A DNA stretch of 64,000 bases from the NCBI RefSeq assembly GCF_030409845.1, contig NZ_JAUFQQ010000005.1:2274296-2338295 (forward strand), given 5' to 3'. Numbering within the stretch: the stretch's first letter is position 1; every line of letters starts with the position of its first letter. Origin of the DNA: Flavobacterium branchiarum. Lineage in GTDB: Bacteria > Bacteroidota > Bacteroidia > Flavobacteriales > Flavobacteriaceae. Shown piece by piece: positions 1 through 64,000 of this stretch. The translations under genes and the position numbers were made by a program. The notes under the pieces were generated by a model. That model saw only the letters and a list, made by a program, of their open reading frames with translations, was not told where the DNA came from and searched no databases.

Positions 1-2
1 CC

Positions 3-263
3 AACGGATTTACTAAAATCATTCCAACAAGCATTACAATTATTGCGTATATCGCCTGTTTTTTCTTTTTATCACAAGCATTAAAACATATTCCCTTAGG
101 AATTGCTTATGCTATTTGGGGTGGTTTAGGGATAGTATTAACTGCAATTATCTCTGTTGTGGTATTTAAGCAATCTTTAGACTTACCTGCTATTATTGGA
201 ATTATATTGATAGTATCAGGCGTATTTGTAATGAACTTCTTTTCAAAAACAGCAACCCATTAA
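3..263 (+). CDS. SMR-family small multidrug efflux protein, C-terminal part
   Basis: The frame is open from the left edge of the window to a TAA at 261-263, so only the last 86 residues are seen. The translation contains an IPLGIAYAIWGGLGIVL stretch and ends with SLDLPAIIGIILIVSGV. Both align by eye with helices 3 and 4 of EmrE/QacE proton-coupled drug exporters, which work as inner-membrane dimers of four-helix subunits. The catalytic Glu of helix 1 lies outside the window. SMR genes are common cargo of mobile elements, which fits the conjugation genes that follow. The substrate cannot be inferred. Confidence 0.85.
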   Translation, partial: NGFTKIIPTSITIIAYIACFFFLSQALKHIPLGIAYAIWGGLGIVLTAIISVVVFKQSLDLPAIIGIILIVSGVFVMNFFSKTATH

Positions 264-320
264 AAAATGTGGGTTATTTGAAATTAATAAAACAGGGTTA
301 ACAGATATCTAAAAAAATAA

Positions 321-350
321 AACAGCCCACTGCTTAAGCAGTGGGCTGTT
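321..350. terminator. Bidirectional rho-independent terminator
   Basis: A perfect 30-bp palindrome (15-bp arms, AACAGCCCACTGCTT and its complement) has A-rich sequence on its left and T-rich sequence on its right. It can therefore stop transcripts from both directions: the SMR gene on the plus strand and the HTH genes on the minus strand. Confidence 0.85.
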
Positions 351-390
351 TCTTTAATTGACCGATACAGTTACAGTTTCACACAATCAG

Positions 391-672
391 CTAACGCTGA
401 TAGTTATCTTCCAACACCTTAATAATATCGCTTTCACGAAACAAAATTTTCCGTTCGAGCTTGATAAAAGGTATCAGTCCGTCATCTCTGTACTGTTGCA
501 ACGTCCGTTTGCTGATATGCAACATCTCGCAAACCTGTTCGCCCGAAAGGTAGATTTCCCCTTTTAAGAGTGGGTGGAAATATTCCCTGATATACAGCAG
601 TTCGTTTTTGATGCCTACCACAGCTTCGAGCAAGGCAAGCATATCTTCGTTTGAATTTCCAATCTGTTTCAT
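391..672 (-). CDS. Small HTH DNA-binding protein (excisionase/MerR-like)
   Basis: This 93-residue protein has an N-terminal helix (about 8-35) and a winged-HTH segment with the pattern SGEQVCEMLHISKRTLQQYR, then a basic wing and a C-terminal helix. Such HTH_17 proteins are typical of Bacteroidota conjugative transposons, where they act in excision or transfer regulation. Its ATG overlaps the stop of the upstream HTH gene by 4 bp, so the two are translationally coupled. The specific operator is unknown. Confidence 0.8.
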   Translation of the reverse strand: MKQIGNSNEDMLALLEAVVGIKNELLYIREYFHPLLKGEIYLSGEQVCEMLHISKRTLQQYRDDGLIPFIKLERKILFRESDIIKVLEDNYQR

Positions 673-1013
673 TTCTTTTGCTTTTTTAATGGCCGCTCTC
701 CCTGCATAAGTAACTCCACTTCGGATAATCTGAAATACGTTTTCCGATTAATTTGCGTTGCTCCAAGAATGCCTTTTGCCCTATACGTCTGCAACGTTCT
801 TTTGCTGATGTTGAGCAATTGGCAGGCTTCCTGTTGGTCGAGCCATTTCGTTGCCTGTTGCAGTGCTTTGTAGGGTGTAGTCATTTCCGCTATCAAATTG
901 GAAACTTCCTTAACTTCCCTATGCAATGCTTTCAATATCTGAATGTCTAAAACTGTTATTTCCATATCTGCATCATTTAAACCTCTAAAATAAAAGCTAT
1001 TCACATAGGTCAT
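669..1013 (-). CDS. Small HTH DNA-binding protein, paralogue of the downstream HTH gene
   Basis: This 114-residue protein carries the same HTH signature as its neighbour (LNISKRTLQTYRAKGIL near residues 67-83) preceded by a long helix. The two look like tandem paralogues. A second ATG at 963-965, giving a start at MEITVL, may be the true start because the first 16 residues look unlike the family. It probably regulates the mobile element; no enzymatic motif is seen. Confidence 0.75.
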   Translation of the reverse strand: MTYVNSFYFRGLNDADMEITVLDIQILKALHREVKEVSNLIAEMTTPYKALQQATKWLDQQEACQLLNISKRTLQTYRAKGILGATQINRKTYFRLSEVELLMQGERPLKKQKK

Positions 1014-1065
1014 TTTAATGTTGCATCCGATGGCGGTATTTGGCGTACAGTTGCCAAATACTAGG

Positions 1066-1446
1066 CTATAATCCTAACTTTGGTTTCTTACTTTTAGGAC
1101 GAGACTGTTGCGTTATGATTGTATTGTCCATTTTTAAAGCAGGCTTTTTATTGGTCTGTATAGCCTGATTTTTTTCTTCATTTTTGAAGTCCGAACGGAT
1201 AAGCGTTTTTGTCGCACCTATTATGCTTTCAGGTTCGGAAGTCTGCTTTGGCGGTTCATAACTCTTGCCCCCGAACAGCCTGCCCAGACCTAAACCCTTT
1301 GTGTCTTTGAATTGGCGTTTAAAGTTGGCGATGAAATTGGAAATCGGGTCGCTGTTCTTATCAACCTGTATCAAAGGACTATGTTCTTTTTTTCTGATTT
1401 GTTCTTTCTTTTTCTGCTCTTTGTCAGGTATTACTTTTTGTGCCAT
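1066..1446 (-). CDS. Conjugative-element-associated hypothetical protein
   Basis: This basic, low-complexity 126-residue protein starts MAQKVIPDKEQ. The reading frame is open to 1560, but the upstream 38 codons have noncoding-like composition, so I prefer the ATG at 1444-1446. It has a Lys/Glu-rich N-terminus, a central DPISNFIANFKRQF segment and a Lys/Pro-rich tail. I do not recognise a defined domain. Its position between HTH proteins and a DUF3408 gene on the same strand suggests a tra-region protein of a CTn-like element. Confidence 0.55.
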   Translation of the reverse strand: MAQKVIPDKEQKKKEQIRKKEHSPLIQVDKNSDPISNFIANFKRQFKDTKGLGLGRLFGGKSYEPPKQTSEPESIIGATKTLIRSDFKNEEKNQAIQTNKKPALKMDNTIITQQSRPKSKKPKLGL

Positions 1447-1954
1447 AGGTTCAAAATTTTCCCCCAATATAGAACACAATGGAATGTATTGTTTTCTTTT
1501 GGCATTATATGGCAGTATTTGCCTTATATTGGCACAATATGAATAGAAAGTAATCCTCAAAACACTTTAAATTTTCCTTGCAAAGCCCTCACGGATTTAA
1601 AGAGTTTTCTACGGATAAAGGAAAGCATACCAAAAACATCCTATCCTTACCCCTTACGTGTTTTTTGTACCCTTTCTTTGATTGGAATTGATTAAAAAAA
1701 GAATAAAAAAGGGAGCAAAGATAAGGCGGACAGCCACCGCACCACCCAACCAAAAGACTACGGCATAATGGCAGGGCAAATATGGTGGCTTCGCCGAGTT
1801 TGTTGTGTGCCCTGCCACCCTTCGGGACTTATTCCGTTTCCTTTTGGTTTTTCCGCCTGTCCCCCTTGTTAAAATGGCTTTCTTTTTTTTCTGTTTTTTT
1901 CTTTTGGAAAATAATTTTAAGAGGTAGAAACGTACCTCCCACCACGTATAGTTA
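1447..1954. other. Intergenic region without a convincing gene
   Basis: About 500 bp separate the two minus-strand conjugation-type genes. Short frames on either strand have noncoding-like composition (runs of Phe/Ser/Lys). The DNA is locally G-rich around 1730-1860, unlike its AT-rich flanks. A decayed tra gene is possible, but I cannot name one. Confidence 0.4.
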
Positions 1955-2476
1955 TCAAAACAACGGTTTGTGTTTCTCGTTATAGATTTCGCTAATCAAT
2001 TCCCCGAACTCCTGAAAGTGGTATTCGATAATGTTGTCCAGATACGCATAAATCGTCAGTTTGTCGATGCCCATAATGTTTGTAAGTCTGTTAAATGTCT
2101 CGTGGTGTTCCTGCCGTACATATACTGATTTCCCCCTGCTTGCCGTTGTCGTAGGAATTTTGAAGAACCGTCCGCAGTAGTCCTCTTTGGTCAGCTTCTT
2201 TGGCTTGTAAGTCATCCTTCTTGCATTACTCTCAGGTGTTTTTGTGTTTTCCGTTTCAGTTTCCGAAGGTTCTTCGCCTGCCATTACACGCATAATAGCT
2301 TCCTCATCTACTTTGGGTTTGACAAAATCTTCCCGATGTGTTACTGCCTGTTGTTCCGTGAAAGATTGTTTATTTTCATCAGTTATGAAATTTTCAATAG
2401 AGAAATCCTCTTTTTCGGGTTGCTGATTTTTGTTTTCTTCGTGTATCATATCTCTCATTTTTAATATTATATCCAA
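1955..2476 (-). CDS. DUF3408 conjugal transfer protein (TraB/TraC type)
   Basis: This 173-residue protein has an acidic, disordered N-terminal half. Its conserved C-terminal half contains ASRGKSVYVRQEHHETF and DKLTIYAYLDNIIEYHFQEF, the hallmark of DUF3408 proteins encoded near the partition/tra genes of Bacteroidota conjugative transposons. The C-terminus probably forms a ribbon-helix-helix-like DNA-binding fold. A start at MRDMIH (codon 7) is equally plausible. In complete elements a ParA gene usually sits next to it; none is present here, so the element appears reduced. Confidence 0.8.
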   Translation of the reverse strand: MDIILKMRDMIHEENKNQQPEKEDFSIENFITDENKQSFTEQQAVTHREDFVKPKVDEEAIMRVMAGEEPSETETENTKTPESNARRMTYKPKKLTKEDYCGRFFKIPTTTASRGKSVYVRQEHHETFNRLTNIMGIDKLTIYAYLDNIIEYHFQEFGELISEIYNEKHKPLF

Positions 2477-2988
2477 TTAGCTGTTTGGTTAACTAAGCAA
2501 TCAGCTGTATATACTGTTGTATTTATGTAACTACCTAAGCACCTGCATACCCTTAATTGGTTAATTCATTAACTCAAAAATCTGTAATTCGTTTGCATTC
2601 AATCACGCAGATTTGCTGTCGGGATTTATGCTGATTGGCTACATAGTTAAGGTTATAACCAATCAGCCAGCTAACCATGTACAAAGGAAGCGAAAGCAAT
2701 TCCAGTCTATGTTGATGTGGCACTCAAAGGTAGCATTTGGCGTTCATTGTCGTGATTGTAAATAGCTGTTATTCAAATAGTCTTACCGAAATTTGTAATG
2801 GAAGCTATGGGTTTTCCCTGCTAACTACAATCCGTTTGCAAAACGGATTTTTCTGAACTCCTGTTCAGAGCAAGTTATCTTTTGAGGTACTCGAAATGAA
2901 TTTCTGCACCTCAAAAGCACTTGCCCTTGCAGGGGGCTGGAAACGGCTCCGAAGTCGCCCGTTTGTTAAAAATTAAAATGGATTTATT
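2477..2988. other. Divergent intergenic region upstream of mobilization genes
   Basis: This 512-bp noncoding stretch separates the minus-strand DUF3408 gene from the plus-strand mob genes. It contains several inverted repeats, among them GCTGATTGG at 2630-2638 with its complement at 2659-2667, and the hairpin cluster described separately at 2829-2917. It should hold promoters for both directions and the transfer origin. Confidence 0.6.
2829..2917. other. Candidate origin of transfer (oriT): three consecutive hairpins
   Basis: Three perfect inverted repeats stand in a row about 70-160 bp before the relaxosome gene. They are AATCCGTTT/AAACGGATT (2829-2837, 2841-2849), TCTGAAC/GTTCAGA (2852-2858, 2863-2869) and CTTTTGAGGT/ACCTCAAAAG (2879-2888, 2908-2917). 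A GC-rich stretch around 2920-2945 follows. oriT sites of Bacteroidota mobilizable elements typically lie just upstream of mobA/mobB and contain hairpins next to the nick site. The exact nick is not identified. Confidence 0.5.
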
Positions 2989-3423
2989 ATGGAAGAGAAA
3001 GACAGAAAACAGATTAGGAAAACAGGAAGAAAACCAAAGAACGACCCTGCGGTCAATCGGTATTCAATTAACCTGAATGCAGAAGACAATTCCAAGTTCC
3101 TTGCTCTCTTTGACCAATCGGGAATGAAAGTGATTGCTCATTTTATTACAGCTTGCATCTTTCAAAAGACGATAAAGACCGTTAAAATTGATATGGATGC
3201 AATAGAATATCACGAAAAGTTGACCCGATTTTTTAGTCAGTTCCGAGCAATCGGAACAAATTATAATCAGATAGTGAAGATATTGTACCGCAATTTTTCG
3301 GAGAAAAAAGCAGGAACATACCTGTTTAAATTGGAAAAGGAAACCATAGAATTGGTAAAGGTCACTAAGGAAGTCATCCGTTTGACACAGGAATTTGAAG
3401 AGAAGTATCTGAAAAAAGAGTAA
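2989..3423 (+). CDS. Relaxosome accessory protein (MobA of CTn nomenclature, MobC-like)
   Basis: This 144-residue basic protein has an N-terminal ribbon-helix-helix-type segment (RKPKNDPAVNRYSINLNAED) followed by helical sequence ending in coiled-coil-like heptads. It matches the small DNA-binding protein that precedes the relaxase in Bacteroidota conjugative elements and helps the relaxase find oriT. Its stop lies 4 bp before the relaxase ATG, so the two form an operon. It starts about 70 bp after the candidate oriT hairpins. Confidence 0.85.
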   Translation: MEEKDRKQIRKTGRKPKNDPAVNRYSINLNAEDNSKFLALFDQSGMKVIAHFITACIFQKTIKTVKIDMDAIEYHEKLTRFFSQFRAIGTNYNQIVKILYRNFSEKKAGTYLFKLEKETIELVKVTKEVIRLTQEFEEKYLKKE

Positions 3424-3427
3424 AGTT

Positions 3428-4696
3428 ATGATTGCAAAAATTGGAAAAGGAAGCAATATGTACGGAGCGATTTTGTACAATCAGCAAAAAGTGGACAAGG
3501 AAAACGGAGCGGTTCTGCTCTTGAACAAGATACCCGACACCGTGGACGGCAGGTATTCTGTAGCATATTTCAATAAATGCTTTGAACCTTACCTTTCGGT
3601 AAACATCAAAACGGAAAAGACGGTACGGCATATATCGCTGAATCCAGATCCTTCAGATAAAGTCAGCGATGAGCAGTTTACCGAAATGGCTCAGGAGTAT
3701 ATGGAACGTATGGGGTATGGCAATCAACCTTACATCGTTTTTAAGCATACGGATATTGACCGAACGCATATACACATCGTTTCGACTTGTGTGGGCATTG
3801 AAGGAAAGAAAATCCCCGATGATTACGACCATCCACGCTCAATGGCTATTTGTCGGGATTTGGAAATGAAATACAACCTGCAAAAAGCCACGGAACAAGA
3901 GCAGAAACAAGTAAATAAAGTTTTCAAGCCTGTAAATCATAAAAATGGAGACATCAAAAGTCAGATTGCTTCGGTAGTACGGCATCTACCAAAGTATTAT
4001 AACTTTTCTACTATGGGTAGTTACAATGCTTTACTATCACTTTTCAACATCACAGCGGAAGAAGTCAAAGGCGAGCGCAACGGTCAGACCGTAAACGGTT
4101 TGGTTTATGTGGCATTGGACGAGAAGGGAAACAAGGTAAGCAATCCGTTCAAAGCATCACTTTTCGGGAAAGATGCAGGCGTTGCACATCTGCAAAAACA
4201 CTTTGAGCAGTCCAAAGAGAAAATGAAAGCCAACCCTGCAAGGTCTGTTCTAAAAAATACGGTGGAGCTTGCCATACATACCACAAGCAACGAAACAGAT
4301 TTTAAAAAGCAGTTGACCGAGCAGGGTATTAATACAGTTGTAAGACGTAATAGTGAAGGACGAATTTACGGTATGACCTTTATTGACCACGGAAGCCGTA
4401 GCGTTTGGAATGCTTCGGCTTTAGACAGAAACCTATCGGCAAATATATTTAACGATTGGTGGAACAATGGAAATAAACCCAAATTTAAGATACAAGATAA
4501 CCCTGTTTCTAAGACAAATGAAATAGACAACCTACCGACAAAAGACCTTTTTGAGTTTCTCTCACAGGAACATTCGCCTAATACCGATTTGGGATTGTTT
4601 AGCCTGTTATCCGATGCACAAGGCGAGGATTACGAAGAAGAACAGTTTGCTAATCAAATGAAAAAGAAGCAATATTCTCGGAAAAGAAGACATTAG
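3428..4696 (+). CDS. Relaxase/mobilization nuclease (MobB type)
   Basis: This 422-residue protein starts with the conserved MIAKIGKGSNMYGAILYN motif. The HTDIDRTHIHIVS segment (about residues 110-122) carries the histidines that bind the catalytic metal in MOB relaxases. The enzyme nicks oriT and attaches covalently to the 5' end for transfer. Its length is normal for CTn MobB proteins. In complete elements a TraG/MobC coupling-protein gene follows; here it is replaced by a restriction operon, so the element would need a helper for transfer. Confidence 0.92.
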   Translation: MIAKIGKGSNMYGAILYNQQKVDKENGAVLLLNKIPDTVDGRYSVAYFNKCFEPYLSVNIKTEKTVRHISLNPDPSDKVSDEQFTEMAQEYMERMGYGNQPYIVFKHTDIDRTHIHIVSTCVGIEGKKIPDDYDHPRSMAICRDLEMKYNLQKATEQEQKQVNKVFKPVNHKNGDIKSQIASVVRHLPKYYNFSTMGSYNALLSLFNITAEEVKGERNGQTVNGLVYVALDEKGNKVSNPFKASLFGKDAGVAHLQKHFEQSKEKMKANPARSVLKNTVELAIHTTSNETDFKKQLTEQGINTVVRRNSEGRIYGMTFIDHGSRSVWNASALDRNLSANIFNDWWNNGNKPKFKIQDNPVSKTNEIDNLPTKDLFEFLSQEHSPNTDLGLFSLLSDAQGEDYEEEQFANQMKKKQYSRKRRH

Positions 4697-4851
4697 AATT
4701 ATCTAGAATTTTATTAACTATTCAATCACTAAAGCGTATGATATTTTAAATATCAGTATAAATCTGAAATGCTTAATATGAATTAGAGCCATTAAGGTTA
4801 AGTACAAGATATTTTTAATTTATTAATCATAAGATATTCGTAACAATCTCT

Positions 4852-4859
4852 TATATTTG
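4852..4859 (+). promoter_or_regulatory. Bacteroidota-type -7 element before the restriction operon
   Basis: TATATTTG matches the TAnnTTTG -7 consensus of Bacteroidota sigma factors and lies 42 bp before the XRE regulator ATG. No clear TTTG -33 partner is seen at ideal spacing. Confidence 0.4.
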
Positions 4860-4901
4860 ACAAAATAAGTCAAGTTATAAATTAAAATTGTCTTTTGACA
4901 A

Positions 4902-5219
4902 ATGAAAAAAAACACAACGACAGGTGAAATACTCCGAGAAGCAAGGGAGTGTAAAGGATTACTTTTACGACACGTATGTGCAGAATTGGACGTGGATACC
5001 GCCATACTTAGCAAAATAGAACGAAACGAACGAAAAGCGACAAAAGAACAAATCATAAAACTTGCCGAAATTCTCGATTTAAATAGAGATGACCTTTTAA
5101 TTCAGTATTTGAGTGACAAAATTCTAAATGAAATTAAGAATGAGGATTTGGGAACAAAAGCTTTAAAAGTAGCGGAACAAAAAATTAAATACAACAATAA
5201 AACCAATAACAACGATTAA
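4902..5219 (+). CDS. XRE-family HTH transcriptional regulator of the restriction operon
   Basis: This 105-residue protein has a Cro/CI-type HTH (about residues 8-62: TGEILREARECKGLL, then DTAILSKIERNERKATKEQII) and a charged C-terminal tail. It is the first gene of the operon, and its TAA stop shares a base with the ATG of res (TAATG). That is the position of a control protein timing restriction against methylation. Whether it activates or represses cannot be read from sequence. Confidence 0.85.
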   Translation: MKKNTTTGEILREARECKGLLLRHVCAELDVDTAILSKIERNERKATKEQIIKLAEILDLNRDDLLIQYLSDKILNEIKNEDLGTKALKVAEQKIKYNNKTNNND

Positions 5220-7936
5220 TGCAAATAAAATTAGAAGAACTCAAGTATCAGGAAGTTGCCATTCAATCGATTGTTAAAGTATTTGATGGCAATATCAAAA
5301 ACACATTTGACAATGCTTGTTTTGATGGTATTCGCTCTAATAATTGTACCCTACTTGATGAACAGATTTTAGAGAATAAGAAGGAAGTTTTAATAGAAAA
5401 TGGAATCGAAGAAAATACAGCAAAGATTTCGGAGGACAGAGAGCTAACAATTGAAATGGAAACAGGGACAGGTAAAACACTAGTCTATGTTAAAACCATT
5501 TGCGAGCTATATAAACATTATGCTTTTACAAAATTTATCATTCTAGTACCATCAGTTGCCATCCGTCAGGGTGTTTTAAAGACATTAAAAACATTTGATA
5601 AGCAATTGGAAGATATTTACGGCTTTATTCCAAAATCATTTGAGTACAATAGTAAAAAACTGAGTAAAGTAACAAATTTTATTGAGGAGCAACATCCTCA
5701 AATTATGATTATGACATTGGCCTCGTTTAACTCCGAAGACAAAATCCTGAATCAGGCAAAACGTGAAGATTTATTTGCTAATGTCCCGTTTATCGAAGCG
5801 ATCGGAAGAACAAACCCGATAATTGTGATGGACGAACCACAGGAAGGAATGGATACGGTTAATTCTGTTAAACAAATTGCTAAACTCAATCCGCTTTTCA
5901 AATTAAGATATTCTGCTACGCATAAAATTGTTAAAAACCTTATTTACCGTCTTACTCCTTACGATAGTTACAAACAAGGTTTGGTAAAAAAGATTGAGGT
6001 ATTGACTGTCACTGAAAAGAACGATGAAGCTACATTGAAATTAGAATTGACTGAAATTCAAAACGGTAAAAATCCAATCAGGGCAAAAATTAAAGCGTGG
6101 CATCAATCTGCTAATGGTAAGATAGAATTCAAGGAAACCAAGTGGTTGAAAGATGGTGATAACCTAGGAGCTATAACCAACAATCCAAGTTATCTCAAAT
6201 ATCGCATTGAACGAATCAATAAGAGTTTAAGAACACAAAAATGGTCAGTAACTTTTACCAATGGAACACAAATTTTTGAGAAGCAAACTTCAGGAAATAT
6301 AGAGAGTATTTGGGCTTTACAATTGGAATGGCTGATTATCCGTCATTTTACCAAAAAGCAAAAATTACAGGTGCAGGATATTAAATGCCTTTCATTAATC
6401 TTTATAGATAAGGTAGCTAACTACGTAAGTGATGAACCTATTATTAAAAATTTGTTCATAGAAAAGTATAAAACATTATATCCCGAATTTCACGATGGAA
6501 AAATTCCATCAAATGAACATATTGAAGGAATTCAGGGATTTTACTTTGCTAAAACAGGGAAAGGAGAATTTACCGACAATGAAACTTCAATGCGTAAAAA
6601 TTCAGATGTTTTTGACGCTATTTTAAAAGACAAAGAAGAGCTATTGTCTTATGGAGATTCCGTAGCGAATAAAATTGAGTTTATTTTTTCCCATTCCGCC
6701 TTGGGTGTGGGTTGGGATAATCCTAATATATTCAACATCGCAACGCTAAATAATTCATATTCCGAAATCAAAAAGCGTCAGGAAATTGGTCGTGGTTTGC
6801 GTATTGCGGTTAATCAAAACGGACAGCGTGTTTATGATGCCTTGGATGTAGCAGAAGAAAAACGTGTTAATCAATTAACTGTCATTCCGAACGAAACATA
6901 CGAAACCTTTGTGACCCAATATCAAGAAGAAATTAAAGAAGTTTATGGCACAGCACAAGCAGGAGCAGGAATGAGCCATACGCATAAAGGCAAACCACAA
7001 AATGAGGTTCGCTTTAAACGTAATCAAAATGAAACTATTAATCAGGCTTTCAAGCGTTTTTGGAAAGCTTTGGCTAGGAAAACAAACTTTTCGGTTGCTT
7101 TTAACGAACAGGCTTTGATTGCACGGAGTATAGAAGCATTAAACGCCATTTCAATAGCCGATTATCAGGCAGAAGTATCAAGCAGAACTATCGGGAATAT
7201 TAGCGAAAGTGGTATTCAGGATGAATTTGCAGGAAAAGAAACCTATAAACTAAAAGCTTTCTATACGCCTTTGGATTTAGTGGAAGAGCTAAGTGAAAAC
7301 ACTGGTCTATCCTATAATTCTCTTTTTGAAATTGTCAAACAATTAACCAATCACGAAGACTTTGCTAAGAATCCACCACAATACATTCATCAATCAGCAA
7401 ACTTAATAAAGAATATCGAATTGGAAGAGATGCTACGTGGTTTGGATTATCATCTTACTAATGAAACATTTCCTTTTGAATTTGATGATTTTGTCAAGAA
7501 TATTAATGATTCTGGTTACGTGGACACACCTCAAAAAGGAGTTTTCGACAAAATGTTAATTGATAGTGATGTAGAAAGAAAGTTTGCTGTAGGTGCAGAC
7601 CGTGATGACGAACTGATTTGTTTCTTAAAACTCCCTAGCTATTATAAAATTCCGACACCAATTGGAGAATATGAACCGGATTTTGGTATTGTGATGAAAC
7701 GAAAACAATTGAAAGATGGCAAGGAAAGTGAGTTTTATTTTGTCATTGAAACTAAAGGAACAAATGACATCAATGATAAAAAAGCATTGAAAGAAAGCGA
7801 AGTGTATAAAATTCTTTGTGCGGTTAAACATTTCAATGCATTGGGAGTGGACGTAAAATACAAAGCACCAGTAAAAGACTATATGTTTTTTAAAGACGAA
7901 TCTGTAAAAGATATTAACGCAATAACAGAAAAATAA
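5219..7936 (+). CDS. res: Type III restriction endonuclease subunit Res (helicase-nuclease)
   Basis: This 905-residue protein has a Walker A motif ETGTGKT at about residues 81-87, a DEAD-like motif II (VMDEPQE), helicase motif VI-like QEIGRGLRI, and a C-terminal PD-(D/E)xK nuclease (YEPDFGIV, then YFVIETKG). This is the standard layout of type III Res subunits, which translocate or slide after recognition by Mod and cut at a distance from the site. Length is typical. Its stop TAA overlaps the mod ATG (TAATG). Expected to need the Mod subunit for DNA recognition. Confidence 0.93.
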   Translation: MQIKLEELKYQEVAIQSIVKVFDGNIKNTFDNACFDGIRSNNCTLLDEQILENKKEVLIENGIEENTAKISEDRELTIEMETGTGKTLVYVKTICELYKHYAFTKFIILVPSVAIRQGVLKTLKTFDKQLEDIYGFIPKSFEYNSKKLSKVTNFIEEQHPQIMIMTLASFNSEDKILNQAKREDLFANVPFIEAIGRTNPIIVMDEPQEGMDTVNSVKQIAKLNPLFKLRYSATHKIVKNLIYRLTPYDSYKQGLVKKIEVLTVTEKNDEATLKLELTEIQNGKNPIRAKIKAWHQSANGKIEFKETKWLKDGDNLGAITNNPSYLKYRIERINKSLRTQKWSVTFTNGTQIFEKQTSGNIESIWALQLEWLIIRHFTKKQKLQVQDIKCLSLIFIDKVANYVSDEPIIKNLFIEKYKTLYPEFHDGKIPSNEHIEGIQGFYFAKTGKGEFTDNETSMRKNSDVFDAILKDKEELLSYGDSVANKIEFIFSHSALGVGWDNPNIFNIATLNNSYSEIKKRQEIGRGLRIAVNQNGQRVYDALDVAEEKRVNQLTVIPNETYETFVTQYQEEIKEVYGTAQAGAGMSHTHKGKPQNEVRFKRNQNETINQAFKRFWKALARKTNFSVAFNEQALIARSIEALNAISIADYQAEVSSRTIGNISESGIQDEFAGKETYKLKAFYTPLDLVEELSENTGLSYNSLFEIVKQLTNHEDFAKNPPQYIHQSANLIKNIELEEMLRGLDYHLTNETFPFEFDDFVKNINDSGYVDTPQKGVFDKMLIDSDVERKFAVGADRDDELICFLKLPSYYKIPTPIGEYEPDFGIVMKRKQLKDGKESEFYFVIETKGTNDINDKKALKESEVYKILCAVKHFNALGVDVKYKAPVKDYMFFKDESVKDINAITEK

Positions 7937-9927
7937 TGAGCAATCAAGAATATATAAATAATCCATTGGAAAATGTACAATCTCACGATTGGAATAAAGA
8001 ACGTTTAGAACAACTTAAAAGGTTGATGCCTGACCTGTTTACCAATGATGGCACACTCAATATCAATGAACTAAAAAAAGTAATTGACTCTAATAGTATA
8101 AACGAGACGGAACGCTATGAATTTCGTTGGTTTGGCAAGAGCAACGCCAAACGTGAAGCATTCACACCTACCGATGCTACATTGATTTATGACGAAGCCA
8201 GAAGTGTAAACCCAACCGAAAGCGAAAATCTGATTATTGAAGGCGAAAATTTAGCCGTTTTGAAACTATTGAGTCAAAGTTATCGGGAACAGATTAAATG
8301 TATCTATATAGATCCGCCATATAACACTGGGAACGATTTTGTATATTCTGATAAGTTTAACCAAGACAGAAAAGAATATTGGGAAGATGCAGAAATAACA
8401 GAGGATGGCTATAAAATTGATTCTAATATAGAAACGGACGGACGTTTTCACAGCAACTGGCTGAATATGATGTATAGTCGTTTGCTTATTGCAAGACAAT
8501 TGTTGCGTGAAGATGGAGTGGTATTTATATCATTGGATGATAATGAAATTCATCATTTGAGAAAATTATGTGATGAAGTCTTTGGAGAAGAAAATTTCTA
8601 TTCATCAATAATTGTTCGTTCAAATAGCCGTGGGCAAACGTATAATCAAATTGCAAAAACTCACGAATATATTCTTGTTTATACAAAATCAATCGATGGT
8701 GATTTATTAGAATTGGAGAAAAGCAATGATAAATCTGACCTAAATTTAGTAGATAATATAGGGAATTTTAATATCAGAGAATTGAGAAATCGTAATCCTA
8801 AATTCGGGAAACATAACAGGCCGAATTTATTTTATCCTATATACATCAACACTAGTTTGATTGACAAAGATGGTTTTTATCCAGTTTCGCTTGAAAAGTC
8901 AAATGAATTTAACGTTAAAGTTGAGCCTTTCAATTCAAAAGGTATTGAATCTTGTTGGCGTTGGGGAACATCAAAACTTATTAATAACCTAGAAGAAGAT
9001 ACATTAATAAGTAATATTGTTGGTAAAGCAAAAACAGATGGTAGTTTTGGTATTTATGAAAAATACAGAAAAACAACATATAAACCCAAGTCAATTTGGG
9101 ATGATAACGCTTGCTTAACTGAAACAGGAACAGTTGAGGTTAAAAACTTAGGTTTTGAAGGAGAATTTGATTTCCCAAAACCTGTTGAATTAGTTAAAAG
9201 ATGTATTGAGTTAACTGTAGAAAAAAACGACACTGTATTGGATTTTTTTGCAGGTTCTGGAACAACGGGACAAGCTGTATTTCAGTTAAATAAAGATTCT
9301 GAAAAAGACATCAAATTTATTCTTGTTCAATTACCAGAGAAGTGCAATGAACAGAGTATTGCATTAAAAAATGGCTTCAAAAAAATAAGTGATATTACGA
9401 TAGAACGAAATAAACGAGTTATTGAAAAAATCATTGAAGAAAATAAAAATGAACAACCTGATTTATTCAACAAAAAAGAAGATGAAGAAAATCAGCTGAA
9501 TGGACTTGGCTTCAAAGTTTTCAAACTGACTAAATCCAACTTCCCACGAGTAGAATATGCTCCCGACCCTGAAAAATCAGATGAGGAAAATGTGGAAACA
9601 TTAAAAAAATACATTGCCGATAAAGAATCACAATTAATAACCGCTTTCAACCGCGATGAGCTGATTACCGAAATACTGATTAAAAACGGCTTTAAGCTGA
9701 ATTATAAAACTATTCTACAAGAGCAATTCAAGAAGAATGAAATTTTCTTAGCATCAGATGGAGAAAAAGAAACATTGATTTGTCTGGACGGCTCGTTGGC
9801 AGACGAAACAGTAGAATATTTCAAAACCCATACAGACCAAAAGCTTATTGTCTTGGAACGTGCGTTAGACACAACCAAGAAATGGAATCTGAAGCACTAT
9901 ATGGGAGAAAAATTTAAGGCGTTTTAA
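7936..9927 (+). CDS. mod: Type III DNA methyltransferase/specificity subunit Mod
   Basis: This 663-residue protein has the catalytic motif DPPYNTG at about residues 126-132 and the AdoMet-binding motif FAGSGTTG at about 438-445. The order IV before I marks a beta-class amino-methyltransferase, as in type III Mod (adenine-N6). The region between the motifs is the target-recognition domain. The protein recognises an asymmetric site, methylates one strand and guides Res. Read from the sequence, the frame is intact and no obvious long simple repeat suggests phase variation. It is translationally coupled to res. Confidence 0.93.
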   Translation: MSNQEYINNPLENVQSHDWNKERLEQLKRLMPDLFTNDGTLNINELKKVIDSNSINETERYEFRWFGKSNAKREAFTPTDATLIYDEARSVNPTESENLIIEGENLAVLKLLSQSYREQIKCIYIDPPYNTGNDFVYSDKFNQDRKEYWEDAEITEDGYKIDSNIETDGRFHSNWLNMMYSRLLIARQLLREDGVVFISLDDNEIHHLRKLCDEVFGEENFYSSIIVRSNSRGQTYNQIAKTHEYILVYTKSIDGDLLELEKSNDKSDLNLVDNIGNFNIRELRNRNPKFGKHNRPNLFYPIYINTSLIDKDGFYPVSLEKSNEFNVKVEPFNSKGIESCWRWGTSKLINNLEEDTLISNIVGKAKTDGSFGIYEKYRKTTYKPKSIWDDNACLTETGTVEVKNLGFEGEFDFPKPVELVKRCIELTVEKNDTVLDFFAGSGTTGQAVFQLNKDSEKDIKFILVQLPEKCNEQSIALKNGFKKISDITIERNKRVIEKIIEENKNEQPDLFNKKEDEENQLNGLGFKVFKLTKSNFPRVEYAPDPEKSDEENVETLKKYIADKESQLITAFNRDELITEILIKNGFKLNYKTILQEQFKKNEIFLASDGEKETLICLDGSLADETVEYFKTHTDQKLIVLERALDTTKKWNLKHYMGEKFKAF

Positions 9928-9931
9928 TAGA

Positions 9932-10387
9932 ATGGAGAATGAAATATCTATATATTTTGACAACCCTATGCCATTTGAACCAAACAATATAAGACCACTA
10001 AATGGTATTGCTGGCTTGTATTTTATATTTAGTCAGTCTTTAGATATTCAGTATCCTTTTAAGAAGTCAAAACTTCTCTATATTGGAATGAGCGAGCGAA
10101 AAACAAATAGTATAGGTAGTAGACTATCTGGACATTTTGACGGTAAGTCTAAAAACGTTGGCTTAACGAACTATCGAAAAGTTGAGCCATTGTTATTTAC
10201 CTATATTAATTTTGAAATGTTAAGGAATATCTGGCAATTTAGAATAGAGGATTTAGAGAGTTATTTCATCTTGGATTTTGTGAAGAATTTTGGAGTTTAC
10301 CCGATATGCAATAACAAAACAGGATTTGAAATTTTAAATAACACATTGACAACCAGTTTTAAAGTTGATTGGGAATATTTTAACTAA
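9932..10387 (+). CDS. GIY-YIG-like nuclease domain protein
   Basis: This 151-residue protein contains GLYFIF near residue 28 and LLYIGMSE near 49, followed by an Arg in IGSRLSGHF, a Glu in DLESYFI and an Asn in CNNKTG. These match in order the GIY, YIG, Arg, Glu and Asn positions of the GIY-YIG nuclease superfamily. It starts 4 bp after mod and sits between restriction genes and a large ATPase, so it is likely a nuclease of the same defence operon. The GIY motif is degenerate (GLY), so activity is inferred, not proven. Confidence 0.65.
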   Translation: MENEISIYFDNPMPFEPNNIRPLNGIAGLYFIFSQSLDIQYPFKKSKLLYIGMSERKTNSIGSRLSGHFDGKSKNVGLTNYRKVEPLLFTYINFEMLRNIWQFRIEDLESYFILDFVKNFGVYPICNNKTGFEILNNTLTTSFKVDWEYFN

Positions 10388-10395
10388 ATAGGATT

Positions 10396-10584
10396 ATGGG
10401 AGAAAAAGTAAAATCAGGAAAGGAAATATTAGATGATTTTTTTAAAGGAATAGAAGAAATCAAAGATGTTGATAAAAATATTGCATCAATGTTAGTTCAA
10501 CTCTACAATGATGATAAACTGACTGACACCAATGTTAAAAACGAACTCCAAAAGTTGAGAGAACAAGATGAAAGTAAAAATTAA
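10396..10584 (+). CDS. Small acidic hypothetical protein of the defence operon
   Basis: This 62-residue, highly charged, predicted all-helical protein is encoded 8 bp after the GIY-YIG gene; its 3' end overlaps the start of the ATPase gene by 17 bp. The tight overlap indicates translational coupling and suggests a partner of the ATPase, for example an adaptor or inhibitor. I do not recognise a domain. Confidence 0.65.
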   Translation: MGEKVKSGKEILDDFFKGIEEIKDVDKNIASMLVQLYNDDKLTDTNVKNELQKLREQDESKN

Positions 10585-13000
10585 AAACATAAACATCTCG
10601 GGAGTAAGAGGAATTAAGGATAAGTTGGTTTTACCTTTAGAAGGTAAGTCAATTGTATTATACGGTGACAATGGCACAGGAAAAAGCAGTATTTCTGATG
10701 CAATCGAATGGTTTTATACAAATCGGGTTGAACACCTTTCCAGCAACAGTGAAATTGATTTAAAGGATGCTCTTAGAAATGCTTCTTTAAATCAGGATGA
10801 TATTTCAGAAGTGAATATTTCGTATGTTAAAGAATCAACTCTTGATGGAGCTAAAACGCTATTTTCAAAAAGAGATAAATTGGAAATTGGGTTGTCAAAT
10901 AACTCTGATGATTTTAAAAACTACATTAATAACTCAAAAGAGGAAAACCTACTTTTAAGATATCAATATTTGACTGATTTTATTGATGATACTAAAAGTG
11001 ATAAGCTAAAGTATCTATCGGATATTATTGGTTTTTCAGAAGTTACAAAGAAAAAAGAAGTTTTAGGGAAGAGCTATAGAGCCATAAACACGGAAATTAA
11101 AAATCAAAATTTTGAAGCGCAAATAAACACTCAAAAAGGAGTTTTGATTGCAAAATTAGGAGCTTCTATCAGTCAGGAAAGAAACTTATTTGAAAAAATA
11201 AATGAAAAAATAGAACCCCTGAAAATAGGAATAGAAGTGAAAAGCTTGGCTGATATTGATACTGTTTTGGAGCATTTGAAAAAGTCGACAAATGACAAGC
11301 TCAATAAGGAACTTTCATTTTTAGATAAAAACAATAATATATTAAACACACTTAAATCAGAAATACAATTAATAAATAATACTTACTCAAACTATTATGA
11401 TGAATTTGAAAAAATAGCGAACGATGTTCAAAGTATTATGCAGACCTTCTTGAATGAATTATTAAAAACAGGCGAAACTGTTTTAAAGAAATATCACAAG
11501 GATGACAGTTGCCCATTATGTTTACAACCGAAAAACAGGGAGGATTTACAAAGTGATATAACTAAAAGATTAAAAGCGATTGAAGAGTCATCCAAGAAAA
11601 AGGCGTCTTTTGATAGGGCTAAGCAATTAGCAGATTCTATTTCTACCGAGAGGATAAAACGGATAGATAATCTTCTTTTGGAAAGTTTAATGATTGACGA
11701 TAGTAATGCTAAGATAAAAACTGGTATTAGTTCAATAAAGAAGAAATTAGAGGAATATCAAAAAGCAAGTGTTGAAAAGGTAACATCTGGAAATAAAATA
11801 CCTACTAAAGAGACAATTGATTTATTACTATCCGATTTTGATTTTCAAACTGTGATTTCGGACAGAATAAAAGTTATTCAGGAAACACTTAAAAAAGATA
11901 ACTCAACTGAATTATTTGCGAATATATCAGCCTCAAAAGATGCCTTTCTAAAGATTAAACAATTTGAAAAGCAAAAAATAAAATTGGAAAGCCAGCGTAA
12001 AACACTGGAAATAATCTATAATGAGTTTGTAAAAGTTCAAAAAGAGGGTTTAGAAAACTTTATAAATACATTTTCGGAGACTATTAATGAATATTATCAA
12101 TATATGAATCCTGGAGAACCTTTTCAGGAAATTAAAATTGTTACAATAGGTGAAGAAGATGAATTGAACGGAATTACAATTGAGTACAAATATAACGGGA
12201 AGTGGGTTTCTCCACCTCAAAAATATTTTAGTGAATCTCATCTAAATTGTTTTGGCATTTCCTTTTTTTTAGCTTCTGTAAAAGCATTTAATAATATAAA
12301 TGAGTTTCTTGTACTTGATGACGTTATTTCGAGTTTCGACTCAAATCATAGAAAACGATTTGCTGAATTAATCTTCGAAAAATTTTCAGGTTATCAGATT
12401 ATCCTTCTTACTCACGAATTAGATTGGTTTACAAATTTCGTTACCCCATTGGCAAAAAAGAAAGGCTGGTTAATCAACGAGATTAAATGGACTGAAAATA
12501 ATGGAACTTTTTTTGATGAACAGCCTAATGATTTAAGGGAAAAAATTGAAAAATGCTTATCTGAAAGTAATATTGAAAACTTAGGGAATCCTATTAGAAG
12601 ATATCTTGAACATTCTTTAAAAGAAGTAGCCGTAAGCATTGAAGCCAAATTAAGTTTCCAGTATAATGATTCTAATGAACACAGGATGCCTTATGAATTA
12701 ATAATGGGAATTAAATCAGAGATTAAGAAATGTAGTACTGATCTAAAATCTAAATTTCCAGTTATTGATAGAATTGAAAGTTCCTCTATTTTAGGTAATA
12801 TTTGTTCTCACGATAATCCATTTAATCCTAAAATAGGAGATTTAAAAGCATTTTGGTCAGACATATTGGAATTGGAAAATATTTTTATTTGTCAAGAATT
12901 GGAATGTAAAAGACCAAGAGTTTCGTTGAAGAATTATGATACAGTCGCTAAGAAAATTAGATGTGGCTGTGACCATACTAAATACGATTGGAAAAAATAG
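10568..13000 (+). CDS. SMC/RecF-like ATPase with zinc hook, possible RloC-type effector
   Basis: This 810-residue protein has an N-terminal Walker A (GDNGTGKSS, about residues 33-41), long coiled coils flanking a CPLC zinc-hook motif near 314, and an ABC-type Walker B/D-loop (LVLDDVISSFDS) near 580. This is the layout of SMC-like DNA-sensing ATPases such as RloC and Rad50. The C-terminal 200 residues contain IRRYLEHSL and later CSHDNPF. The R-x3-E spacing resembles PrrC/RloC anticodon nucleases, but the His spacing is not a clear match. Linkage to a type III restriction system suggests a backup defence that acts when DNA damage or failed restriction is sensed. Confidence 0.75.
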   Translation: MKVKIKNINISGVRGIKDKLVLPLEGKSIVLYGDNGTGKSSISDAIEWFYTNRVEHLSSNSEIDLKDALRNASLNQDDISEVNISYVKESTLDGAKTLFSKRDKLEIGLSNNSDDFKNYINNSKEENLLLRYQYLTDFIDDTKSDKLKYLSDIIGFSEVTKKKEVLGKSYRAINTEIKNQNFEAQINTQKGVLIAKLGASISQERNLFEKINEKIEPLKIGIEVKSLADIDTVLEHLKKSTNDKLNKELSFLDKNNNILNTLKSEIQLINNTYSNYYDEFEKIANDVQSIMQTFLNELLKTGETVLKKYHKDDSCPLCLQPKNREDLQSDITKRLKAIEESSKKKASFDRAKQLADSISTERIKRIDNLLLESLMIDDSNAKIKTGISSIKKKLEEYQKASVEKVTSGNKIPTKETIDLLLSDFDFQTVISDRIKVIQETLKKDNSTELFANISASKDAFLKIKQFEKQKIKLESQRKTLEIIYNEFVKVQKEGLENFINTFSETINEYYQYMNPGEPFQEIKIVTIGEEDELNGITIEYKYNGKWVSPPQKYFSESHLNCFGISFFLASVKAFNNINEFLVLDDVISSFDSNHRKRFAELIFEKFSGYQIILLTHELDWFTNFVTPLAKKKGWLINEIKWTENNGTFFDEQPNDLREKIEKCLSESNIENLGNPIRRYLEHSLKEVAVSIEAKLSFQYNDSNEHRMPYELIMGIKSEIKKCSTDLKSKFPVIDRIESSSILGNICSHDNPFNPKIGDLKAFWSDILELENIFICQELECKRPRVSLKNYDTVAKKIRCGCDHTKYDWKK

Positions 13001-13236
13001 AGTTAGTTGATGTAACTATAAACGATAAAAATAATGGATAGCACTATTGTTTTATCGTTTATAGCTTTAATGCAGTTTTATTATCTATTAAGTTTAGAAT
13101 ACAAATCTGATATTAAAACTTTTATTGTGAATTCAATTTCCATATATTTGCTATGAGCTAACGGAAACACGTTGAAAAGCAAAGCAATAAGCACCGTTAC
13201 CAAATCGTTACCTGACTTCTTTGATTATCTCTATAA
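13001..13236. other. Junction region between defence operon and chromosome
   Basis: The 236 bp after the ATPase stop hold no complete gene. A short open stretch from about 13157 to 13285 reads as a 42-residue C-terminal-like remnant (contains SLPDFFDYLYKSLVFNRYG) that I cannot identify. It overlaps the point where the exporter reading frame resumes. This is probably the right edge of the inserted element. Confidence 0.45.
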
Positions 13237-13407
13237 AAGCTTAGTATTCAACCGATACGGCGTTTTCCTGAAAACTTTAAAATAAAAAAAGGCGTTTATT
13301 ATATTTCAGACCCCGCTTTTGGTTTAATAGAATATAGCCAAAAGGATTTTATTAAGTTCTGGATAGGTAACAATGCTGATGATTCAACGCAAGAAGGAAT
13401 CGCTTTA
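13237..13407 (+). pseudogene. Residual C39 peptidase segment of the ABC exporter
   Basis: The frame of the downstream ABC exporter is open back to a TAA at 13234-13236. Its translation KKGVYYISDPAFGLIEYS, then FIKFWIGN and EGIALLLEATP, is the C-terminal end of a C39 bacteriocin-processing peptidase domain. The catalytic Cys and His, which lie further N-terminal, are missing, and no ATG occurs in this stretch. The gene is therefore 5'-truncated at the mobile-element junction. Confidence 0.7.
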
Positions 13408-15192
13408 TTGTTAGAAGCTACACCTCGATTTTTTCAGTCAGATTTTGACAAAGAAGAAAAAAAAGGCTTAGGATTTGGATTGTTGTCGCAGTATGTTTTG
13501 CGATATAAATCATTTTTAATTCAGTTAAGTATAAGCTTACTAGCGAGTAGTTTGTTGCAACTTATTTTTCCTTTTCTTACTCAGAGTATTGTCGATGTTG
13601 GAATTCAAAATCAGAATATCCATTTTATTTATTTAATTCTCTTTGCACAATTGTTTCTTTTTGCGGGAAGGACAGGATTGGAGCTAATACGAAGTTGGAT
13701 ACTACTGCATTTGTCCACACGAATAAATATTTCCTTAATTTCAGATTTCTTCATCAAGTTAATGAATTTACCTATTTCATTTTTTGATGTGAGAATGACT
13801 GGTGATATTATGCAACGTATAAATGACCATCGCCGAATAGAACGAATTCTTACTACTTCATCATTAAATGTACTGTTCTCAGTTATGAATATGATTATCA
13901 TGGGAGGAGTCTTAGCTTATTATAATGTTCAGATATTCTTGGTGTTTTTTGCTGGAAGCATATTTTATTTTGGTTGGATAACCTTGTTTTTAAAACGAAG
14001 AGAAGAACTTGATTACAAGCGATTTTCAGAAGTTAGCCAGGAGCAAAGTAAAGTGATGGAGCTTATAAACGGAATGCAGGAAATAAAATTGCATAATGCC
14101 GAAAAGCAAAAAAGATGGGGATGGGAGTATGTTCAGGCAAGATTGTTTCGGGTTTCTATAAAAGGATTGGTTTTAGAGCAAACACAAACAATTGGGTCGT
14201 CGGTAATTAATGAATTAAAGAATATTTTTATAATTTTCTTTTCGGCGAAATTAGTAATCGATGGGCAGATTACTCTTGGGATGATGCTGGCAATCAGTTC
14301 TATTGTTGGGAGTTTAAACGGGCCAATTACACAACTTATTGAATTTGTGCGTGAAGTACAAGATGCCAAAATATCGTTGGCAAGATTATCTGAAATTCAT
14401 GATAAAGAAGATGAGGTGCAACAAGAAGAGCATCAAACGCAAGATATTCCTCAGGATAGTGATATAATTATCAAAGATCTTTCATATCGCTATTTAGGTT
14501 CTGATATTCCAGTTTTAGATGATTTGAATTTAATTATTCCAGCGCATAAAGTAACGGCAATTGTGGGAGTGAGTGGAAGTGGGAAAACTACTTTAATGAA
14601 GTTGTTACTGAAGTTCTATGAGCCAAACAGTGGAGAAATTAATATAGGAAATACGCAACTCAAGAATATTGCGCAAAAAGCATGGCGTGCTAATATTGGA
14701 GCTGTTATGCAAGAAGGATTTATTTTTAGTGACACAATTGCGAATAATATAGCTATAGGAGTTGATAAAATAGATAAAGAACGATTGGCATATGCTACAG
14801 ACGTAGCGAATATAAAAGAGTATATATCGGGCTTGCCATTGGGATATAATACCAAAATAGGATCTGAGGGTGTTGGTATGAGTACAGGACAAAAACAGCG
14901 GTTATTAATTGCGAGAGCGGTATATAAGAACCCTGAAATGTTGTTTTTTGATGAAGCAACTTCTGCATTAGATGCGAATAATGAAAAATCAATTATGGGG
15001 AAATTAGATATTTTCTTTAAAGATAAAACTGTTGTTGTAATTGCACACAGATTAAGCACGGTTATGAATGCTGATCAGATTGTTGTTTTAGATAAAGGAA
15101 AGATTATTGAAATCGGAAGTCACTCAGCATTAGTAGAACAAAAAGGAAATTATTTTGAATTGGTTCGTAATCAATTGCAATTAGGAAATTAG
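13408..15192 (+). CDS. C39-type bacteriocin/peptide ABC exporter, N-terminally truncated
   Basis: The 594 residues from a TTG include six transmembrane segments (about residues 25-310) and a full ATPase domain: Walker A VGVSGSGKTT near 390, signature STGQKQRL near 492, Walker B LFFDEATSALD near 514 and H-loop IAHRLST. Intact family members are about 730 residues with an N-terminal C39 peptidase that trims double-glycine leaders. Only the end of that domain survives upstream. The HlyD gene follows 3 bp later, so this was a type I secretion pair. It may now be non-expressed, or a processing-deficient exporter from the TTG. Confidence 0.8.
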   Translation: MLEATPRFFQSDFDKEEKKGLGFGLLSQYVLRYKSFLIQLSISLLASSLLQLIFPFLTQSIVDVGIQNQNIHFIYLILFAQLFLFAGRTGLELIRSWILLHLSTRINISLISDFFIKLMNLPISFFDVRMTGDIMQRINDHRRIERILTTSSLNVLFSVMNMIIMGGVLAYYNVQIFLVFFAGSIFYFGWITLFLKRREELDYKRFSEVSQEQSKVMELINGMQEIKLHNAEKQKRWGWEYVQARLFRVSIKGLVLEQTQTIGSSVINELKNIFIIFFSAKLVIDGQITLGMMLAISSIVGSLNGPITQLIEFVREVQDAKISLARLSEIHDKEDEVQQEEHQTQDIPQDSDIIIKDLSYRYLGSDIPVLDDLNLIIPAHKVTAIVGVSGSGKTTLMKLLLKFYEPNSGEINIGNTQLKNIAQKAWRANIGAVMQEGFIFSDTIANNIAIGVDKIDKERLAYATDVANIKEYISGLPLGYNTKIGSEGVGMSTGQKQRLLIARAVYKNPEMLFFDEATSALDANNEKSIMGKLDIFFKDKTVVVIAHRLSTVMNADQIVVLDKGKIIEIGSHSALVEQKGNYFELVRNQLQLGN

Positions 15193-15195
15193 AAC

Positions 15196-16491
15196 ATGGC
15201 AGAAGACAATACAAAAATTGAATTAAGAAGCGAAGAAGTACAAGATATCCTTACTCGAGTACCACATTGGATGATACGGTGGGGAACAGTTTTAATCTTT
15301 GCTATAATATGCATGTTATTTTTTGTTTCTTGGTTTCTTAAATATCCGGATGTAGTAAGTACAGAAATAAGTATAACTACCTCGATACCACCAGAAAAAT
15401 TAGTAGCAAAAACGACAGGTAGAATCGAAGTAATTTTAGTAAAAGATAAAGCAAAAGTATCAAAAAATACACCGCTTGCAATTATTGAAAATGCAGCAAA
15501 TTATAAAGATGTTTTTGTTTTAAAAAACACAGTAGATGGTTTTAATATAAACGACAGAAATAAAGAGTTTTCTTTTGCTTCATTAAACAATATGCAGTTT
15601 GGTGAGTTAGAAAGTGCTTATGGAGTATTTCAAAAGGATTATGCAGCTTGGAAACTAAATGAAAACTTGCAACCTTTTCAAGTTGAAAATAATGCCCAAA
15701 ATTCAGAACATACTCAAATTAAAGAGCGATTGGCTATTTTGCAACAGCAAAAAAGTATCAATGAAAGTGAATTACAACTTCAAAAAAATGATGTCAATCG
15801 TTTTGAGGCTTTATATACAAAGGGAGTTATCTCAACGCAGGATTTAGAGAATAAAAAGTTAAATTATCTTCAAGCGGATAAGAATTATAAAGGATTGCTT
15901 TCGTCAATATCGCAGTTAAAATCCGCACTTATAGAAAACAATAGATCAAGTCAAGGTACGAGAATAAGTGGAACTAAAGAAGGAGTTAATTTAGAGCGAA
16001 ACTTAATGCAGTCTTATTATCAGTTAAAGAAAGGAATTAAAGATTGGGAATTGGCTTATAGTTTAAGATCTTCAATTCCTGGTACTGTTACTTTTTTACA
16101 AGTATGGACAGAAAGTCAGACAATAACTTCTGGTGAAAATGTTTTTTCTATTATTCCTGATACCGAAAAAGGTTATATTGGTAAAGCCAAAGCAAAGGCT
16201 CAGAACTCAGGAAAAATTAAATTAGGACAACAGGTCAATATCCGATTATTTAATTTTCCAGACAGAGAGTTTGGTGTAATTAGAGGTAAGGTTGAGAATA
16301 TTTCTCTTATTCCAGATAAAGATGGGAATTTATTGCTAGATATATCGCTTACCAAAGGATTGGAAACATCTTATAATAAGAAAATCCCTTTTCAGCAAGA
16401 AATGAAAGGTAGTGCCGAAATTGTAACCGAAGATCTTCGATTACTAGAAAGAATACTATATCAATTCAAAAGTCTTTTTAGGCAGAATTAA
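15196..16491 (+). CDS. HlyD-family periplasmic adaptor of the peptide exporter
   Basis: This 431-residue protein has one N-terminal transmembrane helix (about residues 28-52), a biotinyl-lipoyl half-motif (KTTGRIEVILVKD), a long coiled-coil hairpin (about 150-260) and a C-terminal beta-barrel region. This is the layout of membrane-fusion proteins linking an ABC exporter to an outer-membrane channel. The gene is intact and coupled to the truncated ABC gene; a hairpin terminator follows. Confidence 0.88.
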   Translation: MAEDNTKIELRSEEVQDILTRVPHWMIRWGTVLIFAIICMLFFVSWFLKYPDVVSTEISITTSIPPEKLVAKTTGRIEVILVKDKAKVSKNTPLAIIENAANYKDVFVLKNTVDGFNINDRNKEFSFASLNNMQFGELESAYGVFQKDYAAWKLNENLQPFQVENNAQNSEHTQIKERLAILQQQKSINESELQLQKNDVNRFEALYTKGVISTQDLENKKLNYLQADKNYKGLLSSISQLKSALIENNRSSQGTRISGTKEGVNLERNLMQSYYQLKKGIKDWELAYSLRSSIPGTVTFLQVWTESQTITSGENVFSIIPDTEKGYIGKAKAKAQNSGKIKLGQQVNIRLFNFPDREFGVIRGKVENISLIPDKDGNLLLDISLTKGLETSYNKKIPFQQEMKGSAEIVTEDLRLLERILYQFKSLFRQN

Positions 16492-16507
16492 AATTTAGGT
16501 TTTGTTT

Positions 16508-16536
16508 AGAGAGGAAGTTCGCTTTCTCTCTTTTTA
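16508..16536 (+). terminator. Rho-independent terminator after the exporter genes
   Basis: The stem AGAGAGGAAG/CTTTCTCTCT (one G-U pair) closes a TTCG tetraloop and is followed by a T-run. It lies between the convergent HlyD and trmN6 genes. Confidence 0.7.
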
Positions 16537-16537
16537 T

Positions 16538-17251
16538 TTACATCTTTAAATAGAAGTCTTTAGTTAATTCGATATATTCAGGAGTGTAAATATGTCTTTC
16601 TATTTCTATAATTAATTCATCAATAAGAACAGTTGGGTTTTCAATGCGATTAAAGGCCAGTAAGCTGCGTTTTGTGTCGCTTGTAGCTGTTCCTTTTACT
16701 CGTGTAATTTTGAATGGGAATAACTCAAATTCTTTGGCTAGAGTAATGAATCTTTCTTCTTCTTTAAACGGGATAATTACCGAAAAAATACCGTTTTCTG
16801 AAAGTAATAAATCAGCGGCTTCAATTAAGTCTTCAAAAGGCATAGCATCTTGGAAGCGTGCTAAATCTCTCTGTTCATTATCTGTTTTGTAGTCTTCACT
16901 ATAGAAAGGTGGGTTTGATACAATAATATCATATTCATCTTCTGGTTCCTCCATGAATTCGTCTAGTCCAGCATGATAGCAAAATAGTCTGTCATTCCAA
17001 GGAGCATTTTCAAAATTGTCTACTGCTTGTTCGTAAGCAGTTTCATCAATTTCTAAAGCGTCAATTTGTTCGGCAGTTGTTCTTTGCGCTAGCATTAAAG
17101 CGATAAGTCCAGTTCCGGCTCCAATGTCTAATATGCTAAAAGGATGATTTGTTATAGGAGTCCAAGCGCCTAATAACACACCATCAGTACCAACTTTCAT
17201 TGCAGTTTTATCTTGTTGAATAGAAAATTGCTTGAAAGTAAATTTAGACAT
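16538..17251 (-). CDS. trmN6: tRNA1(Val) (adenine37-N6)-methyltransferase
   Basis: This 237-residue protein has an AdoMet-binding motif (LDIGAGTGLIALMLA, about residues 41-55) and the catalytic NPPFY tetrad of amino-methyltransferases near residue 112. The N-terminal FKQFSIQQDKTAMKVGTDGVLLG is the TrmN6/YfiC signature. It methylates A37 of tRNA-Val. It lies just downstream of rimM and rpsP on the same strand, so the three form a translation-related cluster. Confidence 0.88.
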   Translation of the reverse strand: MSKFTFKQFSIQQDKTAMKVGTDGVLLGAWTPITNHPFSILDIGAGTGLIALMLAQRTTAEQIDALEIDETAYEQAVDNFENAPWNDRLFCYHAGLDEFMEEPEDEYDIIVSNPPFYSEDYKTDNEQRDLARFQDAMPFEDLIEAADLLLSENGIFSVIIPFKEEERFITLAKEFELFPFKITRVKGTATSDTKRSLLAFNRIENPTVLIDELIIEIERHIYTPEYIELTKDFYLKM

Positions 17252-17308
17252 TGCTAAAGAATTAAAATTACTGGAGTAAGAATTGAAAAACTGCTACCGA
17301 GACTTTCT

Positions 17309-17833
17309 TTAAAGATACATTTCAACTAAGCCTACAGGTAAATTCATGATAACTTTTTTGTTGTCACGATCTATTTTTACCAAGAAATGATCAATCATTG
17401 GGATTAACATTTCTACTTCGCCATTAATAACTTCAAAAAGAGGTTGTGCAGTAGTGTCGTTTACAGAAGCTATTTTTCCGAAAATACCTAAACGTTGGTC
17501 TTCTATTTCAAATCCAATAACTTCATGGAAATAAAATTTGTTACCAGTAAGTTTTGGTAACATGCTAAGAGGTAGGTAGATTGCGTTACCCATAATGGCA
17601 TCGGCATCTTCCTCAGTAGTCATATCTTCAAAACGAATTCTTAAGAAATCGTTTTTATGTAATGAGCTGGTTTCAATAAAAAAAGGAACCAAGTGTTTGT
17701 CGCATTCGACAAACACTGATTCCAAGTTTTCGTATAACTCAGGTTCGTCCGTGTCTAAATAAGCCAAGACTTCACCTTTGAAACTAAATTTTTTAGCGAT
17801 TTTACCTAAATAAAAACATTCTTCTTTACGCAT
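17309..17833 (-). CDS. rimM: 16S rRNA processing/ribosome maturation factor RimM
   Basis: This 174-residue protein starts MRKEECFYLGKIAKKFSFKGEV, the N-terminal beta-barrel signature of RimM, and ends with a PRC-barrel (EMLIPMIDHFLVKID). RimM binds ribosomal protein S19 and assists 30S head assembly. It lies 15 bp downstream of rpsP, the classic gene order. Confidence 0.95.
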   Translation of the reverse strand: MRKEECFYLGKIAKKFSFKGEVLAYLDTDEPELYENLESVFVECDKHLVPFFIETSSLHKNDFLRIRFEDMTTEEDADAIMGNAIYLPLSMLPKLTGNKFYFHEVIGFEIEDQRLGIFGKIASVNDTTAQPLFEVINGEVEMLIPMIDHFLVKIDRDNKKVIMNLPVGLVEMYL

Positions 17834-17848
17834 TCCCGCTAATTATAA

Positions 17849-18391
17849 TTATGCTTCAGTTGTTTCGTTATTTTCTTCAGCAGCAGGAGCTTCTTCAGCA
17901 ACTTCTTCTGCAGGTGTAGCAGCAGCTATAGCGTCAGCTTCAGCTTTTGCAGCAGCAGCTAAACGTTTTGCGTTTACATCTTGTTCAGCTTTGAAAGCTT
18001 TAGCTTTAGCATCAGCTTGCGCTTTTGTTAAACCGTCTTTCTTAGCATCAACTTTTCCAGTTTTAGCTTCTAACCAAGTAGCTAATTTTGCATCAGCTTG
18101 TTCTTGAGTTAAAGCACCTTTGCGAATACCACCTTCTAGGTGATGTTTCAACAAAGCTCCTTTGTAAGAAAGAATTGCTTTAGCAGTATCAGTTGGTTGT
18201 GCACCGTTGTTTAACCATTTAACTGCACTATCAAGGTTTAAGTCGATAGTTGCTGGGTTTGTGTTTGGATTGTAAGTACCGATTTTCTCTAAGTATTTAC
18301 CATCTCTTTTTGCGCGTGCATCTGCAGCTACAACCCAGTAAAAAGGTTTTCCTTTTTTACCGTGTCTTTGTAATCTAATTTTTACTGACAT
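17849..18391 (-). CDS. rpsP: 30S ribosomal protein S16
   Basis: The N-terminal 80 residues (VKIRLQRHGKKGKPFYWVV, then LEKIGTYNPN) are the conserved S16 fold. The next 100 residues form an Ala/Glu/Lys-rich tail with AEAxA-like repetition, an extension seen in Bacteroidota S16 proteins. S16 is an early-binding protein of the 30S body. It is first in the rpsP-rimM-trmN6 cluster. Confidence 0.96.
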   Translation of the reverse strand: MSVKIRLQRHGKKGKPFYWVVAADARAKRDGKYLEKIGTYNPNTNPATIDLNLDSAVKWLNNGAQPTDTAKAILSYKGALLKHHLEGGIRKGALTQEQADAKLATWLEAKTGKVDAKKDGLTKAQADAKAKAFKAEQDVNAKRLAAAAKAEADAIAAATPAEEVAEEAPAAEENNETTEA

Positions 18392-18591
18392 AATCGTGTG
18401 ATTAAATTTTGAGGTACTCGACCTCTATTAATTAAGGGTGCAAAGATATAATTTAAATTCTGAATTACAATTTCTTATTTGTGATTAAATATTTAAGGGG
18501 CTATTCTCCATTATTTTATGCTTCTTTTAAGAGCGAATTCTGATGATTTTGTTTTTTTAATTGTTAATTTTGCCAAAATTTTAATAGAATT

Positions 18592-19080
18592 ATGAGAAAA
18601 TGGTTCTTTTTGTTGTCTATACTAGTGTTGTTGGTGTCTTGTGATAAAGAAGAGGTGGTGGTTAATAACCCTGCTTTTCAATCTTTAAATAATGAAGTTT
18701 TTTGGAGAGCTACGAGTTTTAGTGCTAATATTGATAGCGCTGGTAAGCTTACAGTGATAGGTAAGTTGGGTAATGACAGCGTTGTTTTACAAACTGCTCT
18801 TGCAAAAGTTCAAAGTTACGCTTTGGGTATTGATAATATTTCGACAGCCACCTATACAAGTACATTATTAAAAAAAGAAGTTTTGTATAAAACAGGAAAG
18901 GAATTAGGGGGAGGTCAGATAATTATTACTCAGTTTAATAAAGAAACGAGTACTGTTTCTGGAACCTTTACATTTGTAGCACCAAATGAAGGCGATATCA
19001 TGGCAGTTGAGAAATCGGTTCGTTTTAAAGAAGGTGTTTTTTATAAAGTGCCAGTTACATTATCTAATTCGACTGATTAG
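18592..19080 (+). CDS. Putative lipoprotein (DUF6252-like)
   Basis: This 162-residue protein has a signal peptide ending in the lipobox LVSC (Cys 17), followed by an acidic linker and a beta-rich domain with an FNKETSTVSGTF motif. The latter resembles the DUF6252 family of small Flavobacteria lipoproteins. Likely exported and lipid-anchored; function unknown. A TAATTTTG element at 18565-18572 lies in its upstream region. It is divergent from rpsP. Confidence 0.75.
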   Translation: MRKWFFLLSILVLLVSCDKEEVVVNNPAFQSLNNEVFWRATSFSANIDSAGKLTVIGKLGNDSVVLQTALAKVQSYALGIDNISTATYTSTLLKKEVLYKTGKELGGGQIIITQFNKETSTVSGTFTFVAPNEGDIMAVEKSVRFKEGVFYKVPVTLSNSTD

Positions 19081-19219
19081 AAAATTTTAAATGATATAAA
19101 AAAAAGTATTTGTGAGTCTTCTTACTTTTTTTATTGATAATAAAAACATAAATAAGCTAATTTATAGTAGATTAGAAAAAAATAAGATTACATTTGTTGC
19201 ATATTATAAAATAGTACAT

Positions 19220-19576
19220 ATGAATATTTTTGTTGGAAGCCTTCCATTCAGTATTGAGGAAGCAGATTTAAGAGAGTCTTTCGAGGCTTACGGAGCAGTT
19301 GATTCAGTTAAAATCATTACTGATAAATTTACTGGAAGAAGTAAAGGATTCGGTTTTGTTGAAATGACAAATGATGATGAGGCTCAAAAAGCGATTGACG
19401 AATTGAACGGAGCTACTGTTCAAGGACGTGCAATTGTTGTAAACAAATCTGAGCCAAAACCAGAAGGCGAAAGAAGAAGTTTTAATAACAACCGTGGTGG
19501 AGACAACCGTGGTGGTTATGGTGGAAACAACCGTGGTGGAGACAACCGTGGAGGTGGAAACAGAGGAGGATATTAA
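19220..19576 (+). CDS. RRM-domain RNA-binding protein with Gly-rich tail
   Basis: This 118-residue protein starts MNIFVGSLPFSIEEADL. It carries RNP2 (IFVGSL) and RNP1 (KGFGFVEM) motifs in one RRM domain (residues 1-80), followed by RGG-like repeats (NNRGGDNRGGYGG). Such proteins are abundant in Flavobacteria and bind RNA, probably as cold or stress chaperones. The frame is open upstream to 19112, but the RRM begins exactly at the ATG at 19220. Confidence 0.9.
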   Translation: MNIFVGSLPFSIEEADLRESFEAYGAVDSVKIITDKFTGRSKGFGFVEMTNDDEAQKAIDELNGATVQGRAIVVNKSEPKPEGERRSFNNNRGGDNRGGYGGNNRGGDNRGGGNRGGY

Positions 19577-19594
19577 TATTTTTTTCTAAGATAT

Positions 19595-19627
19595 AAAAAA
19601 AGGTGTCAATTTATTGACACCTTTTTT
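19595..19627 (+). terminator. Rho-independent terminator of the RRM gene
   Basis: AAGGTGTCAA/TTGACACCTT arms enclose a TTTA loop and are flanked by A- and T-runs, so it can also act on the minus strand. It follows the RRM stop and faces leuB. Confidence 0.85.
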
Positions 19628-19700
19628 GCGTTATAGAATTTTGTTTTAAGTCTTTATGTTTCAAGTTCCACGTTGTGAAACCTGAAACATAAAATAAACT

Positions 19701-20762
19701 TTATAGGTTTGCAACTAGCCAATCTCCAACTTCGCTGGTTTTGTACGCTTTGGTTCCTTTTGGGGCTAAATCTTCTGTAACAATTCCTTGTTCAAGTGAT
19801 TTATTAACAACTGCTCTAATTGCTTCTGCTTCGTCTTTTAGTCCAAAAGCATCTTCAAACATCATGGCTGCAGATAATACAGTAGCCAATGGATTAGCAA
19901 TATTTAATCCTGTTGCTTGTGGGTAAGAACCATGAATTGGCTCGTACAATGAAGTATGTTCACCAACAGATGCAGAGGGCATTAATCCCATTGAACCTGA
20001 AATTACAGATGCTTCATCAGTTAAGATATCTCCAAATAAGTTTTCTGTAATTAATACATCATATGAGTTTGGCCATTGTACTAATCGCATTGCAACAGCA
20101 TCTACAAATTCATAAGAAACAGTAACCTCTGGATAATCTTTTTCCATTGCTTGTACCGTTTCTCTCCATAAACGAGATGTTTCTAATACGTTTGCTTTAT
20201 CTACGCAACATAATTTTTTACTACGTGTCATTGCTAGTTCAAAGCCTTTTTTAGCCAAACGTTGTACTTCGGCTCTGGTGTAAACACAATTGTCAAAAGC
20301 AGTTTCACCACCATCCTTTCTTCCTTTTTCTCCAAAGTAAATTCCGCCAGTTAATTCTCTTAAGAAAACCAGGTCAGTTCCTTCAATTCTTTCTCTTTTT
20401 AAAGGCGAATTGTCTATTAATGAAGGGAAAGTAAATGTTGGTCGAACATTAGCAAATAACCCTAGTTTTTTACGCATCAGCAATAAACCTTGCTCAGGTC
20501 TAACGGGAGCACTTGGATCATTATCATATTTTGGGTGACCAATTGCTCCAAATAAAACAGCATCTGCTTTCATGCAGATTTCGTGAGTTTCATCTGGATA
20601 AGGAATTCCAACAGCGTCAATTGCGCAAGCACCTGTAAGTGCTGGTGTCCATGTTATTTCGTGATTGAATTTTTTTGCAATAGCATCAGATAATTTTACA
20701 GCTTCATTAATTACTTCAGGACCAATTCCGTCTCCTGCTAAAAGGGCTATGTTAAATTTCAT
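19701..20762 (-). CDS. leuB: 3-isopropylmalate dehydrogenase
   Basis: This 353-residue protein has the start LLAGDGIGPEVI, the metal/substrate-binding region with FGDILTDEASVISGSMG and a C-terminal GSYPQATGLNIANP, all typical of LeuB. It oxidises and decarboxylates 3-isopropylmalate to 2-oxoisocaproate in leucine synthesis. It is the last gene of the leuC-leuD-leuA-leuB cluster. Confidence 0.96.
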   Translation of the reverse strand: MKFNIALLAGDGIGPEVINEAVKLSDAIAKKFNHEITWTPALTGACAIDAVGIPYPDETHEICMKADAVLFGAIGHPKYDNDPSAPVRPEQGLLLMRKKLGLFANVRPTFTFPSLIDNSPLKRERIEGTDLVFLRELTGGIYFGEKGRKDGGETAFDNCVYTRAEVQRLAKKGFELAMTRSKKLCCVDKANVLETSRLWRETVQAMEKDYPEVTVSYEFVDAVAMRLVQWPNSYDVLITENLFGDILTDEASVISGSMGLMPSASVGEHTSLYEPIHGSYPQATGLNIANPLATVLSAAMMFEDAFGLKDEAEAIRAVVNKSLEQGIVTEDLAPKGTKAYKTSEVGDWLVANL

Positions 20763-20876
20763 TATTTATTTTTATTTTTTAAGGTTCAAAGGTTTAGGGT
20801 TCAAAGGCACAAAGGTGTTGGATTGAAAGCTTTTTAGTCTTTTTTTCTCTGGAACTTTGTGCCTTTGTCGCTATAT

Positions 20877-22397
20877 TTAAGTAGTTACATTCAGCATTTT
20901 TTGAGTGGCAATAATAGCGGCAACTGTTTGATCAGAATCCAATCCTCTTGTTTTAAATTCTTTTCCGTTATTAATCCAAGTAATAATAGTTTCGCATAAT
21001 GCATCAGAACTACTTCCTGGTGGGATTCGAACGGCATAATCAATTAGTTTTGGCAAAGTCAATTTTTTGCTTTTATAGATTTTCGTCAAGGCATTCATAA
21101 AGGCATCAAATTGGCCATCACCTTGTGCACTTTCTTCTATGAGTTCACCATCTAAATTTAGAGATAAAGTTGTTGATGGTCGCATTCCTTTAGAATGAAC
21201 AAGCATATAAGAGTCAATGGTGATTTTATCCTGATAGGTGTGACTGTTTAAAACGTCAGAAATGATGTATGGTAAATCTTCTTTAGTAACAGTTTCTTTT
21301 TTGTCACCTAATTCAATAATACGTTGGGTAACCAATTTTAAATCTTGTTGATTTAGTTTTAATCCTAATTCCTGAAGATTTTTTTCGATATTAGCTTTTC
21401 CAGAAGTTTTTCCGAGTGCGTATTTACGTTTTCTTCCAAAGCGTTCTGGGAGTAAATCATTAAAATATAAATTGTTTTTATTGTCGCCATCAGCATGAAT
21501 TCCTGCAGTTTGAGTAAATACATTGTCTCCTACAATAGGCTTGTTAGCAGGGATTCTATATCCAGTAAATGTTTCAACTAGTTTACTTACAGAATATAAA
21601 GAGGTTTCTTTGATATTGATGAAGTAGTCTGGCATAAAATCATTTATAACGGCAACTGTACTTTCAAGAGGAGCATTTCCGGCGCGTTCTCCCATTCCGT
21701 TTACCGTAACGTGAAGACCGCATATTCCTCCTTTTATGGCTTCCATTACGTTGGCAACGCTTAAATCGTAGTCATTGTGCGCATGAAAATCAAAATGAAT
21801 ATGAGGATATTTAGTTGTAATTTTTGAAATAAAATCAAAAGCTTCTGATGGAATCAATACGCCAAGTGTATCCGGAAGCAAGATTCTTTGTACAGGTTGT
21901 TGTGTTAGAAAATCTAAATACTGAAATACATATTCAGGAGAATTACGCATTCCGTTGCTCCAGTCTTCTAAGTAAACATTAGTTTCAATATTGTTTTCTT
22001 TTGCGAGTGCAATAGTTTCTGCGATCTCGGAAAAATGCTGTTCAGGTGTTTTTTTTAATTGATGCGTCAGGTGATTTAAAGAACCTTTAGTTAGTAAGTT
22101 CTGAACTTTAGCTCCTGATTTTTTCATCCATTCAATAGAAAGTCCGCCATCAACAAAAGTCAAAACTTCGATTCTGTTAGTGTATCCTTTTTCTTCTGCC
22201 CAAGACATAATGCCTTTTACGCCTTGAAATTCGCCTTCGCTCACACGTGCCGAAGCAATTTCTATTCGATCAATGTTTAATTCTTCTAACAGTAATTGTG
22301 CAATGGTTAATTTTTCTGCAGCAGAAAAAGACACTCCTGATGTTTGTTCGCCATCACGAAGTGTCGTATCCATTATTTCAATTTTTCTTTTTTTCAT
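20877..22397 (-). CDS. leuA: 2-isopropylmalate synthase family protein (LeuA-like)
   Basis: This 506-residue protein has the DTTLRDGEQTSGVSF catalytic loop, a TIM barrel with DFHAHNDYDLS metal ligands, and a C-terminal LeuA allosteric domain (from about 380). It condenses acetyl-CoA with a 2-oxoacid. The context (leuC, leuD, leuB) points to 2-isopropylmalate synthesis. The DGEQTSG variant and N-terminal RIEIASARVSEGE also occur in the citramalate-synthase-like subfamily, so substrate choice is not certain. Confidence 0.85.
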   Translation of the reverse strand: MKKRKIEIMDTTLRDGEQTSGVSFSAAEKLTIAQLLLEELNIDRIEIASARVSEGEFQGVKGIMSWAEEKGYTNRIEVLTFVDGGLSIEWMKKSGAKVQNLLTKGSLNHLTHQLKKTPEQHFSEIAETIALAKENNIETNVYLEDWSNGMRNSPEYVFQYLDFLTQQPVQRILLPDTLGVLIPSEAFDFISKITTKYPHIHFDFHAHNDYDLSVANVMEAIKGGICGLHVTVNGMGERAGNAPLESTVAVINDFMPDYFINIKETSLYSVSKLVETFTGYRIPANKPIVGDNVFTQTAGIHADGDNKNNLYFNDLLPERFGRKRKYALGKTSGKANIEKNLQELGLKLNQQDLKLVTQRIIELGDKKETVTKEDLPYIISDVLNSHTYQDKITIDSYMLVHSKGMRPSTTLSLNLDGELIEESAQGDGQFDAFMNALTKIYKSKKLTLPKLIDYAVRIPPGSSSDALCETIITWINNGKEFKTRGLDSDQTVAAIIATQKMLNVTT

Positions 22398-22527
22398 TAT
22401 AAACTGGGTGCTAATACGGATTTCTTTGTTTGAAGTCGTATAAGTGGTTTGAAATAAAAATCATAAAAGCAGTTACTAAACCCAGCACTAAAGCGGAAGT
22501 CTATGTAACTGCTTTTTATTTGTAGTA

Positions 22528-23124
22528 TTAATAAGGAAGTTTATCGGCAAAAGTCACGATATCTCCTTTAATGTTTTGCAAGTAATCAATGTCATCAAAG
22601 CCATTAATCATATTGTTTTTTTTGTATCCATTGATGTCAAAAGATTCTTTTTGTCCAGTAGTCAATAAAGTAATCGTTTGTTCAGGTAAGTTAATTTCTA
22701 ATTCGGTTTTAGGGTCAGCTTCAATTGCTTTAAAGATAGTATCAGCAAATTCAGGGCTAACCTGTACTGGTAATACTCCAATGTTTAAGCAGTTTCCTTT
22801 AAAGATATCAGCAAAGAAACTAGAAACTACAGCGCGAAACCCATAATCGTAAACTGACCAAGCTGCGTGTTCTCTTGATGATCCTGAGCCAAAGTTTTTT
22901 CCTCCAACAAGAATTTTTCCTGAGTAAGTAGCATTGTTTAAAACGAAATCTGTTTTTGGAGAATCATCTCCGTTGTATCTCCAGTCTCTAAAAAGATTGT
23001 CTCCAAAACCTTCGCGTTTTGTAGCTTTTAAGAAACGTGCAGGAATGATTTGATCGGTATCTACGTTTTCAATTGGCAGTGGCACTGCACTGCTGGTAAG
23101 TATATTAAATTTATCGTATGCCAT
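22528..23124 (-). CDS. leuD: 3-isopropylmalate dehydratase small subunit
   Basis: This 198-residue protein contains NVDTDQIIPARFLK and the GGKNFGSGSSREHAAW swivel-domain motif of LeuD. With LeuC it isomerises 2- to 3-isopropylmalate. The gap to leuC holds T-rich repeated ATTTTTAGATTT units. Confidence 0.96.
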   Translation of the reverse strand: MAYDKFNILTSSAVPLPIENVDTDQIIPARFLKATKREGFGDNLFRDWRYNGDDSPKTDFVLNNATYSGKILVGGKNFGSGSSREHAAWSVYDYGFRAVVSSFFADIFKGNCLNIGVLPVQVSPEFADTIFKAIEADPKTELEINLPEQTITLLTTGQKESFDINGYKKNNMINGFDDIDYLQNIKGDIVTFADKLPY

Positions 23125-23211
23125 TATTTTAGATTTTTAGATTTTTTAGATTTTTAGCTTTTCTATTAAAAAGAAGTTGTCTTAAAATTTAAAAAATGTT
23201 TTGTTGTTGGA

Positions 23212-24606
23212 TTAAAAAAGCTCTCTAGGATCTGTTAGTTTACCTGTAACGGCAGCAGCAGCAGCCATAATCGGGCTTGCCAAAAGCGTTCTTGATCCAG
23301 GGCCTTGGCGACCTTCAAAGTTTCTATTAGATGTACTTACTGCATATTTTCCAGCAGGAACTTTATCATCGTTCATTGCTAAACATGCTGAACAACCTGG
23401 CTGACGTAATACAAAACCAGCTTCGGTTAAAATATCTAAAAGACCTTCTTCTTTAATTTGTGCTTCAACAACATGAGAACCTGGAACTAACCAAGCGGTT
23501 ACATTGTCAGCTTTTTTGCGTCCTTTTACAATTTCAGTAAAGGCTCTAAAGTCTTCAATTCGACCATTAGTACAACTTCCTAAGAAAACAAAGTCAATTG
23601 GTTTTCCAATCATTACGTCATTTTCATGAAAGCCCATATAGGCTAAAGATTTTTTATAAGTTTCCTCACCACCTTCAACTTGATTGGCATTCGGAATATT
23701 TTTAGAAATACCAATCCCCATTCCAGGATTAGTACCATAAGTAATCATTGGTTCAATGTCCGATGCTTTGATGTTTAGTTCTGCATCAAAAACAGCATCA
23801 GCATCCGTTTTTAGAGTTTTCCAGTATTCAACAGCTTTTGTCCAAGCTTCCCCTTTTGGTGCGTAAAGCCTTCCTTCAAGAAAATCAAAAGTTTTTTGGT
23901 CAGGAGCAATCATTCCTCCACGAGCACCCATTTCGATACTTAAATTACAAACAGTCATACGGCCTTCCATAGACATGTTTTCAAAAACATCTCCAGCATA
24001 TTCTACAAAATAGCCTGTACCTCCTGAGGTAGTTAATTGAGCAATAATATAAAGAGCAACATCTTTCGGACCAACGCCTTTACTTAATTCGCCATTTACA
24101 TTGATACGCATTTTCTTTGGCTTCGGTTGCATGATACATTGAGTAGATAAAACCATTTCAACCTCAGAAGTACCGATTCCGAAAGCAATAGCTCCGAAGG
24201 CACCGTGAGTAGAAGTGTGAGAATCTCCACAAACAATAGTTGCGCCTGGTAGTGTAATTCCGTTTTCAGGACCTACAACGTGAACAATTCCGTTTTTTTG
24301 GTGACCTAGTCCCCAGTGAGAAATTCCATATTCAGCTGCATTATCTTCAAGTGCTTTTAACTGATTGGCAGATAAAGCATCTTGTACAGGTAGATGTTGA
24401 TTTATAGTTGGCGTGTTATGATCGGCAGTTGCAAAAGTGCGTTCTGGGTATAAAACCGAGATGCCTCTGGATTTTAATCCTAAAAAAGCAACAGGACTTG
24501 TAACTTCATGAATGAAATGACGGTCAATGAAAAACACATCTGGTCCATCTTCAATTTTGCGCACTACGTGCGAATCCCATACTTTGTCGAATAATGTAGT
24601 ACTCAT
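23212..24606 (-). CDS. leuC: 3-isopropylmalate dehydratase large subunit
   Basis: This 464-residue aconitase-family protein has the [4Fe-4S] cysteines in [11 protein letters not shown] and [10 protein letters not shown], plus substrate-binding [15 protein letters not shown]. It is first in the leuC-leuD-leuA-leuB cluster, so the operon promoter should lie in the intergenic DNA just upstream (after 24606 on the plus strand). Confidence 0.97.
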
Positions 24607-25156
24607 TTTTAACTATTTTTTAATTGTAATTTCCATGTAATTATAAGAGGATAACAAAATTAGAAAAAGAAACAAGTGCAAAAATTGGCATATTTGATTA
24701 TATACGATACCCAAACCGTTTTACTCATTGCTAGCCAATTAGTTTTGTTGTTTTTTGGTTTTGTACTGGTGTTTTATACTCTTGTTTTGTTTACTTTTTT
24801 AATCGAAAAATTTCTAATAGTTTTTGATATTTATAAATTAGTGATTTTAGTCTATTTTGTTGGTTTTAAGGTGTTTTGTGGATTAATGACAAGATGGAAT
24901 TGTAATAATTATAAGTTTATTTTTCGTTTTCAACTACTGATAAGTTGTCTTTTTAGAATGAATAAACGGAGGTTTTTATGGGTGTATTTCTTGTTCAAAT
25001 ACTACGGCATCCAAAAGAAAAAAAATCTTTTTTTTAGAATGAAAATTGAAGATAATGTTGTTGTAAAATACAAAATGACTGGTTATGACAACTACCTGAC
25101 ATTTGCTTTATGAATAAGCTCTTAATTTTGAAGTTTCTAATAATAAAATAAAAATT
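24607..25156. other. Divergent intergenic region between leuC and the DUF417 gene
   Basis: This AT-rich 550-bp stretch has no convincing gene. A 145-codon plus-strand frame (24676-25113) is present but has an implausible Phe/Leu/Lys composition. The leu operon promoter should be here; I see no clear leader peptide or T-box. Confidence 0.5.
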
Positions 25157-25576
25157 ATGAATTTGAATCAGATCGCTTACAGAATTGGTGTTTTTGGAAC
25201 TGTTATTATTTTACTTTGGGTGGGGCTTTTTAAGTTTACTGCTGTGGAGGCAGATGCAATAAAAGGCCTAGTCGAAAATCATTTTGCTATGGGTTGGATG
25301 TATAAAGTAATGTCCGTTCAGCAGGTTTCGAATATAATAGGAGTTTTTGAGGTTGTTACAGGAATAGGATTGGCGTTGTCATTTTTTAATAAAAAGATTG
25401 CGATGTATTCGGCTTTGGCATCAATGGTTATTTTTGTTACCACATTAAGTTTTTTATTTACGACTCCAGGAGTTTTTAAGTTAGTCGATAATTTTCCTGT
25501 TACCGATTTCTTTATTCTTAAGGATATTCCATATTTGGCTATTTCCTTACTAGTTTATGTTAAAAGTAAAGAATAA
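25157..25576 (+). CDS. DUF417 (YkgB/RclC-like) membrane protein
   Basis: This 139-residue protein has four predicted transmembrane helices and the DUF417 signature LLWVGLFKFTAVEADAIK near the N-terminus. Members such as RclC are inner-membrane proteins linked to oxidative or hypochlorite stress. It is monocistronic here; the specific role is unknown. Confidence 0.8.
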   Translation: MNLNQIAYRIGVFGTVIILLWVGLFKFTAVEADAIKGLVENHFAMGWMYKVMSVQQVSNIIGVFEVVTGIGLALSFFNKKIAMYSALASMVIFVTTLSFLFTTPGVFKLVDNFPVTDFFILKDIPYLAISLLVYVKSKE

Positions 25577-25687
25577 AAAATCTTCTGGAATAAGATGTAA
25601 TATCCGTTTTTCTTTCTCTAAAAAAAGACTAAATTTGAAGTTCAATTTTTGTAATTTTATAAAATTGCAATCACTTCATTTACAATT

Positions 25688-28600
25688 ATGTACTTAATAT
25701 TCGATACTGAAACTACTGGACTTCCTAAGCGATGGGATGCGCCTATTACTGATTCTAATAACTGGCCTCGCTGTATACAAATCGCATGGCAGTTGCATGA
25801 CGAGATGGGAACGCTTATTGAACATCAGGATTATTTGGTTAAACCAGACGGATTTAATATTCCGTATGATGCAGAACGTATTCACGGGATTTCGACAGAA
25901 TTGGCTGAAGCCGATGGAATTTCATTGCAAGAAGTTTTAGAGAAATTTAATATTGCTTTAAGCAAAACTAAATTTATTGTAGGTCAAAATTTAGGTTTTG
26001 ATGTTAATATTATGGGGGCCGAATTTCACCGAATGAGTGTTGATTCGCCTATGAGTACCATGCCGGTTCTTGATACTTGTACGGAAGTGACTGCTTCATT
26101 ATTACAATTACCAGGAGGTCGTGGAGGAAGATTTAAATTACCTACGTTAACCGAATTACATAGTTATCTTTTTAATAAACCATTCTCAGAAGCGCACAAC
26201 GCAACTGCCGATGTTGAAGCAACGACACGTTGTTTTCTAGAGTTGATAAGAAGAGAGGTTTTTACTAAAGAAGAATTAGATGTTCAGAAGGATTATTTTG
26301 GAGAATTTCAAAATAAAAACCCGCAAGAGATCAAGCTTATTGGTCTAAAACATATTAATTTAAAAGCGGCTTCTGATAAAATCAGAGAGCAATTAAGAGC
26401 TTTAGAATCTGATGATAAACAAGAAACGGTTTCAGAATTAGATATTGAAGGTTTTAAAGCAGCAAAATATTCGCATTTACATAATCATACTCAGTTTTCT
26501 GTTCTCCAATCGACTATTGGAATTGGTAATATTGTTTCGGCTACAGCTAAAAATGGTATGCCAGCCGTTGCGATGACCGATACAGGAAATATGATGGGGG
26601 CTTTTCACTTTGTGAGTGCTGTTATGAATCATAATAAAGCAGCTTCTGGTAAAAATAAAGCTTTAGTTGAAAGTGGTGAAGAACCAACAGAAACAGAAAT
26701 AAAACCAATTGTGGGTTGCGAATTTAATGTTTGTGATAATCACTTGGATAAAAGTAAAAAAGACAATGGTAATCAAGTTGTCTTGTTAGCTAAAAATAAA
26801 AAAGGCTACCATAATTTGGCGAAAATGTCGTCGATAGCTTTTACGGATGGATTTTATTATGTTCCAAGAATTGACCGAAAAATTGTAGAGCAATACAAGG
26901 AAGATATCATGGTTTTGTCTGGGAATTTATACGGAGAGATTCCAAGTAAAATTCTGAATATTGGAGAACATCAAGCAGAAGAAGCTCTGATTTGGTGGAA
27001 AGAACAGTTTGGTGATGATTTCTATCTTGAAGTCATGCGTCATAATCAAGAAGATGAAAATCGTGTAAACAAAACGTTGATTGAGTTTGCTCGAAAACAT
27101 AATGTCAAGTTAATAGGTACTAATAACACCTATTATTTAAATAAAGAAGATGCCAATGCGCACGATATTTTGTTGTGTGTAAAGGATGGTGAAAAACAAG
27201 CTACGCCAATTGGTCGTGGTCGTGGGTATCGCTACGGATTACCAAATCAAGAGTATTATTACAAGTCGCAAGATGAGATGAAAAAGCTTTTTTCGGACTT
27301 GCCTGATGCGATTATTAATATTCAAGAAATTGTTGATAAGGTTGAGATTTACTCACTTTACCGTGATGTATTACTTCCTAAGTTTGATATTCCTGAAGAG
27401 TTTTTGGTGGTAGAAGATGAGGCTGATGGTGGCGTTCGTGGAGAAAATAAATACTTGCGACACCTAACCATGACAGGGGCAAAAAGGCGATATGGTGAAA
27501 TTACAGAATCCATTCAAGAACGTTTAGATTTTGAGTTGTTAACGATTTCGAATTCTGGATATCCGGGTTACTTTTTGATTTGTCAGGATTTCATCGCCGA
27601 AGCTAGAAATATGGATGTTTCGGTAGGGCCAGGTCGTGGATCTGCAGCGGGTTCAGCAGTAGCATATTGTTTAGGGATTACCAATATTGACCCGATTAAG
27701 TACGATTTGCTTTTTGAGCGTTTCCTTAATCCTGATCGTGTATCCATGCCCGATATTGATATCGATTTTGATGATGAAGGTCGTGGTCGAGTAATGGAAT
27801 ATGTAATTAATAAATATGGTAAAAATCAGGTTGCACAAATTATCACTTATGGTAAAATGGCGACTAAGTCGGCGATTCGTGATACGGCTCGTGTACTAGA
27901 TTTACCGTTGTTTGAAGCTGATAGAATTGCTAAACTGATTCCGGGAATGATGCCGTCAAAATGGAATTTGGCGCGTTTTATTTCAGAAAGCGAAGAAGAT
28001 GTTAAGAAAGCGCTTCGTTCGGATGAGTTCGATAATATAAAAGAATTAATTGCGATTGCCAATGAAGATGATTTGGCAGGAGAAACAATTCAACAAGCAA
28101 AAATCCTTGAAGGATCAATGCGAAATACCGGAATTCACGCCTGTGGGGTAATCATTACGCCATCGGATATTACGAATTTCGTTCCAGTTACAACGGCAAA
28201 AGATTCTGATTTATATGTAACACAGTTTGATAACTCGGTTGCAGAAAGTGCAGGATTACTTAAAATGGACTTCTTGGGTCTGAAGACCCTTACGTTGATA
28301 AAAGATACCGTAAAGCTGGTAAAATATAGAAATGGAGTTGATTTAAATCCTGATGAATTCCCGATTGACGATGAAGAAACGTATGCGCTTTTCCAAAGGG
28401 GAGAAACGGTTGGTATTTTTCAATATGAATCACCCGGAATGCAAAAATACATGAAGGATCTGAAGCCAACAGTTTTTGGAGATTTAATTGCGATGAATGC
28501 ATTATATCGTCCAGGACCTTTGGAGTATATTCCGTCTTTCGTTAGAAGAAAAAACGGAGAAGAGGAAATCAAATACGATTTAGATGCTTGTGAGGAATAC

Positions 28601-30229
28601 CTAGGAGAAACTTACGGGATTACAGTTTACCAAGAACAAGTAATGCTTTTGTCGCAATCGTTAGCTGGTTTTACCAAAGGTGAGGCCGACGTTTTACGTA
28701 AAGCGATGGGTAAGAAACAAAAGGAAGTACTTGATAAAATGAAACCTAAGTTTGTGGAGCAAGCTGCCGCAAAAGGGCATGATGCGAAAGTATTAGAGAA
28801 AATTTGGAAAGACTGGGAAGCTTTTGCGAGTTATGCCTTTAATAAATCGCACTCCACTTGTTATGCTTGGATTGCGTATCAGACTGCTTATTTAAAAGCG
28901 CATTATCCTGCGGAATATATGGCGGCGGTTCTTTCTAATAATATGAATGATATTAAACAAGTGTCATTTTTTATGGAGGAATGTAAACGAATGGGATTAC
29001 AGGTATTAGGCCCAGATGTAAACGAGTCGTTTTATAAGTTTACTGTAAATGACGAGTATGCAGTTCGTTTTGGAATGGGAGCCATTAAAGGAGTTGGTTC
29101 TGGAGCTGTGGCAACAATTGTTGAGAAAAGAAAAGACGGAAGATATAAATCGATTTTTGATTTGGCTAAGCGAATTGATTTACGTGCCGCTAATAAAAAA
29201 GCAATCGAAAATTTAGCACTTGCTGGTGGGTTTGATTCTTTTGAAGGAACTACAAGAGCGCAGTATTTTCATGATGATGGAGACGGAATTACATTTTACG
29301 AAAAAGCAATGCGTTACGGATCGAAATTTCAGGAAAATGAAAATTCGTCTCAGGTGAGTTTGTTTGGTGAAGCGAGTGAAGTGCAAATTGCTGAACCTGT
29401 TGTTCCTCCTTGTGAAGATTGGAGTACAATGGAAAAATTGGCAAAAGAGAAAGAAGTTGTAGGGATTTATATTTCAGGGCACCCGCTCGATGATTTTAGA
29501 TTCGAGATGAAATATTTCTGTAATGCCCGTTTAGAAGCGCTGAAAAGCATGAATGAATATGTGGGTAAAAATTTAAACTTTGCAGGAATTATAAATAACG
29601 TGCAACATCGTGTAGCAAAGAATGGAAAAGGTTGGGCTGTCTTTAATTTAGAAGGCTATGATGAAAGTTATGAGTTCAAGATTTTTGGTGAAGAATACTT
29701 AAAGTTCCGCCATTTCTTGATTCAGAATAATTTTGCCTTCTTGAAAATATTAATTAAAGATGGATGGGTGAATCATGATACAGGTAAAAAATCCGACCCC
29801 AGATTACAGTTTGTAGAAATTAGGCAATTGCAAGACATTTTAGAAGCTTTTGCTAAAAAACTGATTTTGTTGTTGAATATAAAAGATTTACAAGAAGAAT
29901 TTATTCATAAGTTAAGTCATTTGTTTAGCGAAAATAAAGGAGATAATACGGTGACTTTTGAAATCATGGAATTGGAAAAAATCAAACGTTTAGTCCAAGT
30001 TGAAACTACAACGGAGTTTGAGGAAGCCGAAGATGCAGTTTTTGTAGATGAGGGTGAAGATCAAGATGCCGATGATGTTATGAGTACAAAGGCAACTGAA
30101 GTTACTGAGGTAGAGGAGGTAAACGTGGTTACGAAGTTGACAATGCCAAGTAGAAGGTTGAAGATTAAAATAAGTACAGAGTTATTGCAGGAATTAGAGA
30201 AAATGCAGATAAACTTTAAGTTAAATTAG
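25688..30229 (+). CDS. dnaE: DNA polymerase III alpha subunit with N-terminal exonuclease
   Basis: This 1513-residue protein starts with a DEDDh exonuclease: FDTETTG at residues 5-11, GQNLGFDVN, then HNATADVEAT. A PHP domain follows (HLHNHTQFSVLQS), then the C-family polymerase core with the catalytic aspartates in PDIDIDFDDEGRGR, an HhH region and an OB/C-terminal part. Fusion of proofreading exonuclease to DnaE is known for Bacteroidota replicases. It is the last chromosomal gene before the prophage and appears intact. Confidence 0.96.
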   Translation: MYLIFDTETTGLPKRWDAPITDSNNWPRCIQIAWQLHDEMGTLIEHQDYLVKPDGFNIPYDAERIHGISTELAEADGISLQEVLEKFNIALSKTKFIVGQNLGFDVNIMGAEFHRMSVDSPMSTMPVLDTCTEVTASLLQLPGGRGGRFKLPTLTELHSYLFNKPFSEAHNATADVEATTRCFLELIRREVFTKEELDVQKDYFGEFQNKNPQEIKLIGLKHINLKAASDKIREQLRALESDDKQETVSELDIEGFKAAKYSHLHNHTQFSVLQSTIGIGNIVSATAKNGMPAVAMTDTGNMMGAFHFVSAVMNHNKAASGKNKALVESGEEPTETEIKPIVGCEFNVCDNHLDKSKKDNGNQVVLLAKNKKGYHNLAKMSSIAFTDGFYYVPRIDRKIVEQYKEDIMVLSGNLYGEIPSKILNIGEHQAEEALIWWKEQFGDDFYLEVMRHNQEDENRVNKTLIEFARKHNVKLIGTNNTYYLNKEDANAHDILLCVKDGEKQATPIGRGRGYRYGLPNQEYYYKSQDEMKKLFSDLPDAIINIQEIVDKVEIYSLYRDVLLPKFDIPEEFLVVEDEADGGVRGENKYLRHLTMTGAKRRYGEITESIQERLDFELLTISNSGYPGYFLICQDFIAEARNMDVSVGPGRGSAAGSAVAYCLGITNIDPIKYDLLFERFLNPDRVSMPDIDIDFDDEGRGRVMEYVINKYGKNQVAQIITYGKMATKSAIRDTARVLDLPLFEADRIAKLIPGMMPSKWNLARFISESEEDVKKALRSDEFDNIKELIAIANEDDLAGETIQQAKILEGSMRNTGIHACGVIITPSDITNFVPVTTAKDSDLYVTQFDNSVAESAGLLKMDFLGLKTLTLIKDTVKLVKYRNGVDLNPDEFPIDDEETYALFQRGETVGIFQYESPGMQKYMKDLKPTVFGDLIAMNALYRPGPLEYIPSFVRRKNGEEEIKYDLDACEEYLGETYGITVYQEQVMLLSQSLAGFTKGEADVLRKAMGKKQKEVLDKMKPKFVEQAAAKGHDAKVLEKIWKDWEAFASYAFNKSHSTCYAWIAYQTAYLKAHYPAEYMAAVLSNNMNDIKQVSFFMEECKRMGLQVLGPDVNESFYKFTVNDEYAVRFGMGAIKGVGSGAVATIVEKRKDGRYKSIFDLAKRIDLRAANKKAIENLALAGGFDSFEGTTRAQYFHDDGDGITFYEKAMRYGSKFQENENSSQVSLFGEASEVQIAEPVVPPCEDWSTMEKLAKEKEVVGIYISGHPLDDFRFEMKYFCNARLEALKSMNEYVGKNLNFAGIINNVQHRVAKNGKGWAVFNLEGYDESYEFKIFGEEYLKFRHFLIQNNFAFLKILIKDGWVNHDTGKKSDPRLQFVEIRQLQDILEAFAKKLILLLNIKDLQEEFIHKLSHLFSENKGDNTVTFEIMELEKIKRLVQVETTTEFEEAEDAVFVDEGEDQDADDVMSTKATEVTEVEEVNVVTKLTMPSRRLKIKISTELLQELEKMQINFKLN

Positions 30230-30470
30230 ATGTAAAAAGTTAAAATTTTAAATAATGCGTTTTTTTAACGGTAAAATTATGCGTGCATAGTAATTTTTTA
30301 GTATTATTGCTTTCAATTACAACGATTGCGCTCTCATTGCCCCAGAGCAAAAGAGAACATTCTGTTAAATTATTTTATACTAAATATATTATTTAAGAAA
30401 AAAATTATGAAAAAGAATCTTTTTTTATTAAGGGCTATTAAATGAATTGTACTCAAATACATAATATAAA

Positions 30471-30531
30471 AAAGGTCGAAAACATCAATAAAATCAGTAC
30501 TTTACAACTAAAAAGGGAGAAAGGTCGAAAA
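30471..30531. repeat. Direct repeat AAAGGTCGAAAA, two copies
   Basis: Identical 12-mers occur at 30471-30482 and 30520-30531, 49 bp apart, in the presumed prophage left end. They may be transposase-binding sites or part of the terminal region. Confidence 0.5.
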
Positions 30532-30681
30532 ATATAAAATGTACATTATTGTACTATTAACTACCGCTTTACTACCATTGAAACAGCTATTAATTACCAT
30601 ATAAAGTACTAACTACTACTAAGAGATACAAATATACATAAAACCACTGTTTATAAGTCTTAAATGGCTTATTTTAGAACA

Positions 30682-30710
30682 AAGCTTGCCTATACTGGCA
30701 GGCTTTTTTT
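30682..30710 (+). terminator. Rho-independent terminator near the prophage left end
   Basis: AAGCTTGCC and GGCAGGCTT pair (one G-U) around the loop TATACT and are followed by seven Ts. It is oriented to stop plus-strand transcripts entering from dnaE or from the phage end, insulating the repressor region. Confidence 0.75.
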
Positions 30711-30767
30711 ATACCTAAACCTAAAATACACCAAAAACATCTATTTAGGTAAAAAACACATTACATA

Positions 30768-30803
30768 GACAAATAGGTGGACAAATAGGTGGACAAAAAA
30801 GTG
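30768..30803. repeat. Three tandem 12-bp units (GACAAATAGGTG)
   Basis: Units GACAAATAGGTG (30768-30779), GACAAATAGGTG (30780-30791) and GACAAAAAAGTG (30792-30803) lie head to tail downstream of the repressor stop. The period of 12 bp and the position suggest protein-binding sites near the phage end. Confidence 0.6.
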
Positions 30804-30937
30804 GTAAAATAATGCTCGAATTAATATTGAAACTACACAAATAAACGATTTAGTATTAAAAAACACTTTGAGTTAAGGGGTGTAAATACATAAGAATAGT
30901 ACTTATTGCATTTGTAAATAACTGATTATAAGGGTTT

Positions 30938-31684
30938 TTAGTTGTTTTTATTGGATTTGCTAGTATGTATGACGGTACTACTTTGGTTTCTCTTCACGTT
31001 TCCTAGTACTTGATAGAGTCTTGTGACGTCATCAATATGCACATCGAAGGGCTCATGAATTAAACGCCCGGTGCTCTCGTATTTTTCTTCATTAACCGAG
31101 CACGCTAACCAGTTTTGCGGGAGATCACTTTTTTGAAGTCGTTTAATAACCCTGTACTCAGATGTTTCTATTAGATAGTCCTGACCATAAACAACTAAAC
31201 GTTTATTTTGAACCTCTCGTAAAGCTGCAATACTACCAGACTTATATTCTGGATACATACTATCTCCATGAACACGCATAGCTGCAGTAGCATCGCGAAA
31301 CCAATCTCCTGCATCAATCATTTCAACAGGTTCTCGCGTTGGATCTAATACTGCGGTTTCATAATTCCCTGCTGTTACTACACCGTCATACAAAGGAATG
31401 AGTTTTTTTTGTTCACGATCGTAAGTTGATTGGAATTCGTTTAGAGTGTCTTTTTTATCTTTTATCATTGGTTCTTTGCCAATTAGAAGCCAATCAGGGG
31501 AAAGATCACTATTCAGAGACAAAATTTTAGCAATTAATTCACCACCTACCTCACTTTTTAAGCTGGAACTTCTGAAATTCGATGCGGCAACGCCTAAGGT
31601 TTCAAAATATTTTAACTTCTCAAAGCCTTTAAATTCAATATATTTAATGATTCTTTGCTTAATTGGTGCTGAAATTTTGTCCAT
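30938..31684 (-). CDS. Prophage repressor, HTH plus S24 (LexA/CI-like) peptidase domain
   Basis: This 248-residue protein has an N-terminal HTH-type region (about residues 8-70) and a C-terminal S24 domain. The latter has the nucleophile Ser in GDSMYPEYKSG and the probable catalytic Lys in YRVIKRLQ. CI-like repressors with this domain keep lysogeny and are cleaved after RecA activation. It is divergent from the Ner-like and transposase genes across a short operator region. Unlike Mu c repressor, this is an S24-type switch, implying damage-inducible control. Confidence 0.88.
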   Translation of the reverse strand: MDKISAPIKQRIIKYIEFKGFEKLKYFETLGVAASNFRSSSLKSEVGGELIAKILSLNSDLSPDWLLIGKEPMIKDKKDTLNEFQSTYDREQKKLIPLYDGVVTAGNYETAVLDPTREPVEMIDAGDWFRDATAAMRVHGDSMYPEYKSGSIAALREVQNKRLVVYGQDYLIETSEYRVIKRLQKSDLPQNWLACSVNEEKYESTGRLIHEPFDVHIDDVTRLYQVLGNVKRNQSSTVIHTSKSNKNN

Positions 31685-31686
31685 AT

Positions 31687-31740
31687 ATTTGTTTATGATG
31701 AAATTTTGTCTTTATATTTGTACAGCAATTTGAAACAAAT
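31687..31740. promoter_or_regulatory. Divergent early promoter/operator region
   Basis: Between repressor and Ner-like gene, ATTTGTTT (31687-31694) and AAACAAAT (31733-31740) form an inverted pair. A plus-strand promoter with TTTG at 31688-31691 and TATATTTG at 31713-31720 (21-bp gap) lies between them. Repressor or Ner binding to the repeats would cover this promoter. Confidence 0.55.
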
Positions 31741-31746
31741 AAGACC

Positions 31747-31947
31747 ATGGACAAAAATAAACAAAAAAAGGAGTACGCAAGTTACAACCCCCTAATTATC
31801 CAAAAATTAAAAACAAAATACGGTATGACTACTCAGTTTATTAATGCATCTCTTCGAGGTGACCGCACTAGTGATAGTTCTTTAAAAATCTGTGAAGATT
31901 ATAAACTGATGACCAAAGCCATTAACAAAGCAATAAATGAACTTTAA
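31747..31947 (+). CDS. Small Ner/Cro-like early regulator
   Basis: This 66-residue basic protein has an HTH-like segment (LIIQKLKTKYGMTTQFINASLRG). Its place as first gene opposite the repressor and just before the transposase is that of Mu ner, which dampens early transcription. The family match is by position and HTH shape only. Confidence 0.6.
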   Translation: MDKNKQKKEYASYNPLIIQKLKTKYGMTTQFINASLRGDRTSDSSLKICEDYKLMTKAINKAINEL

Positions 31948-31971
31948 TACTATTTAAACACCGTTTAAATT

Positions 31972-33957
31972 ATGTACGAATATCACAATAATATACTCTC
32001 AATTCCTGCCAAACTTCTTTATGAAGACTGGGGATTGGTTACTTACAATAATTATCTACAATTATGCACCCGCGGAAAATTAGTACGCACCAAAGAAGGG
32101 CGTGGACCAGGTAATGAGCCGTTCGTAAGTTTTCATGATTTACCAGTACATAAAGGTGTAGATTTTAAGAAGCTATGTATAGAAGGATTGGGAGATCCTA
32201 AAGAGGTTGTTGTTCGCAATAAATTAGAAAACTACATTATTCCAGATGTAAAAGCAATAAGGTTTTTTGCAGAACATCGCAAACCCTGTGGCAAATCAAT
32301 TTCACTTGAAGATCAGAGAGTAAAAGCAACGAACGCGATAGTTTTAAATGCCATTCGAATAGTTCTTAATGATCGTTTAGCGAAATCTAAAACATTTGGC
32401 AGAAAGCCTACTGAGATTTGGAAAAATATTAGCGAAGCAGTAAATGCGATCAATCCAAAAAAATGGAGTTTTTCATTACCAGGGAATCCTAGAAGATTAA
32501 AAGCTAAATACGATGAGTATTTAAAAAATGGTTACGAAGTTTTTCTTCATAAAGGAGAAGGTCAAAAGAATGCACAGATTATAAAAGACGACATAGCAGA
32601 TTTTATTCTGGCTAAATATTGCCTTCCAATAAAAATGTCTATTCCTGAAGTATTACAGGCATATGACATTGAAGCAGAAAAAAGAAACTGGAAAAGTTTG
32701 ACCGATTCAGCGATATACAATTGGCTCTATCAACCAGAACAGGAACGTATTTGGACATTAGCTCGTCACGGATTAAGTGCTTACAACAAAAAATACAAAC
32801 ACACTATTACAAGAGATAGAAGTGATTGGTTCCCGAATGCATATTGGGCGATTGATGGTACAAAACTTGACTGGATACACTATTGGGATGATTCAAGCAA
32901 TAAAATGGGTGCAAAACTCAAAATAGACGTAATGTTTGATGTGTACTCTGAAAAAATAATTGGTTGGGATATTTCCTTTACAGAAAGTCATATTGAGCAC
33001 TTTAAAGCTATTAAAATGGCAGTAAATGAAGCACAATGTCGTCCTTATTATCTGACCTATGATCATCAAGGAGGGCATAAAATGGATAGAATGCAGGATT
33101 TGTACGACTCACTGATGGCTATAGATGGTCACGGAACACATCATCCGAATAAAGCTCGAAATCACTCCAATCCGTCTGAACAGTTGTTTCAACGATTCCA
33201 ACAACAGGTTATTACTAAGTTTTGGTTCTCAGACGGTCAAGGAATAACAGTAAGACGTGATGATAACAAAATGAATACTGATTTTATACTCGAAAATAAA
33301 GACCATTTAAAAACTGTTGAAGAATTGCAAAAAGCTTGGTTAGCGGCAGTAAATATTTGGAACGCAAAAAAACATCCACATTTTGAAATGAGTCGTAACG
33401 AGGTTTATCAGCACGAAATGCCCATGAAAGAACCATTGACACTATGGGATATAATGGATAAAATGTGGATTGAAGAAACTAAAAAATTAGTAACCTACAA
33501 AGGTTCTGGAATCTATATAAATATTGCAGGAGAATATTATGAGTTTGAAGTCTACAATAAAAAAGGAGAAGTCGATAGTGATTTTAGATATAAAAACATC
33601 GGTAAGAAATTCAAAGTACGTTATGATCCCGATTTCTTGGACGGTTATGTTCAACTCTACTCTAAGGATGAAAAAGATAATTATGTATGGATAGCCAATG
33701 CAGAGCCAAAAAGAAATCATCAAAATATACCAGCCTTGATGAAAGAAGGTGACAAAGAAAGATGGTTTGCTGATATGCAAGTGCGTAAAATTGAATTAGA
33801 GTACACGCAAAAACAGCTAAAAGATCTCGAAGAGCGTACAGGTATCAACAGACAAAGCATGATAGAAGACACCGATTTACTTATTAAAATGGGGGGAAAC
33901 ATGACGAAAGTAGAGCAATTAATAACCGAAGCAGTAGATAACGAATACGATTTTTAA
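31972..33957 (+). CDS. Mu-type transposase A (DDE recombinase)
   Basis: This 661-residue protein has an N-terminal winged-HTH (YEDWGLVTYNNYLQLC), DNA-binding domains and an RNase H-like core. The probable catalytic residues are Asp in YWAIDGTKLDW (near 290), Asp in YLTYDHQGGH and Glu in NPSEQLFQRF. A beta-barrel and a C-terminal MuB-interacting tail follow. Length is close to Mu A (663). It catalyses end cleavage and strand transfer for integration and replicative transposition. The MuB gene follows 17 bp later. Confidence 0.95.
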   Translation: MYEYHNNILSIPAKLLYEDWGLVTYNNYLQLCTRGKLVRTKEGRGPGNEPFVSFHDLPVHKGVDFKKLCIEGLGDPKEVVVRNKLENYIIPDVKAIRFFAEHRKPCGKSISLEDQRVKATNAIVLNAIRIVLNDRLAKSKTFGRKPTEIWKNISEAVNAINPKKWSFSLPGNPRRLKAKYDEYLKNGYEVFLHKGEGQKNAQIIKDDIADFILAKYCLPIKMSIPEVLQAYDIEAEKRNWKSLTDSAIYNWLYQPEQERIWTLARHGLSAYNKKYKHTITRDRSDWFPNAYWAIDGTKLDWIHYWDDSSNKMGAKLKIDVMFDVYSEKIIGWDISFTESHIEHFKAIKMAVNEAQCRPYYLTYDHQGGHKMDRMQDLYDSLMAIDGHGTHHPNKARNHSNPSEQLFQRFQQQVITKFWFSDGQGITVRRDDNKMNTDFILENKDHLKTVEELQKAWLAAVNIWNAKKHPHFEMSRNEVYQHEMPMKEPLTLWDIMDKMWIEETKKLVTYKGSGIYINIAGEYYEFEVYNKKGEVDSDFRYKNIGKKFKVRYDPDFLDGYVQLYSKDEKDNYVWIANAEPKRNHQNIPALMKEGDKERWFADMQVRKIELEYTQKQLKDLEERTGINRQSMIEDTDLLIKMGGNMTKVEQLITEAVDNEYDF

Positions 33958-33974
33958 CCTAACAGACACTAATA

Positions 33975-34820
33975 ATGACAATAGAACAAAAAAAACAAAT
34001 AGTAAAAGAAATAAAACATTTATGCACTTTAACCTCTCAAAACAAAGTAGCTACTAAAGCAGGTGTATCATCGGCAACTATTAGCCAAATGATAAATGAG
34101 AATTGGGCTTTAATTAAAGATGAGATGTGGCGCAAAGTAAAAGTGAAGCTTCGCATTGAGTTAGATTGGAAAACGGCTCAAACTACCAATTTACAATACA
34201 TATATCGCCATGCTGAAAAAGCAAAAGAAAAATCAATCAGCTTCGGGATATCTTTCGACGCAGGAGCTGGAAAAAGTCAAACATATAAGTTAATAGCCAG
34301 CACTTTGCCTAATGTAATTTATATCGAATGTAAAACTTTTTGGAAATCAAAAAGCTACGCAAAAGCACTAGTTACAGCCTGTGGGCTGGATGATTTTGGC
34401 ACAACCGAAGATTTAGTAGAACGCTTTATAGATCATTTAAGCGGTTTAGATAAACCACTAGTTATAATTGATCAAATGGATAAGTTAAAGGATGGTTCTA
34501 TGGATTTCTTTATAGACTTCTACAATGACTTAGTTGGTCATTGCGGTTTTTTACTCTCGGGAGTTCCTGCACTTGAAAAAAGAATAAAGCGAGGTGTAAA
34601 AGCAGATCGTTCAGGTTACTTTGAGTTGTGGTCCAGAATAGGCAGAAAGTTCTTGAAATTAAAACCGCTCACACTATCAGATGTAACAGCTATATGTGTA
34701 GAAAATGGATTAACTGATATTGATAGAATTGAAACAATATTTTGCAATTGTGAAGGTGATTTAAGACGTGTCAAGCAAGATGTAGAGAGTTATTTTCTTA
34801 ATCATAAAAATGCGGCTTAA
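33975..34820 (+). CDS. MuB-like target-selection AAA+ ATPase
   Basis: This 281-residue protein has an N-terminal HTH (KVATKAGVSSATISQMIN) like MuB, a Walker A FDAGAGKSQTYKL near residue 95 and a Walker B-like PLVIIDQMD. MuB binds DNA as filaments, directs target choice and activates MuA. Length (Mu B is 312) and gene order agree. Confidence 0.92.
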   Translation: MTIEQKKQIVKEIKHLCTLTSQNKVATKAGVSSATISQMINENWALIKDEMWRKVKVKLRIELDWKTAQTTNLQYIYRHAEKAKEKSISFGISFDAGAGKSQTYKLIASTLPNVIYIECKTFWKSKSYAKALVTACGLDDFGTTEDLVERFIDHLSGLDKPLVIIDQMDKLKDGSMDFFIDFYNDLVGHCGFLLSGVPALEKRIKRGVKADRSGYFELWSRIGRKFLKLKPLTLSDVTAICVENGLTDIDRIETIFCNCEGDLRRVKQDVESYFLNHKNAA

Positions 34821-34822
34821 TA

Positions 34823-35467
34823 ATGATAAAAGTACCCAGAGCCTACAGCTATGAAGATATTGAAAGAATCAAATTTAAAACCATAAAAATAGATGAACAA
34901 TGGAAAGAACATCTGGGAGAACCACAATTAGGAAATAGTCATTGGCTTGTTTATGGTGATTCCGGACAAGGAAAAACATCTTATGTGTTACAAGTCGTGA
35001 AGCAAATATGCATGAATTCTCAAAAAGCACATTACAATACATTGGAAGAAGGAATGAAAAAAGGATTTCAAATGGCTCTTAAACGAAACAATATGAAAGG
35101 TGTTCCTGGATTCAATTACCATAAAGAAAATGTAACACAGTTGACAGCACGGTTAAGCCGTCAACGTCAATCGAAAATTGTTGTGATAGATTCAGTTCAA
35201 TACTTTTTCAGAAAGATGAGATCGGAACATTATTTCGAATTTGTAAGCAAGTTTCAGGATACAACATTTATTTGGATCAGTGGGGCAGATGGAGAAAAAC
35301 CAAAAGGACAAATCGCCAATGACATTTATTTTGATGCGGATATAGTTGTTAAGGTAAAAAATTACCAAGCTGTAGTAGAAAAAAACAGATTTGAAGCGTA
35401 CGAACCAAGAATAATTTGGCAACAAGGATATAACGAAAAGCATTTAAAACTATTAGAACAAGGATAA
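34823..35467 (+). CDS. RecA/DnaB-fold ATPase of the early region
   Basis: This 214-residue protein has Walker A YGDSGQGKTSY near residue 50 and Walker B KIVVIDSVQYF near 121. It is a P-loop ATPase with RecA/AAA_24-like organisation, start 2 bp after muB. It may load replication proteins or assist transposition; no counterpart exists in Mu, so the role is inferred. Confidence 0.75.
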   Translation: MIKVPRAYSYEDIERIKFKTIKIDEQWKEHLGEPQLGNSHWLVYGDSGQGKTSYVLQVVKQICMNSQKAHYNTLEEGMKKGFQMALKRNNMKGVPGFNYHKENVTQLTARLSRQRQSKIVVIDSVQYFFRKMRSEHYFEFVSKFQDTTFIWISGADGEKPKGQIANDIYFDADIVVKVKNYQAVVEKNRFEAYEPRIIWQQGYNEKHLKLLEQG

Positions 35468-35469
35468 CC

Positions 35470-35820
35470 ATGAAAACAGTAATAAAAAAATTAAACATCA
35501 CACAGGATCAATACGAAAGTATGATTTGGAATTTTTACAATAACTGGTGTGAAAGCGTTAGCATAACAACTCTTGAATATCAACAAGTTTTAGCCAACAG
35601 TTCTATTAATTCATGGTTTAGAATGGAATTGACAAAATGTGAAATTGAGTTTCACAAGTTAACAGATCGTTACACACAGACAAGTGTAACTGCTAGAGAT
35701 TTAGAAAAGTGTTATCATGATTGTTTGATGTATTTATTCAATTATAGACCTATGTCTTTACTATCTCAAATTAAACGAAGCAAAACACCTCAAGGTGTAA
35801 AAGTCTTTTCAACCAATTAA
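35470..35820 (+). CDS. Hypothetical phage early protein
   Basis: This 116-residue, mixed-charge, mainly helical protein has no motif I recognise. It starts 2 bp after the ATPase gene and belongs to the early operon. Confidence 0.6.
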   Translation: MKTVIKKLNITQDQYESMIWNFYNNWCESVSITTLEYQQVLANSSINSWFRMELTKCEIEFHKLTDRYTQTSVTARDLEKCYHDCLMYLFNYRPMSLLSQIKRSKTPQGVKVFSTN

Positions 35821-35831
35821 AACTAACCAAT

Positions 35832-36137
35832 ATGAGTCTCCAAATATATGCCAGATTAAACATTTTATACAATGTACTAATCTATTGCTCAGATCAGCAA
35901 AAGGAAGGTAAAATTGAAAGTTTTTCACTTCCTGAACGAATATGCATCAACCAAGAAAGAGGAGCGCTTCTTAGTCAACTTGCATTTTTAAATAAAGAGG
36001 TTTTTGCTTCAGAAGTTAGACAAAGTAAAGTCTCTAAAACAATTGAGGCTAAGATACAATTAGTGATTAAGAAAATAGAAGCTACCAATTGGGGTGGCTT
36101 TGATCAAAGTAGATTTTTGATAACAGATGAAACTTAA
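35832..36137 (+). CDS. Hypothetical phage early protein
   Basis: This 101-residue helical protein has no recognised domain. Its 3' end overlaps the next gene by 11 bp, which supports both as real, coupled genes. Confidence 0.6.
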   Translation: MSLQIYARLNILYNVLIYCSDQQKEGKIESFSLPERICINQERGALLSQLAFLNKEVFASEVRQSKVSKTIEAKIQLVIKKIEATNWGGFDQSRFLITDET

Positions 36138-36354
36138 ACGTACTCCTGAGCAAAACAGACGTTACAAATTGCATCAAAAAATTAAAAAGCGATTTGAGTA
36201 TTACGCCAAGAAACGAACAGTAATTATCCCGCACGATTACAATTTAGAATGTGAATTTCTAAAAGAACTTAGGGATAAATTTAGATACAACATTCAATAT
36301 TCAATAATAAGTCCAAACACAATAGAAGTAATTAATCCCGAAATACAAACATGA
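36127..36354 (+). CDS. Small basic hypothetical phage protein
   Basis: This 75-residue, strongly basic protein (RRYKLHQKIKKRFEYYAKKR near the N-terminus) is a likely nucleic-acid binder. It overlaps the upstream gene by 11 bp and the DUF3164 gene by 4 bp (ATGA). Confidence 0.6.
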   Translation: MKLKRTPEQNRRYKLHQKIKKRFEYYAKKRTVIIPHDYNLECEFLKELRDKFRYNIQYSIISPNTIEVINPEIQT

Positions 36355-37040
36355 TGACAGAAACACCAACAACACCAATTGATATTACAAATTTATCAAT
36401 AGCAGATAAAAAGGTTTTAAAAAAACAACTTGCTCAAGAAGAAAAAGCAGAAAAGGAAGCTCATAAAGCCAATGTTGCAACTCTAAAAGAAATTGGCATT
36501 GAGTTTTTAGAAAACAATATAGATTCTTTAGCCTTTAAACAAATTGACATGGAGAAAACCGTGGCAGGAATTTTCAAAGGACTAACACATTATTTAGACC
36601 TAAAAGCAAGTATATACGGACTTGATAGATTAGATCAAGATAGTCATACTGTGACACATCCTGATGGATCTTGTAGTATAACTATAGGCTACAATCCAGG
36701 GATTTCATTTGATGGAACTGAAACTGCAGGTGTTCAAAAAATAATGAATTATATCACAGCATTATCAGGAGGAGACGATGATGAAAACGCAGCGAAACTT
36801 GCAAAAGCGGTCAAGTTTTTTCTTAAACCAAATTTAAAAACAGGAATGCTTAACCCGGGAAGAATAATTCAACTCAATCAAATGAGAAGTGATTTCAATT
36901 CCCCTGAATTTGATGAAGGCATGGATATTATCGTCGATGCTCAAAATAAGACCAAAGGTAGCACATATGTTTCTGGATGGAAACATATAGATATTGGAGA
37001 TAATAGAACTCGAAAGTTAGAATTTAGATTCACAGTGTAA
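36351..37040 (+). CDS. DUF3164 family phage protein
   Basis: This 229-residue protein has a charged coiled-coil N-terminus and a conserved core containing YLDLKASIYGLDRLDQ and a C-terminal KTKGSTYVSGWKHI. This resembles DUF3164, found in the early regions of Mu-like phages. Function unknown, presumably in replication or regulation. The gene overlaps its upstream neighbour by 4 bp and the next gene by 1 bp. Confidence 0.75.
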   Translation: MMTETPTTPIDITNLSIADKKVLKKQLAQEEKAEKEAHKANVATLKEIGIEFLENNIDSLAFKQIDMEKTVAGIFKGLTHYLDLKASIYGLDRLDQDSHTVTHPDGSCSITIGYNPGISFDGTETAGVQKIMNYITALSGGDDDENAAKLAKAVKFFLKPNLKTGMLNPGRIIQLNQMRSDFNSPEFDEGMDIIVDAQNKTKGSTYVSGWKHIDIGDNRTRKLEFRFTV

Positions 37041-37237
37041 TGAATGAGTACACTACAACAATACTAATATTAGTCATAGTGCTGATTGGTACAAACAAAA
37101 AGGAGATAGCCACTTACATCTCCTGGTTAAGATTCAAAATTCATGTAACATTAAAACAATATGAAAATGATCGTCGAAATCATTCCAATATTGAAGCCCT
37201 TAAAAAACACAGTAAAGCAACTTATAAGCATAAATAG
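37040..37237 (+). CDS. Small single-pass membrane protein
   Basis: This 65-residue protein has one N-terminal transmembrane segment (TTTILILVIVLIGT) and a basic cytoplasmic tail. Its ATG overlaps the DUF3164 stop. Possible roles include exclusion or anchoring; none can be assigned. Confidence 0.55.
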   Translation: MNEYTTTILILVIVLIGTNKKEIATYISWLRFKIHVTLKQYENDRRNHSNIEALKKHSKATYKHK

Positions 37238-37260
37238 ATTATTGGTTAGTTAATTCGGTT

Positions 37261-37307
37261 TCCCGAGCCTGATGGTTCTTGCAGGTTCGAATCCTGCCTC
37301 GGGAGCA
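37261..37307 (+). other. tRNA-like minigene: acceptor stem and T-arm only
   Basis: TCCCGAG (37261-37267) pairs perfectly with CTCGGGA (37298-37304). Just inside is a perfect T-arm, GCAGG/CCTGC around the canonical loop TTCGAAT (37281-37297). A discriminator G and CA follow. Only 13 nt replace the D-arm, anticodon arm and variable loop. The ends resemble bacterial tRNA-Asn. It lies in a 90-bp gap between small phage genes on the same strand. It could be a decayed tRNA or a functional minihelix; no complete tRNA can be folded from the flanks. Confidence 0.7.
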
Positions 37308-37326
37308 AAATTTTAAAATAAATAAA

Positions 37327-37623
37327 ATGGAAAAAAAGGTAACGCATTATTTCGTGTATGTAGGGCACAGCAACGCTACAAAAAACAAGTTGCAAGATGA
37401 ATTTGAAAATTACTTAAAATCTTTATCTGCTACAATTATTGAGGTTAACAAGCTTGAAGATTTAAAAAGTGAAATAATAAATAAATCATTAGAACTTAAT
37501 GAAATTCATCGTCGATGTCAGGGCCTAAAAATATCAATTGTTGATATGCATTATAGTAAAGGATTTATGATAAGTGGTTTTCATTCTTTGGTTTTTCAAA
37601 TATTGAAAGGTTATGGCAACTAA
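37327..37623 (+). CDS. Hypothetical phage protein
   Basis: This 98-residue protein starts MEKKVTHYFVYVGHS. The frame is open upstream into the tRNA-like element, but that part translates the T-arm and is not expected to be coding. Mixed alpha/beta pattern; no domain recognised. It overlaps the next gene by 11 bp. Confidence 0.6.
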   Translation: MEKKVTHYFVYVGHSNATKNKLQDEFENYLKSLSATIIEVNKLEDLKSEIINKSLELNEIHRRCQGLKISIVDMHYSKGFMISGFHSLVFQILKGYGN

Positions 37624-37984
37624 AGCACAAGTTTACACAGGCACTGGTTCTGCCATTGACAATTATAATAATCCAAAAAAACAGCTCACCGACATTGTAA
37701 ATGGAAATCGGAATGGTAAAGATAATTGGGGATTGTTCGAACCAGAACATAAATATGCCAAAGTTCACAAATTAATACGCTCTATATGTATTAGTAAAGA
37801 GTGGAGCTTGCCAAATGAAAAATGGGGAGTAATTGCCGATTTAAACAAACTAAGTGATTTTTTAAAAAGTGAAAAATCGCCAGTTAGAAAACCACTAATG
37901 AATATGAATAAACAAGAGCTTGAGAAAACAATTACTGCTCTTAAAGCTATTGTAGTGCATCATTACAACAAAAAATGCAAGTAA
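37613..37984 (+). CDS. Hypothetical phage middle-region protein
   Basis: This 123-residue protein has a C-terminal helical segment with NMNKQELEKTITALKAIV. Position is similar to the gemA/gp16 region of Mu-like phages, but I do not see the characteristic gp16 motif, so I leave it unnamed. Confidence 0.6.
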   Translation: MATKAQVYTGTGSAIDNYNNPKKQLTDIVNGNRNGKDNWGLFEPEHKYAKVHKLIRSICISKEWSLPNEKWGVIADLNKLSDFLKSEKSPVRKPLMNMNKQELEKTITALKAIVVHHYNKKCK

Positions 37985-37985
37985 A

Positions 37986-38129
37986 ATGGAAACCTACAGC
38001 ATCACTGAAGTATGTTCACATGACATAGCCGAAATCAAAATAATAAGTACTTGTGTTACTTGCGAAACAACACAACTAGTTTGTTCCAATTGTAGAGAAG
38101 CCCTAGAACCACCAAAAATAGAATGCTAA
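37986..38129 (+). CDS. Small putative zinc-ribbon protein
   Basis: This 47-residue frame from ATG 37986 has a CVTCE motif followed by CSNCRE, a CxxC-x8-CxxC arrangement typical of small zinc ribbons, plus an upstream Cys-His pair. It fits snugly between two same-strand genes (1-bp spacings). Likely an adaptor or nucleic-acid binder. Confidence 0.6.
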   Translation: METYSITEVCSHDIAEIKIISTCVTCETTQLVCSNCREALEPPKIEC

Positions 38130-38130
38130 A

Positions 38131-38463
38131 ATGAAAATAGACTTAAAACTTAACCCCGAAACCGCATTGATTGTAGCGGCCACAATTGAGGCAGTATATA
38201 ACAGCAAAGCATTAACCAGGAGAGAAAAGTCAATACTTTCAATCGCTCTTGACTTAGCTACTAAATTAGATGGGAAAGCGGTTCATATCAAGGCTAAAAG
38301 AAACCAATTTAATGCCAAAAAGAAAATAACAGTATCATTAAAGTTTCACGAGGCTGATATGCTGGAGCTCTTACTCCTTCAACAAATAAAAGGGATTCAT
38401 GACTCCTACATCAGACTAGAAATCCAAAAAGCAATTAACCTATTGAATCAAAAATTAGCCTAA
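38131..38463 (+). CDS. Hypothetical phage protein
   Basis: This 110-residue protein is rich in Lys and Ala and predicted helical (LNPETALIVAATIEAVY). Its last base overlaps the start of the next small gene. No domain recognised. Confidence 0.6.
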   Translation: MKIDLKLNPETALIVAATIEAVYNSKALTRREKSILSIALDLATKLDGKAVHIKAKRNQFNAKKKITVSLKFHEADMLELLLLQQIKGIHDSYIRLEIQKAINLLNQKLA

Positions 38464-38603
38464 TGTATATCAACAAAAAAAGAAGAAAACCAGATGCGAA
38501 AAAAGAGTCAATTTTTGATACCGAAGCACGACTCGTAGAAGAAGCTCGCAAAATAGCAAAGAATTTTCAACACGTTAAACCAGTTAAATACCTTTTAAAA
38601 TAG
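38463..38603 (+). CDS. Very small basic hypothetical protein
   Basis: This 46-residue frame starts MYINKKRRKPDAKK. Its ATG overlaps the upstream TAA (TAATG), the coupling style used throughout this operon. Likely real but unassigned. Confidence 0.5.
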   Translation: MYINKKRRKPDAKKESIFDTEARLVEEARKIAKNFQHVKPVKYLLK

Positions 38604-38609
38604 ATTTAA

Positions 38610-39047
38610 ATGGAAGAAAATAAATATGTAACCTATGAGGTTACTTTCAAAGAAACTAAAGAAAAATGGGTTTTTCAGTATCGGAAATCAGATGGAAATC
38701 TCCATTCTTTTTTTAATGATCCAAAAGGAATCGGCATTTTTAATTTGTTCAAAAAAAGAACATTTCCTGAAACAGTAGCAATGATAGAAGAATGGAGTCA
38801 GTACAAACACATTGTAACTATCGAACTCAAACTGGAAGATTATAGTTTCGAAGCTCTTTATAATAAGTATGGACTAAAAAGGAAAGGCGATTTAGCCAAA
38901 AAAGCCTACGAAAAACTAGACTTGCCCACCAAGATAAAAGTTTTTAATGTGATTCCAAAATACGAAGCCGATTTGGCAAAAACAGGACAAGCAAAAGCGC
39001 ATTTAGTGACTTGGTTAAATCAAAAAAGATACAACGACGAATATTAA
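38610..39047 (+). CDS. Hypothetical protein upstream of the DGR targets
   Basis: This 145-residue protein combines a beta-rich N-terminus (VTYEVTFKETKEKWVFQYR) and a helical C-terminus. It starts 6 bp after the previous gene and ends 19 bp before the first DGR target. The size is close to DGR accessory (Avd) proteins, but the beta-rich N-terminus argues against the four-helix Avd fold, so no function is assigned. Confidence 0.6.
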   Translation: MEENKYVTYEVTFKETKEKWVFQYRKSDGNLHSFFNDPKGIGIFNLFKKRTFPETVAMIEEWSQYKHIVTIELKLEDYSFEALYNKYGLKRKGDLAKKAYEKLDLPTKIKVFNVIPKYEADLAKTGQAKAHLVTWLNQKRYNDEY

Positions 39048-39066
39048 TTATTAAACAATCAATAAA

Positions 39067-39543
39067 ATGAATGAAACATTAACAGCCGATAAAGGCAAAG
39101 TAATAACTGCTTACAACAAAGCAAAAGGTGGTAGAAAAGTATTCTTAGAAAACATTTTCGGAATGAAAACCTTTCAACCAGAAATAAAAGAACGCATCAC
39201 GAGCCTTAATGATGCGCTTCGGGAAAATGGGGTTTCAGAAAAAAAGTTCAGAGAATCATGCGAGGGACTGTCACCAGACGAAGTTGCTTATAAGATGATC
39301 AAAGAAATAGTAAAAGCATTTAACGAAGGTTGGGTACCAGACTGGTCAGATAGCAGTCAAAATAAATACTATCCATGGTTTAAGATGAGTTCTCCTTCGG
39401 GTGGCGGTTTTTCGTACGACGACTACGATGGTTGGAGCACGTGTTCGGGTGTCGGCTCGCGCCTTTGCTTTAAATCAGCTGATTTAGCCAAACATGCTGG
39501 ACAATTATTTGAGAGTATTTACAAAGATTTTTTAACCGCTTAA
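39067..39543 (+). CDS. DGR variable protein 1
   Basis: This 158-residue soluble protein has no signal peptide or membrane segment. Residues 1-85 are helical. From about 88 there is a conserved block (GWVPDWSD, then KYYPWFKM), then the variable repeat (residues 108-135) and a conserved tail GSRLCFKSADLAKHAGQ to the end. Differences from the template lie at adenine positions except one. I have seen proteins with GSRLCFKS-type tails in Bacteroidota phages and prophages. The variable block probably forms a ligand-binding surface; the ligand is unknown. The hypervariable segment is internal, with 23 invariant-type residues after it. Confidence 0.9.
   Translation: MNETLTADKGKVITAYNKAKGGRKVFLENIFGMKTFQPEIKERITSLNDALRENGVSEKKFRESCEGLSPDEVAYKMIKEIVKAFNEGWVPDWSDSSQNKYYPWFKMSSPSGGGFSYDDYDGWSTCSGVGSRLCFKSADLAKHAGQLFESIYKDFLTA
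39388..39470 (+). repeat. DGR variable repeat 1 (VR1)
   Basis: This 83-bp repeat aligns without gaps to the template at 39957-40039 (offset 569). I count 14 differences: 13 at template adenines (of 21 adenines) and one G-to-T near the 3' end. Eleven adenine changes are A-to-G and two are A-to-T. Variable codons correspond to template AGT, AAC, AAT, CAC and AGC codons. Confidence 0.93.
39471..39486. promoter_or_regulatory. Perfect palindrome directly after VR1 (candidate DGR target hairpin)
   Basis: TAAATCAGCTGATTTA begins at the base after VR1. As a hairpin it has a 6-bp stem and AGCT loop. In the Bordetella phage DGR a hairpin/cruciform a few bases after VR is required for target recognition. 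The equivalent position after VR2 lacks a comparable palindrome. Confidence 0.5.
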
Positions 39544-39552
39544 AACCATATT

Positions 39553-39927
39553 ATGTACACAGACATTAAAACATTCGAAGATGCTTGTAAGGTTTTGAAC
39601 CTTGACCCAGCAATTATCATTCCTGATTTTGCATTATTTCCAGAATCAGATAGACAGGCAATGATTGATCACACCAAATTAGTAATCATAGCTAAAGCCA
39701 TAAACGGCGACTGGGTACCAGACTGGAATGATTGGGATCAGTATAAATACTATCCATGGTTCAAGATGGGTTCTCCTTCGGGTGGCGGTTTTTCGTTCGA
39801 CGTCTACGATTGTTGGGGCACGCATTCGGATGTCGGCTCGCGCCTTTGCTTTCAAACCAGAGATATGGCAAAGTATGCCGGAAAACAGTTTGAAGAATTG
39901 TACAAAAGCTATTTCGTAAAAGCATAA
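39553..39927 (+). CDS. DGR variable protein 2
   Basis: This 124-residue protein is paralogous to variable protein 1 from about residue 53 onward (GDWVPDWND, KYYPWFKM, variable repeat at 73-100, then GSRLCFQTRDMAKYAGKQF). Its N-terminal half differs and is shorter (YTDIKTFEDACKVLNLDP). No signal or membrane segment. It starts 9 bp after variable protein 1. Two targets served by one template and sharing constant flanks suggest a pair of binding modules on different N-terminal scaffolds. Confidence 0.9.
   Translation: MYTDIKTFEDACKVLNLDPAIIIPDFALFPESDRQAMIDHTKLVIIAKAINGDWVPDWNDWDQYKYYPWFKMGSPSGGGFSFDVYDCWGTHSDVGSRLCFQTRDMAKYAGKQFEELYKSYFVKA
39769..39851 (+). repeat. DGR variable repeat 2 (VR2)
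   Basis: This 83-bp repeat aligns without gaps to the template (offset 188). I count 16 differences: 15 at template adenines and the same single G-to-T as VR1. Changes include A-to-G, A-to-T and A-to-C. VR1 and VR2 differ from each other at eight positions, all template adenines. Confidence 0.93.
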
Positions 39928-39939
39928 TAAATGAGGTTG

Positions 39940-40057
39940 TGTGGTGTCGTTGCTGTAGTTCTCCTTCAGGTGGCAGTTTTTCGTACAACGACTACGATAA
40001 TTGGAACACGAATTCGAATGTCAGCTCGCACCTGAGCTTAAAATATTAAACACCACA
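39940..40057 (+). ncRNA. Predicted DGR template RNA bracketed by an inverted repeat
   Basis: TGTGGTGT (39940-39947) and ACACCACA (40050-40057) are perfect complements flanking the template repeat, 102 bp apart. Pairing would close the template RNA into a large stem-loop ahead of the reverse transcriptase gene. The exact transcript ends are unknown. Confidence 0.55.
39957..40039 (+). repeat. DGR template repeat (TR)
   Basis: This 83-bp template lies between variable gene 2 and the reverse transcriptase gene. It is rich in AAC/AAT and AGY codons in the target frame (reading SYNDYDNWNTNSN in the middle), the hallmark of DGR templates, where adenine mutagenesis maximises amino-acid change. It contains 21 adenines, of which 13 and 15 are replaced in VR1 and VR2. 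The 3' block GCTCGCACCTGAGCTT differs from both VRs at the same fixed positions, as expected for IMH versus IMH*. Confidence 0.93.
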
Positions 40058-40140
40058 GACCTTGCCAACAGGGCAAAAAAACACAAAATTAATAGGTTCG
40101 TTAGTAAAGTAATTGAAAGCGAGCCAATCTAAGCAAAGCA

Positions 40141-41103
40141 ATGAAACGAATCAATAATTTATACAGTCAGATTGCATCTGTTGATAATTTAAGGATTGCC
40201 GAAACTAAAGCAAGAAAAGGTAAATCCAATCAATATGGTGTCAAGATTTTTGATAAAGACCCCGAAAGCTATATTATCAAACTTCATGAGATGCTTTTAA
40301 ATAAAGAGTATAAAACCTCACAATACACAACCTTCACCGTTTTTGAGCCTAAAGAAAGAATTGTTTTTCGTCTTCCTTACTTCCCTGACCGAATTACCCA
40401 TCATGCTGTAATGAATGTTTTAGAATCAATATTTGTTAAAGTTTTTACAGAAGATAGCTATGCGTGTATAAAGAAAAAAGGAATTCATGCAGCTACCAAC
40501 AATATCAAAATAGCCTTAAAAGACCAGGATAATACAAAATACTGTTTGAAGTTGGATATTGTCAAGTTTTATCCTAATATAGATCATGATATACTAAAAG
40601 CGTTACTTAGGAAGAAATTCAAGGACAATGACCTACTTTGGCTACTGGACGAAATTATTGATAGCGCTGATGGTTTACCAATAGGCAATTATCTAAGTCA
40701 ATACCTGGCTAACTTTTATCTTACCTATTTTGATCATTGGATCAAGGAAAACAGAGGGATTAAATATTATTTCAGATATGCCGATGACATTGTAATCCTT
40801 TCGAATAACAAACCTCATTTACACGAAATTTTATCACTGATTAAACAGTATTTAAACGCCAATTTAAGACTTCAGGTAAAAGACAATTATCAAGTGTTCC
40901 CTGTTGAAGCTCGTGGAATTGATTTTGTAGGCTACAAGTTCTACCACACGCACACACTGCTTCGGAAATCAATTAAAAAACGATTTGCTAAGGCAGTTTC
41001 CAAAACAAAAAACAAGGCTACTATAGCCGCTTATAATGGATGGGCGAAACATTGCAATTCCAAACACTTATTAAAAAAAATACTTCCCAATGAACAATTT
41101 TAA
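40141..41103 (+). CDS. DGR reverse transcriptase
   Basis: This 320-residue protein has RT motifs in order: RIVFRLPYFPDRITHHAV (73-90), the catalytic Asp in LKLDIVKFYPNID (about 137-148), IGNYLSQ (181-187) and YADD (213-216), then a thumb-like basic region. The [IVL]GxxxSQ form of motif 4 separates DGR RTs from retron and group II intron enzymes (QGxxxS/P). It makes error-prone cDNA from the template RNA, misreading adenines, which replaces the variable repeats. Start at ATG 40141, 100 bp after TR. No endonuclease or maturase domain. Confidence 0.95.
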   Translation: MKRINNLYSQIASVDNLRIAETKARKGKSNQYGVKIFDKDPESYIIKLHEMLLNKEYKTSQYTTFTVFEPKERIVFRLPYFPDRITHHAVMNVLESIFVKVFTEDSYACIKKKGIHAATNNIKIALKDQDNTKYCLKLDIVKFYPNIDHDILKALLRKKFKDNDLLWLLDEIIDSADGLPIGNYLSQYLANFYLTYFDHWIKENRGIKYYFRYADDIVILSNNKPHLHEILSLIKQYLNANLRLQVKDNYQVFPVEARGIDFVGYKFYHTHTLLRKSIKKRFAKAVSKTKNKATIAAYNGWAKHCNSKHLLKKILPNEQF

Positions 41104-41386
41104 AGATTTTAAAATAAAAGCCGAATTATCCACTTTTACAGGCGATAAAATAAAAATAGATAGATTATTAAATGCCGAAATATCAGTACTAGCCTATAAA
41201 ATTGAGGATTCGAAAGTAAAACAAGGAACAAAGCTCTTGATACTTCAACTCGAAAAATCAGGCATCAAACACGTTTTATTCACAGGATCAAACATTTTAA
41301 TGCAAATGATTAAACAAGTACCTGAAGACAAATTCCCATTCAAAACAACAATAATAAAAGAATCAGAACATTTAGAATTTACTTAA
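41090..41386 (+). CDS. Hypothetical protein overlapping the RT gene
   Basis: This 98-residue protein overlaps the RT stop by 14 bp, so it is translated with it. It contains a KHVLFTGSNILMQMIKQVPE segment that reminds me of small phage ssDNA-binding/annealing-type proteins, though I cannot confirm the family. Since no Avd gene is evident, it is a candidate DGR accessory factor. Confidence 0.6.
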   Translation: MNNFKDFKIKAELSTFTGDKIKIDRLLNAEISVLAYKIEDSKVKQGTKLLILQLEKSGIKHVLFTGSNILMQMIKQVPEDKFPFKTTIIKESEHLEFT

Positions 41387-41444
41387 AAAAGACAACTACG
41401 GAAATCCGTTAAAAATATTTAACTAACCTTAATACATTTGAATT

Positions 41445-41651
41445 ATGGACAAATATGCCGAAATAATCTATAGACATCGAGCGGAAGAAACTCGTGTCAT
41501 TTCAGCACTGGAATCAAAACAAAAAAAGTTAGACATGATTTTTCTTATTTTTTGTATTATATTATTTTTCTCACTTATATGTATATCTTATCATCTTTTA
41601 TATATACATTTGGAAAGCGAAAAACTAAAACAATGGCTGGAAACACATTGA
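41445..41651 (+). CDS. Small single-pass membrane protein
   Basis: This 68-residue protein has one transmembrane segment (MIFLIFCIILFFSLICIS, about 28-45) flanked by charged regions. It lies after the DGR and before a secreted protein; unassigned. Confidence 0.5.
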   Translation: MDKYAEIIYRHRAEETRVISALESKQKKLDMIFLIFCIILFFSLICISYHLLYIHLESEKLKQWLETH

Positions 41652-41687
41652 AATGATTCCATATTTTAAACTTGAAAAAAAACGATT

Positions 41688-42269
41688 ATGAAAAAACTAC
41701 TAGTACTTGCATCATTGCTAATTTGCTTTTGTATGAGAGCACAAAACACTGAGCTCTTACATAAAATGGATAATTGTGATTTGGATGCAGCAACGGAATT
41801 TGCAGACGCAATAGCAAATAGTTTTCGTGTCAAATATGAACGACTAGATTCTAGGTATTCAAAAAGAGGAGACGTTTACTCTATCATTTATTTACCAGCT
41901 TCAATGATGCCAAAAAATAAAGAAGCTATTAAAGATGCAATAGAAAAGAGTTATAGCCGTGAATTTGAATGCGACTCCTGTTTAAGTGTTCATTATAACG
42001 TTATTAATGAGGGGGAAAATAAAGACCTTGAAATTAAGGGAACAAAGAAGTATCATTTCACTTTTACAAGAGGAAAGTTTCTAGACTTGTTTAATTTTTG
42101 GGTTAAATATGTAAATCCAAATGCGATAGCCTCAGAAGTTTCTAATAAGGGTATTGATTCTCAAAGAGACTTTAAAAACAATCAGTATTGGTACAATTTC
42201 GCAACAAGTAAGGATAGTGGAAAATGGTATATTAAAAATTATACTGATCGACTAAATGAATTTAAATAG
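41688..42269 (+). CDS. Secreted hypothetical protein (prophage cargo)
   Basis: This 193-residue protein has a clear signal peptide (KKLLVLASLLICFCMRAQ, cleavage after Ala-Gln). The mature part has two Cys close together (ECDSC) and mixed alpha/beta sequence. A terminator follows at once. A signal peptide in an early/middle phage region suggests a cargo gene acting in the envelope of the lysogen, perhaps superinfection exclusion. Confidence 0.65.
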   Translation: MKKLLVLASLLICFCMRAQNTELLHKMDNCDLDAATEFADAIANSFRVKYERLDSRYSKRGDVYSIIYLPASMMPKNKEAIKDAIEKSYSREFECDSCLSVHYNVINEGENKDLEIKGTKKYHFTFTRGKFLDLFNFWVKYVNPNAIASEVSNKGIDSQRDFKNNQYWYNFATSKDSGKWYIKNYTDRLNEFK

Positions 42270-42285
42270 GATTTAATTTGAATTT

Positions 42286-42311
42286 AAACCCGCTAATTAG
42301 CGGGTTTTTTT
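42286..42311 (+). terminator. Strong rho-independent terminator ending the early/middle operon
   Basis: AAACCCGCTAA/TTAGCGGGTTT forms a perfect 11-bp-arm palindrome followed by Ts. It closes the plus-strand block that includes the DGR. Confidence 0.88.
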
Positions 42312-42327
42312 ATGCCTAAAAGTTGTG

Positions 42328-42358
42328 TTGCACATTAAAAAAAGGCTTCTTAATTTTG
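42328..42358 (+). promoter_or_regulatory. Bacteroidota promoter for the 42363 mini-gene, leaderless layout
   Basis: TTG at 42328-42330 and TAATTTTG at 42351-42358 are 20 bp apart and match the -33/-7 consensus. The ATG starts 5 bp after the -7 box, so transcription would begin at or beside the start codon. Confidence 0.55.
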
Positions 42359-42362
42359 CTTC

Positions 42363-42575
42363 ATGGCGTATAATAAAAAGAACTACAACAAACGAGCTCA
42401 ATTTATTATTGAGGTCTATAAAAGCGTCAAATATTCAGATGTGCCTGATACTAAGATTATAAAAACTATTTTTCCTCAGCATAACATTTTTATATCATAC
42501 CGTCAATGGATGAATATTAAAGGAATGCCAATTCCTAAACAACCAAAAACACAATTGTCATTATTCGGTACGTAA
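42363..42575 (+). CDS. Small basic phage protein with its own promoter
   Basis: This 70-residue protein starts MAYNKKNYNKRAQFI and ends with a Pro/Gln-rich tail. It sits alone on the plus strand between the early block and the minus-strand head operon, overlapping the end of the latter by 15 bp. The tail TQLSLFGT resembles a sliding-clamp-binding peptide (QLSLF). No domain recognised. Confidence 0.55.
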   Translation: MAYNKKNYNKRAQFIIEVYKSVKYSDVPDTKIIKTIFPQHNIFISYRQWMNIKGMPIPKQPKTQLSLFGT

Positions 42576-43091
42576 ACCTAACTGAACTTTTTGCGAATTA
42601 TCATCACAGCTATAATCTTCAAATTCACAAGTAAAAGTTAGTTCCCTGACTCTTAAACCTACATCGTTTCTATTGTGACCAGTAGCTGCGGTTCTATTAA
42701 GAGATTGGCAAAAATCACTTTCCCAACATTGAACTACCATAAATAGTTGTTGTTCAATCTCTAAATATTTCAGCCCCGTTTTTCTACTATCAAGTGGTGC
42801 ATCTTGCCATGTTTGACAGTAATTTTCAAATACTAAAGTGATAGAAATAACTGGTAATGCAAGTTGATTATTACCTTGTAGATTGGAAAAAGCAGTGTTG
42901 GGAAAGTCAATTAAAACAGCTGGAAACGCCATATTTTTTCTAGGATCATCCATTCCTAATTGCCCTAAGTCCTGTTCAATGTAAACTATGTCTGGAACTT
43001 CTGTTTTTATACGTTCTTGCAGTTCTAAAAAGAGTTTTCCAAAAGGTGATTCTACATCATTTAAAAGATTGGTTATTGCTGATACTACCAT
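42561..43091 (-). CDS. Phage tail-terminator/head-tail connector-like protein
   Basis: This 176-residue protein is the last gene of the minus-strand head operon, 2 bp after the gpG-like gene. The pattern (helical N-terminus, beta-rich centre with FPAVLIDFP, cysteine-rich C-terminus) and position fit gp37/tail-terminator proteins of Mu-like phages. Assignment rests mainly on gene order. Confidence 0.5.
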   Translation of the reverse strand: MVVSAITNLLNDVESPFGKLFLELQERIKTEVPDIVYIEQDLGQLGMDDPRKNMAFPAVLIDFPNTAFSNLQGNNQLALPVISITLVFENYCQTWQDAPLDSRKTGLKYLEIEQQLFMVVQCWESDFCQSLNRTAATGHNRNDVGLRVRELTFTCEFEDYSCDDNSQKVQLGLRTE

Positions 43092-43093
43092 AA

Positions 43094-43654
43094 TTATTGC
43101 ATTATTTGTTTAATATCTCTTGCGACTTGTCTCTCAATAGCTTTATTTAATACTACACTATTTCCTTCGTTGGTTGGCATAAATTGACGTTTAGGTATAT
43201 TCATTTTTCGACTGTGCGCCTTTATGGTACTTTCACCAGATTTATACGTCACTGTTTGCATGCGCTCTTTTCCTTTTTTAGTCAATTTTCCAGTACCAAC
43301 TTTCTTTTTGCTGTACTTGTTTCTAGTGTGTGCTTTTACCGTTACAGTACCTTTAAATCCTTCATTGTGTAACCTGGCATAAGGTCTGTTATTCTTCAAA
43401 GTCACTTGTCCAGGTTGCGTGGTGTAATGATTGTCAGCTCGCAAAGCTCCACTATCAACTAAAGTTGAACCTTTCTTTTTATTACTTTTTTTCCAACGGT
43501 CAAAGCTTTGACCCTGAAAGCCTCCTGCTCTGAAATTACCATTTATAAAGCGTAAAGCGATGTTTCCAGCTACTGATGGAAAACGACTATTTGCATAGTT
43601 TTTTAGTTCATTTGCTTTAATTTCAAGTGCTCTTGAAAATTCTTCTGGTGTCAT
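43094..43654 (-). CDS. Phage virion morphogenesis protein (Mu gpG-like)
   Basis: This 186-residue protein has the family features: RFINGNFRAGGFQGQSFDRW, the LVDSGALRADNHY segment and RPYARLHNEG, followed by a basic tail. Mu gpG and relatives act in tail completion or head-tail joining. It lies downstream of the MuF gene as in Mu, separated by the opposed 43716 gene. Confidence 0.82.
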   Translation of the reverse strand: MTPEEFSRALEIKANELKNYANSRFPSVAGNIALRFINGNFRAGGFQGQSFDRWKKSNKKKGSTLVDSGALRADNHYTTQPGQVTLKNNRPYARLHNEGFKGTVTVKAHTRNKYSKKKVGTGKLTKKGKERMQTVTYKSGESTIKAHSRKMNIPKRQFMPTNEGNSVVLNKAIERQVARDIKQIMQ

Positions 43655-43680
43655 AATCTTGTAGTTTTAAGCATAAAGCA

Positions 43681-43710
43681 TTGTTATTCAAATAACATTT
43701 AGTAATTTTG
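43681..43710 (+). promoter_or_regulatory. Promoter for the 43716 mini-gene, leaderless layout
   Basis: TTG at 43681-43683 and TAATTTTG at 43703-43710 (19-bp gap) match the Bacteroidota consensus, and the ATG is 5 bp after the -7 box. This repeats the design of the 42363 gene. Confidence 0.55.
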
Positions 43711-43715
43711 TTTTT

Positions 43716-43994
43716 ATGATAACCATTTTTAACTATAATCCAACAGATCAGGAGCTCAGCGATATTCGTTTTGATGCTTTTTCTTTGTGTCAAAAATTTG
43801 GTATAGATACTGATAAAGAGCTAACTCCAGAGCTTTATTTAAACCTTGTTTCGCAAGAAAACGCTTATTATGATTTAGCGGTCCTTTTCGAATTTAGAAA
43901 AGATCAAAAAAAAGCAGATGAGTTTTGGGCAAAACTTCCAAAAGAATTACAATCTGGTGGTTTGGGCTACGATTGTTTAAATATTGCTATTTAG
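43716..43994 (+). CDS. Small acidic protein opposite MuF, candidate immunity/moron gene
   Basis: This 92-residue, acidic, helical protein is encoded on the plus strand within the minus-strand head operon. It has its own consensus promoter and overlaps the 3' end of the MuF gene by 8 bp, tail to tail. Independent promotion implies expression in the lysogen. Its position next to the HExxH C-terminal domain of MuF makes it a candidate immunity protein. No domain recognised, so this is inference. Confidence 0.6.
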   Translation: MITIFNYNPTDQELSDIRFDAFSLCQKFGIDTDKELTPELYLNLVSQENAYYDLAVLFEFRKDQKKADEFWAKLPKELQSGGLGYDCLNIAI

Positions 43995-45342
43995 TATTTT
44001 CTCTTAAATAAGCGCTCACCTTACTTCCAATTGTGCTATAATCCTGCATTAAAAATGGCATTAAATCTTTTACCGCTTGCTTTTCATCAATATTTAGCAT
44101 TTTAAGCGTACCTCTAAATTCAGTAATCCAACTTTTATAGCCGTAACCGTTTTCCAGAATTTCTTTTTGGTGGATTGCTTTACCTCCAAACTTTTTCATA
44201 AAGTCTGGGTAAGTATGCCTTGCACAAAACTGATTTATAGTTTCCATATTTTTAGTACCAACTGCGCTCAATGACTTAGGTGCTGATTTGGTTTTTGCGT
44301 GCAAAATTTCATGCCATAAACTTTCAAAAGAATATTCCTGGTTAAAGGTCATTTTCTTACCGCTTTTAATGGCCGCTAAACCGTTTCTAAATTCTTCAAG
44401 CGGATTAAACTTAATACTGCTAAACTCATGCTTACTTAATGTAATTATTGAACCGCTAGCCCAGTCACCAGTTGACGTATTGTGATACATAGAATGTTGC
44501 ATCATGTATGAAGTAGACTTTAAAAACTTCACTTCATCTAACCCGCGTCTGAAATCTTCCGGTGAAAATTCAGCATATTTAGTTAATATCGTTTTGATTT
44601 CTTTATCAGTTGGTAAATTACCCTTTATATAATCATGCAGGTTTATTGAACTTTCTTTTTTCGGTTCTTCAGGTGCTTTTATTTTATCCTGATCCTTTAC
44701 TTTAAAGTATGGGTGCCTATCATTAAATATCACATTACTCAATGCAGCATTGTTATCGAAAATGGTGTCTTTTATCAAAGGATTGACCATTACATTAGCC
44801 CAATCACTATCAAATTCTTTACTTAGATTTCTTGCGATACCTGGTATAATTGTACATCGACAACCCCACGCCAATGGAGTGTATAAACGAAGCCAAATTT
44901 TATCTGTTTTGAGAGCTGTAAACTTGTCAAAAATCCTATGTTCTGGACGTACAGCACTATCACCAACAGTTGAAAACTGCAAGTATTCCGCATCCATCGT
45001 ATGCCACTTACGAGCCATTATAGAGCTTTGAGTGACGTATTTCACTTCTGCTGATAGATAATTTTTATTGAATACTTCGCCAGTATCAGCAACTATTTTT
45101 TTTATAGATTCAAAGCTTCGCTGTTGCCCTTTAAGATTGAAAACGGCATCTTTAAATAAGTGAAATTGAGTTAACGTTTTAGCGTAACTGAATTGTTCCA
45201 CATTTAGTGTGAATGCATCTTTTAAAACTTTACGGCTTTCATTATCGTCAAATGAAGGTCCTAATCCACTATTGACAGCCTTTATTAATTGCGTTGCTGT
45301 TCTGTTGTAAACAGCATCAGTATTTAGGTCTTCACCATTCAT
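43987..45342 (-). CDS. MuF-like head morphogenesis protein with C-terminal HExxH domain
   Basis: These 451 residues from ATG 45342 include the MuF domain (about 1-180; WGCRCTIIPGIAR near the end) and a C-terminal extension. The extension (about 230-451) carries LWHEILHAKTKS, an HExxH zinc-metallopeptidase motif at about 344-348. MuF proteins are minor capsid proteins; versions with toxin-like C-terminal domains are known from temperate phages. The frame stays open 45 codons upstream (to 45477) without ATG, GTG or TTG, and reads sensibly (contains ELDDLAADNWDDIYAKIARQ). The true N-terminus may therefore come by frameshift from portal. Confidence 0.82.
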   Translation of the reverse strand: MNGEDLNTDAVYNRTATQLIKAVNSGLGPSFDDNESRKVLKDAFTLNVEQFSYAKTLTQFHLFKDAVFNLKGQQRSFESIKKIVADTGEVFNKNYLSAEVKYVTQSSIMARKWHTMDAEYLQFSTVGDSAVRPEHRIFDKFTALKTDKIWLRLYTPLAWGCRCTIIPGIARNLSKEFDSDWANVMVNPLIKDTIFDNNAALSNVIFNDRHPYFKVKDQDKIKAPEEPKKESSINLHDYIKGNLPTDKEIKTILTKYAEFSPEDFRRGLDEVKFLKSTSYMMQHSMYHNTSTGDWASGSIITLSKHEFSSIKFNPLEEFRNGLAAIKSGKKMTFNQEYSFESLWHEILHAKTKSAPKSLSAVGTKNMETINQFCARHTYPDFMKKFGGKAIHQKEILENGYGYKSWITEFRGTLKMLNIDEKQAVKDLMPFLMQDYSTIGSKVSAYLRENTK

Positions 45343-45452
45343 TAACTGCCTTGCAATTTTTGCGTAGATGTCATCCCAATTGTCGGCTGCTAAATCATCC
45401 AGTTCAAGATCAATACAACAGGTACAATCTAAACTATATAAATTATTTAATT

Positions 45453-45483
45453 GCCCGACTAATGTCGGGCTTGGTCGAAAAAA
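45453..45483 (-). promoter_or_regulatory. Candidate -1 programmed frameshift signal, portal into MuF
   Basis: On the minus strand, the portal frame reads GAT TTT TTC, containing the slippery heptamer T TTT TTC (45477-45483). A 6-nt spacer and a perfect 7-bp hairpin GCCCGAC/GTCGGGC with loop ATTA (45453-45470) follow, and the portal stop TAG lies within the hairpin. The -1 frame continues directly into MuF, giving a predicted fusion of about 926 residues. Confidence 0.6.
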
Positions 45484-46766
45484 TCCGCTAAACCTTTAAA
45501 AAGTAAATCCATTAGGTTTTGCTTTCTGGTTTCGGTTAGTTGCGATTTTGGGGGTTGTTGACGCGATGGTTTTTTAGAATTATTATCGTTTGGTTCCGGT
45601 GCCGGTTCCTGGTTTGCCAGTTCCATTTTTGCTTTTAACTCATCGTAGTTATCAGGCTTTGGAATTTTATATGTTTCATACCAATAATCATCACCTACAG
45701 GAACTTTTGAACTCACAACCACATCAATTTCCATTCGCATTTTTAACTTGGTCAAATCAAGATCAAGTTCAAACTCAAATTGACCATCGACGTTATAGCC
45801 ATATGATTTTAAAATCTGTTTAAACTTTTTGCTGTTTAATAGATTTTCAACAAAAATCAAATCTGAAATAGTCAATTCGTCCTGTTGTTCTCCGTGCTCT
45901 TTTGATTGTGCATAACCGCTCGACTTACTGGATGAAGTTGTTTCTGTATTTCCCAAAATGGCGATTGCCATTTCTTCGTTACATGCATCTTTTAAACCAA
46001 GTTGAAGCTTACCGTCACCATTTGAGGTTTTGCCGTCAAGCATTTCAAATTCGGCTTGTTTTGGTATCATCATCGCAAGCGATGAACCGCTATCGGTTAG
46101 TAGAGTTTTAAGCTCTTGTTTGGTTTTTGTATCATACGCATCATACTTCATGATTCGAACAGGTTGCCCGAAAATCTCAACGTATTGTGCATAATCTCCA
46201 AAGGTTCCACGTTTATATATTCCATAAATAGAACACGCTAAAAGCAATCCTAAATCTTTTGGTTTACCTACAACCCAAACAAAAGGCATGTCTTCGTAAG
46301 CATAACCGTCTTGTTCTGAAAGTCCGTATTGCGATTTGGTAATTAATCCTTTCTCGGGTTTAATGTGCTTTCTTTCAACTTCTTTAAAGGTCAGTTCTTC
46401 ACCTATAATAAACTCAACACCTGAAATTCCCCAAATTTTAGATTCCATTATTAAAGTAGTCAATTCACGTCCTTTTTCACTCTTAATTAAGGCAGTTAAG
46501 TCATCATCCTGTTTGCCGTCTTTTTTAATGAATTTTAATTTTTTATTAAGTACAGCATCTATCCTTTTTTGAATAATACCACGCAAAAAACCATCCATTG
46601 AAAGGATGTCGTGATACAAGTCATATAGCATGACACGATTAGGATAATAAACACTTTCAGCAGTAACGACGCTTTCTTTTAGTTTTCCGATGTCTTTACT
46701 GCTACGGTCAGGAGACACGAGTGTTAAGTCGTGAATGATATAAGCCTCTTTTTCTTTATTTTCCAT
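45459..46766 (-). CDS. Portal protein (DUF935, Mu gp29-like)
   Basis: This 435-residue protein has the DUF935 pattern: N-terminal YHDILSMDGFLRGIIQKRIDAV, a central VVGKPKDLGLL region and an acidic, Pro-rich tail. It forms the dodecameric DNA channel at the head vertex. It lies between the gp36-like gene and MuF. Its last codons carry the slippery site described at 45453-45483. Confidence 0.88.
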   Translation of the reverse strand: MENKEKEAYIIHDLTLVSPDRSSKDIGKLKESVVTAESVYYPNRVMLYDLYHDILSMDGFLRGIIQKRIDAVLNKKLKFIKKDGKQDDDLTALIKSEKGRELTTLIMESKIWGISGVEFIIGEELTFKEVERKHIKPEKGLITKSQYGLSEQDGYAYEDMPFVWVVGKPKDLGLLLACSIYGIYKRGTFGDYAQYVEIFGQPVRIMKYDAYDTKTKQELKTLLTDSGSSLAMMIPKQAEFEMLDGKTSNGDGKLQLGLKDACNEEMAIAILGNTETTSSSKSSGYAQSKEHGEQQDELTISDLIFVENLLNSKKFKQILKSYGYNVDGQFEFELDLDLTKLKMRMEIDVVVSSKVPVGDDYWYETYKIPKPDNYDELKAKMELANQEPAPEPNDNNSKKPSRQQPPKSQLTETRKQNLMDLLFKGLADFFDQARH

Positions 46767-46769
46767 GGT

Positions 46770-47240
46770 TTAAAATCTTTGGATGCGTTTTTGGTTAGAA
46801 CCCCAGAAAACACCATCATTCAATGTACTTTCGTCTTCTGGTGTTTCTGGATCATCTTGTTTATAAGGCCAGTTTGGATTTATATTTCCCTCTTTAATAT
46901 CAAACAGCCATCCGGGTACTTCCTTGTTACCAATCATCAACTCCCAATCTTCGCGAAATAACTCTAAATTGACATTTGGATTTGATTTTCGTACCAACCA
47001 ATAAGAGGCAATTACTTTAATTGTCTTCTTTAAATTTTCATCTACAACTGTTGGAGCTAATGCCGGTTCTACGTAATCATCGCCAAAAAGTGCTTTTAAA
47101 TCATATTTAAACAGGTATGATTTACAAAAATCCTCAGCTGCTTTGATTTGAGTAATTGTTTCGTTCGGATTGCTTCGGGTTATTGCTGCAATAACTTCCG
47201 GGTATAATTCGGTGTTTAATTCTGATGGTTGTACTAACAT
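46770..47240 (-). CDS. DUF1320/gp36-like head protein
   Basis: This 156-residue protein has an N-terminal LVQPSELNTELYPEVIAAI segment and helical core, resembling gp36-type adaptor proteins of Mu-like phages. It is located between large terminase and portal (1-bp overlap with terminase), an unusual place for gp36. Family call is moderate. Confidence 0.55.
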   Translation of the reverse strand: MLVQPSELNTELYPEVIAAITRSNPNETITQIKAAEDFCKSYLFKYDLKALFGDDYVEPALAPTVVDENLKKTIKVIASYWLVRKSNPNVNLELFREDWELMIGNKEVPGWLFDIKEGNINPNWPYKQDDPETPEDESTLNDGVFWGSNQKRIQRF

Positions 47241-48787
47241 TACATTCTATGTTTATTGGCTTGACGTTTGAAACTTTCGATTGCTCCGGTAGCCGTTGTG
47301 ATTTGTACTTCTTTTATAGTCCAGACAGCACCTTCGACACAATCGGGTCCATCCATTAGCTTTGCTTTTCGGCTGAAACTGGTAAACTGTGCAACAAGTC
47401 GCTCCATATGTGGATTGGTTTTCTCCACTACATTAAAAATCAGATGTCCTAAACGGTTTAGTGGTTCAAGCCCTCCCTCAATTCTTGCGTATTTTTCAGG
47501 CTTCTTGCGGTCATCCGGGCGGATTGGTAAAAAGGAATTTCTTTCTTCGTTTATTCTGTATATATGAGGTAAAATAACCTGCTCGTAAAATGGATTTTGA
47601 AGTGAATTGTTTTCTATCCATATATAAACTGGGTCAACTCCGCCACGCTTACAAATGTCATGCGCTTCAAATAGGTATTCACAAAACTTAGCGTTACTCA
47701 TTTGATCAACCCAAACTTTTTGGATGTAATAGTTAAGTCCCTTGTTGGCTACAATAGTAATTGCCTTGCTACTTGCATTGGTTTTATCTGAATTACTAGG
47801 TGCCGGATCGGCATAAATTACAACATTATCACAATGGCGTAGTTGTGGACACTTTTCGAAAATAATATCTTTAAAAGTATCACCACCATCCATTGGGTTA
47901 TTGAAGTACTCTTTTTGGTAACTTTCGTAACTTATCAAAGAAAGAACCCTGTCGATATTTGCTTCTGTATTTTTTTGAGGCCAAGTACTTTTTCCTTCTT
48001 TATCACGAATATTAATGACTTCGTGAATATCAGCTTTTTTACCCATTTCGGTAATACAACAATACTTTGCAATAATGTTTCCACAAGCAATAATTCTTAA
48101 TCCACTAGAAATTGAACGGGTTGGAATTAAAGCTTGTTCAATCCATTTAACACGTTCCTTTACCCTTTCTGGATTACGGCATATTTCGTCGGTATCAATA
48201 TCGTCAATCAAAATTAGATTAGGTCTCTTTGCTTTATTACGAGTTCCACGAGGCGATTGACCTGCTCCAATACCACGAAAAGCCAAACCTTTTCGAGTTG
48301 TAAATTCGGTAGATTCCCAACCTCCTATCTTTTTTTGAACACCATAATCATTAATGATACGATTATTACTTTCTAAACTTCCTTTATATGGTAATAGTAA
48401 TCTTTCAGCATTATCTAATGAATCAGATACTAAAAGGATAGTATCTACTTTTATGTCAACCGGAATATCAGCTATACCCAGGTACAAAGTTTCCATCATG
48501 GTTCGACCTGACTTTGAAAGTTCTCTCGACCACGAACGAACTTCATACCATTCGGGATTAGCTATAACTCTTTTTGTAGCCCTTATATGAAATGGCGCGG
48601 GCTCACTTGTATAATACATTGGGAAATAGTATTTAAACCATTCCTCAGGATGTTTTTCAAGATGTTGTTTTCTCTTGATTTTTGCCGAATGAGTTTCGCT
48701 TAAATCTATAGGAGTAGCATTGTCCATGTTTTCACAGAACTCACGCCATAACTCTAAATATTCCTTGTCGGTAACTCTTTTAGCCAT
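47240..48787 (-). CDS. Terminase large subunit (Mu gp28-like)
   Basis: This 515-residue protein has an ATPase half, with LLVSDSLDNAERL and the Walker B-like LILIDDIDTDE, and an RNase H-like nuclease half (VIYADPAPSNSDK, later YIWIENNS). A classical GKT Walker A is not obvious; a deviant form is common in phage terminases. It packages DNA into heads, Mu-style by headful. It overlaps the small terminase gene by 8 bp. Confidence 0.85.
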   Translation of the reverse strand: MAKRVTDKEYLELWREFCENMDNATPIDLSETHSAKIKRKQHLEKHPEEWFKYYFPMYYTSEPAPFHIRATKRVIANPEWYEVRSWSRELSKSGRTMMETLYLGIADIPVDIKVDTILLVSDSLDNAERLLLPYKGSLESNNRIINDYGVQKKIGGWESTEFTTRKGLAFRGIGAGQSPRGTRNKAKRPNLILIDDIDTDEICRNPERVKERVKWIEQALIPTRSISSGLRIIACGNIIAKYCCITEMGKKADIHEVINIRDKEGKSTWPQKNTEANIDRVLSLISYESYQKEYFNNPMDGGDTFKDIIFEKCPQLRHCDNVVIYADPAPSNSDKTNASSKAITIVANKGLNYYIQKVWVDQMSNAKFCEYLFEAHDICKRGGVDPVYIWIENNSLQNPFYEQVILPHIYRINEERNSFLPIRPDDRKKPEKYARIEGGLEPLNRLGHLIFNVVEKTNPHMERLVAQFTSFSRKAKLMDGPDCVEGAVWTIKEVQITTATGAIESFKRQANKHRM

Positions 48788-49256
48788 TTTTTAATTTTGA
48801 GTTGATAAACTCATCGATGTAATTCTTGAATTTTTTTGCATCACCTAAATCAACAGATTGAATGAACGTTAATAATTTTCTTGAAACCTCCACATATTCA
48901 CCTAAACCTATTTCGGTTTCCAGGCGTTGGATGTTTGCGGTTATTTTACTCATTATGTCCGCTTCCTTAGATTCCGGAATCGGAACATCACGTTTTGCAA
49001 TCAATTCGTTTAATGCCTCCAATTGATTATACCAATGCACAAGTTGCGCCTCCTTAGTTGTCAATAGGCTTTTTCGAAGCTTCGCCCAATTGTCTAATTC
49101 TGCCCACTTTCCTATTGTCTTTTCGGTTACGCCTGTACGTTCAGCAATCTCTTTAAAAGTGATTCGCTCATTTACATATAATATTCGAGCATACTCCCGC
49201 TCTTGTGCTTTGGAAATTCCCATTTTACTCTTGATTACATGGCAAAATTGACCCAA
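48780..49256 (-). CDS. Terminase small subunit (DUF1804/gp27-like)
   Basis: This 158-residue protein has an N-terminal HTH (YVNERITFKEIAERTGVTEK) and a C-terminal coiled coil, the layout of small terminases. It is first of the minus-strand head operon, divergent from the protease gene across 111 bp. A start at MGISKAQ (codon 13) is possible. Confidence 0.8.
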   Translation of the reverse strand: MGQFCHVIKSKMGISKAQEREYARILYVNERITFKEIAERTGVTEKTIGKWAELDNWAKLRKSLLTTKEAQLVHWYNQLEALNELIAKRDVPIPESKEADIMSKITANIQRLETEIGLGEYVEVSRKLLTFIQSVDLGDAKKFKNYIDEFINSKLKNG

Positions 49257-49367
49257 AACAACCCCATTTTAAAATATGTGTGCAATCCTTACGTCTTTAT
49301 TTTCAATGCTTTGCAAACATTCGCAAGTTTGTACTCACTTTAAAACACATATAAACATGAAAGCTTA

Positions 49368-50360
49368 ATGAGTACACCAAAACAGAAAAAAATCGATAAA
49401 GAATTTTGCATCACTGACGACTCAGTGAATGTATATGGCTATCGATGTTTAACGTCTGGTTTATTGGTAGATGAAGTCAAGAAAAACCCTATCGGTTTTA
49501 AAATGCACAACCGCGACAACGGTGTTGTGGTGCGTTGGGAAGACTTTAGAATCGATAATGATAAGGTTTATGCAAAACCGATTATCAATTTGGCTCATCC
49601 ACAAGGTGAGACGATTGTTTCAGAGATCGAAAACGGTTTCTTGAATGCGGCCAGCGTTGGAAAAATAGTTGTGTTGGATTATACCGACTTAAAATCATTG
49701 ATGTTGCCAGATCAAACAGGACCTACTATTACAAAGTGGTTTCCTCGTGAAATATCGCTTGTTGATATTCCGGGCAATTACAATGCACTTGCCGATCTTT
49801 TTGATATTGATGACAACGAATTAAACCTTTCAGATTTAAAAAAAACTAAACCCAATAACATGAAAAAAATCATTTTAACCGCGGGCTTTTTGACCGCATT
49901 GAATTTAAGTGACAATTCAAGTGATGAAGATGCAAACGGTGCATTTCAGGACTTAATTGACAAAGCCAATAAAATACCTGGACTGCAAAAAGATTTAGCA
50001 GATAAAACCAAAGCTTTAACTGAAAAGGAAAAAGAATTGTCTGATTTGAAAGATTCACATGTAGCCAAAGAAGTTCAAGACTTACTTTCAAAAGGTGAAG
50101 CTGACAAGAAATTAACTAAGGAAGTTTCTGCAAAATTAGGAGAAAGCTTTAAAGCTGATCCAAAAGGTTTAAAAGACTTAATCGATGCGATGCCAGCGCA
50201 AACATTGATTACAGATCAGTTGGGAGATAATAAAGACGCTTCCGTATTTGCTGGAAAAAAATGGGATGATTTATACCAATCTGACCAATTAGAAACCGTA
50301 CGTATTCAGCTTCCTGATTTGTACGATAAATTAAAAAAAGAAAAATATCCTAATTCATAA
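49368..50360 (+). CDS. Prohead protease fused to scaffold (Mu gpI/Z-like)
   Basis: In this 330-residue protein, residues 1-150 form a protease-like domain (MHNRDNGVVVRWEDF, INLAHPQGETIV, WFPREISLVDIPGN). The rest is a charged coiled-coil scaffold (LQKDLADKTKALTEKEKEL) and a C-terminal capsid-binding region. In Mu, gene I encodes the protease and Z the scaffold from an internal start. Here an internal ATG at 49860 sits exactly at the domain junction. Confidence 0.8.
   Translation: MSTPKQKKIDKEFCITDDSVNVYGYRCLTSGLLVDEVKKNPIGFKMHNRDNGVVVRWEDFRIDNDKVYAKPIINLAHPQGETIVSEIENGFLNAASVGKIVVLDYTDLKSLMLPDQTGPTITKWFPREISLVDIPGNYNALADLFDIDDNELNLSDLKKTKPNNMKKIILTAGFLTALNLSDNSSDEDANGAFQDLIDKANKIPGLQKDLADKTKALTEKEKELSDLKDSHVAKEVQDLLSKGEADKKLTKEVSAKLGESFKADPKGLKDLIDAMPAQTLITDQLGDNKDASVFAGKKWDDLYQSDQLETVRIQLPDLYDKLKKEKYPNS
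49860..50360 (+). CDS. Nested scaffold protein (Mu Z-like internal start)
   Basis: The in-frame ATG at 49860 begins MKKIILTAGFLTALNLS right after a KKTKPNN linker and would give a 166-residue scaffold. The strong Met-Lys-Lys start and domain boundary mirror Mu Z within I. Internal initiation is inferred. Confidence 0.5.
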   Translation: MKKIILTAGFLTALNLSDNSSDEDANGAFQDLIDKANKIPGLQKDLADKTKALTEKEKELSDLKDSHVAKEVQDLLSKGEADKKLTKEVSAKLGESFKADPKGLKDLIDAMPAQTLITDQLGDNKDASVFAGKKWDDLYQSDQLETVRIQLPDLYDKLKKEKYPNS

Positions 50361-50372
50361 TCCAATTTAATT

Positions 50373-51329
50373 ATGGCAAATCCAAAAATACCCCAAGAGT
50401 TTTGGGCATCTTATATCGTAGAGAAACTACGTAAAACAAATCCACACATTGCACTTTGTTTTGATGAAAGCAAATTTATTGTTGGTGGTTCTGTTGTCTA
50501 TATTCCACAAGCGGGAGCTAAACCAAATGTTGTAAAAAATAGAGGTTTTGGGGCGGCTACAGCGGTTCAAAGAGGTGATACTGCAATTGCTTATGTACTT
50601 GACGTATTTACAACAGATCCAACAGCACTGTTGACTTCTGAAACACTTGAAATCAGCTACGAAAAACAAGATAGCCTTTTAGCAGATCATACCGACACCT
50701 TAGCAGAAAGTATTGGTGACGAATTGACGTATAACTGGATTAAAGGTATCAAACCTGCCGTTGGCGGTGGCACAACTGTTGAATTTTTACCCGTTGCAAG
50801 ACATATCGGTACTGCCGGTACTGCAACAGCTGTAAATCCAGTAGATGGCCAGACTGGTACTAGAAAAGGATTCACATTCGCAGAGTTTGATCTTATGCAG
50901 GCAACTTTTAATAAAGACAATGTGCCAAAACAAGATCGTTACGCAATGCTTGAAAGTTTTATGTTAAAACAGTTTCAAAATTCATTAACCACAAACGAAA
51001 TGGCGGCCTTTCAAGCTACTGCTGATTTGGCTAATGGTGTTGTTGGAAAATATGCGGGTTTTACAATTCTTGAAAGAAGTTCAGTATTAGCATTATCATC
51101 TGCGGGAGTGTTTAGATTACCTGGAGAGGCTTTGGCTGCAACTGATAATCTGGCAAGCATCTTTTGGCAAAAGAACAGTGTAACCAAGTCATTGGGAGAT
51201 ACTAAGCTTTTCCAAGACATGGAGAACCCATTGTACTATGGCGATATTCACTCAGGACTTGTAAAAATGGGCGGTCGTTGTCGTCGTGAAGACTGGAAAG
51301 GTGTTGGAGTTGTAGTTCAATCTGCTTAA
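50373..51329 (+). CDS. Major capsid protein
   Basis: This 318-residue protein lies 12 bp after the protease/scaffold gene, where Mu has gene T. The N-terminus IPQEFWASYIVEKLRKTNPH, many Ala/Gly/Thr residues and the C-terminal MENPLYYGDIHSGLVKMG fit a HK97-fold capsid of Bacteroidota phages. A strong terminator follows, as often after capsid genes. Confidence 0.82.
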   Translation: MANPKIPQEFWASYIVEKLRKTNPHIALCFDESKFIVGGSVVYIPQAGAKPNVVKNRGFGAATAVQRGDTAIAYVLDVFTTDPTALLTSETLEISYEKQDSLLADHTDTLAESIGDELTYNWIKGIKPAVGGGTTVEFLPVARHIGTAGTATAVNPVDGQTGTRKGFTFAEFDLMQATFNKDNVPKQDRYAMLESFMLKQFQNSLTTNEMAAFQATADLANGVVGKYAGFTILERSSVLALSSAGVFRLPGEALAATDNLASIFWQKNSVTKSLGDTKLFQDMENPLYYGDIHSGLVKMGGRCRREDWKGVGVVVQSA

Positions 51330-51353
51330 TGAATTAAAATATTATATATATCC

Positions 51354-51389
51354 AAAAGGTTTCTACGCCTATAGTAGAAACCTTTTTTT
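51354..51389 (+). terminator. Rho-independent terminator after the capsid gene
   Basis: AAAAGGTTTCTAC pairs with GTAGAAACC plus the following Ts around a 7-nt loop. It likely allows high separate expression of capsid. Confidence 0.85.
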
Positions 51390-51400
51390 AAAACAACTAC

Positions 51401-51685
51401 ATGGACCAATTTGTATTCCCAATATTAACTGCTTTTTTTTCTGCATTAATCACCTATATATTTTCAAAGAGAAAAAATCTTGCTGAAGATCGAGCTGCTG
51501 AACTAGATAATGCAGTGAATGCTGTAAAATACTATCGTGATTTACTTGACGATATGGCAAGCAGATTAACTGCTGCAACGGAAACCATAAAAACAATGGA
51601 AGCGCAACACCGTGAATTAATGGGTATAAATCAGCATCTAGTGGAGGAGTTACAAAAGTTCAAACAACTTAACGGAAAAATATAG
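51401..51685 (+). CDS. Putative holin-like membrane protein
   Basis: This 94-residue protein has one N-terminal transmembrane helix (FVFPILTAFFSALITYIFS) and a long coiled coil. It immediately precedes the endolysin, whose GTG overlaps its TAG. A holin or pinholin role is inferred from position; a structural protein is possible. Confidence 0.55.
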   Translation: MDQFVFPILTAFFSALITYIFSKRKNLAEDRAAELDNAVNAVKYYRDLLDDMASRLTAATETIKTMEAQHRELMGINQHLVEELQKFKQLNGKI

Positions 51686-52140
51686 TGAGCACATTAGGAC
51701 AAAAAACATTAGCTGTATCGATTACACAGTTAGGAGTTGAAGAAATTCCAAAAAACAGTAACGCAGGTCCAGCAGTAGAAAAATATTTAAAGTCTGTAGG
51801 ACTTGGCAAAGGCTATGCTTGGTGTATGGCATTTGTTTATTGGTGCACCAAAGAAGCATCAATACAATTAGGTATCACAAATCCTCTTGCAAAAACTGCA
51901 GGAGTTTTGGCAATGCTAAACTTTAAAAAAGAATTAGTAGTTAAGGAACCACAGCCCGGAGACATTTTTATCATGGACTTTGGCAAAGGTCAAGGACATA
52001 CTGGATTAGTTGAAAAGGTAGAAAAAAACATTATCCACACCATTGAAGGTAATACTAACGATGATGGTAGCCGGGAAGGTTACAAAGTGTGTCGAAGAAA
52101 ACGAAACAAATCCACAATTAAAGCATATTTAAGAGTATGA
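51685..52140 (+). CDS. CHAP-type (TIGR02594-like) endolysin
   Basis: This 151-residue protein has a catalytic Cys in YAWCMAFVYWC (near 49), His in GQGHTGLVE and an Asn in EGNTNDDG, as in CHAP/NlpC amidases. It starts at GTG 51685, overlapping the holin-like gene, and overlaps the lipoprotein gene by 4 bp. It cleaves peptidoglycan peptides at lysis. Confidence 0.83.
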   Translation: MSTLGQKTLAVSITQLGVEEIPKNSNAGPAVEKYLKSVGLGKGYAWCMAFVYWCTKEASIQLGITNPLAKTAGVLAMLNFKKELVVKEPQPGDIFIMDFGKGQGHTGLVEKVEKNIIHTIEGNTNDDGSREGYKVCRRKRNKSTIKAYLRV

Positions 52141-52661
52141 AAAACCTAAAATTAAAATTCTGTCTGTCCATTTTTTGTTTTGTTGTTTTGGCTACAACAC
52201 TAGTGGCTTGTAAAAGCTCTAGTGTTGTACCGCCAACAACAATCGAAACCACTACAACGGTAACTACAAAAGAAGTAGTACGCGATACAACTTTTAAAAT
52301 CCCACAAGATAATAGCTATTATAAAGCCTATCTGGAATGTGTTAACGGAAAGGTCGTTATGAATAAAGATGTAAAACCAGTGTCTACACCAGGGAAACAT
52401 TTAGAACCTCCAAAAGTCAATTTACAGGATAATATATTAACCGTTGACTGTAAGGCTGAGGCAATTAAGTTGTTTGCACAATGGAAAGATGTTTACACTA
52501 AAGAACATCAACAAATAATCAAAAAAATACCTTATCCGGTTGAACGAGAACTTTCGTGGTGGCAATTAACTCAAATTTATTGTGGTCGATTGTTTTTAAC
52601 CCTGTTAGCACTTTTTATAATTGTTGTCGTGCTACAAAAAACAAATGTTATTAAATACTAA
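52137..52661 (+). CDS. Spanin-like lipoprotein with C-terminal membrane helix
   Basis: This 174-residue protein has a signal peptide with lipobox LVAC (Cys near residue 25), a Thr-rich linker, a periplasmic region and a C-terminal transmembrane helix (LFLTLLALFIIVVVLQ). Anchors in both membranes match a unimolecular spanin, which disrupts the outer membrane after the endolysin. It completes a holin-endolysin-spanin cassette. Confidence 0.65.
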   Translation: MKNLKLKFCLSIFCFVVLATTLVACKSSSVVPPTTIETTTTVTTKEVVRDTTFKIPQDNSYYKAYLECVNGKVVMNKDVKPVSTPGKHLEPPKVNLQDNILTVDCKAEAIKLFAQWKDVYTKEHQQIIKKIPYPVERELSWWQLTQIYCGRLFLTLLALFIIVVVLQKTNVIKY

Positions 52662-52677
52662 TTAAATACTGTTTAAA

Positions 52678-53247
52678 ATGTCAAACGAAAAAGCGGTCGA
52701 TTATTTCGACAGACACCCATCAAGCAATGAATGTCATATTACATCTGACAACAGAGTATTTCACACTAAAGGAACTGCTGACAGTCATGCAAACGGGCTA
52801 AAAGACAATAAAGTTAATTCTCATTACAGAAGTGATTACGAATTATCGAACATAGAAGTACTTGGTCCTGATATTGAAACTGGCATCGCAACTGAAACGC
52901 CTGAAGAAAAAGAAGCTAAATTAAAATTGAGAGTTGATAAATTAGTCTCTTTAGGTTTCCAGCAGATTGAAGACAATTTTGTTAATGCCGAAACTAATAG
53001 CAGTATTTCTGCTACTGATGTTTTTGAATCAACAGATGAGCTGTTTGAAATTTCAATCACACCCCCTAAAACCCAACTCAAAAAAGTTTACACTATTGAA
53101 GATTTGAAAGTTTTTGATTTCGAATCAGATTATGAGGTCATCAAGGCAATTGTTAAAGGTTTAGCCCTTGAAAGTGCTTCAAATTCTAAAAAAGACCTTT
53201 TAGAGGCTATTACAAAAGCAAAAGCTAATTTAGAAAGTCAAGAATAA
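52678..53247 (+). CDS. Hypothetical structural-region protein
   Basis: This 189-residue protein has an N-terminal DYFDRHPSSNECHITSDNR segment and an acidic remainder. Its stop overlaps the sheath gene ATG by one base. The N-terminal pattern also occurs in Bacteroidota phage proteins of unknown role; possibly a head-tail accessory. Confidence 0.55.
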   Translation: MSNEKAVDYFDRHPSSNECHITSDNRVFHTKGTADSHANGLKDNKVNSHYRSDYELSNIEVLGPDIETGIATETPEEKEAKLKLRVDKLVSLGFQQIEDNFVNAETNSSISATDVFESTDELFEISITPPKTQLKKVYTIEDLKVFDFESDYEVIKAIVKGLALESASNSKKDLLEAITKAKANLESQE

Positions 53248-54407
53248 TGGAACTAGGAACCGGAACGCCAAAGGTTACTGTAGCAGTAGCCTCGGGCAAC
53301 CTCCAACGTCAGTTGCAAATTATGGATGGTGTTGCAGGACTTATGGGAACGGCCCAAACTAAAATAGGTGTAATTGAAACTGTTTTTGGTTATGATGATG
53401 CAATAGCAAAGGGTTACACCGTTGCAGCGGAACCATTTTTAAACAAGGCTATTGAGGTGTTCTATCAGGAGTTGGGAGGTAATAAGGCTTTAACTATTCT
53501 TGGAGTTGAAGACACAATGACTCTTACGCAAATGGTTACTTCGACTAATGCAAACGGTCTTAAAAAGTTACTTAATTCAGTACAAGGTAAAATCACCATT
53601 GTCGGGTTAATTCGCAAGCCAAGCGAGGCTTACGCAATGTCAGAAAATCTCTTTTTGGATAAAGATGTAGAGGACGCATTGTTAGCATCTAAAACATTAG
53701 GACAATATCAGCAATCAATCAATAAGCCTGTTAGAATGCTTATTGAGGGTAGAGTTGCCGATTTAGAAGCTGATTTGTTCGAACCTAATACGGTTGGGAA
53801 TGGTTTTGCGGGTGTTGTACTTGGTAGCAATTTGAAAGATGGTTCTGGCGCCAGTGGTGTTGCTTTGGCTTTGGCCAGATCAGTTAAATACCAATCTCAT
53901 ATAAAAATTGGCAATGGGCAAAATGGTCCTTTGACTATTTCTGATGCATTTATCGGTGACAGAGCTATCGAAGATTATTACCCGGAGGAACTAGATATTT
54001 TTGCCAATGCAGGTTACATCATAATGCATCGACGTGACGGATCAGCAGGATATTATTTTGCAAGAGATAATATGGCGACTAATGACGATTTCAGAATCTT
54101 AGTGCACGGCAGAATAATTGATAAAGCTCAAAGAATTGCTACAGCAGCCGCAACTCCAATGTTAGAAACTTCTGTTCGTGTGAATGCTGATGGAACCATC
54201 AATGGGACCGATGCGAAAGATTTAGAAGAAACAATCTCTCAACAATTGAGATCACAATTAGCGGGTCAGGTAAGTGATATTGATGTTAATGTACCAACTG
54301 ATGTAGATATAATTAATACTAGCACTGGAGCGATTGAAGTCAAAGTTTTGCCTCTTGGCTATTTGACCTGGATTAAAGTAAAAATAGGTTTAACTGCTAA
54401 TTTATAG
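53247..54407 (+). CDS. Contractile tail sheath protein (DUF2586-like)
   Basis: This 386-residue protein is Ala/Gly-rich with a C-terminal domain containing DNMATNDDFRILVHGRIIDKA and an acidic-to-basic C-terminus, resembling DUF2586 sheath-like proteins of Bacteroidota phages. It sits directly before the tube gene, as Mu L precedes M. It establishes myovirus morphology. Confidence 0.8.
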   Translation: MELGTGTPKVTVAVASGNLQRQLQIMDGVAGLMGTAQTKIGVIETVFGYDDAIAKGYTVAAEPFLNKAIEVFYQELGGNKALTILGVEDTMTLTQMVTSTNANGLKKLLNSVQGKITIVGLIRKPSEAYAMSENLFLDKDVEDALLASKTLGQYQQSINKPVRMLIEGRVADLEADLFEPNTVGNGFAGVVLGSNLKDGSGASGVALALARSVKYQSHIKIGNGQNGPLTISDAFIGDRAIEDYYPEELDIFANAGYIIMHRRDGSAGYYFARDNMATNDDFRILVHGRIIDKAQRIATAAATPMLETSVRVNADGTINGTDAKDLEETISQQLRSQLAGQVSDIDVNVPTDVDIINTSTGAIEVKVLPLGYLTWIKVKIGLTANL

Positions 54408-54409
54408 CT

Positions 54410-54844
54410 ATGAATATAAATATAAGTTCATCAGAGTGTGCATTTGCAAATTTTGAGATTAAAATTCTAACGCGAACAATTAAAGGATTACGCGGGTTTA
54501 GCTTCAAAAAAGAAGTTGAAAAAGAACATTTATACGGGGCTGGTGATGAAGCTATCGATATTCAATCTGGTAACAAGAAAAATTCAGGAAGTATAAAGGT
54601 ATTAGGTTTTGAAGCTGATGCCATGAACAAAGCCGCAAGAATTGCAGGATTTGAAGACATTACCGAGGTACCACATGAGCTAATTGTAATCACTTGTACA
54701 TATCGAAAAAGATTGGTTGACCCAATCTCTACATACATCGCTTCAGGTGTTGCTTTTACGGAATCAGGTGTTGATCTGGAACAAAATGCAAAGTTTAGAG
54801 AAATAACATTGCCTTACCTGGCAATGAATGTAAGATTACCATAA
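54410..54844 (+). CDS. Tail tube protein
   Basis: This 144-residue protein has a beta-rich composition and segments EKEHLYGAGDEAIDIQSG and MNVRLP at the end. Its position between sheath and tail chaperone, 2 bp after the sheath gene, is that of Mu gpM. Assignment by order and size. Confidence 0.72.
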   Translation: MNINISSSECAFANFEIKILTRTIKGLRGFSFKKEVEKEHLYGAGDEAIDIQSGNKKNSGSIKVLGFEADAMNKAARIAGFEDITEVPHELIVITCTYRKRLVDPISTYIASGVAFTESGVDLEQNAKFREITLPYLAMNVRLP

Positions 54845-54860
54845 CATCAAAAACAAACAA

Positions 54861-55265
54861 ATGACAAAAACTGCAGTAAACAAAGGAAATTTAAAAGGCG
54901 CTTTCGCTAATCGTAAAGCCAAAGAAGTTGAAAAACTTAAAGAGTTTGATTTAACACCATATATCGAAAAATTTGGGGAGCCAAAGTTAGAGGAATGGAA
55001 GCAACTAGCTGGAGGCCGTAAGTTGATCTATTTAAAACACGAAACTGACTTGGCAGTTTTAAGACCTCCGACAGCCGATGACTTAGGCGACTATATGGAA
55101 GCGATAGGAAGTGCCGGACTGAGCAAAGCTGTTGCAATGGTGATGGAGCAACTTTGGTTGGATGGTGATATTATCCTAATCGAAGATGAAGAAAAATTCA
55201 TTTCTGTTTTCTTACAGATAAACAACATCTTGGAAGGGAAGAAAGCCGAGTTTTTTCGCGCTTAG
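54861..55265 (+). CDS. Tail assembly chaperone, short form
   Basis: This 134-residue protein lies between tube and tape measure, the invariant site of tail assembly chaperones. It ends AEFFRA with the codons GAG TTT TTT CGC GCT TAG. A long open frame follows in another register (55258-55431), so a frameshifted long form is expected as in Mu, which uses a -2 shift. No ATG is needed for the second part. Confidence 0.8.
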   Translation: MTKTAVNKGNLKGAFANRKAKEVEKLKEFDLTPYIEKFGEPKLEEWKQLAGGRKLIYLKHETDLAVLRPPTADDLGDYMEAIGSAGLSKAVAMVMEQLWLDGDIILIEDEEKFISVFLQINNILEGKKAEFFRA

Positions 55266-55431
55266 TAATAAAGGCATAAAAGATTGCCAGAATAAAAAAG
55301 CAGGACTAGATCACCTGATTGTATTTGGGTGTATGAAATTCGGAGCAAATGCCTTAAAAGATTGGGGTGATGAAACATTTTTCTATCGGACCGGGATTGC
55401 ACTTGAATTATCAAAAAAAGAAGAAACTTAG
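55258..55431 (+). CDS. Tail assembly chaperone, frameshift extension
   Basis: From GCG at 55258 the +1 (equivalently -2) frame encodes 57 residues (begins ALSNKGIKDCQNKK, contains LIVFGCMKFGANALKDWG) and ends 3 bp before the tape-measure ATG. There is no suitable start codon at its beginning. The shift site is the run TTTTTTC at 55251-55257, where a Phe-tRNA can move from UUU to UUC (+1) or back two bases. Confidence 0.75.
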   Translation, partial: ALSNKGIKDCQNKKAGLDHLIVFGCMKFGANALKDWGDETFFYRTGIALELSKKEET

Positions 55432-55434
55432 GTT

Positions 55435-57144
55435 ATGAATAACACGATTGATTTTGTTTTAAGAATGCGTGACATGGCAAGCTCGAACCTAACCCGATTA
55501 GGTTCGACTTCTCAGTCCGTGTTTAACAGGATGAGTCAATCGGCTAATCAAATGACTGGTCGCAACCGTATTTTAGGAATGAGCTTTGCCGAGCTACAGA
55601 ATAAAATTAGACAAGTTGAAGACACAATTAGCAGAAGTACTATTCCTAGTCAAATTGCAATGGCTCGACGTGAGCTAGCCTCTTTACAAAGGCAATCGGT
55701 TAGTCATTCGGGCAATACAAGTTTTTCCTCTGGTAGCAGTTCTAAAGGTTTAGGTGTTGGAGGCGTTGCAATTGGTTCTATGATTGGCAATTTAGCTTCC
55801 TCTGGTGTTTCAATGTTGCTAAACGTGGTAACTGCTGGTGTTGGCACAATGATTGAAAAAAGCTTTGAAAAAGAGCGAGCAATTACTGGATTGACTACTT
55901 TTTTAGGCAAGCAGGGCGCGCAAGATGCATATAAAAATATTAGAGAGGATGCAAATGCAACGCCTTTTGATACTGCCTCGCTTTTAGAGGTAAATCGTTC
56001 TTTGATTTCAGCGGGACTGAATGCTAAGGCAGCCAGAACTGATACTATGAATTTAGCTAACGCCGTTTCGGCTGTTGGTGGCGGAAATGATATTTTATCA
56101 AGGATGGCCGCTAATATGCAACAAATTAAGACAGTCGGGAAAGCTACAGCAATGGACATTCGACAATTTGGAATAGCCGGAATTAATATTTATACCATGT
56201 TGGCACAATCAACAGGCAAAAGTATTGACCAGGTCAAGGAAATGGAAGTCACTTATGAAGACCTTGCAAAAACTCTGGCGATGGCAAATTCTAAAGGAGG
56301 TATTTATGAGGGAGCTATGGCGGCGCAATCGCAAACAAAATCTGGAAAATGGGACACTGTTAAGGATAACTTTACGACTGCAGCATCTGATTTAGGTGAT
56401 GCGTTTTCACCAGTTATCAATAAGTTTCTCGATATGGGAATTAAGTTCGCTAATGGTATTGGTCCTATGATTGAGCGTGCACAACCTTATATCGATGCAT
56501 TTGCCAACGGTGTAGGTAAAGCGGTCGACTATGTTACCCAAATTGTTAGCGGTACAGGCAAGTGGAGTGAATGGGTTGCAATAGCTAAAAGCCTTTTTAA
56601 CGTCATGTACCCAATTATCCAAAACATAGCTCTTAAGCTTTGGGATTTTGTAAGTCGAATAGTAGAGTTTGTGCGTAAAAGTGAAATTCTAAAGGACGTT
56701 TTTAGGTTTATTGGATGGTACATGAAAAATATTGGTGATGCTATAGGTGTTGTTTTAGATGGCATTCTTTGGGTTTGGAACAACCTTGTAGAACCTATTT
56801 TAAATAAAATAGAAGCTTTTTACAAGTGGATAAAAGGCAATAATACAATTAATGTAAAAGGTACAAAAACCTTAATTACTCCTAAGACACCAAAAGATGA
56901 AAGTCCAGACGATTCGCCATTAGGTGCCGGAGGTTCATTAATGGCTTCAAATAACGCATCTGGAAAATCAGCGGGTGAAACCGTTTCCGGTTCGGGTCCA
57001 AAAGTGGTAAATATCCAAGTAGGAAAGTTTTTTGAAAACCTGCAATTTACTACCATGAACGCCAACGAATCAGTTGATGAAATGGAAAGAATTGTAATGG
57101 AATGTTTAGCGAGAATAGTATATAACGGTTCAAAAATGGTTTAA
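55435..57144 (+). CDS. Tail tape measure protein
   Basis: This 569-residue protein has helical N-terminal sequence, a hydrophobic central part (GVAIGSMIGNLASSGVSMLL) and a tape-measure core (ITGLTTFLGKQGAQDAYKNI, MAANMQQIKTVGKATAMDIR). By the usual 0.15 nm per residue it would specify a tail of roughly 85 nm. Confidence 0.88.
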   Translation: MNNTIDFVLRMRDMASSNLTRLGSTSQSVFNRMSQSANQMTGRNRILGMSFAELQNKIRQVEDTISRSTIPSQIAMARRELASLQRQSVSHSGNTSFSSGSSSKGLGVGGVAIGSMIGNLASSGVSMLLNVVTAGVGTMIEKSFEKERAITGLTTFLGKQGAQDAYKNIREDANATPFDTASLLEVNRSLISAGLNAKAARTDTMNLANAVSAVGGGNDILSRMAANMQQIKTVGKATAMDIRQFGIAGINIYTMLAQSTGKSIDQVKEMEVTYEDLAKTLAMANSKGGIYEGAMAAQSQTKSGKWDTVKDNFTTAASDLGDAFSPVINKFLDMGIKFANGIGPMIERAQPYIDAFANGVGKAVDYVTQIVSGTGKWSEWVAIAKSLFNVMYPIIQNIALKLWDFVSRIVEFVRKSEILKDVFRFIGWYMKNIGDAIGVVLDGILWVWNNLVEPILNKIEAFYKWIKGNNTINVKGTKTLITPKTPKDESPDDSPLGAGGSLMASNNASGKSAGETVSGSGPKVVNIQVGKFFENLQFTTMNANESVDEMERIVMECLARIVYNGSKMV

Positions 57145-57146
57145 TT

Positions 57147-57791
57147 ATGTTTAGTACAAATACAGTAGTTGATTTAGTAAAATTATATAAAACCTATTTT
57201 GCAAACTCACCTTATTTTATTACTGATAAGGATTCTTTACAACCCACAACAGAAGAAACGGGATATTCCATAACAACTGAAAATACACGTCCAAAAGGTA
57301 GTATTGATTATTCAAGTAAAAATATTCCTTTCAATAAAATTGGTGCTTACGGACAGGCGATTTGGTTTCCTGTAACTCTTAAAACAACAACAATTGATAA
57401 TAATGGTAATGCTGTTTTTGTAGAGATTGAAATCGAAGCCTGTACCGTTGGCGTTAATTTAATGAAGGAAATAGTTAGAACCCCTGTAAGTGAGCGTAAA
57501 GGAAAAGTAAAAGAGTGTTTTGCTATTGATGATTATAAATTTACAATAAAAGGTTTTTTAATTGGAAAAAACAAAATGGTCCCTGAAGATCAAATAACTA
57601 CTTTAAAACAAATTTTTGAGAGTACTAGCCCTGTTGAGCTACATGGCGGTTATCCAGAAATATTTTTAGATGATAGTTGTCAAGTTGCTGTAAGTACTTT
57701 GGATTTTCCAGAAGTACAAGGAAAAGCAGTCTGGATACGCCCTTTTTCGATGACCCTTGAAACGGATTATATATTGGACTTAATCATATAA
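57147..57791 (+). CDS. Tail/baseplate protein (DUF6046-like)
   Basis: This 214-residue, beta-rich protein lies between tape measure and hub, where Mu has the DNA circularisation/gpN-type protein. I recall DUF6046 proteins at this place in Bacteroidota phages; the family call is tentative. Two-base spacing from the tape measure gene. Confidence 0.55.
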   Translation: MFSTNTVVDLVKLYKTYFANSPYFITDKDSLQPTTEETGYSITTENTRPKGSIDYSSKNIPFNKIGAYGQAIWFPVTLKTTTIDNNGNAVFVEIEIEACTVGVNLMKEIVRTPVSERKGKVKECFAIDDYKFTIKGFLIGKNKMVPEDQITTLKQIFESTSPVELHGGYPEIFLDDSCQVAVSTLDFPEVQGKAVWIRPFSMTLETDYILDLII

Positions 57792-57794
57792 TAA

Positions 57795-58784
57795 ATGTTT
57801 TATTTAACAAGCGATATCGCAATTGGAGGTTATCCAAATATAAAGCCATCAAAAGTTTCTTGGAAAACAGATATTAATAGTTTTACAGATACCTGTACAA
57901 TTGAATTGCCAAGGATTAAATATTTGACAAATGAGAAAACGATTACTGAAGATATACAAGAGCCAAATAATCGTTCAGAATATCTTTTTAAAGAAAACGA
58001 CAAAATCAGCATATTGCTTGGTTATGATGGTAATAACGTAAAGCGTTTTGAGGGATTTATCAAGCGAGTAAATATGGGAATTCCTGTAAAAATTGAATGT
58101 GAAGGATACAGCTATTTATTATATGACATCATTTTTAATAAAACTTATTCAGTCGTAACTGTAAAGCAGTTGCTAACTGATCTATGCTTAGGAACTGAAA
58201 TTGTTTTATCAACTGAAATACCAAACGTTCCTTTAAAAAATGTTCGATTTAAAAATGCCACAGGTATTCAGGTTTTGGAATGGCTAAAAAAAGAGGTGCA
58301 TTTGTCGGTTTACTTCAATTTTAATGAATTGTATGTAGGTACTCAATACGGAAAGAAAGGCAAAACGGTAAAACTTCGTTTAGGTTGGAATACCGTAAAA
58401 GATGATGATTTTAAAAAACGTCTGGTTGATAAAAATATTAGAATAGTTATCCAGGAGAAAAACGGCCAAGGAGAAGTTAAGCGCACTAAATCAGATGCTG
58501 ACAAGTACGACAATTTAAAAACTGTAAAAGTAAAGGCGGGATTGCCCGCTGATCTGCTAAAGCAAATTGCTAACAGGTTGCAGACCAAAAGCAATTATAA
58601 AGGGTACGAAGGCAATATAACAGCATTTTTAGAACCAGCCACAAACAAAGGAGATATAGCCGAAATAGATGGTTACAAATATCCCGATAAATCAGGAAAC
58701 TTTTTTGTAGAAAGCGTTTCGGGTGAGTTTGGAAAATCAGGAGGCAGGCAAACAATTCAATTAGGTTTTATAGCAACAAAATAA
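57795..58784 (+). CDS. Baseplate hub protein (gpD/gp44-like)
   Basis: This 329-residue protein has the N-terminal FKENDKISILLGYDGNN and FEGFIKRVNMGIPVKIECEGY segments, typical of late control D/gp27-type hubs that bind the spike. It follows the DUF6046-like gene by 3 bp. Confidence 0.72.
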   Translation: MFYLTSDIAIGGYPNIKPSKVSWKTDINSFTDTCTIELPRIKYLTNEKTITEDIQEPNNRSEYLFKENDKISILLGYDGNNVKRFEGFIKRVNMGIPVKIECEGYSYLLYDIIFNKTYSVVTVKQLLTDLCLGTEIVLSTEIPNVPLKNVRFKNATGIQVLEWLKKEVHLSVYFNFNELYVGTQYGKKGKTVKLRLGWNTVKDDDFKKRLVDKNIRIVIQEKNGQGEVKRTKSDADKYDNLKTVKVKAGLPADLLKQIANRLQTKSNYKGYEGNITAFLEPATNKGDIAEIDGYKYPDKSGNFFVESVSGEFGKSGGRQTIQLGFIATK

Positions 58785-58792
58785 TTAAGACA

Positions 58793-58981
58793 ATGAAAAA
58801 AATAGCCCTTACAAAAAATAAAAAAAAACAATCAAAAGCTTTTCAAAAAGCGGTTGAGCCTTTAATGAAATATTTGGCTAAGAATCACCATCCACATACA
58901 AAATGTATAGTTGAGAATAATATTGCTGAATTAGTAGAAGGGATTGAAGTTCATAATACAGATAAATTCATATTGGATTAA
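58793..58981 (+). CDS. Small hypothetical protein in the baseplate operon
   Basis: This 62-residue basic protein contains KYLAKNHHPHTKCIVENN. Its stop overlaps the spike gene ATG by 1 base. The short His-rich motif also fits other Bacteroidota phage small proteins of unknown role. Confidence 0.6.
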   Translation: MKKIALTKNKKKQSKAFQKAVEPLMKYLAKNHHPHTKCIVENNIAELVEGIEVHNTDKFILD

Positions 58982-59490
58982 TGCCAACATTTGATCAAAT
59001 AAGAGAGGGGCTTGAAAGCCTTGCTAAGAATCATGGTCCTGCTGTAAGCAACATTGCGAAAGTTAAATCTGTTGATGAAAATACAGCTTTATGTGTTCTT
59101 GAAGATGAAGACGGACAGGAATTTTTAGACGTACGACTTCGCCCGGTTCTCTCAGATAAAAAAAGTTTCATCCTGGTACCAAAAATTGGCAGTTACGTTT
59201 TAGCTGTTCGCGTTGAAGATGATGACGACTGGATGATTATTGCAGCCGATGAAGTTACAAAAGTTGGGTATTACATTGAAAATACTATTATTGAAGTTGA
59301 TGCAACCGGATTTTTATTTCAAAAAGAAAACGAAACATTAAAAAAGATAATGGTTGATTTAATAGCTGCTATAAAAGCGATGAGTTTTATTGTTTCAACT
59401 CCTGACACTTTAACTGGTAACACAACGGTGCTGAACAATATTCCACAATTCACAGAAATTGAAATGAGAATTAATCAGTTTTTAAAATAG
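58981..59490 (+). CDS. Baseplate spike protein (gpV/gp45-like)
   Basis: This 169-residue protein has an OB-like N-terminal domain (VKSVDENTALCVLEDEDGQEF, then VLAVRVEDDDDWMI) and a beta-helical or coiled C-terminus. Such proteins form the membrane-piercing spike of contractile tails. Position after the hub supports this. Confidence 0.68.
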   Translation: MPTFDQIREGLESLAKNHGPAVSNIAKVKSVDENTALCVLEDEDGQEFLDVRLRPVLSDKKSFILVPKIGSYVLAVRVEDDDDWMIIAADEVTKVGYYIENTIIEVDATGFLFQKENETLKKIMVDLIAAIKAMSFIVSTPDTLTGNTTVLNNIPQFTEIEMRINQFLK

Positions 59491-59497
59491 GTTTAAA

Positions 59498-59782
59498 ATG
59501 ACAGATTTTTTATTAGATGATGATTTTGATTTATTGGTTACCGATGGCGATTTAGTTGTTGGAGAGAGTACCGCTCAACATCAAAAAATGTTAATTCTGA
59601 TTGAAAAAGGAGAATTAAAGGACGTGCCAATGCGCGGTGTTGGAGCTCAAAGGTATTTAGAAGATGACAGCCCCGAAAATTTAGCCAGGGAAATTAGATT
59701 AGAATTTTCATTTGATGGTATGACAGTAAATAAAATACAAATAGCATCCGATTTGACAATTGAAATCGATGCAAAATATTAG
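59498..59782 (+). CDS. Baseplate protein, gpW/gp25-like
   Basis: This 94-residue acidic protein contains DFLLDDDFDLLVTDGDLVVG and QHQKMLILIEKGELKD, similar to Mu gp46/gp25-type baseplate components. Fits the order spike, gp25, gpJ. Confidence 0.68.
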   Translation: MTDFLLDDDFDLLVTDGDLVVGESTAQHQKMLILIEKGELKDVPMRGVGAQRYLEDDSPENLAREIRLEFSFDGMTVNKIQIASDLTIEIDAKY

Positions 59783-59785
59783 AAA

Positions 59786-60088
59786 ATGACAGTAACTGTT
59801 TTAGTCTTGCAATCTTGGTTTGATTTAGCCGTACAACATACTGGAAGTGTTATGAACGCTTATGAGCTTGCTCTTGCTAATGGCGATAGGTCAGTTACTG
59901 ATGATCCAATTTCAGGCGAACAAATAATAATCCCGAGCAACATTACAATTTTAAAAAAAGAAACGGTCTATTTAAAAAGCAAAACAGCAATACTAGCTAC
60001 AGGAATAACTAAGGGTCAATTAGATCAATTAACACCGCCTATAGGTATAGGAACAATGATTGTAGGATCAACATTTATAGTAGATTAA
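59786..60088 (+). CDS. LysM-like tail protein (gpX-like)
   Basis: This 100-residue protein contains SWFDLAVQHTGSVMNAYE and a GEQIIIPSN end, a LysM-type pattern as in small tail proteins such as P2 gpX. It likely contacts peptidoglycan or the baseplate. It starts 3 bp after the gp25-like gene. Confidence 0.6.
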   Translation: MTVTVLVLQSWFDLAVQHTGSVMNAYELALANGDRSVTDDPISGEQIIIPSNITILKKETVYLKSKTAILATGITKGQLDQLTPPIGIGTMIVGSTFIVD

Positions 60089-60091
60089 AAA

Positions 60092-60919
60092 ATGGCAAAA
60101 AAAATAACAGATATTTCAAACGAAATTTACGCTAAAATAGCTGCTGATTCAACGCTCCCAAATTCGATAAGTCAATCAGCAATTTATAGACGATTTATAT
60201 TTATAATTAGTTATGCAATTTGGCTTTTAGACTCTCTTTTCGATACTCATAAAGCAGAAGTTACTGACATTATAGAGCAACAATTTCCTCATAGACCATC
60301 TTGGTACAGAACCAAAGCAAAAGCATTTCAGTATGGTTTTGATTTAATTGAAGATACCGACAAGTATGATAATGTCGGATTTCCGGAGGAACAAATTGAA
60401 AATTCTAAAATAATTAAATATTCAGCAGTGACACAATCAGCTGGACAATTGCTGATAAAAATTGCAACTGAAAGCGATGGCGTTTTATCTCCAATTTCTA
60501 CTCCTCAAAAAGCATCCTTTGATGCCTACATGAGTGAAATTACAGATTGTGGTGTAAAATATATTGTGGTAAATCATTTACCTGACATTTTGCTGTTGAA
60601 CTTACAAATATTTCGTGATTCATTGGTTATAGACAATACTGGGATGAGTATTTTATACGGGAACTTCCCTGTACAAGATGCTATTTTAGAGTACATGAAG
60701 GAGCTTCCTTTTAATGGTGAGTTAGTGTTGTTTGATTTGGAAACAAAATTAAAAAATATTGAAGGGGTAAGAATTCCAAATATCGTAAATGCGGAATCTC
60801 AGATTATTGATATTTCTACGGGTGAGTATTTACCACCCAAAGCAATAAATGTAAAGACAATTCCAGAGAGTGGATATTTTGTAGTGCCAAATTTTGATAA
60901 TGTGAAATATGTGGTATAA
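60092..60919 (+). CDS. Baseplate J-like protein (gp47-like)
   Basis: This 275-residue protein has an N-terminal helical region (YRRFIFIISYAIWLLDSLFD) and a VVNHLPDILLLNLQIF core, matching the wedge protein between gp25 and gpI in contractile tails. It overlaps the next gene by 11 bp. Confidence 0.65.
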   Translation: MAKKITDISNEIYAKIAADSTLPNSISQSAIYRRFIFIISYAIWLLDSLFDTHKAEVTDIIEQQFPHRPSWYRTKAKAFQYGFDLIEDTDKYDNVGFPEEQIENSKIIKYSAVTQSAGQLLIKIATESDGVLSPISTPQKASFDAYMSEITDCGVKYIVVNHLPDILLLNLQIFRDSLVIDNTGMSILYGNFPVQDAILEYMKELPFNGELVLFDLETKLKNIEGVRIPNIVNAESQIIDISTGEYLPPKAINVKTIPESGYFVVPNFDNVKYVV

Positions 60920-61373
60920 AATAGATTTTGATAGGCTTATTCTTTTGTTGTTGCCAACATTTTTACGAAAGCCAATATTGTTTGGTTATATCAAAGCTTT
61001 GATTTCGCCTATCAATAGTTTGCATTATCAATGGACACAAATGCGCACAGACAATTTGCTAAAGCTTTCTTATAATGGGCAAAAATGCTATTTAAGAAAA
61101 GCGCTTAATGATAAATTCGACCCTGAATTGCGGCGGATTACCATTAGTGATGTTGAACAAATAGATCAAGATTATTTATACACCCAGTCTGAAAATTTAG
61201 ATGTGTACTTGGGGGTAATTTACCTAGAGCAAGAGTTTAATTATGTAAATGGATTAGCCGAATTTTTGGTAAATGTACCAGGGATAATTTTGAACACAAA
61301 AACAAATGAAATAACTGCTGTTGTAGACTTCTATAAGTTAGCTGGCAAAAGTTTTCAATTAATAACGATATGA
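60909..61373 (+). CDS. Tail protein (gpI-like)
   Basis: This 154-residue protein starts MWYKIDFDRLILLLLPTFLRK and ends just at the fibre gene (4-bp overlap). The position is that of gpI/gp48 wedge proteins; sequence similarity is not certain. Confidence 0.55.
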   Translation: MWYKIDFDRLILLLLPTFLRKPILFGYIKALISPINSLHYQWTQMRTDNLLKLSYNGQKCYLRKALNDKFDPELRRITISDVEQIDQDYLYTQSENLDVYLGVIYLEQEFNYVNGLAEFLVNVPGIILNTKTNEITAVVDFYKLAGKSFQLITI

Positions 61374-62184
61374 ATAGTATAAATTTTACTCAGGTTGGTG
61401 GTTTCCCAATGACGACAAATATTTTGGGAAGAATGCAAACAGCATACTCATTGTTTAATGCATTCGGTAGCATAGTTGGAGACCTAACCATAATCTCTGG
61501 ATGTATCATTACTGGTTCTAACGTAAGTGATGGTGTTGTCTATATCAACGGTGAGGTTTTGGAATTTAGAGGAGGATTGATACAGACGAAAGTTATCATT
61601 AAAGAAGATACTGAAAATTTGATTTTCCAAAATGGAAATTCCTATCCTTCAATAAAAATACGTTATGCTACTTTCAGTTCTGGAGTCGGTGCAATAGACT
61701 GGGTTGATTTTTCCCGTGGATTTTCGACTAAGGATATACCAAATGCCTTAAATGCTAAAGTTGATAACACTACGCTAGATAAAGTGATTTTGCGCGTTGC
61801 TGAACTTGAAAAGAAAAATGCAATTTTCCAAACAGGGGGAGGAATGGTTCTTTGGAATAAGTCCGCAAATTTAATTCCTACTGGTTGGGCAGAAGTTGTT
61901 AATTGGCGTGGTCGTATGCCTGTGGGGTGGAATTCTGATGACCCAGATTTTGAAACCATAGGTAAAGTAGGCGGTTCTAAAATGCAAACATCGCTACTCC
62001 TATTGGTGGATATGGTGTTGGTGTAGATTCAGGCGGAACGCCTTCAGGGCAATTGCTTGTTTCTTCAGGTGCGGAAGAACGTGGAGAATTTTTAGAATCG
62101 GTTAAAAAAGCGTCATCAGGTCCTACAGGAACTACAGTTAATCACATGAATCCCTACAGAGTAGTAATGTTATTGAGTATATAG
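61370..62184 (+). pseudogene. Tail fibre/collar gene disrupted by a frameshift
   Basis: Frame 1 (61370-62026) encodes a tail-collar protein with GGGMVLWNKSANLIPTGWAE near its end, breaking at GKVGGSK (about 61981) and continuing out of frame for 14 residues. The correct continuation lies one frame away (ATPIGGYGVGVDSGGTPSGQ, ending NHMNPYRVVMLLSI at 62184), and this C-terminus is the usual end of tail-collar domains. One inserted A after TCTAAAA would restore it. Confidence 0.75.
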
Positions 62185-62191
62185 CATAATT

Positions 62192-63131
62192 ATGGCAGAT
62201 AAAAGCACATTAAAAAAATGGTTTCGAACAGGTTTAAAACCAACACAGGTGCAATTTTGGAATTGGATGGACAGCTTTTGGTTTAAGGAGAAAAAATACC
62301 TAAAATATTGATGAGATTGAGGGAATTTTAAACGCAAAGGCGGAAGCAATTATTTGGCAAATCACTTATCTGATCCTAACGCTCACGCTGATTTGTTCTT
62401 CAAAGAAGATAAGTCAAAAAAGGTGTAGTAAACGGCTATGTGCCACTCAACGAATTTTATAAAAATCGCATCAATATTTGAATATTGTCAATGATCTTAT
62501 AAAGTGATGAAATTCACTCTTGACCGTAGAACAAGGGAGGATATTACAAGAACAAATAGACGCTATTAATCTTTTGTTGACATCTGACGATATAAATTTA
62601 GACACTATTCAGGAAATTGTCGATGCAATTAAAGAAGTTGAAATTTCTCTAAGTACGATATTGGTAAATGACTTGACTACTGGTGGAACCACGAAAGCTC
62701 TGACTGCTGAAATGGGTAAAATTTTAAAAGCCTTAATCGATGCTTTAACAGCAAACAAAGTGGATAAGGTAGCTGGAAGGAGCCTGATTTTAGAAACGGA
62801 AATAGCTCGTTTAGCTGGAGTCACCAATCAAGACATTACAGGGAAACAAGATATTTCAAACCAAATTGAGGTTTCTACATCGCAAAACGCACAGCCTTCT
62901 TGGCATGGAAAAACGGTTATTTTTACAGCTAATTGTACTATAACCATACCCATAGCACTTGTTGATTCTTATTTATTTAATGGTATCACATTGCCTGGTG
63001 TAACAGTTGGCTGGGCTATCATAGCTCCTAAAACATGGTTAATGGGGACACCTGCCAATACTGCAGAAAAACAGATTTTTACCTTGACACAGCGTGGAGC
63101 TACTAACAGCATTTTATTATTAGGACTGTAA
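62192..63131 (+). pseudogene. Tail-associated protein with several frame breaks
   Basis: The start is normal (MADKSTLKKWFRTGLKPTQ to 62311), then the frame breaks. Coherent pieces follow in changing frames: DEIEGILNAKAEA, NHLSDPNAHADLF, GVVNGYVPLNEF, QYLNIVNDL. From about 62520 a clean 203-residue frame continues (TVEQGRILQEQIDAINLLL to 63131). At least five indels fall within about 240 bp. Intact relatives would be single fibre or fibre-chaperone genes. It may be true decay or local sequence error. Confidence 0.72.
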
Positions 63132-63133
63132 TT

Positions 63134-64000
63134 ATGGGAGCGTTAATACAAAATACAGTTTTTGGAAAGAGCAAATACAAACCATTTATCTCTACTTGGA
63201 AAACGGACAATCTTTCAACTGGGTCAAGTCAAATAAACCAAATAAAACTACCACTCACCGCTGGTGGAATTTATAACTTTAGTGTTGATTGGGGAGATGG
63301 CACAGTATCTAGAATTACATCTTGGAATCAGGCAGAAGCTACCCACACTTTTTCAAACGTTGGAATTTATCAGGTCATTATTACTGGTAAATGTGATGGA
63401 TTTATATTTAGAGGTACTGGTGACAAGATGAAATTAATGACTATTCAACGATGGGGGAGCTTTTTTTTTACTATTAATGGTAGTGCCTTTGACGGCTGTG
63501 TAAATCTTACACTTACTAATGTCGAAGATATACCAGAATTAAAGATGGTTAGAGGTTTATCATTTACATTTAGGGATTGTATATCGTTAACAACAATAAA
63601 CCATCTAGAACTTTGGGATACTTCAAATATTAGGGGCATGACAGGTCTCTTTCAAGGCGCTAAAAGTTTTAATCAAGATATAGGTGGATGGAATGTTGTG
63701 TCTGTTGAAAATATGATAAGAATGTTTGATGAAGCAACTAATTTTGACAATGGGGGTAGCTCAAGTATAAATAACTGGAATACTTCAAAAGTGGTATTAA
63801 TGGAAGGAATGTTCAATGGTTGCAAAATATTTAATCAAGATATCAGCAATTGGAATACTTCAACAGTTATTAACATGGGTACAATGTTTAGTGATTGCTT
63901 ATCCTTCAATCAACCTATAGGAGGTTGGGACACTTCAAAAGTTACTGATATGAGAACTATGTTTAATTCTGCTAAAAGTTTTAATCAACCTATTGACTCA
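63134..64000 (+). CDS. PKD plus BspA/DUF285-repeat protein, candidate receptor-binding fibre (partial)
   Basis: Open from ATG 63134 to the window end (289 residues seen). The N-terminus has a PKD-like domain (YNFSVDWGDGTVSRI, then ATHTFSNVGIYQVIITG). From about 150 it consists of about 25-residue DUF285/BspA-type repeats with W(D/N)TSxV, MxxMF and SFNQ(P/D)I motifs (for example GGWDTSKVTDMRTMF). Such repeats occur in bacterial surface proteins; in a phage tail region they suggest a host-binding fibre tip. Confidence 0.8.
   Translation, partial: MGALIQNTVFGKSKYKPFISTWKTDNLSTGSSQINQIKLPLTAGGIYNFSVDWGDGTVSRITSWNQAEATHTFSNVGIYQVIITGKCDGFIFRGTGDKMKLMTIQRWGSFFFTINGSAFDGCVNLTLTNVEDIPELKMVRGLSFTFRDCISLTTINHLELWDTSNIRGMTGLFQGAKSFNQDIGGWNVVSVENMIRMFDEATNFDNGGSSSINNWNTSKVVLMEGMFNGCKIFNQDISNWNTSTVINMGTMFSDCLSFNQPIGGWDTSKVTDMRTMFNSAKSFNQPIDS

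Follow-up and report, generated by a model that had tools for sequence, protein, structure and literature searches.

Phage diversity-generating retroelements (DGRs) are mostly read as diversifying receptor-binding proteins, whereas the two targets identified for an element in a Mu-like prophage of Flavobacterium branchiarum both belong to an early block of genes. This raises the question of what else phages diversify, and by which machinery. We examined the locus within a stretch of 64,000 nucleotides (contig NZ_JAUFQQ010000005.1, positions 2,274,296 to 2,338,295, forward strand; hereafter the window, with position 1 as its first letter), together with its relatives in phage and bacterial genomes.

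A DGR with Two Early Targets

A base-by-base check established that positions 39067-41386 of the window hold a DGR, which consists of the paralogous genes t1 and t2, one template repeat (TR), a DGR-type reverse transcriptase (RT), and the small gene dn98 (table 1). A preliminary description of this DNA had reported three gap-free 83-bp copies starting at 39388, 39769, and 39957, with 13 and 15 of 21 template adenines changed in the variable repeats VR1 and VR2 and a single, shared change at another base; realignment of the TR with both VRs gave exactly these positions and counts. Three features had gone unnoticed in it: dn98, two additional cassettes in the genome, and an RNA structure around the TR. 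Similarity between the copies, which are free of gaps, runs on beyond the 83-bp core to about 88 bp, and the bias toward adenines over the 83 bp is highly significant (Fisher p = 5e-9 for VR1 and 7e-11 for VR2). The lone non-adenine difference is a G to T at TR position 40034; at 40034-40037 the TR reads GAGC and both VRs read TTGC, and this departure at the 3' edge of the TR is as expected for IMH* versus IMH. In the 60 bases searched 3' of each VR, a 7-bp inverted repeat follows VR1, and no repeat reaching 5 bp follows VR2. If all adenines of the 88-nt TR vary, its 18 adenine-bearing codons allow about 3e13 protein variants, and one codon could turn into a stop.

Table 1. Features of the Cassette in the Window
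Feature	Position	Strand	Evidence and remarks
Target gene t1, 158 aa, early block, holds VR1	39067..39543	+	ORF; phrog_11581 (function unassigned), E 6.6e-22
Variable repeat VR1, in t1	39388..39475	+	88-nt TR copy; 13/21 TR adenines changed in 83-bp core
Target gene t2, 124 aa, paralogue of t1, holds VR2	39553..39927	+	ORF; phrog_11581, E 7.6e-28
Variable repeat VR2, in t2	39769..39856	+	15/21 TR adenines changed in 83-bp core
RNA helix H1, 5' strand, encloses TR	39935..39947	+	Pairs with 40050-40061
Template repeat (TR)	39957..40044	+	3' end from 40034 differs from both VRs; identical in the genome's three copies
RNA helix H1, 3' strand	40050..40061	+	Covariation in aligned TR regions
RNA hairpin H2, inside RT-17-like element 40058-40145	40062..40076	+	3/5 pairs doubly changed; 85.4% of cells paired
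DGR-type reverse transcriptase, 320 aa	40141..41103	+	phrog_1423, E 1.9e-122; Pfam RVT_1; IGNYLSQ, YADD
dn98, 98-aa candidate RT accessory protein, overlaps RT end	41090..41386	+	OB-fold-like model

An A-tolerant scan of both strands of the 64-kb window gave no further match to the TR. Accordingly, the tail-fibre region at 61-64 kb yielded no VR, and the known targets are both early-block genes, as had been claimed from the first inspection. The Mu-like setting proposed at the same time is borne out by a transposase (phrog_310), a DNA transposition protein (phrog_296), and a Portal_Mu match above cut-off (E 9e-60), that is, by the transposase, transposition ATPase, and Mu-type portal of a transposable prophage; matches to Phage_Mu_F and Mu-like_Pro were below cut-off. 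Judged from its sequence, the locus is the DGR of a Mu-like prophage and probably a working one. The ORF upstream of t1 (38610-39047) bears a weak likeness to replication initiation proteins (phrog_270, E 1e-4), and its counterpart also adjoins the cassette in several relatives.

Sister Prophages in the Same Genome

The two further copies lie in related prophages, C3:1222k (L009) and C3:180k (L010). The former matches the window with 99.88% identity across 14.9 kb of late-block sequence and with 98.0% identity across 4.4 kb around the cassette. Because identity differs by block, a plain duplication is ruled out; this sister is a mosaic, and its VRs may therefore have diverged elsewhere. Between its VRs and those of the window there are 19 differences, 18 of them at the 50 template-adenine positions and one (39770) at the 126 other positions, while none occurs in 39928-40140, TR included. 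Hence these VRs, like VR1 and VR2 relative to the TR, differ almost only at template adenines rather than by random substitutions outside them, in line with the preliminary description, and the comparison supports adenine-directed VR change. The other 123 differences in the alignment comprise 22 in the RT gene (963 bp), one in dn98, seven and eight in t1 and t2 outside the VRs, and 69 outside the listed ORFs, to which alignment-end effects may contribute.

The third cassette, at C3:180k, has diverged further but retains an identical TR, and the VRs differ among the three copies. Such differences between sister prophages are consistent with ongoing mutagenic retrohoming. The pattern could in principle be an old one, left in a relic whose RT no longer works, given that a single genome is a snapshot and that four loci elsewhere (L069, L073, L125, and L152) have targets and a TR with no RT found in the stretch at hand. 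We regard this as very improbable here, as the RT and dn98 frames are open in all three copies, and the TR has stayed the same while the VRs differ, between sisters almost only at adenines.

The Reverse Transcriptase and Its Neighbour dn98

The motifs IGxxxSQ and YADD had been recognized at the outset; the ORF indeed reads IGNYLSQ and YADD, which correspond to the GxxxSQ and YxDD described as DGR RT motifs (PMC11054128), and the profile matches agree (table 1). The preliminary description had also called the element complete. This holds for the TR, the VRs, and the RT, but no Avd was recognized in the window cassette, where the accessory position after the RT is occupied by the unrelated small protein dn98. 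About a quarter of DGRs are described as having no accessory homologue (PMC7290462). The structure model of dn98 is a barrel, whose nearest neighbours in a VIA-align comparison are OB folds; its comparison with the sequences of solved structures returned a single row (E 0.59), and no Pfam match was above cut-off.

dn98 is a conserved RT neighbour, fused to an RT in BT-TP2, and in 395 genomes of the phylum all seven places where it was found, three in the F. branchiarum genome and four elsewhere, follow a DGR RT. Each of the four has a TR/VR pair, and at three of them the target is a longer protein without match to the t1/t2 profile. The same order of tail target, TR, RT, and dn98 is seen in an archaeal virus (Caudoviricetes vir525, Methanosarcinales; L183, 2549-5279). 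From this recurrent association we infer that dn98 may be an RT cofactor. The LoVEphage-type RT (L184, 41477-43020; L187, 23164-24707) is split over several frames, the last of which bears a dn98-like domain.

An RNA Helix Enclosing the Template Repeat

The flanks of the TR are joined by H1, a helix of 11 pairs with 98.3% of cells paired and 9 of the 11 pairs changed on both sides in 63 aligned TR regions. In these 63 sequences, H1 and H2 together score 0.477 for covariation; shuffles score 0.182 (sd 0.010), and slid controls do not exceed 0.131. Because this set (the window and 62 of 91 candidates) had been selected, and the structure named after the helices were seen, we recounted H1 on the window and all 91 candidates. 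In the 92 sequences 97.1% of cells are paired, compared with 33-53% in slid controls, and 186 cells are doubly changed, whereas 200 shuffles average 43 such cells and reach 72 at most. The 29 sequences omitted from the first set are 96.4% paired, and in 5 of the 92 family members fewer than nine of the 11 pairs form.

The window matches the Rfam model RT-17 (RF03020) with 33 bits, below the gathering score of 40.4 (E 8.7e-5 on a short stretch), and of 10 further loci compared with the model, one exceeds the Rfam threshold (L085, 43.5 bits). As in RT-17, the element of the window lies between TR and RT; however, the matched model starts after the TR, and H1, which encloses the TR, is outside it. 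By eye, a possible third helix can be drawn in the RT-17 region at 40092-40130, GGTTCGTT with AGCGAGCC around an AGTA...GAA loop. No support was obtained for H1 as a feature shared generally by DGRs with related RTs: among eight other DGRs, only L196 was clearly above shuffles (fraction 0.01), Versailles was nearly so (0.055), and H1 was not evident against shuffles in LoVEphage, PV4-TP1, cr52, vir525, L197, and L198. In BPP-1, a structured spacer is described as recruiting RT-Avd, and a termination signal lies upstream of the TR (PMC12875486); by analogy, H1 could bring spacer-like and upstream-signal ends together in the window cassette. DGRs without Avd could be approached through both a candidate cofactor of the RT and an RNA clamp supported by covariation.

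Conservation of the Cassette

Viral loci were gathered with a t2 scan (38 loci) and with an alignment of seven relatives (79 loci, from the best 80 of 323 matches), the contigs of which overlap; 45 genome loci came from titled records of Bacteroidota, Ignavibacteria, and Chlorobi. After removal of loci sharing the target's last 60 residues, and of L050, which has no called target ORF, 84 viral and 44 genome loci were left. In these viral loci (a set that includes the best 80 of 323 matches) and genome loci, respectively, we found an RT at 75 and 28, a TR with an A-biased VR at 76 and 30, two or more target ORFs at 77 and 32, dn98 at 71 and 26 (70 of 75 and 26 of 28 when only RT-bearing loci are counted), RT and dn98 with two or more VRs at 60 and 22, and a window-like MuA or MuB at 24 and 9, detection of the last being limited by flank length and single-sequence queries; cuts at contig ends can lower all these counts, and ORF fragments may raise those of targets. 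Within the stretch at hand, 14 of the 44 genome loci are without TR and 16 without RT.

As MuA or MuB accompanies a minority of loci, the cassette probably extends beyond Mu-like phages. At three loci with no MuA/MuB match (L153, L101, and L073), the neighbours include RecT, ERF, C5 and N6/N4 DNA methylases, and a PAPS reductase domain, with a terminase further on in two of them. The element is also patchy, since a t2 match was present in 4 of 299 genomes of the family, the window's own included. In 223 distinct TR/VR pairs, changes affect 69.9% of adenines and 0.5% of other bases, figures that lean toward the DGR pattern because pairs with fewer than six A changes or more than three others had been excluded beforehand; A to G is the commonest change (1774 of 3227). 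A cassette conserved across many phages from Bacteroidota and related groups, with two target genes of fewer than 160 codons, makes a simple system for asking what else phages diversify.

The Target Family

No known domain was found in t1 or t2 with Pfam (E up to 1) or PADLOC, phrog_11581 was the sole PHROG match, and a PDB profile search returned only rows at E 0.17 or worse. t1 has no strongly hydrophobic stretch, its best 19-residue Kyte-Doolittle mean being 0.31; that of t2 is 1.32. Target-family searches of the protein collection gave 1379 and 3425 relatives, a protein of F. gilvum being the nearest named one (83% identity). Among the eight long relatives listed, six (P0121, P0122, P0123, P0125, P0127, and P0129) have two full target domains, the other two being seemingly partial two-domain proteins. 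The halves of P0121 resemble t1 and then t2, in that order, and in Sphingobacterium griseoflavum (L098) a protein with two target domains adjoins RT and dn98. These natural fusions, and the t1-t2 order of P0121, argue that t1 and t2 work together, probably as a pair with one variable segment each.

A structure model of a homologue with two domains reached a pTM of 0.49, with low confidence in the variable segments, and Foldseek returned no match to it at E ≤ 0.001, a result that excludes nothing. For a C-type lectin fold in t1/t2, there is thus neither a Pfam match nor a structural match to this low-confidence homologue model. Arrays of four target genes occur in L034/L073/L170 and in L079 (Aquimarina); within the stretch at hand, L073 has a TR without RT, and L079 has neither.

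Homologues as Distant Second Targets

Eleven named phage records contain a target homologue: LoVEphage (4), PV4-TP1, BI-TP1, BT-TP2, Versailles, and three crAss-like phages. The homologues of LoVEphage, Versailles, and cr52 were initially taken for invariant relatives without a DGR because no RT lies near them, an idea ruled out by the matching TR beside a distant RT. A TR scan covering parts of 4 of the 11 records found the homologue to differ from the distant-RT TR only at adenines, at 11 of 25 in LoVEphage, 17 of 25 in PV4-TP1, 14 of 22 in Versailles, and, over 63 nt only, 12 of 18 in cr52. The RT-adjacent tail protein matches the same TR with 14 of 27, 16 of 27, 12 of 23, and 22 of 31 adenines changed, respectively, and one other mismatch in each phage except cr52, which has none. 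In these four phages one template therefore serves both a tail protein and a protein encoded elsewhere, unlike in the window cassette, for which the early family is the sole target found.

The homologue lies among early genes, which include those for a Lar-like protein, methyltransferases, and a Holliday junction resolvase in LoVEphage, where it is on the strand opposite to the tail genes, for a methyltransferase and a Holliday junction resolvase in PV4-TP1, and for SbcC, NinB, and a replisome organizer in Versailles, where it is annotated "tail protein". In BT-TP2 (L055, 7893-8258), a homologue without annotated gene runs off the end of the deposited record.

A second DGR target near defence-related genes has already been published. 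In Quimbyvirus, a DGR target lies among defence-related genes, and a role in conflict was suggested for it (Benler et al. 2021, PMC8008677); four gut prophage species are described as having a second VR that lies distally, close to counter-defence genes (Nature 2025, PMC12629997). The preliminary description had considered a target outside the tail module unusual: the early, non-tail position stands, but these reports make it less so. The window cassette shares with Quimbyvirus and LoVEphage a VR in a nonstructural gene of this kind, and the LoVEphage gene, a t1/t2 homologue with A-only mismatches to its TR, may, from its neighbourhood rather than from sequence comparison, be the ORF of Benler et al. 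Theirs, however, is one remote extra beside a tail-side target, whereas both known targets of the window belong to the early family and adjoin the RT, and its TR has no match in a tail gene there. From titles and abstract openings in the accessible literature, we found no publication on the window cassette, dn98, or a TR-enclosing helix.

What the Targets May Do

We propose that transcription of the cassette would yield a TR RNA, the two ends of which H1 would clamp together beside the RT-17-like element. The RT and its putative partner dn98 would copy this RNA, misreading adenines, and the mutated cDNA would replace VR1 and VR2. The t1 and t2 products, small early-block proteins with one variable segment each and probably paired, would most likely be diversified binders of intracellular partners, for example factors of host defence or takeover, or parts of rival phages. 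To this explanation as a whole, in which RT and dn98 copy an H1-clamped TR and the targets bind inside the cell rather than serve tail receptor-binding, we assign a probability of about 0.55. Intracellular binding is favoured by position, size, the absence of strongly hydrophobic segments, and surroundings that are repeatedly early and close to defence genes. That the targets interact with something other than a receptor had already been supposed from the window, and the idea fits the homologues among recombination, methyltransferase, and replication genes of other phages. If intracellular binding is the right reading, the virus keeps renewing a binding surface for a contest inside its host cell. 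More tentatively, t1 and t2 might form a two-chain, antibody-like intracellular binder, for which a dedicated DGR, with its OB-fold RT cofactor and RNA clamp, would redraw the paired variable segments and so neutralize changing proteins of host defence or rival phages. In unrelated gut phages, a single template diversifies members of this family along with the tail protein.

It is rather unlikely that t1 and t2 are minor virion or receptor-binding components, with displaced genes and a DGR serving host recognition as in BPP-1. Viral targets in the main viral DGR clades are described as mostly annotated tail proteins (Roux et al. 2021, PMC8144416), and both the template shared with a tail protein in four phages and the annotation of the Versailles homologue point the same way; but the genes sit in early blocks of Mu-like and other phages, the LoVEphage homologue is opposite in strand to the tail genes, and the two proteins, of 124-158 aa, have no Pfam match. 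We give a similarly low rating to a role in the lysogen against other phages or the phage's own kind, that is, superinfection control through binding of competitors' variable entry or early proteins. Three related prophages with different VRs in one genome, prophage-borne genes without strongly hydrophobic stretch, and the conflict role suggested for the Quimbyvirus gene (PMC8008677) would suit it, yet homologues also occur in crAss-like phages.

Relation to Other DGRs

With BPP-1 the window cassette has in common a TR, a VR, an adenine-specific RT, and a boundary of IMH/IMH* type; the differences lie in the target, which is the tail protein Mtd in BPP-1, and in the accessory protein, which is Avd there and dn98, with its OB-fold-like model, here (PMC6199706, PMC12875486). 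Hankyphage of Bacteroides is also a transposable phage with a DGR, but its target is described as a large ORF of tail-fibre type, and an Avd-like gene is present (PMC6199706, PMC12135933). The closest RTs by identity are those of crAss-like phages, which are the best named relatives (57.7%). Their DGRs (lineage 3) share the order target-TR-RT and have no avd reported (PMC7290462), and they differ in having a tail-collar target; the RT of the window may belong to lineage 3. No dn98-like ORF was found beside the cr52 RT under table 11, a weak negative because only this table was used and the RT is in pieces under it. This annotated cr52 RT (L013, 8001-9026) perhaps contains a recoded stop.
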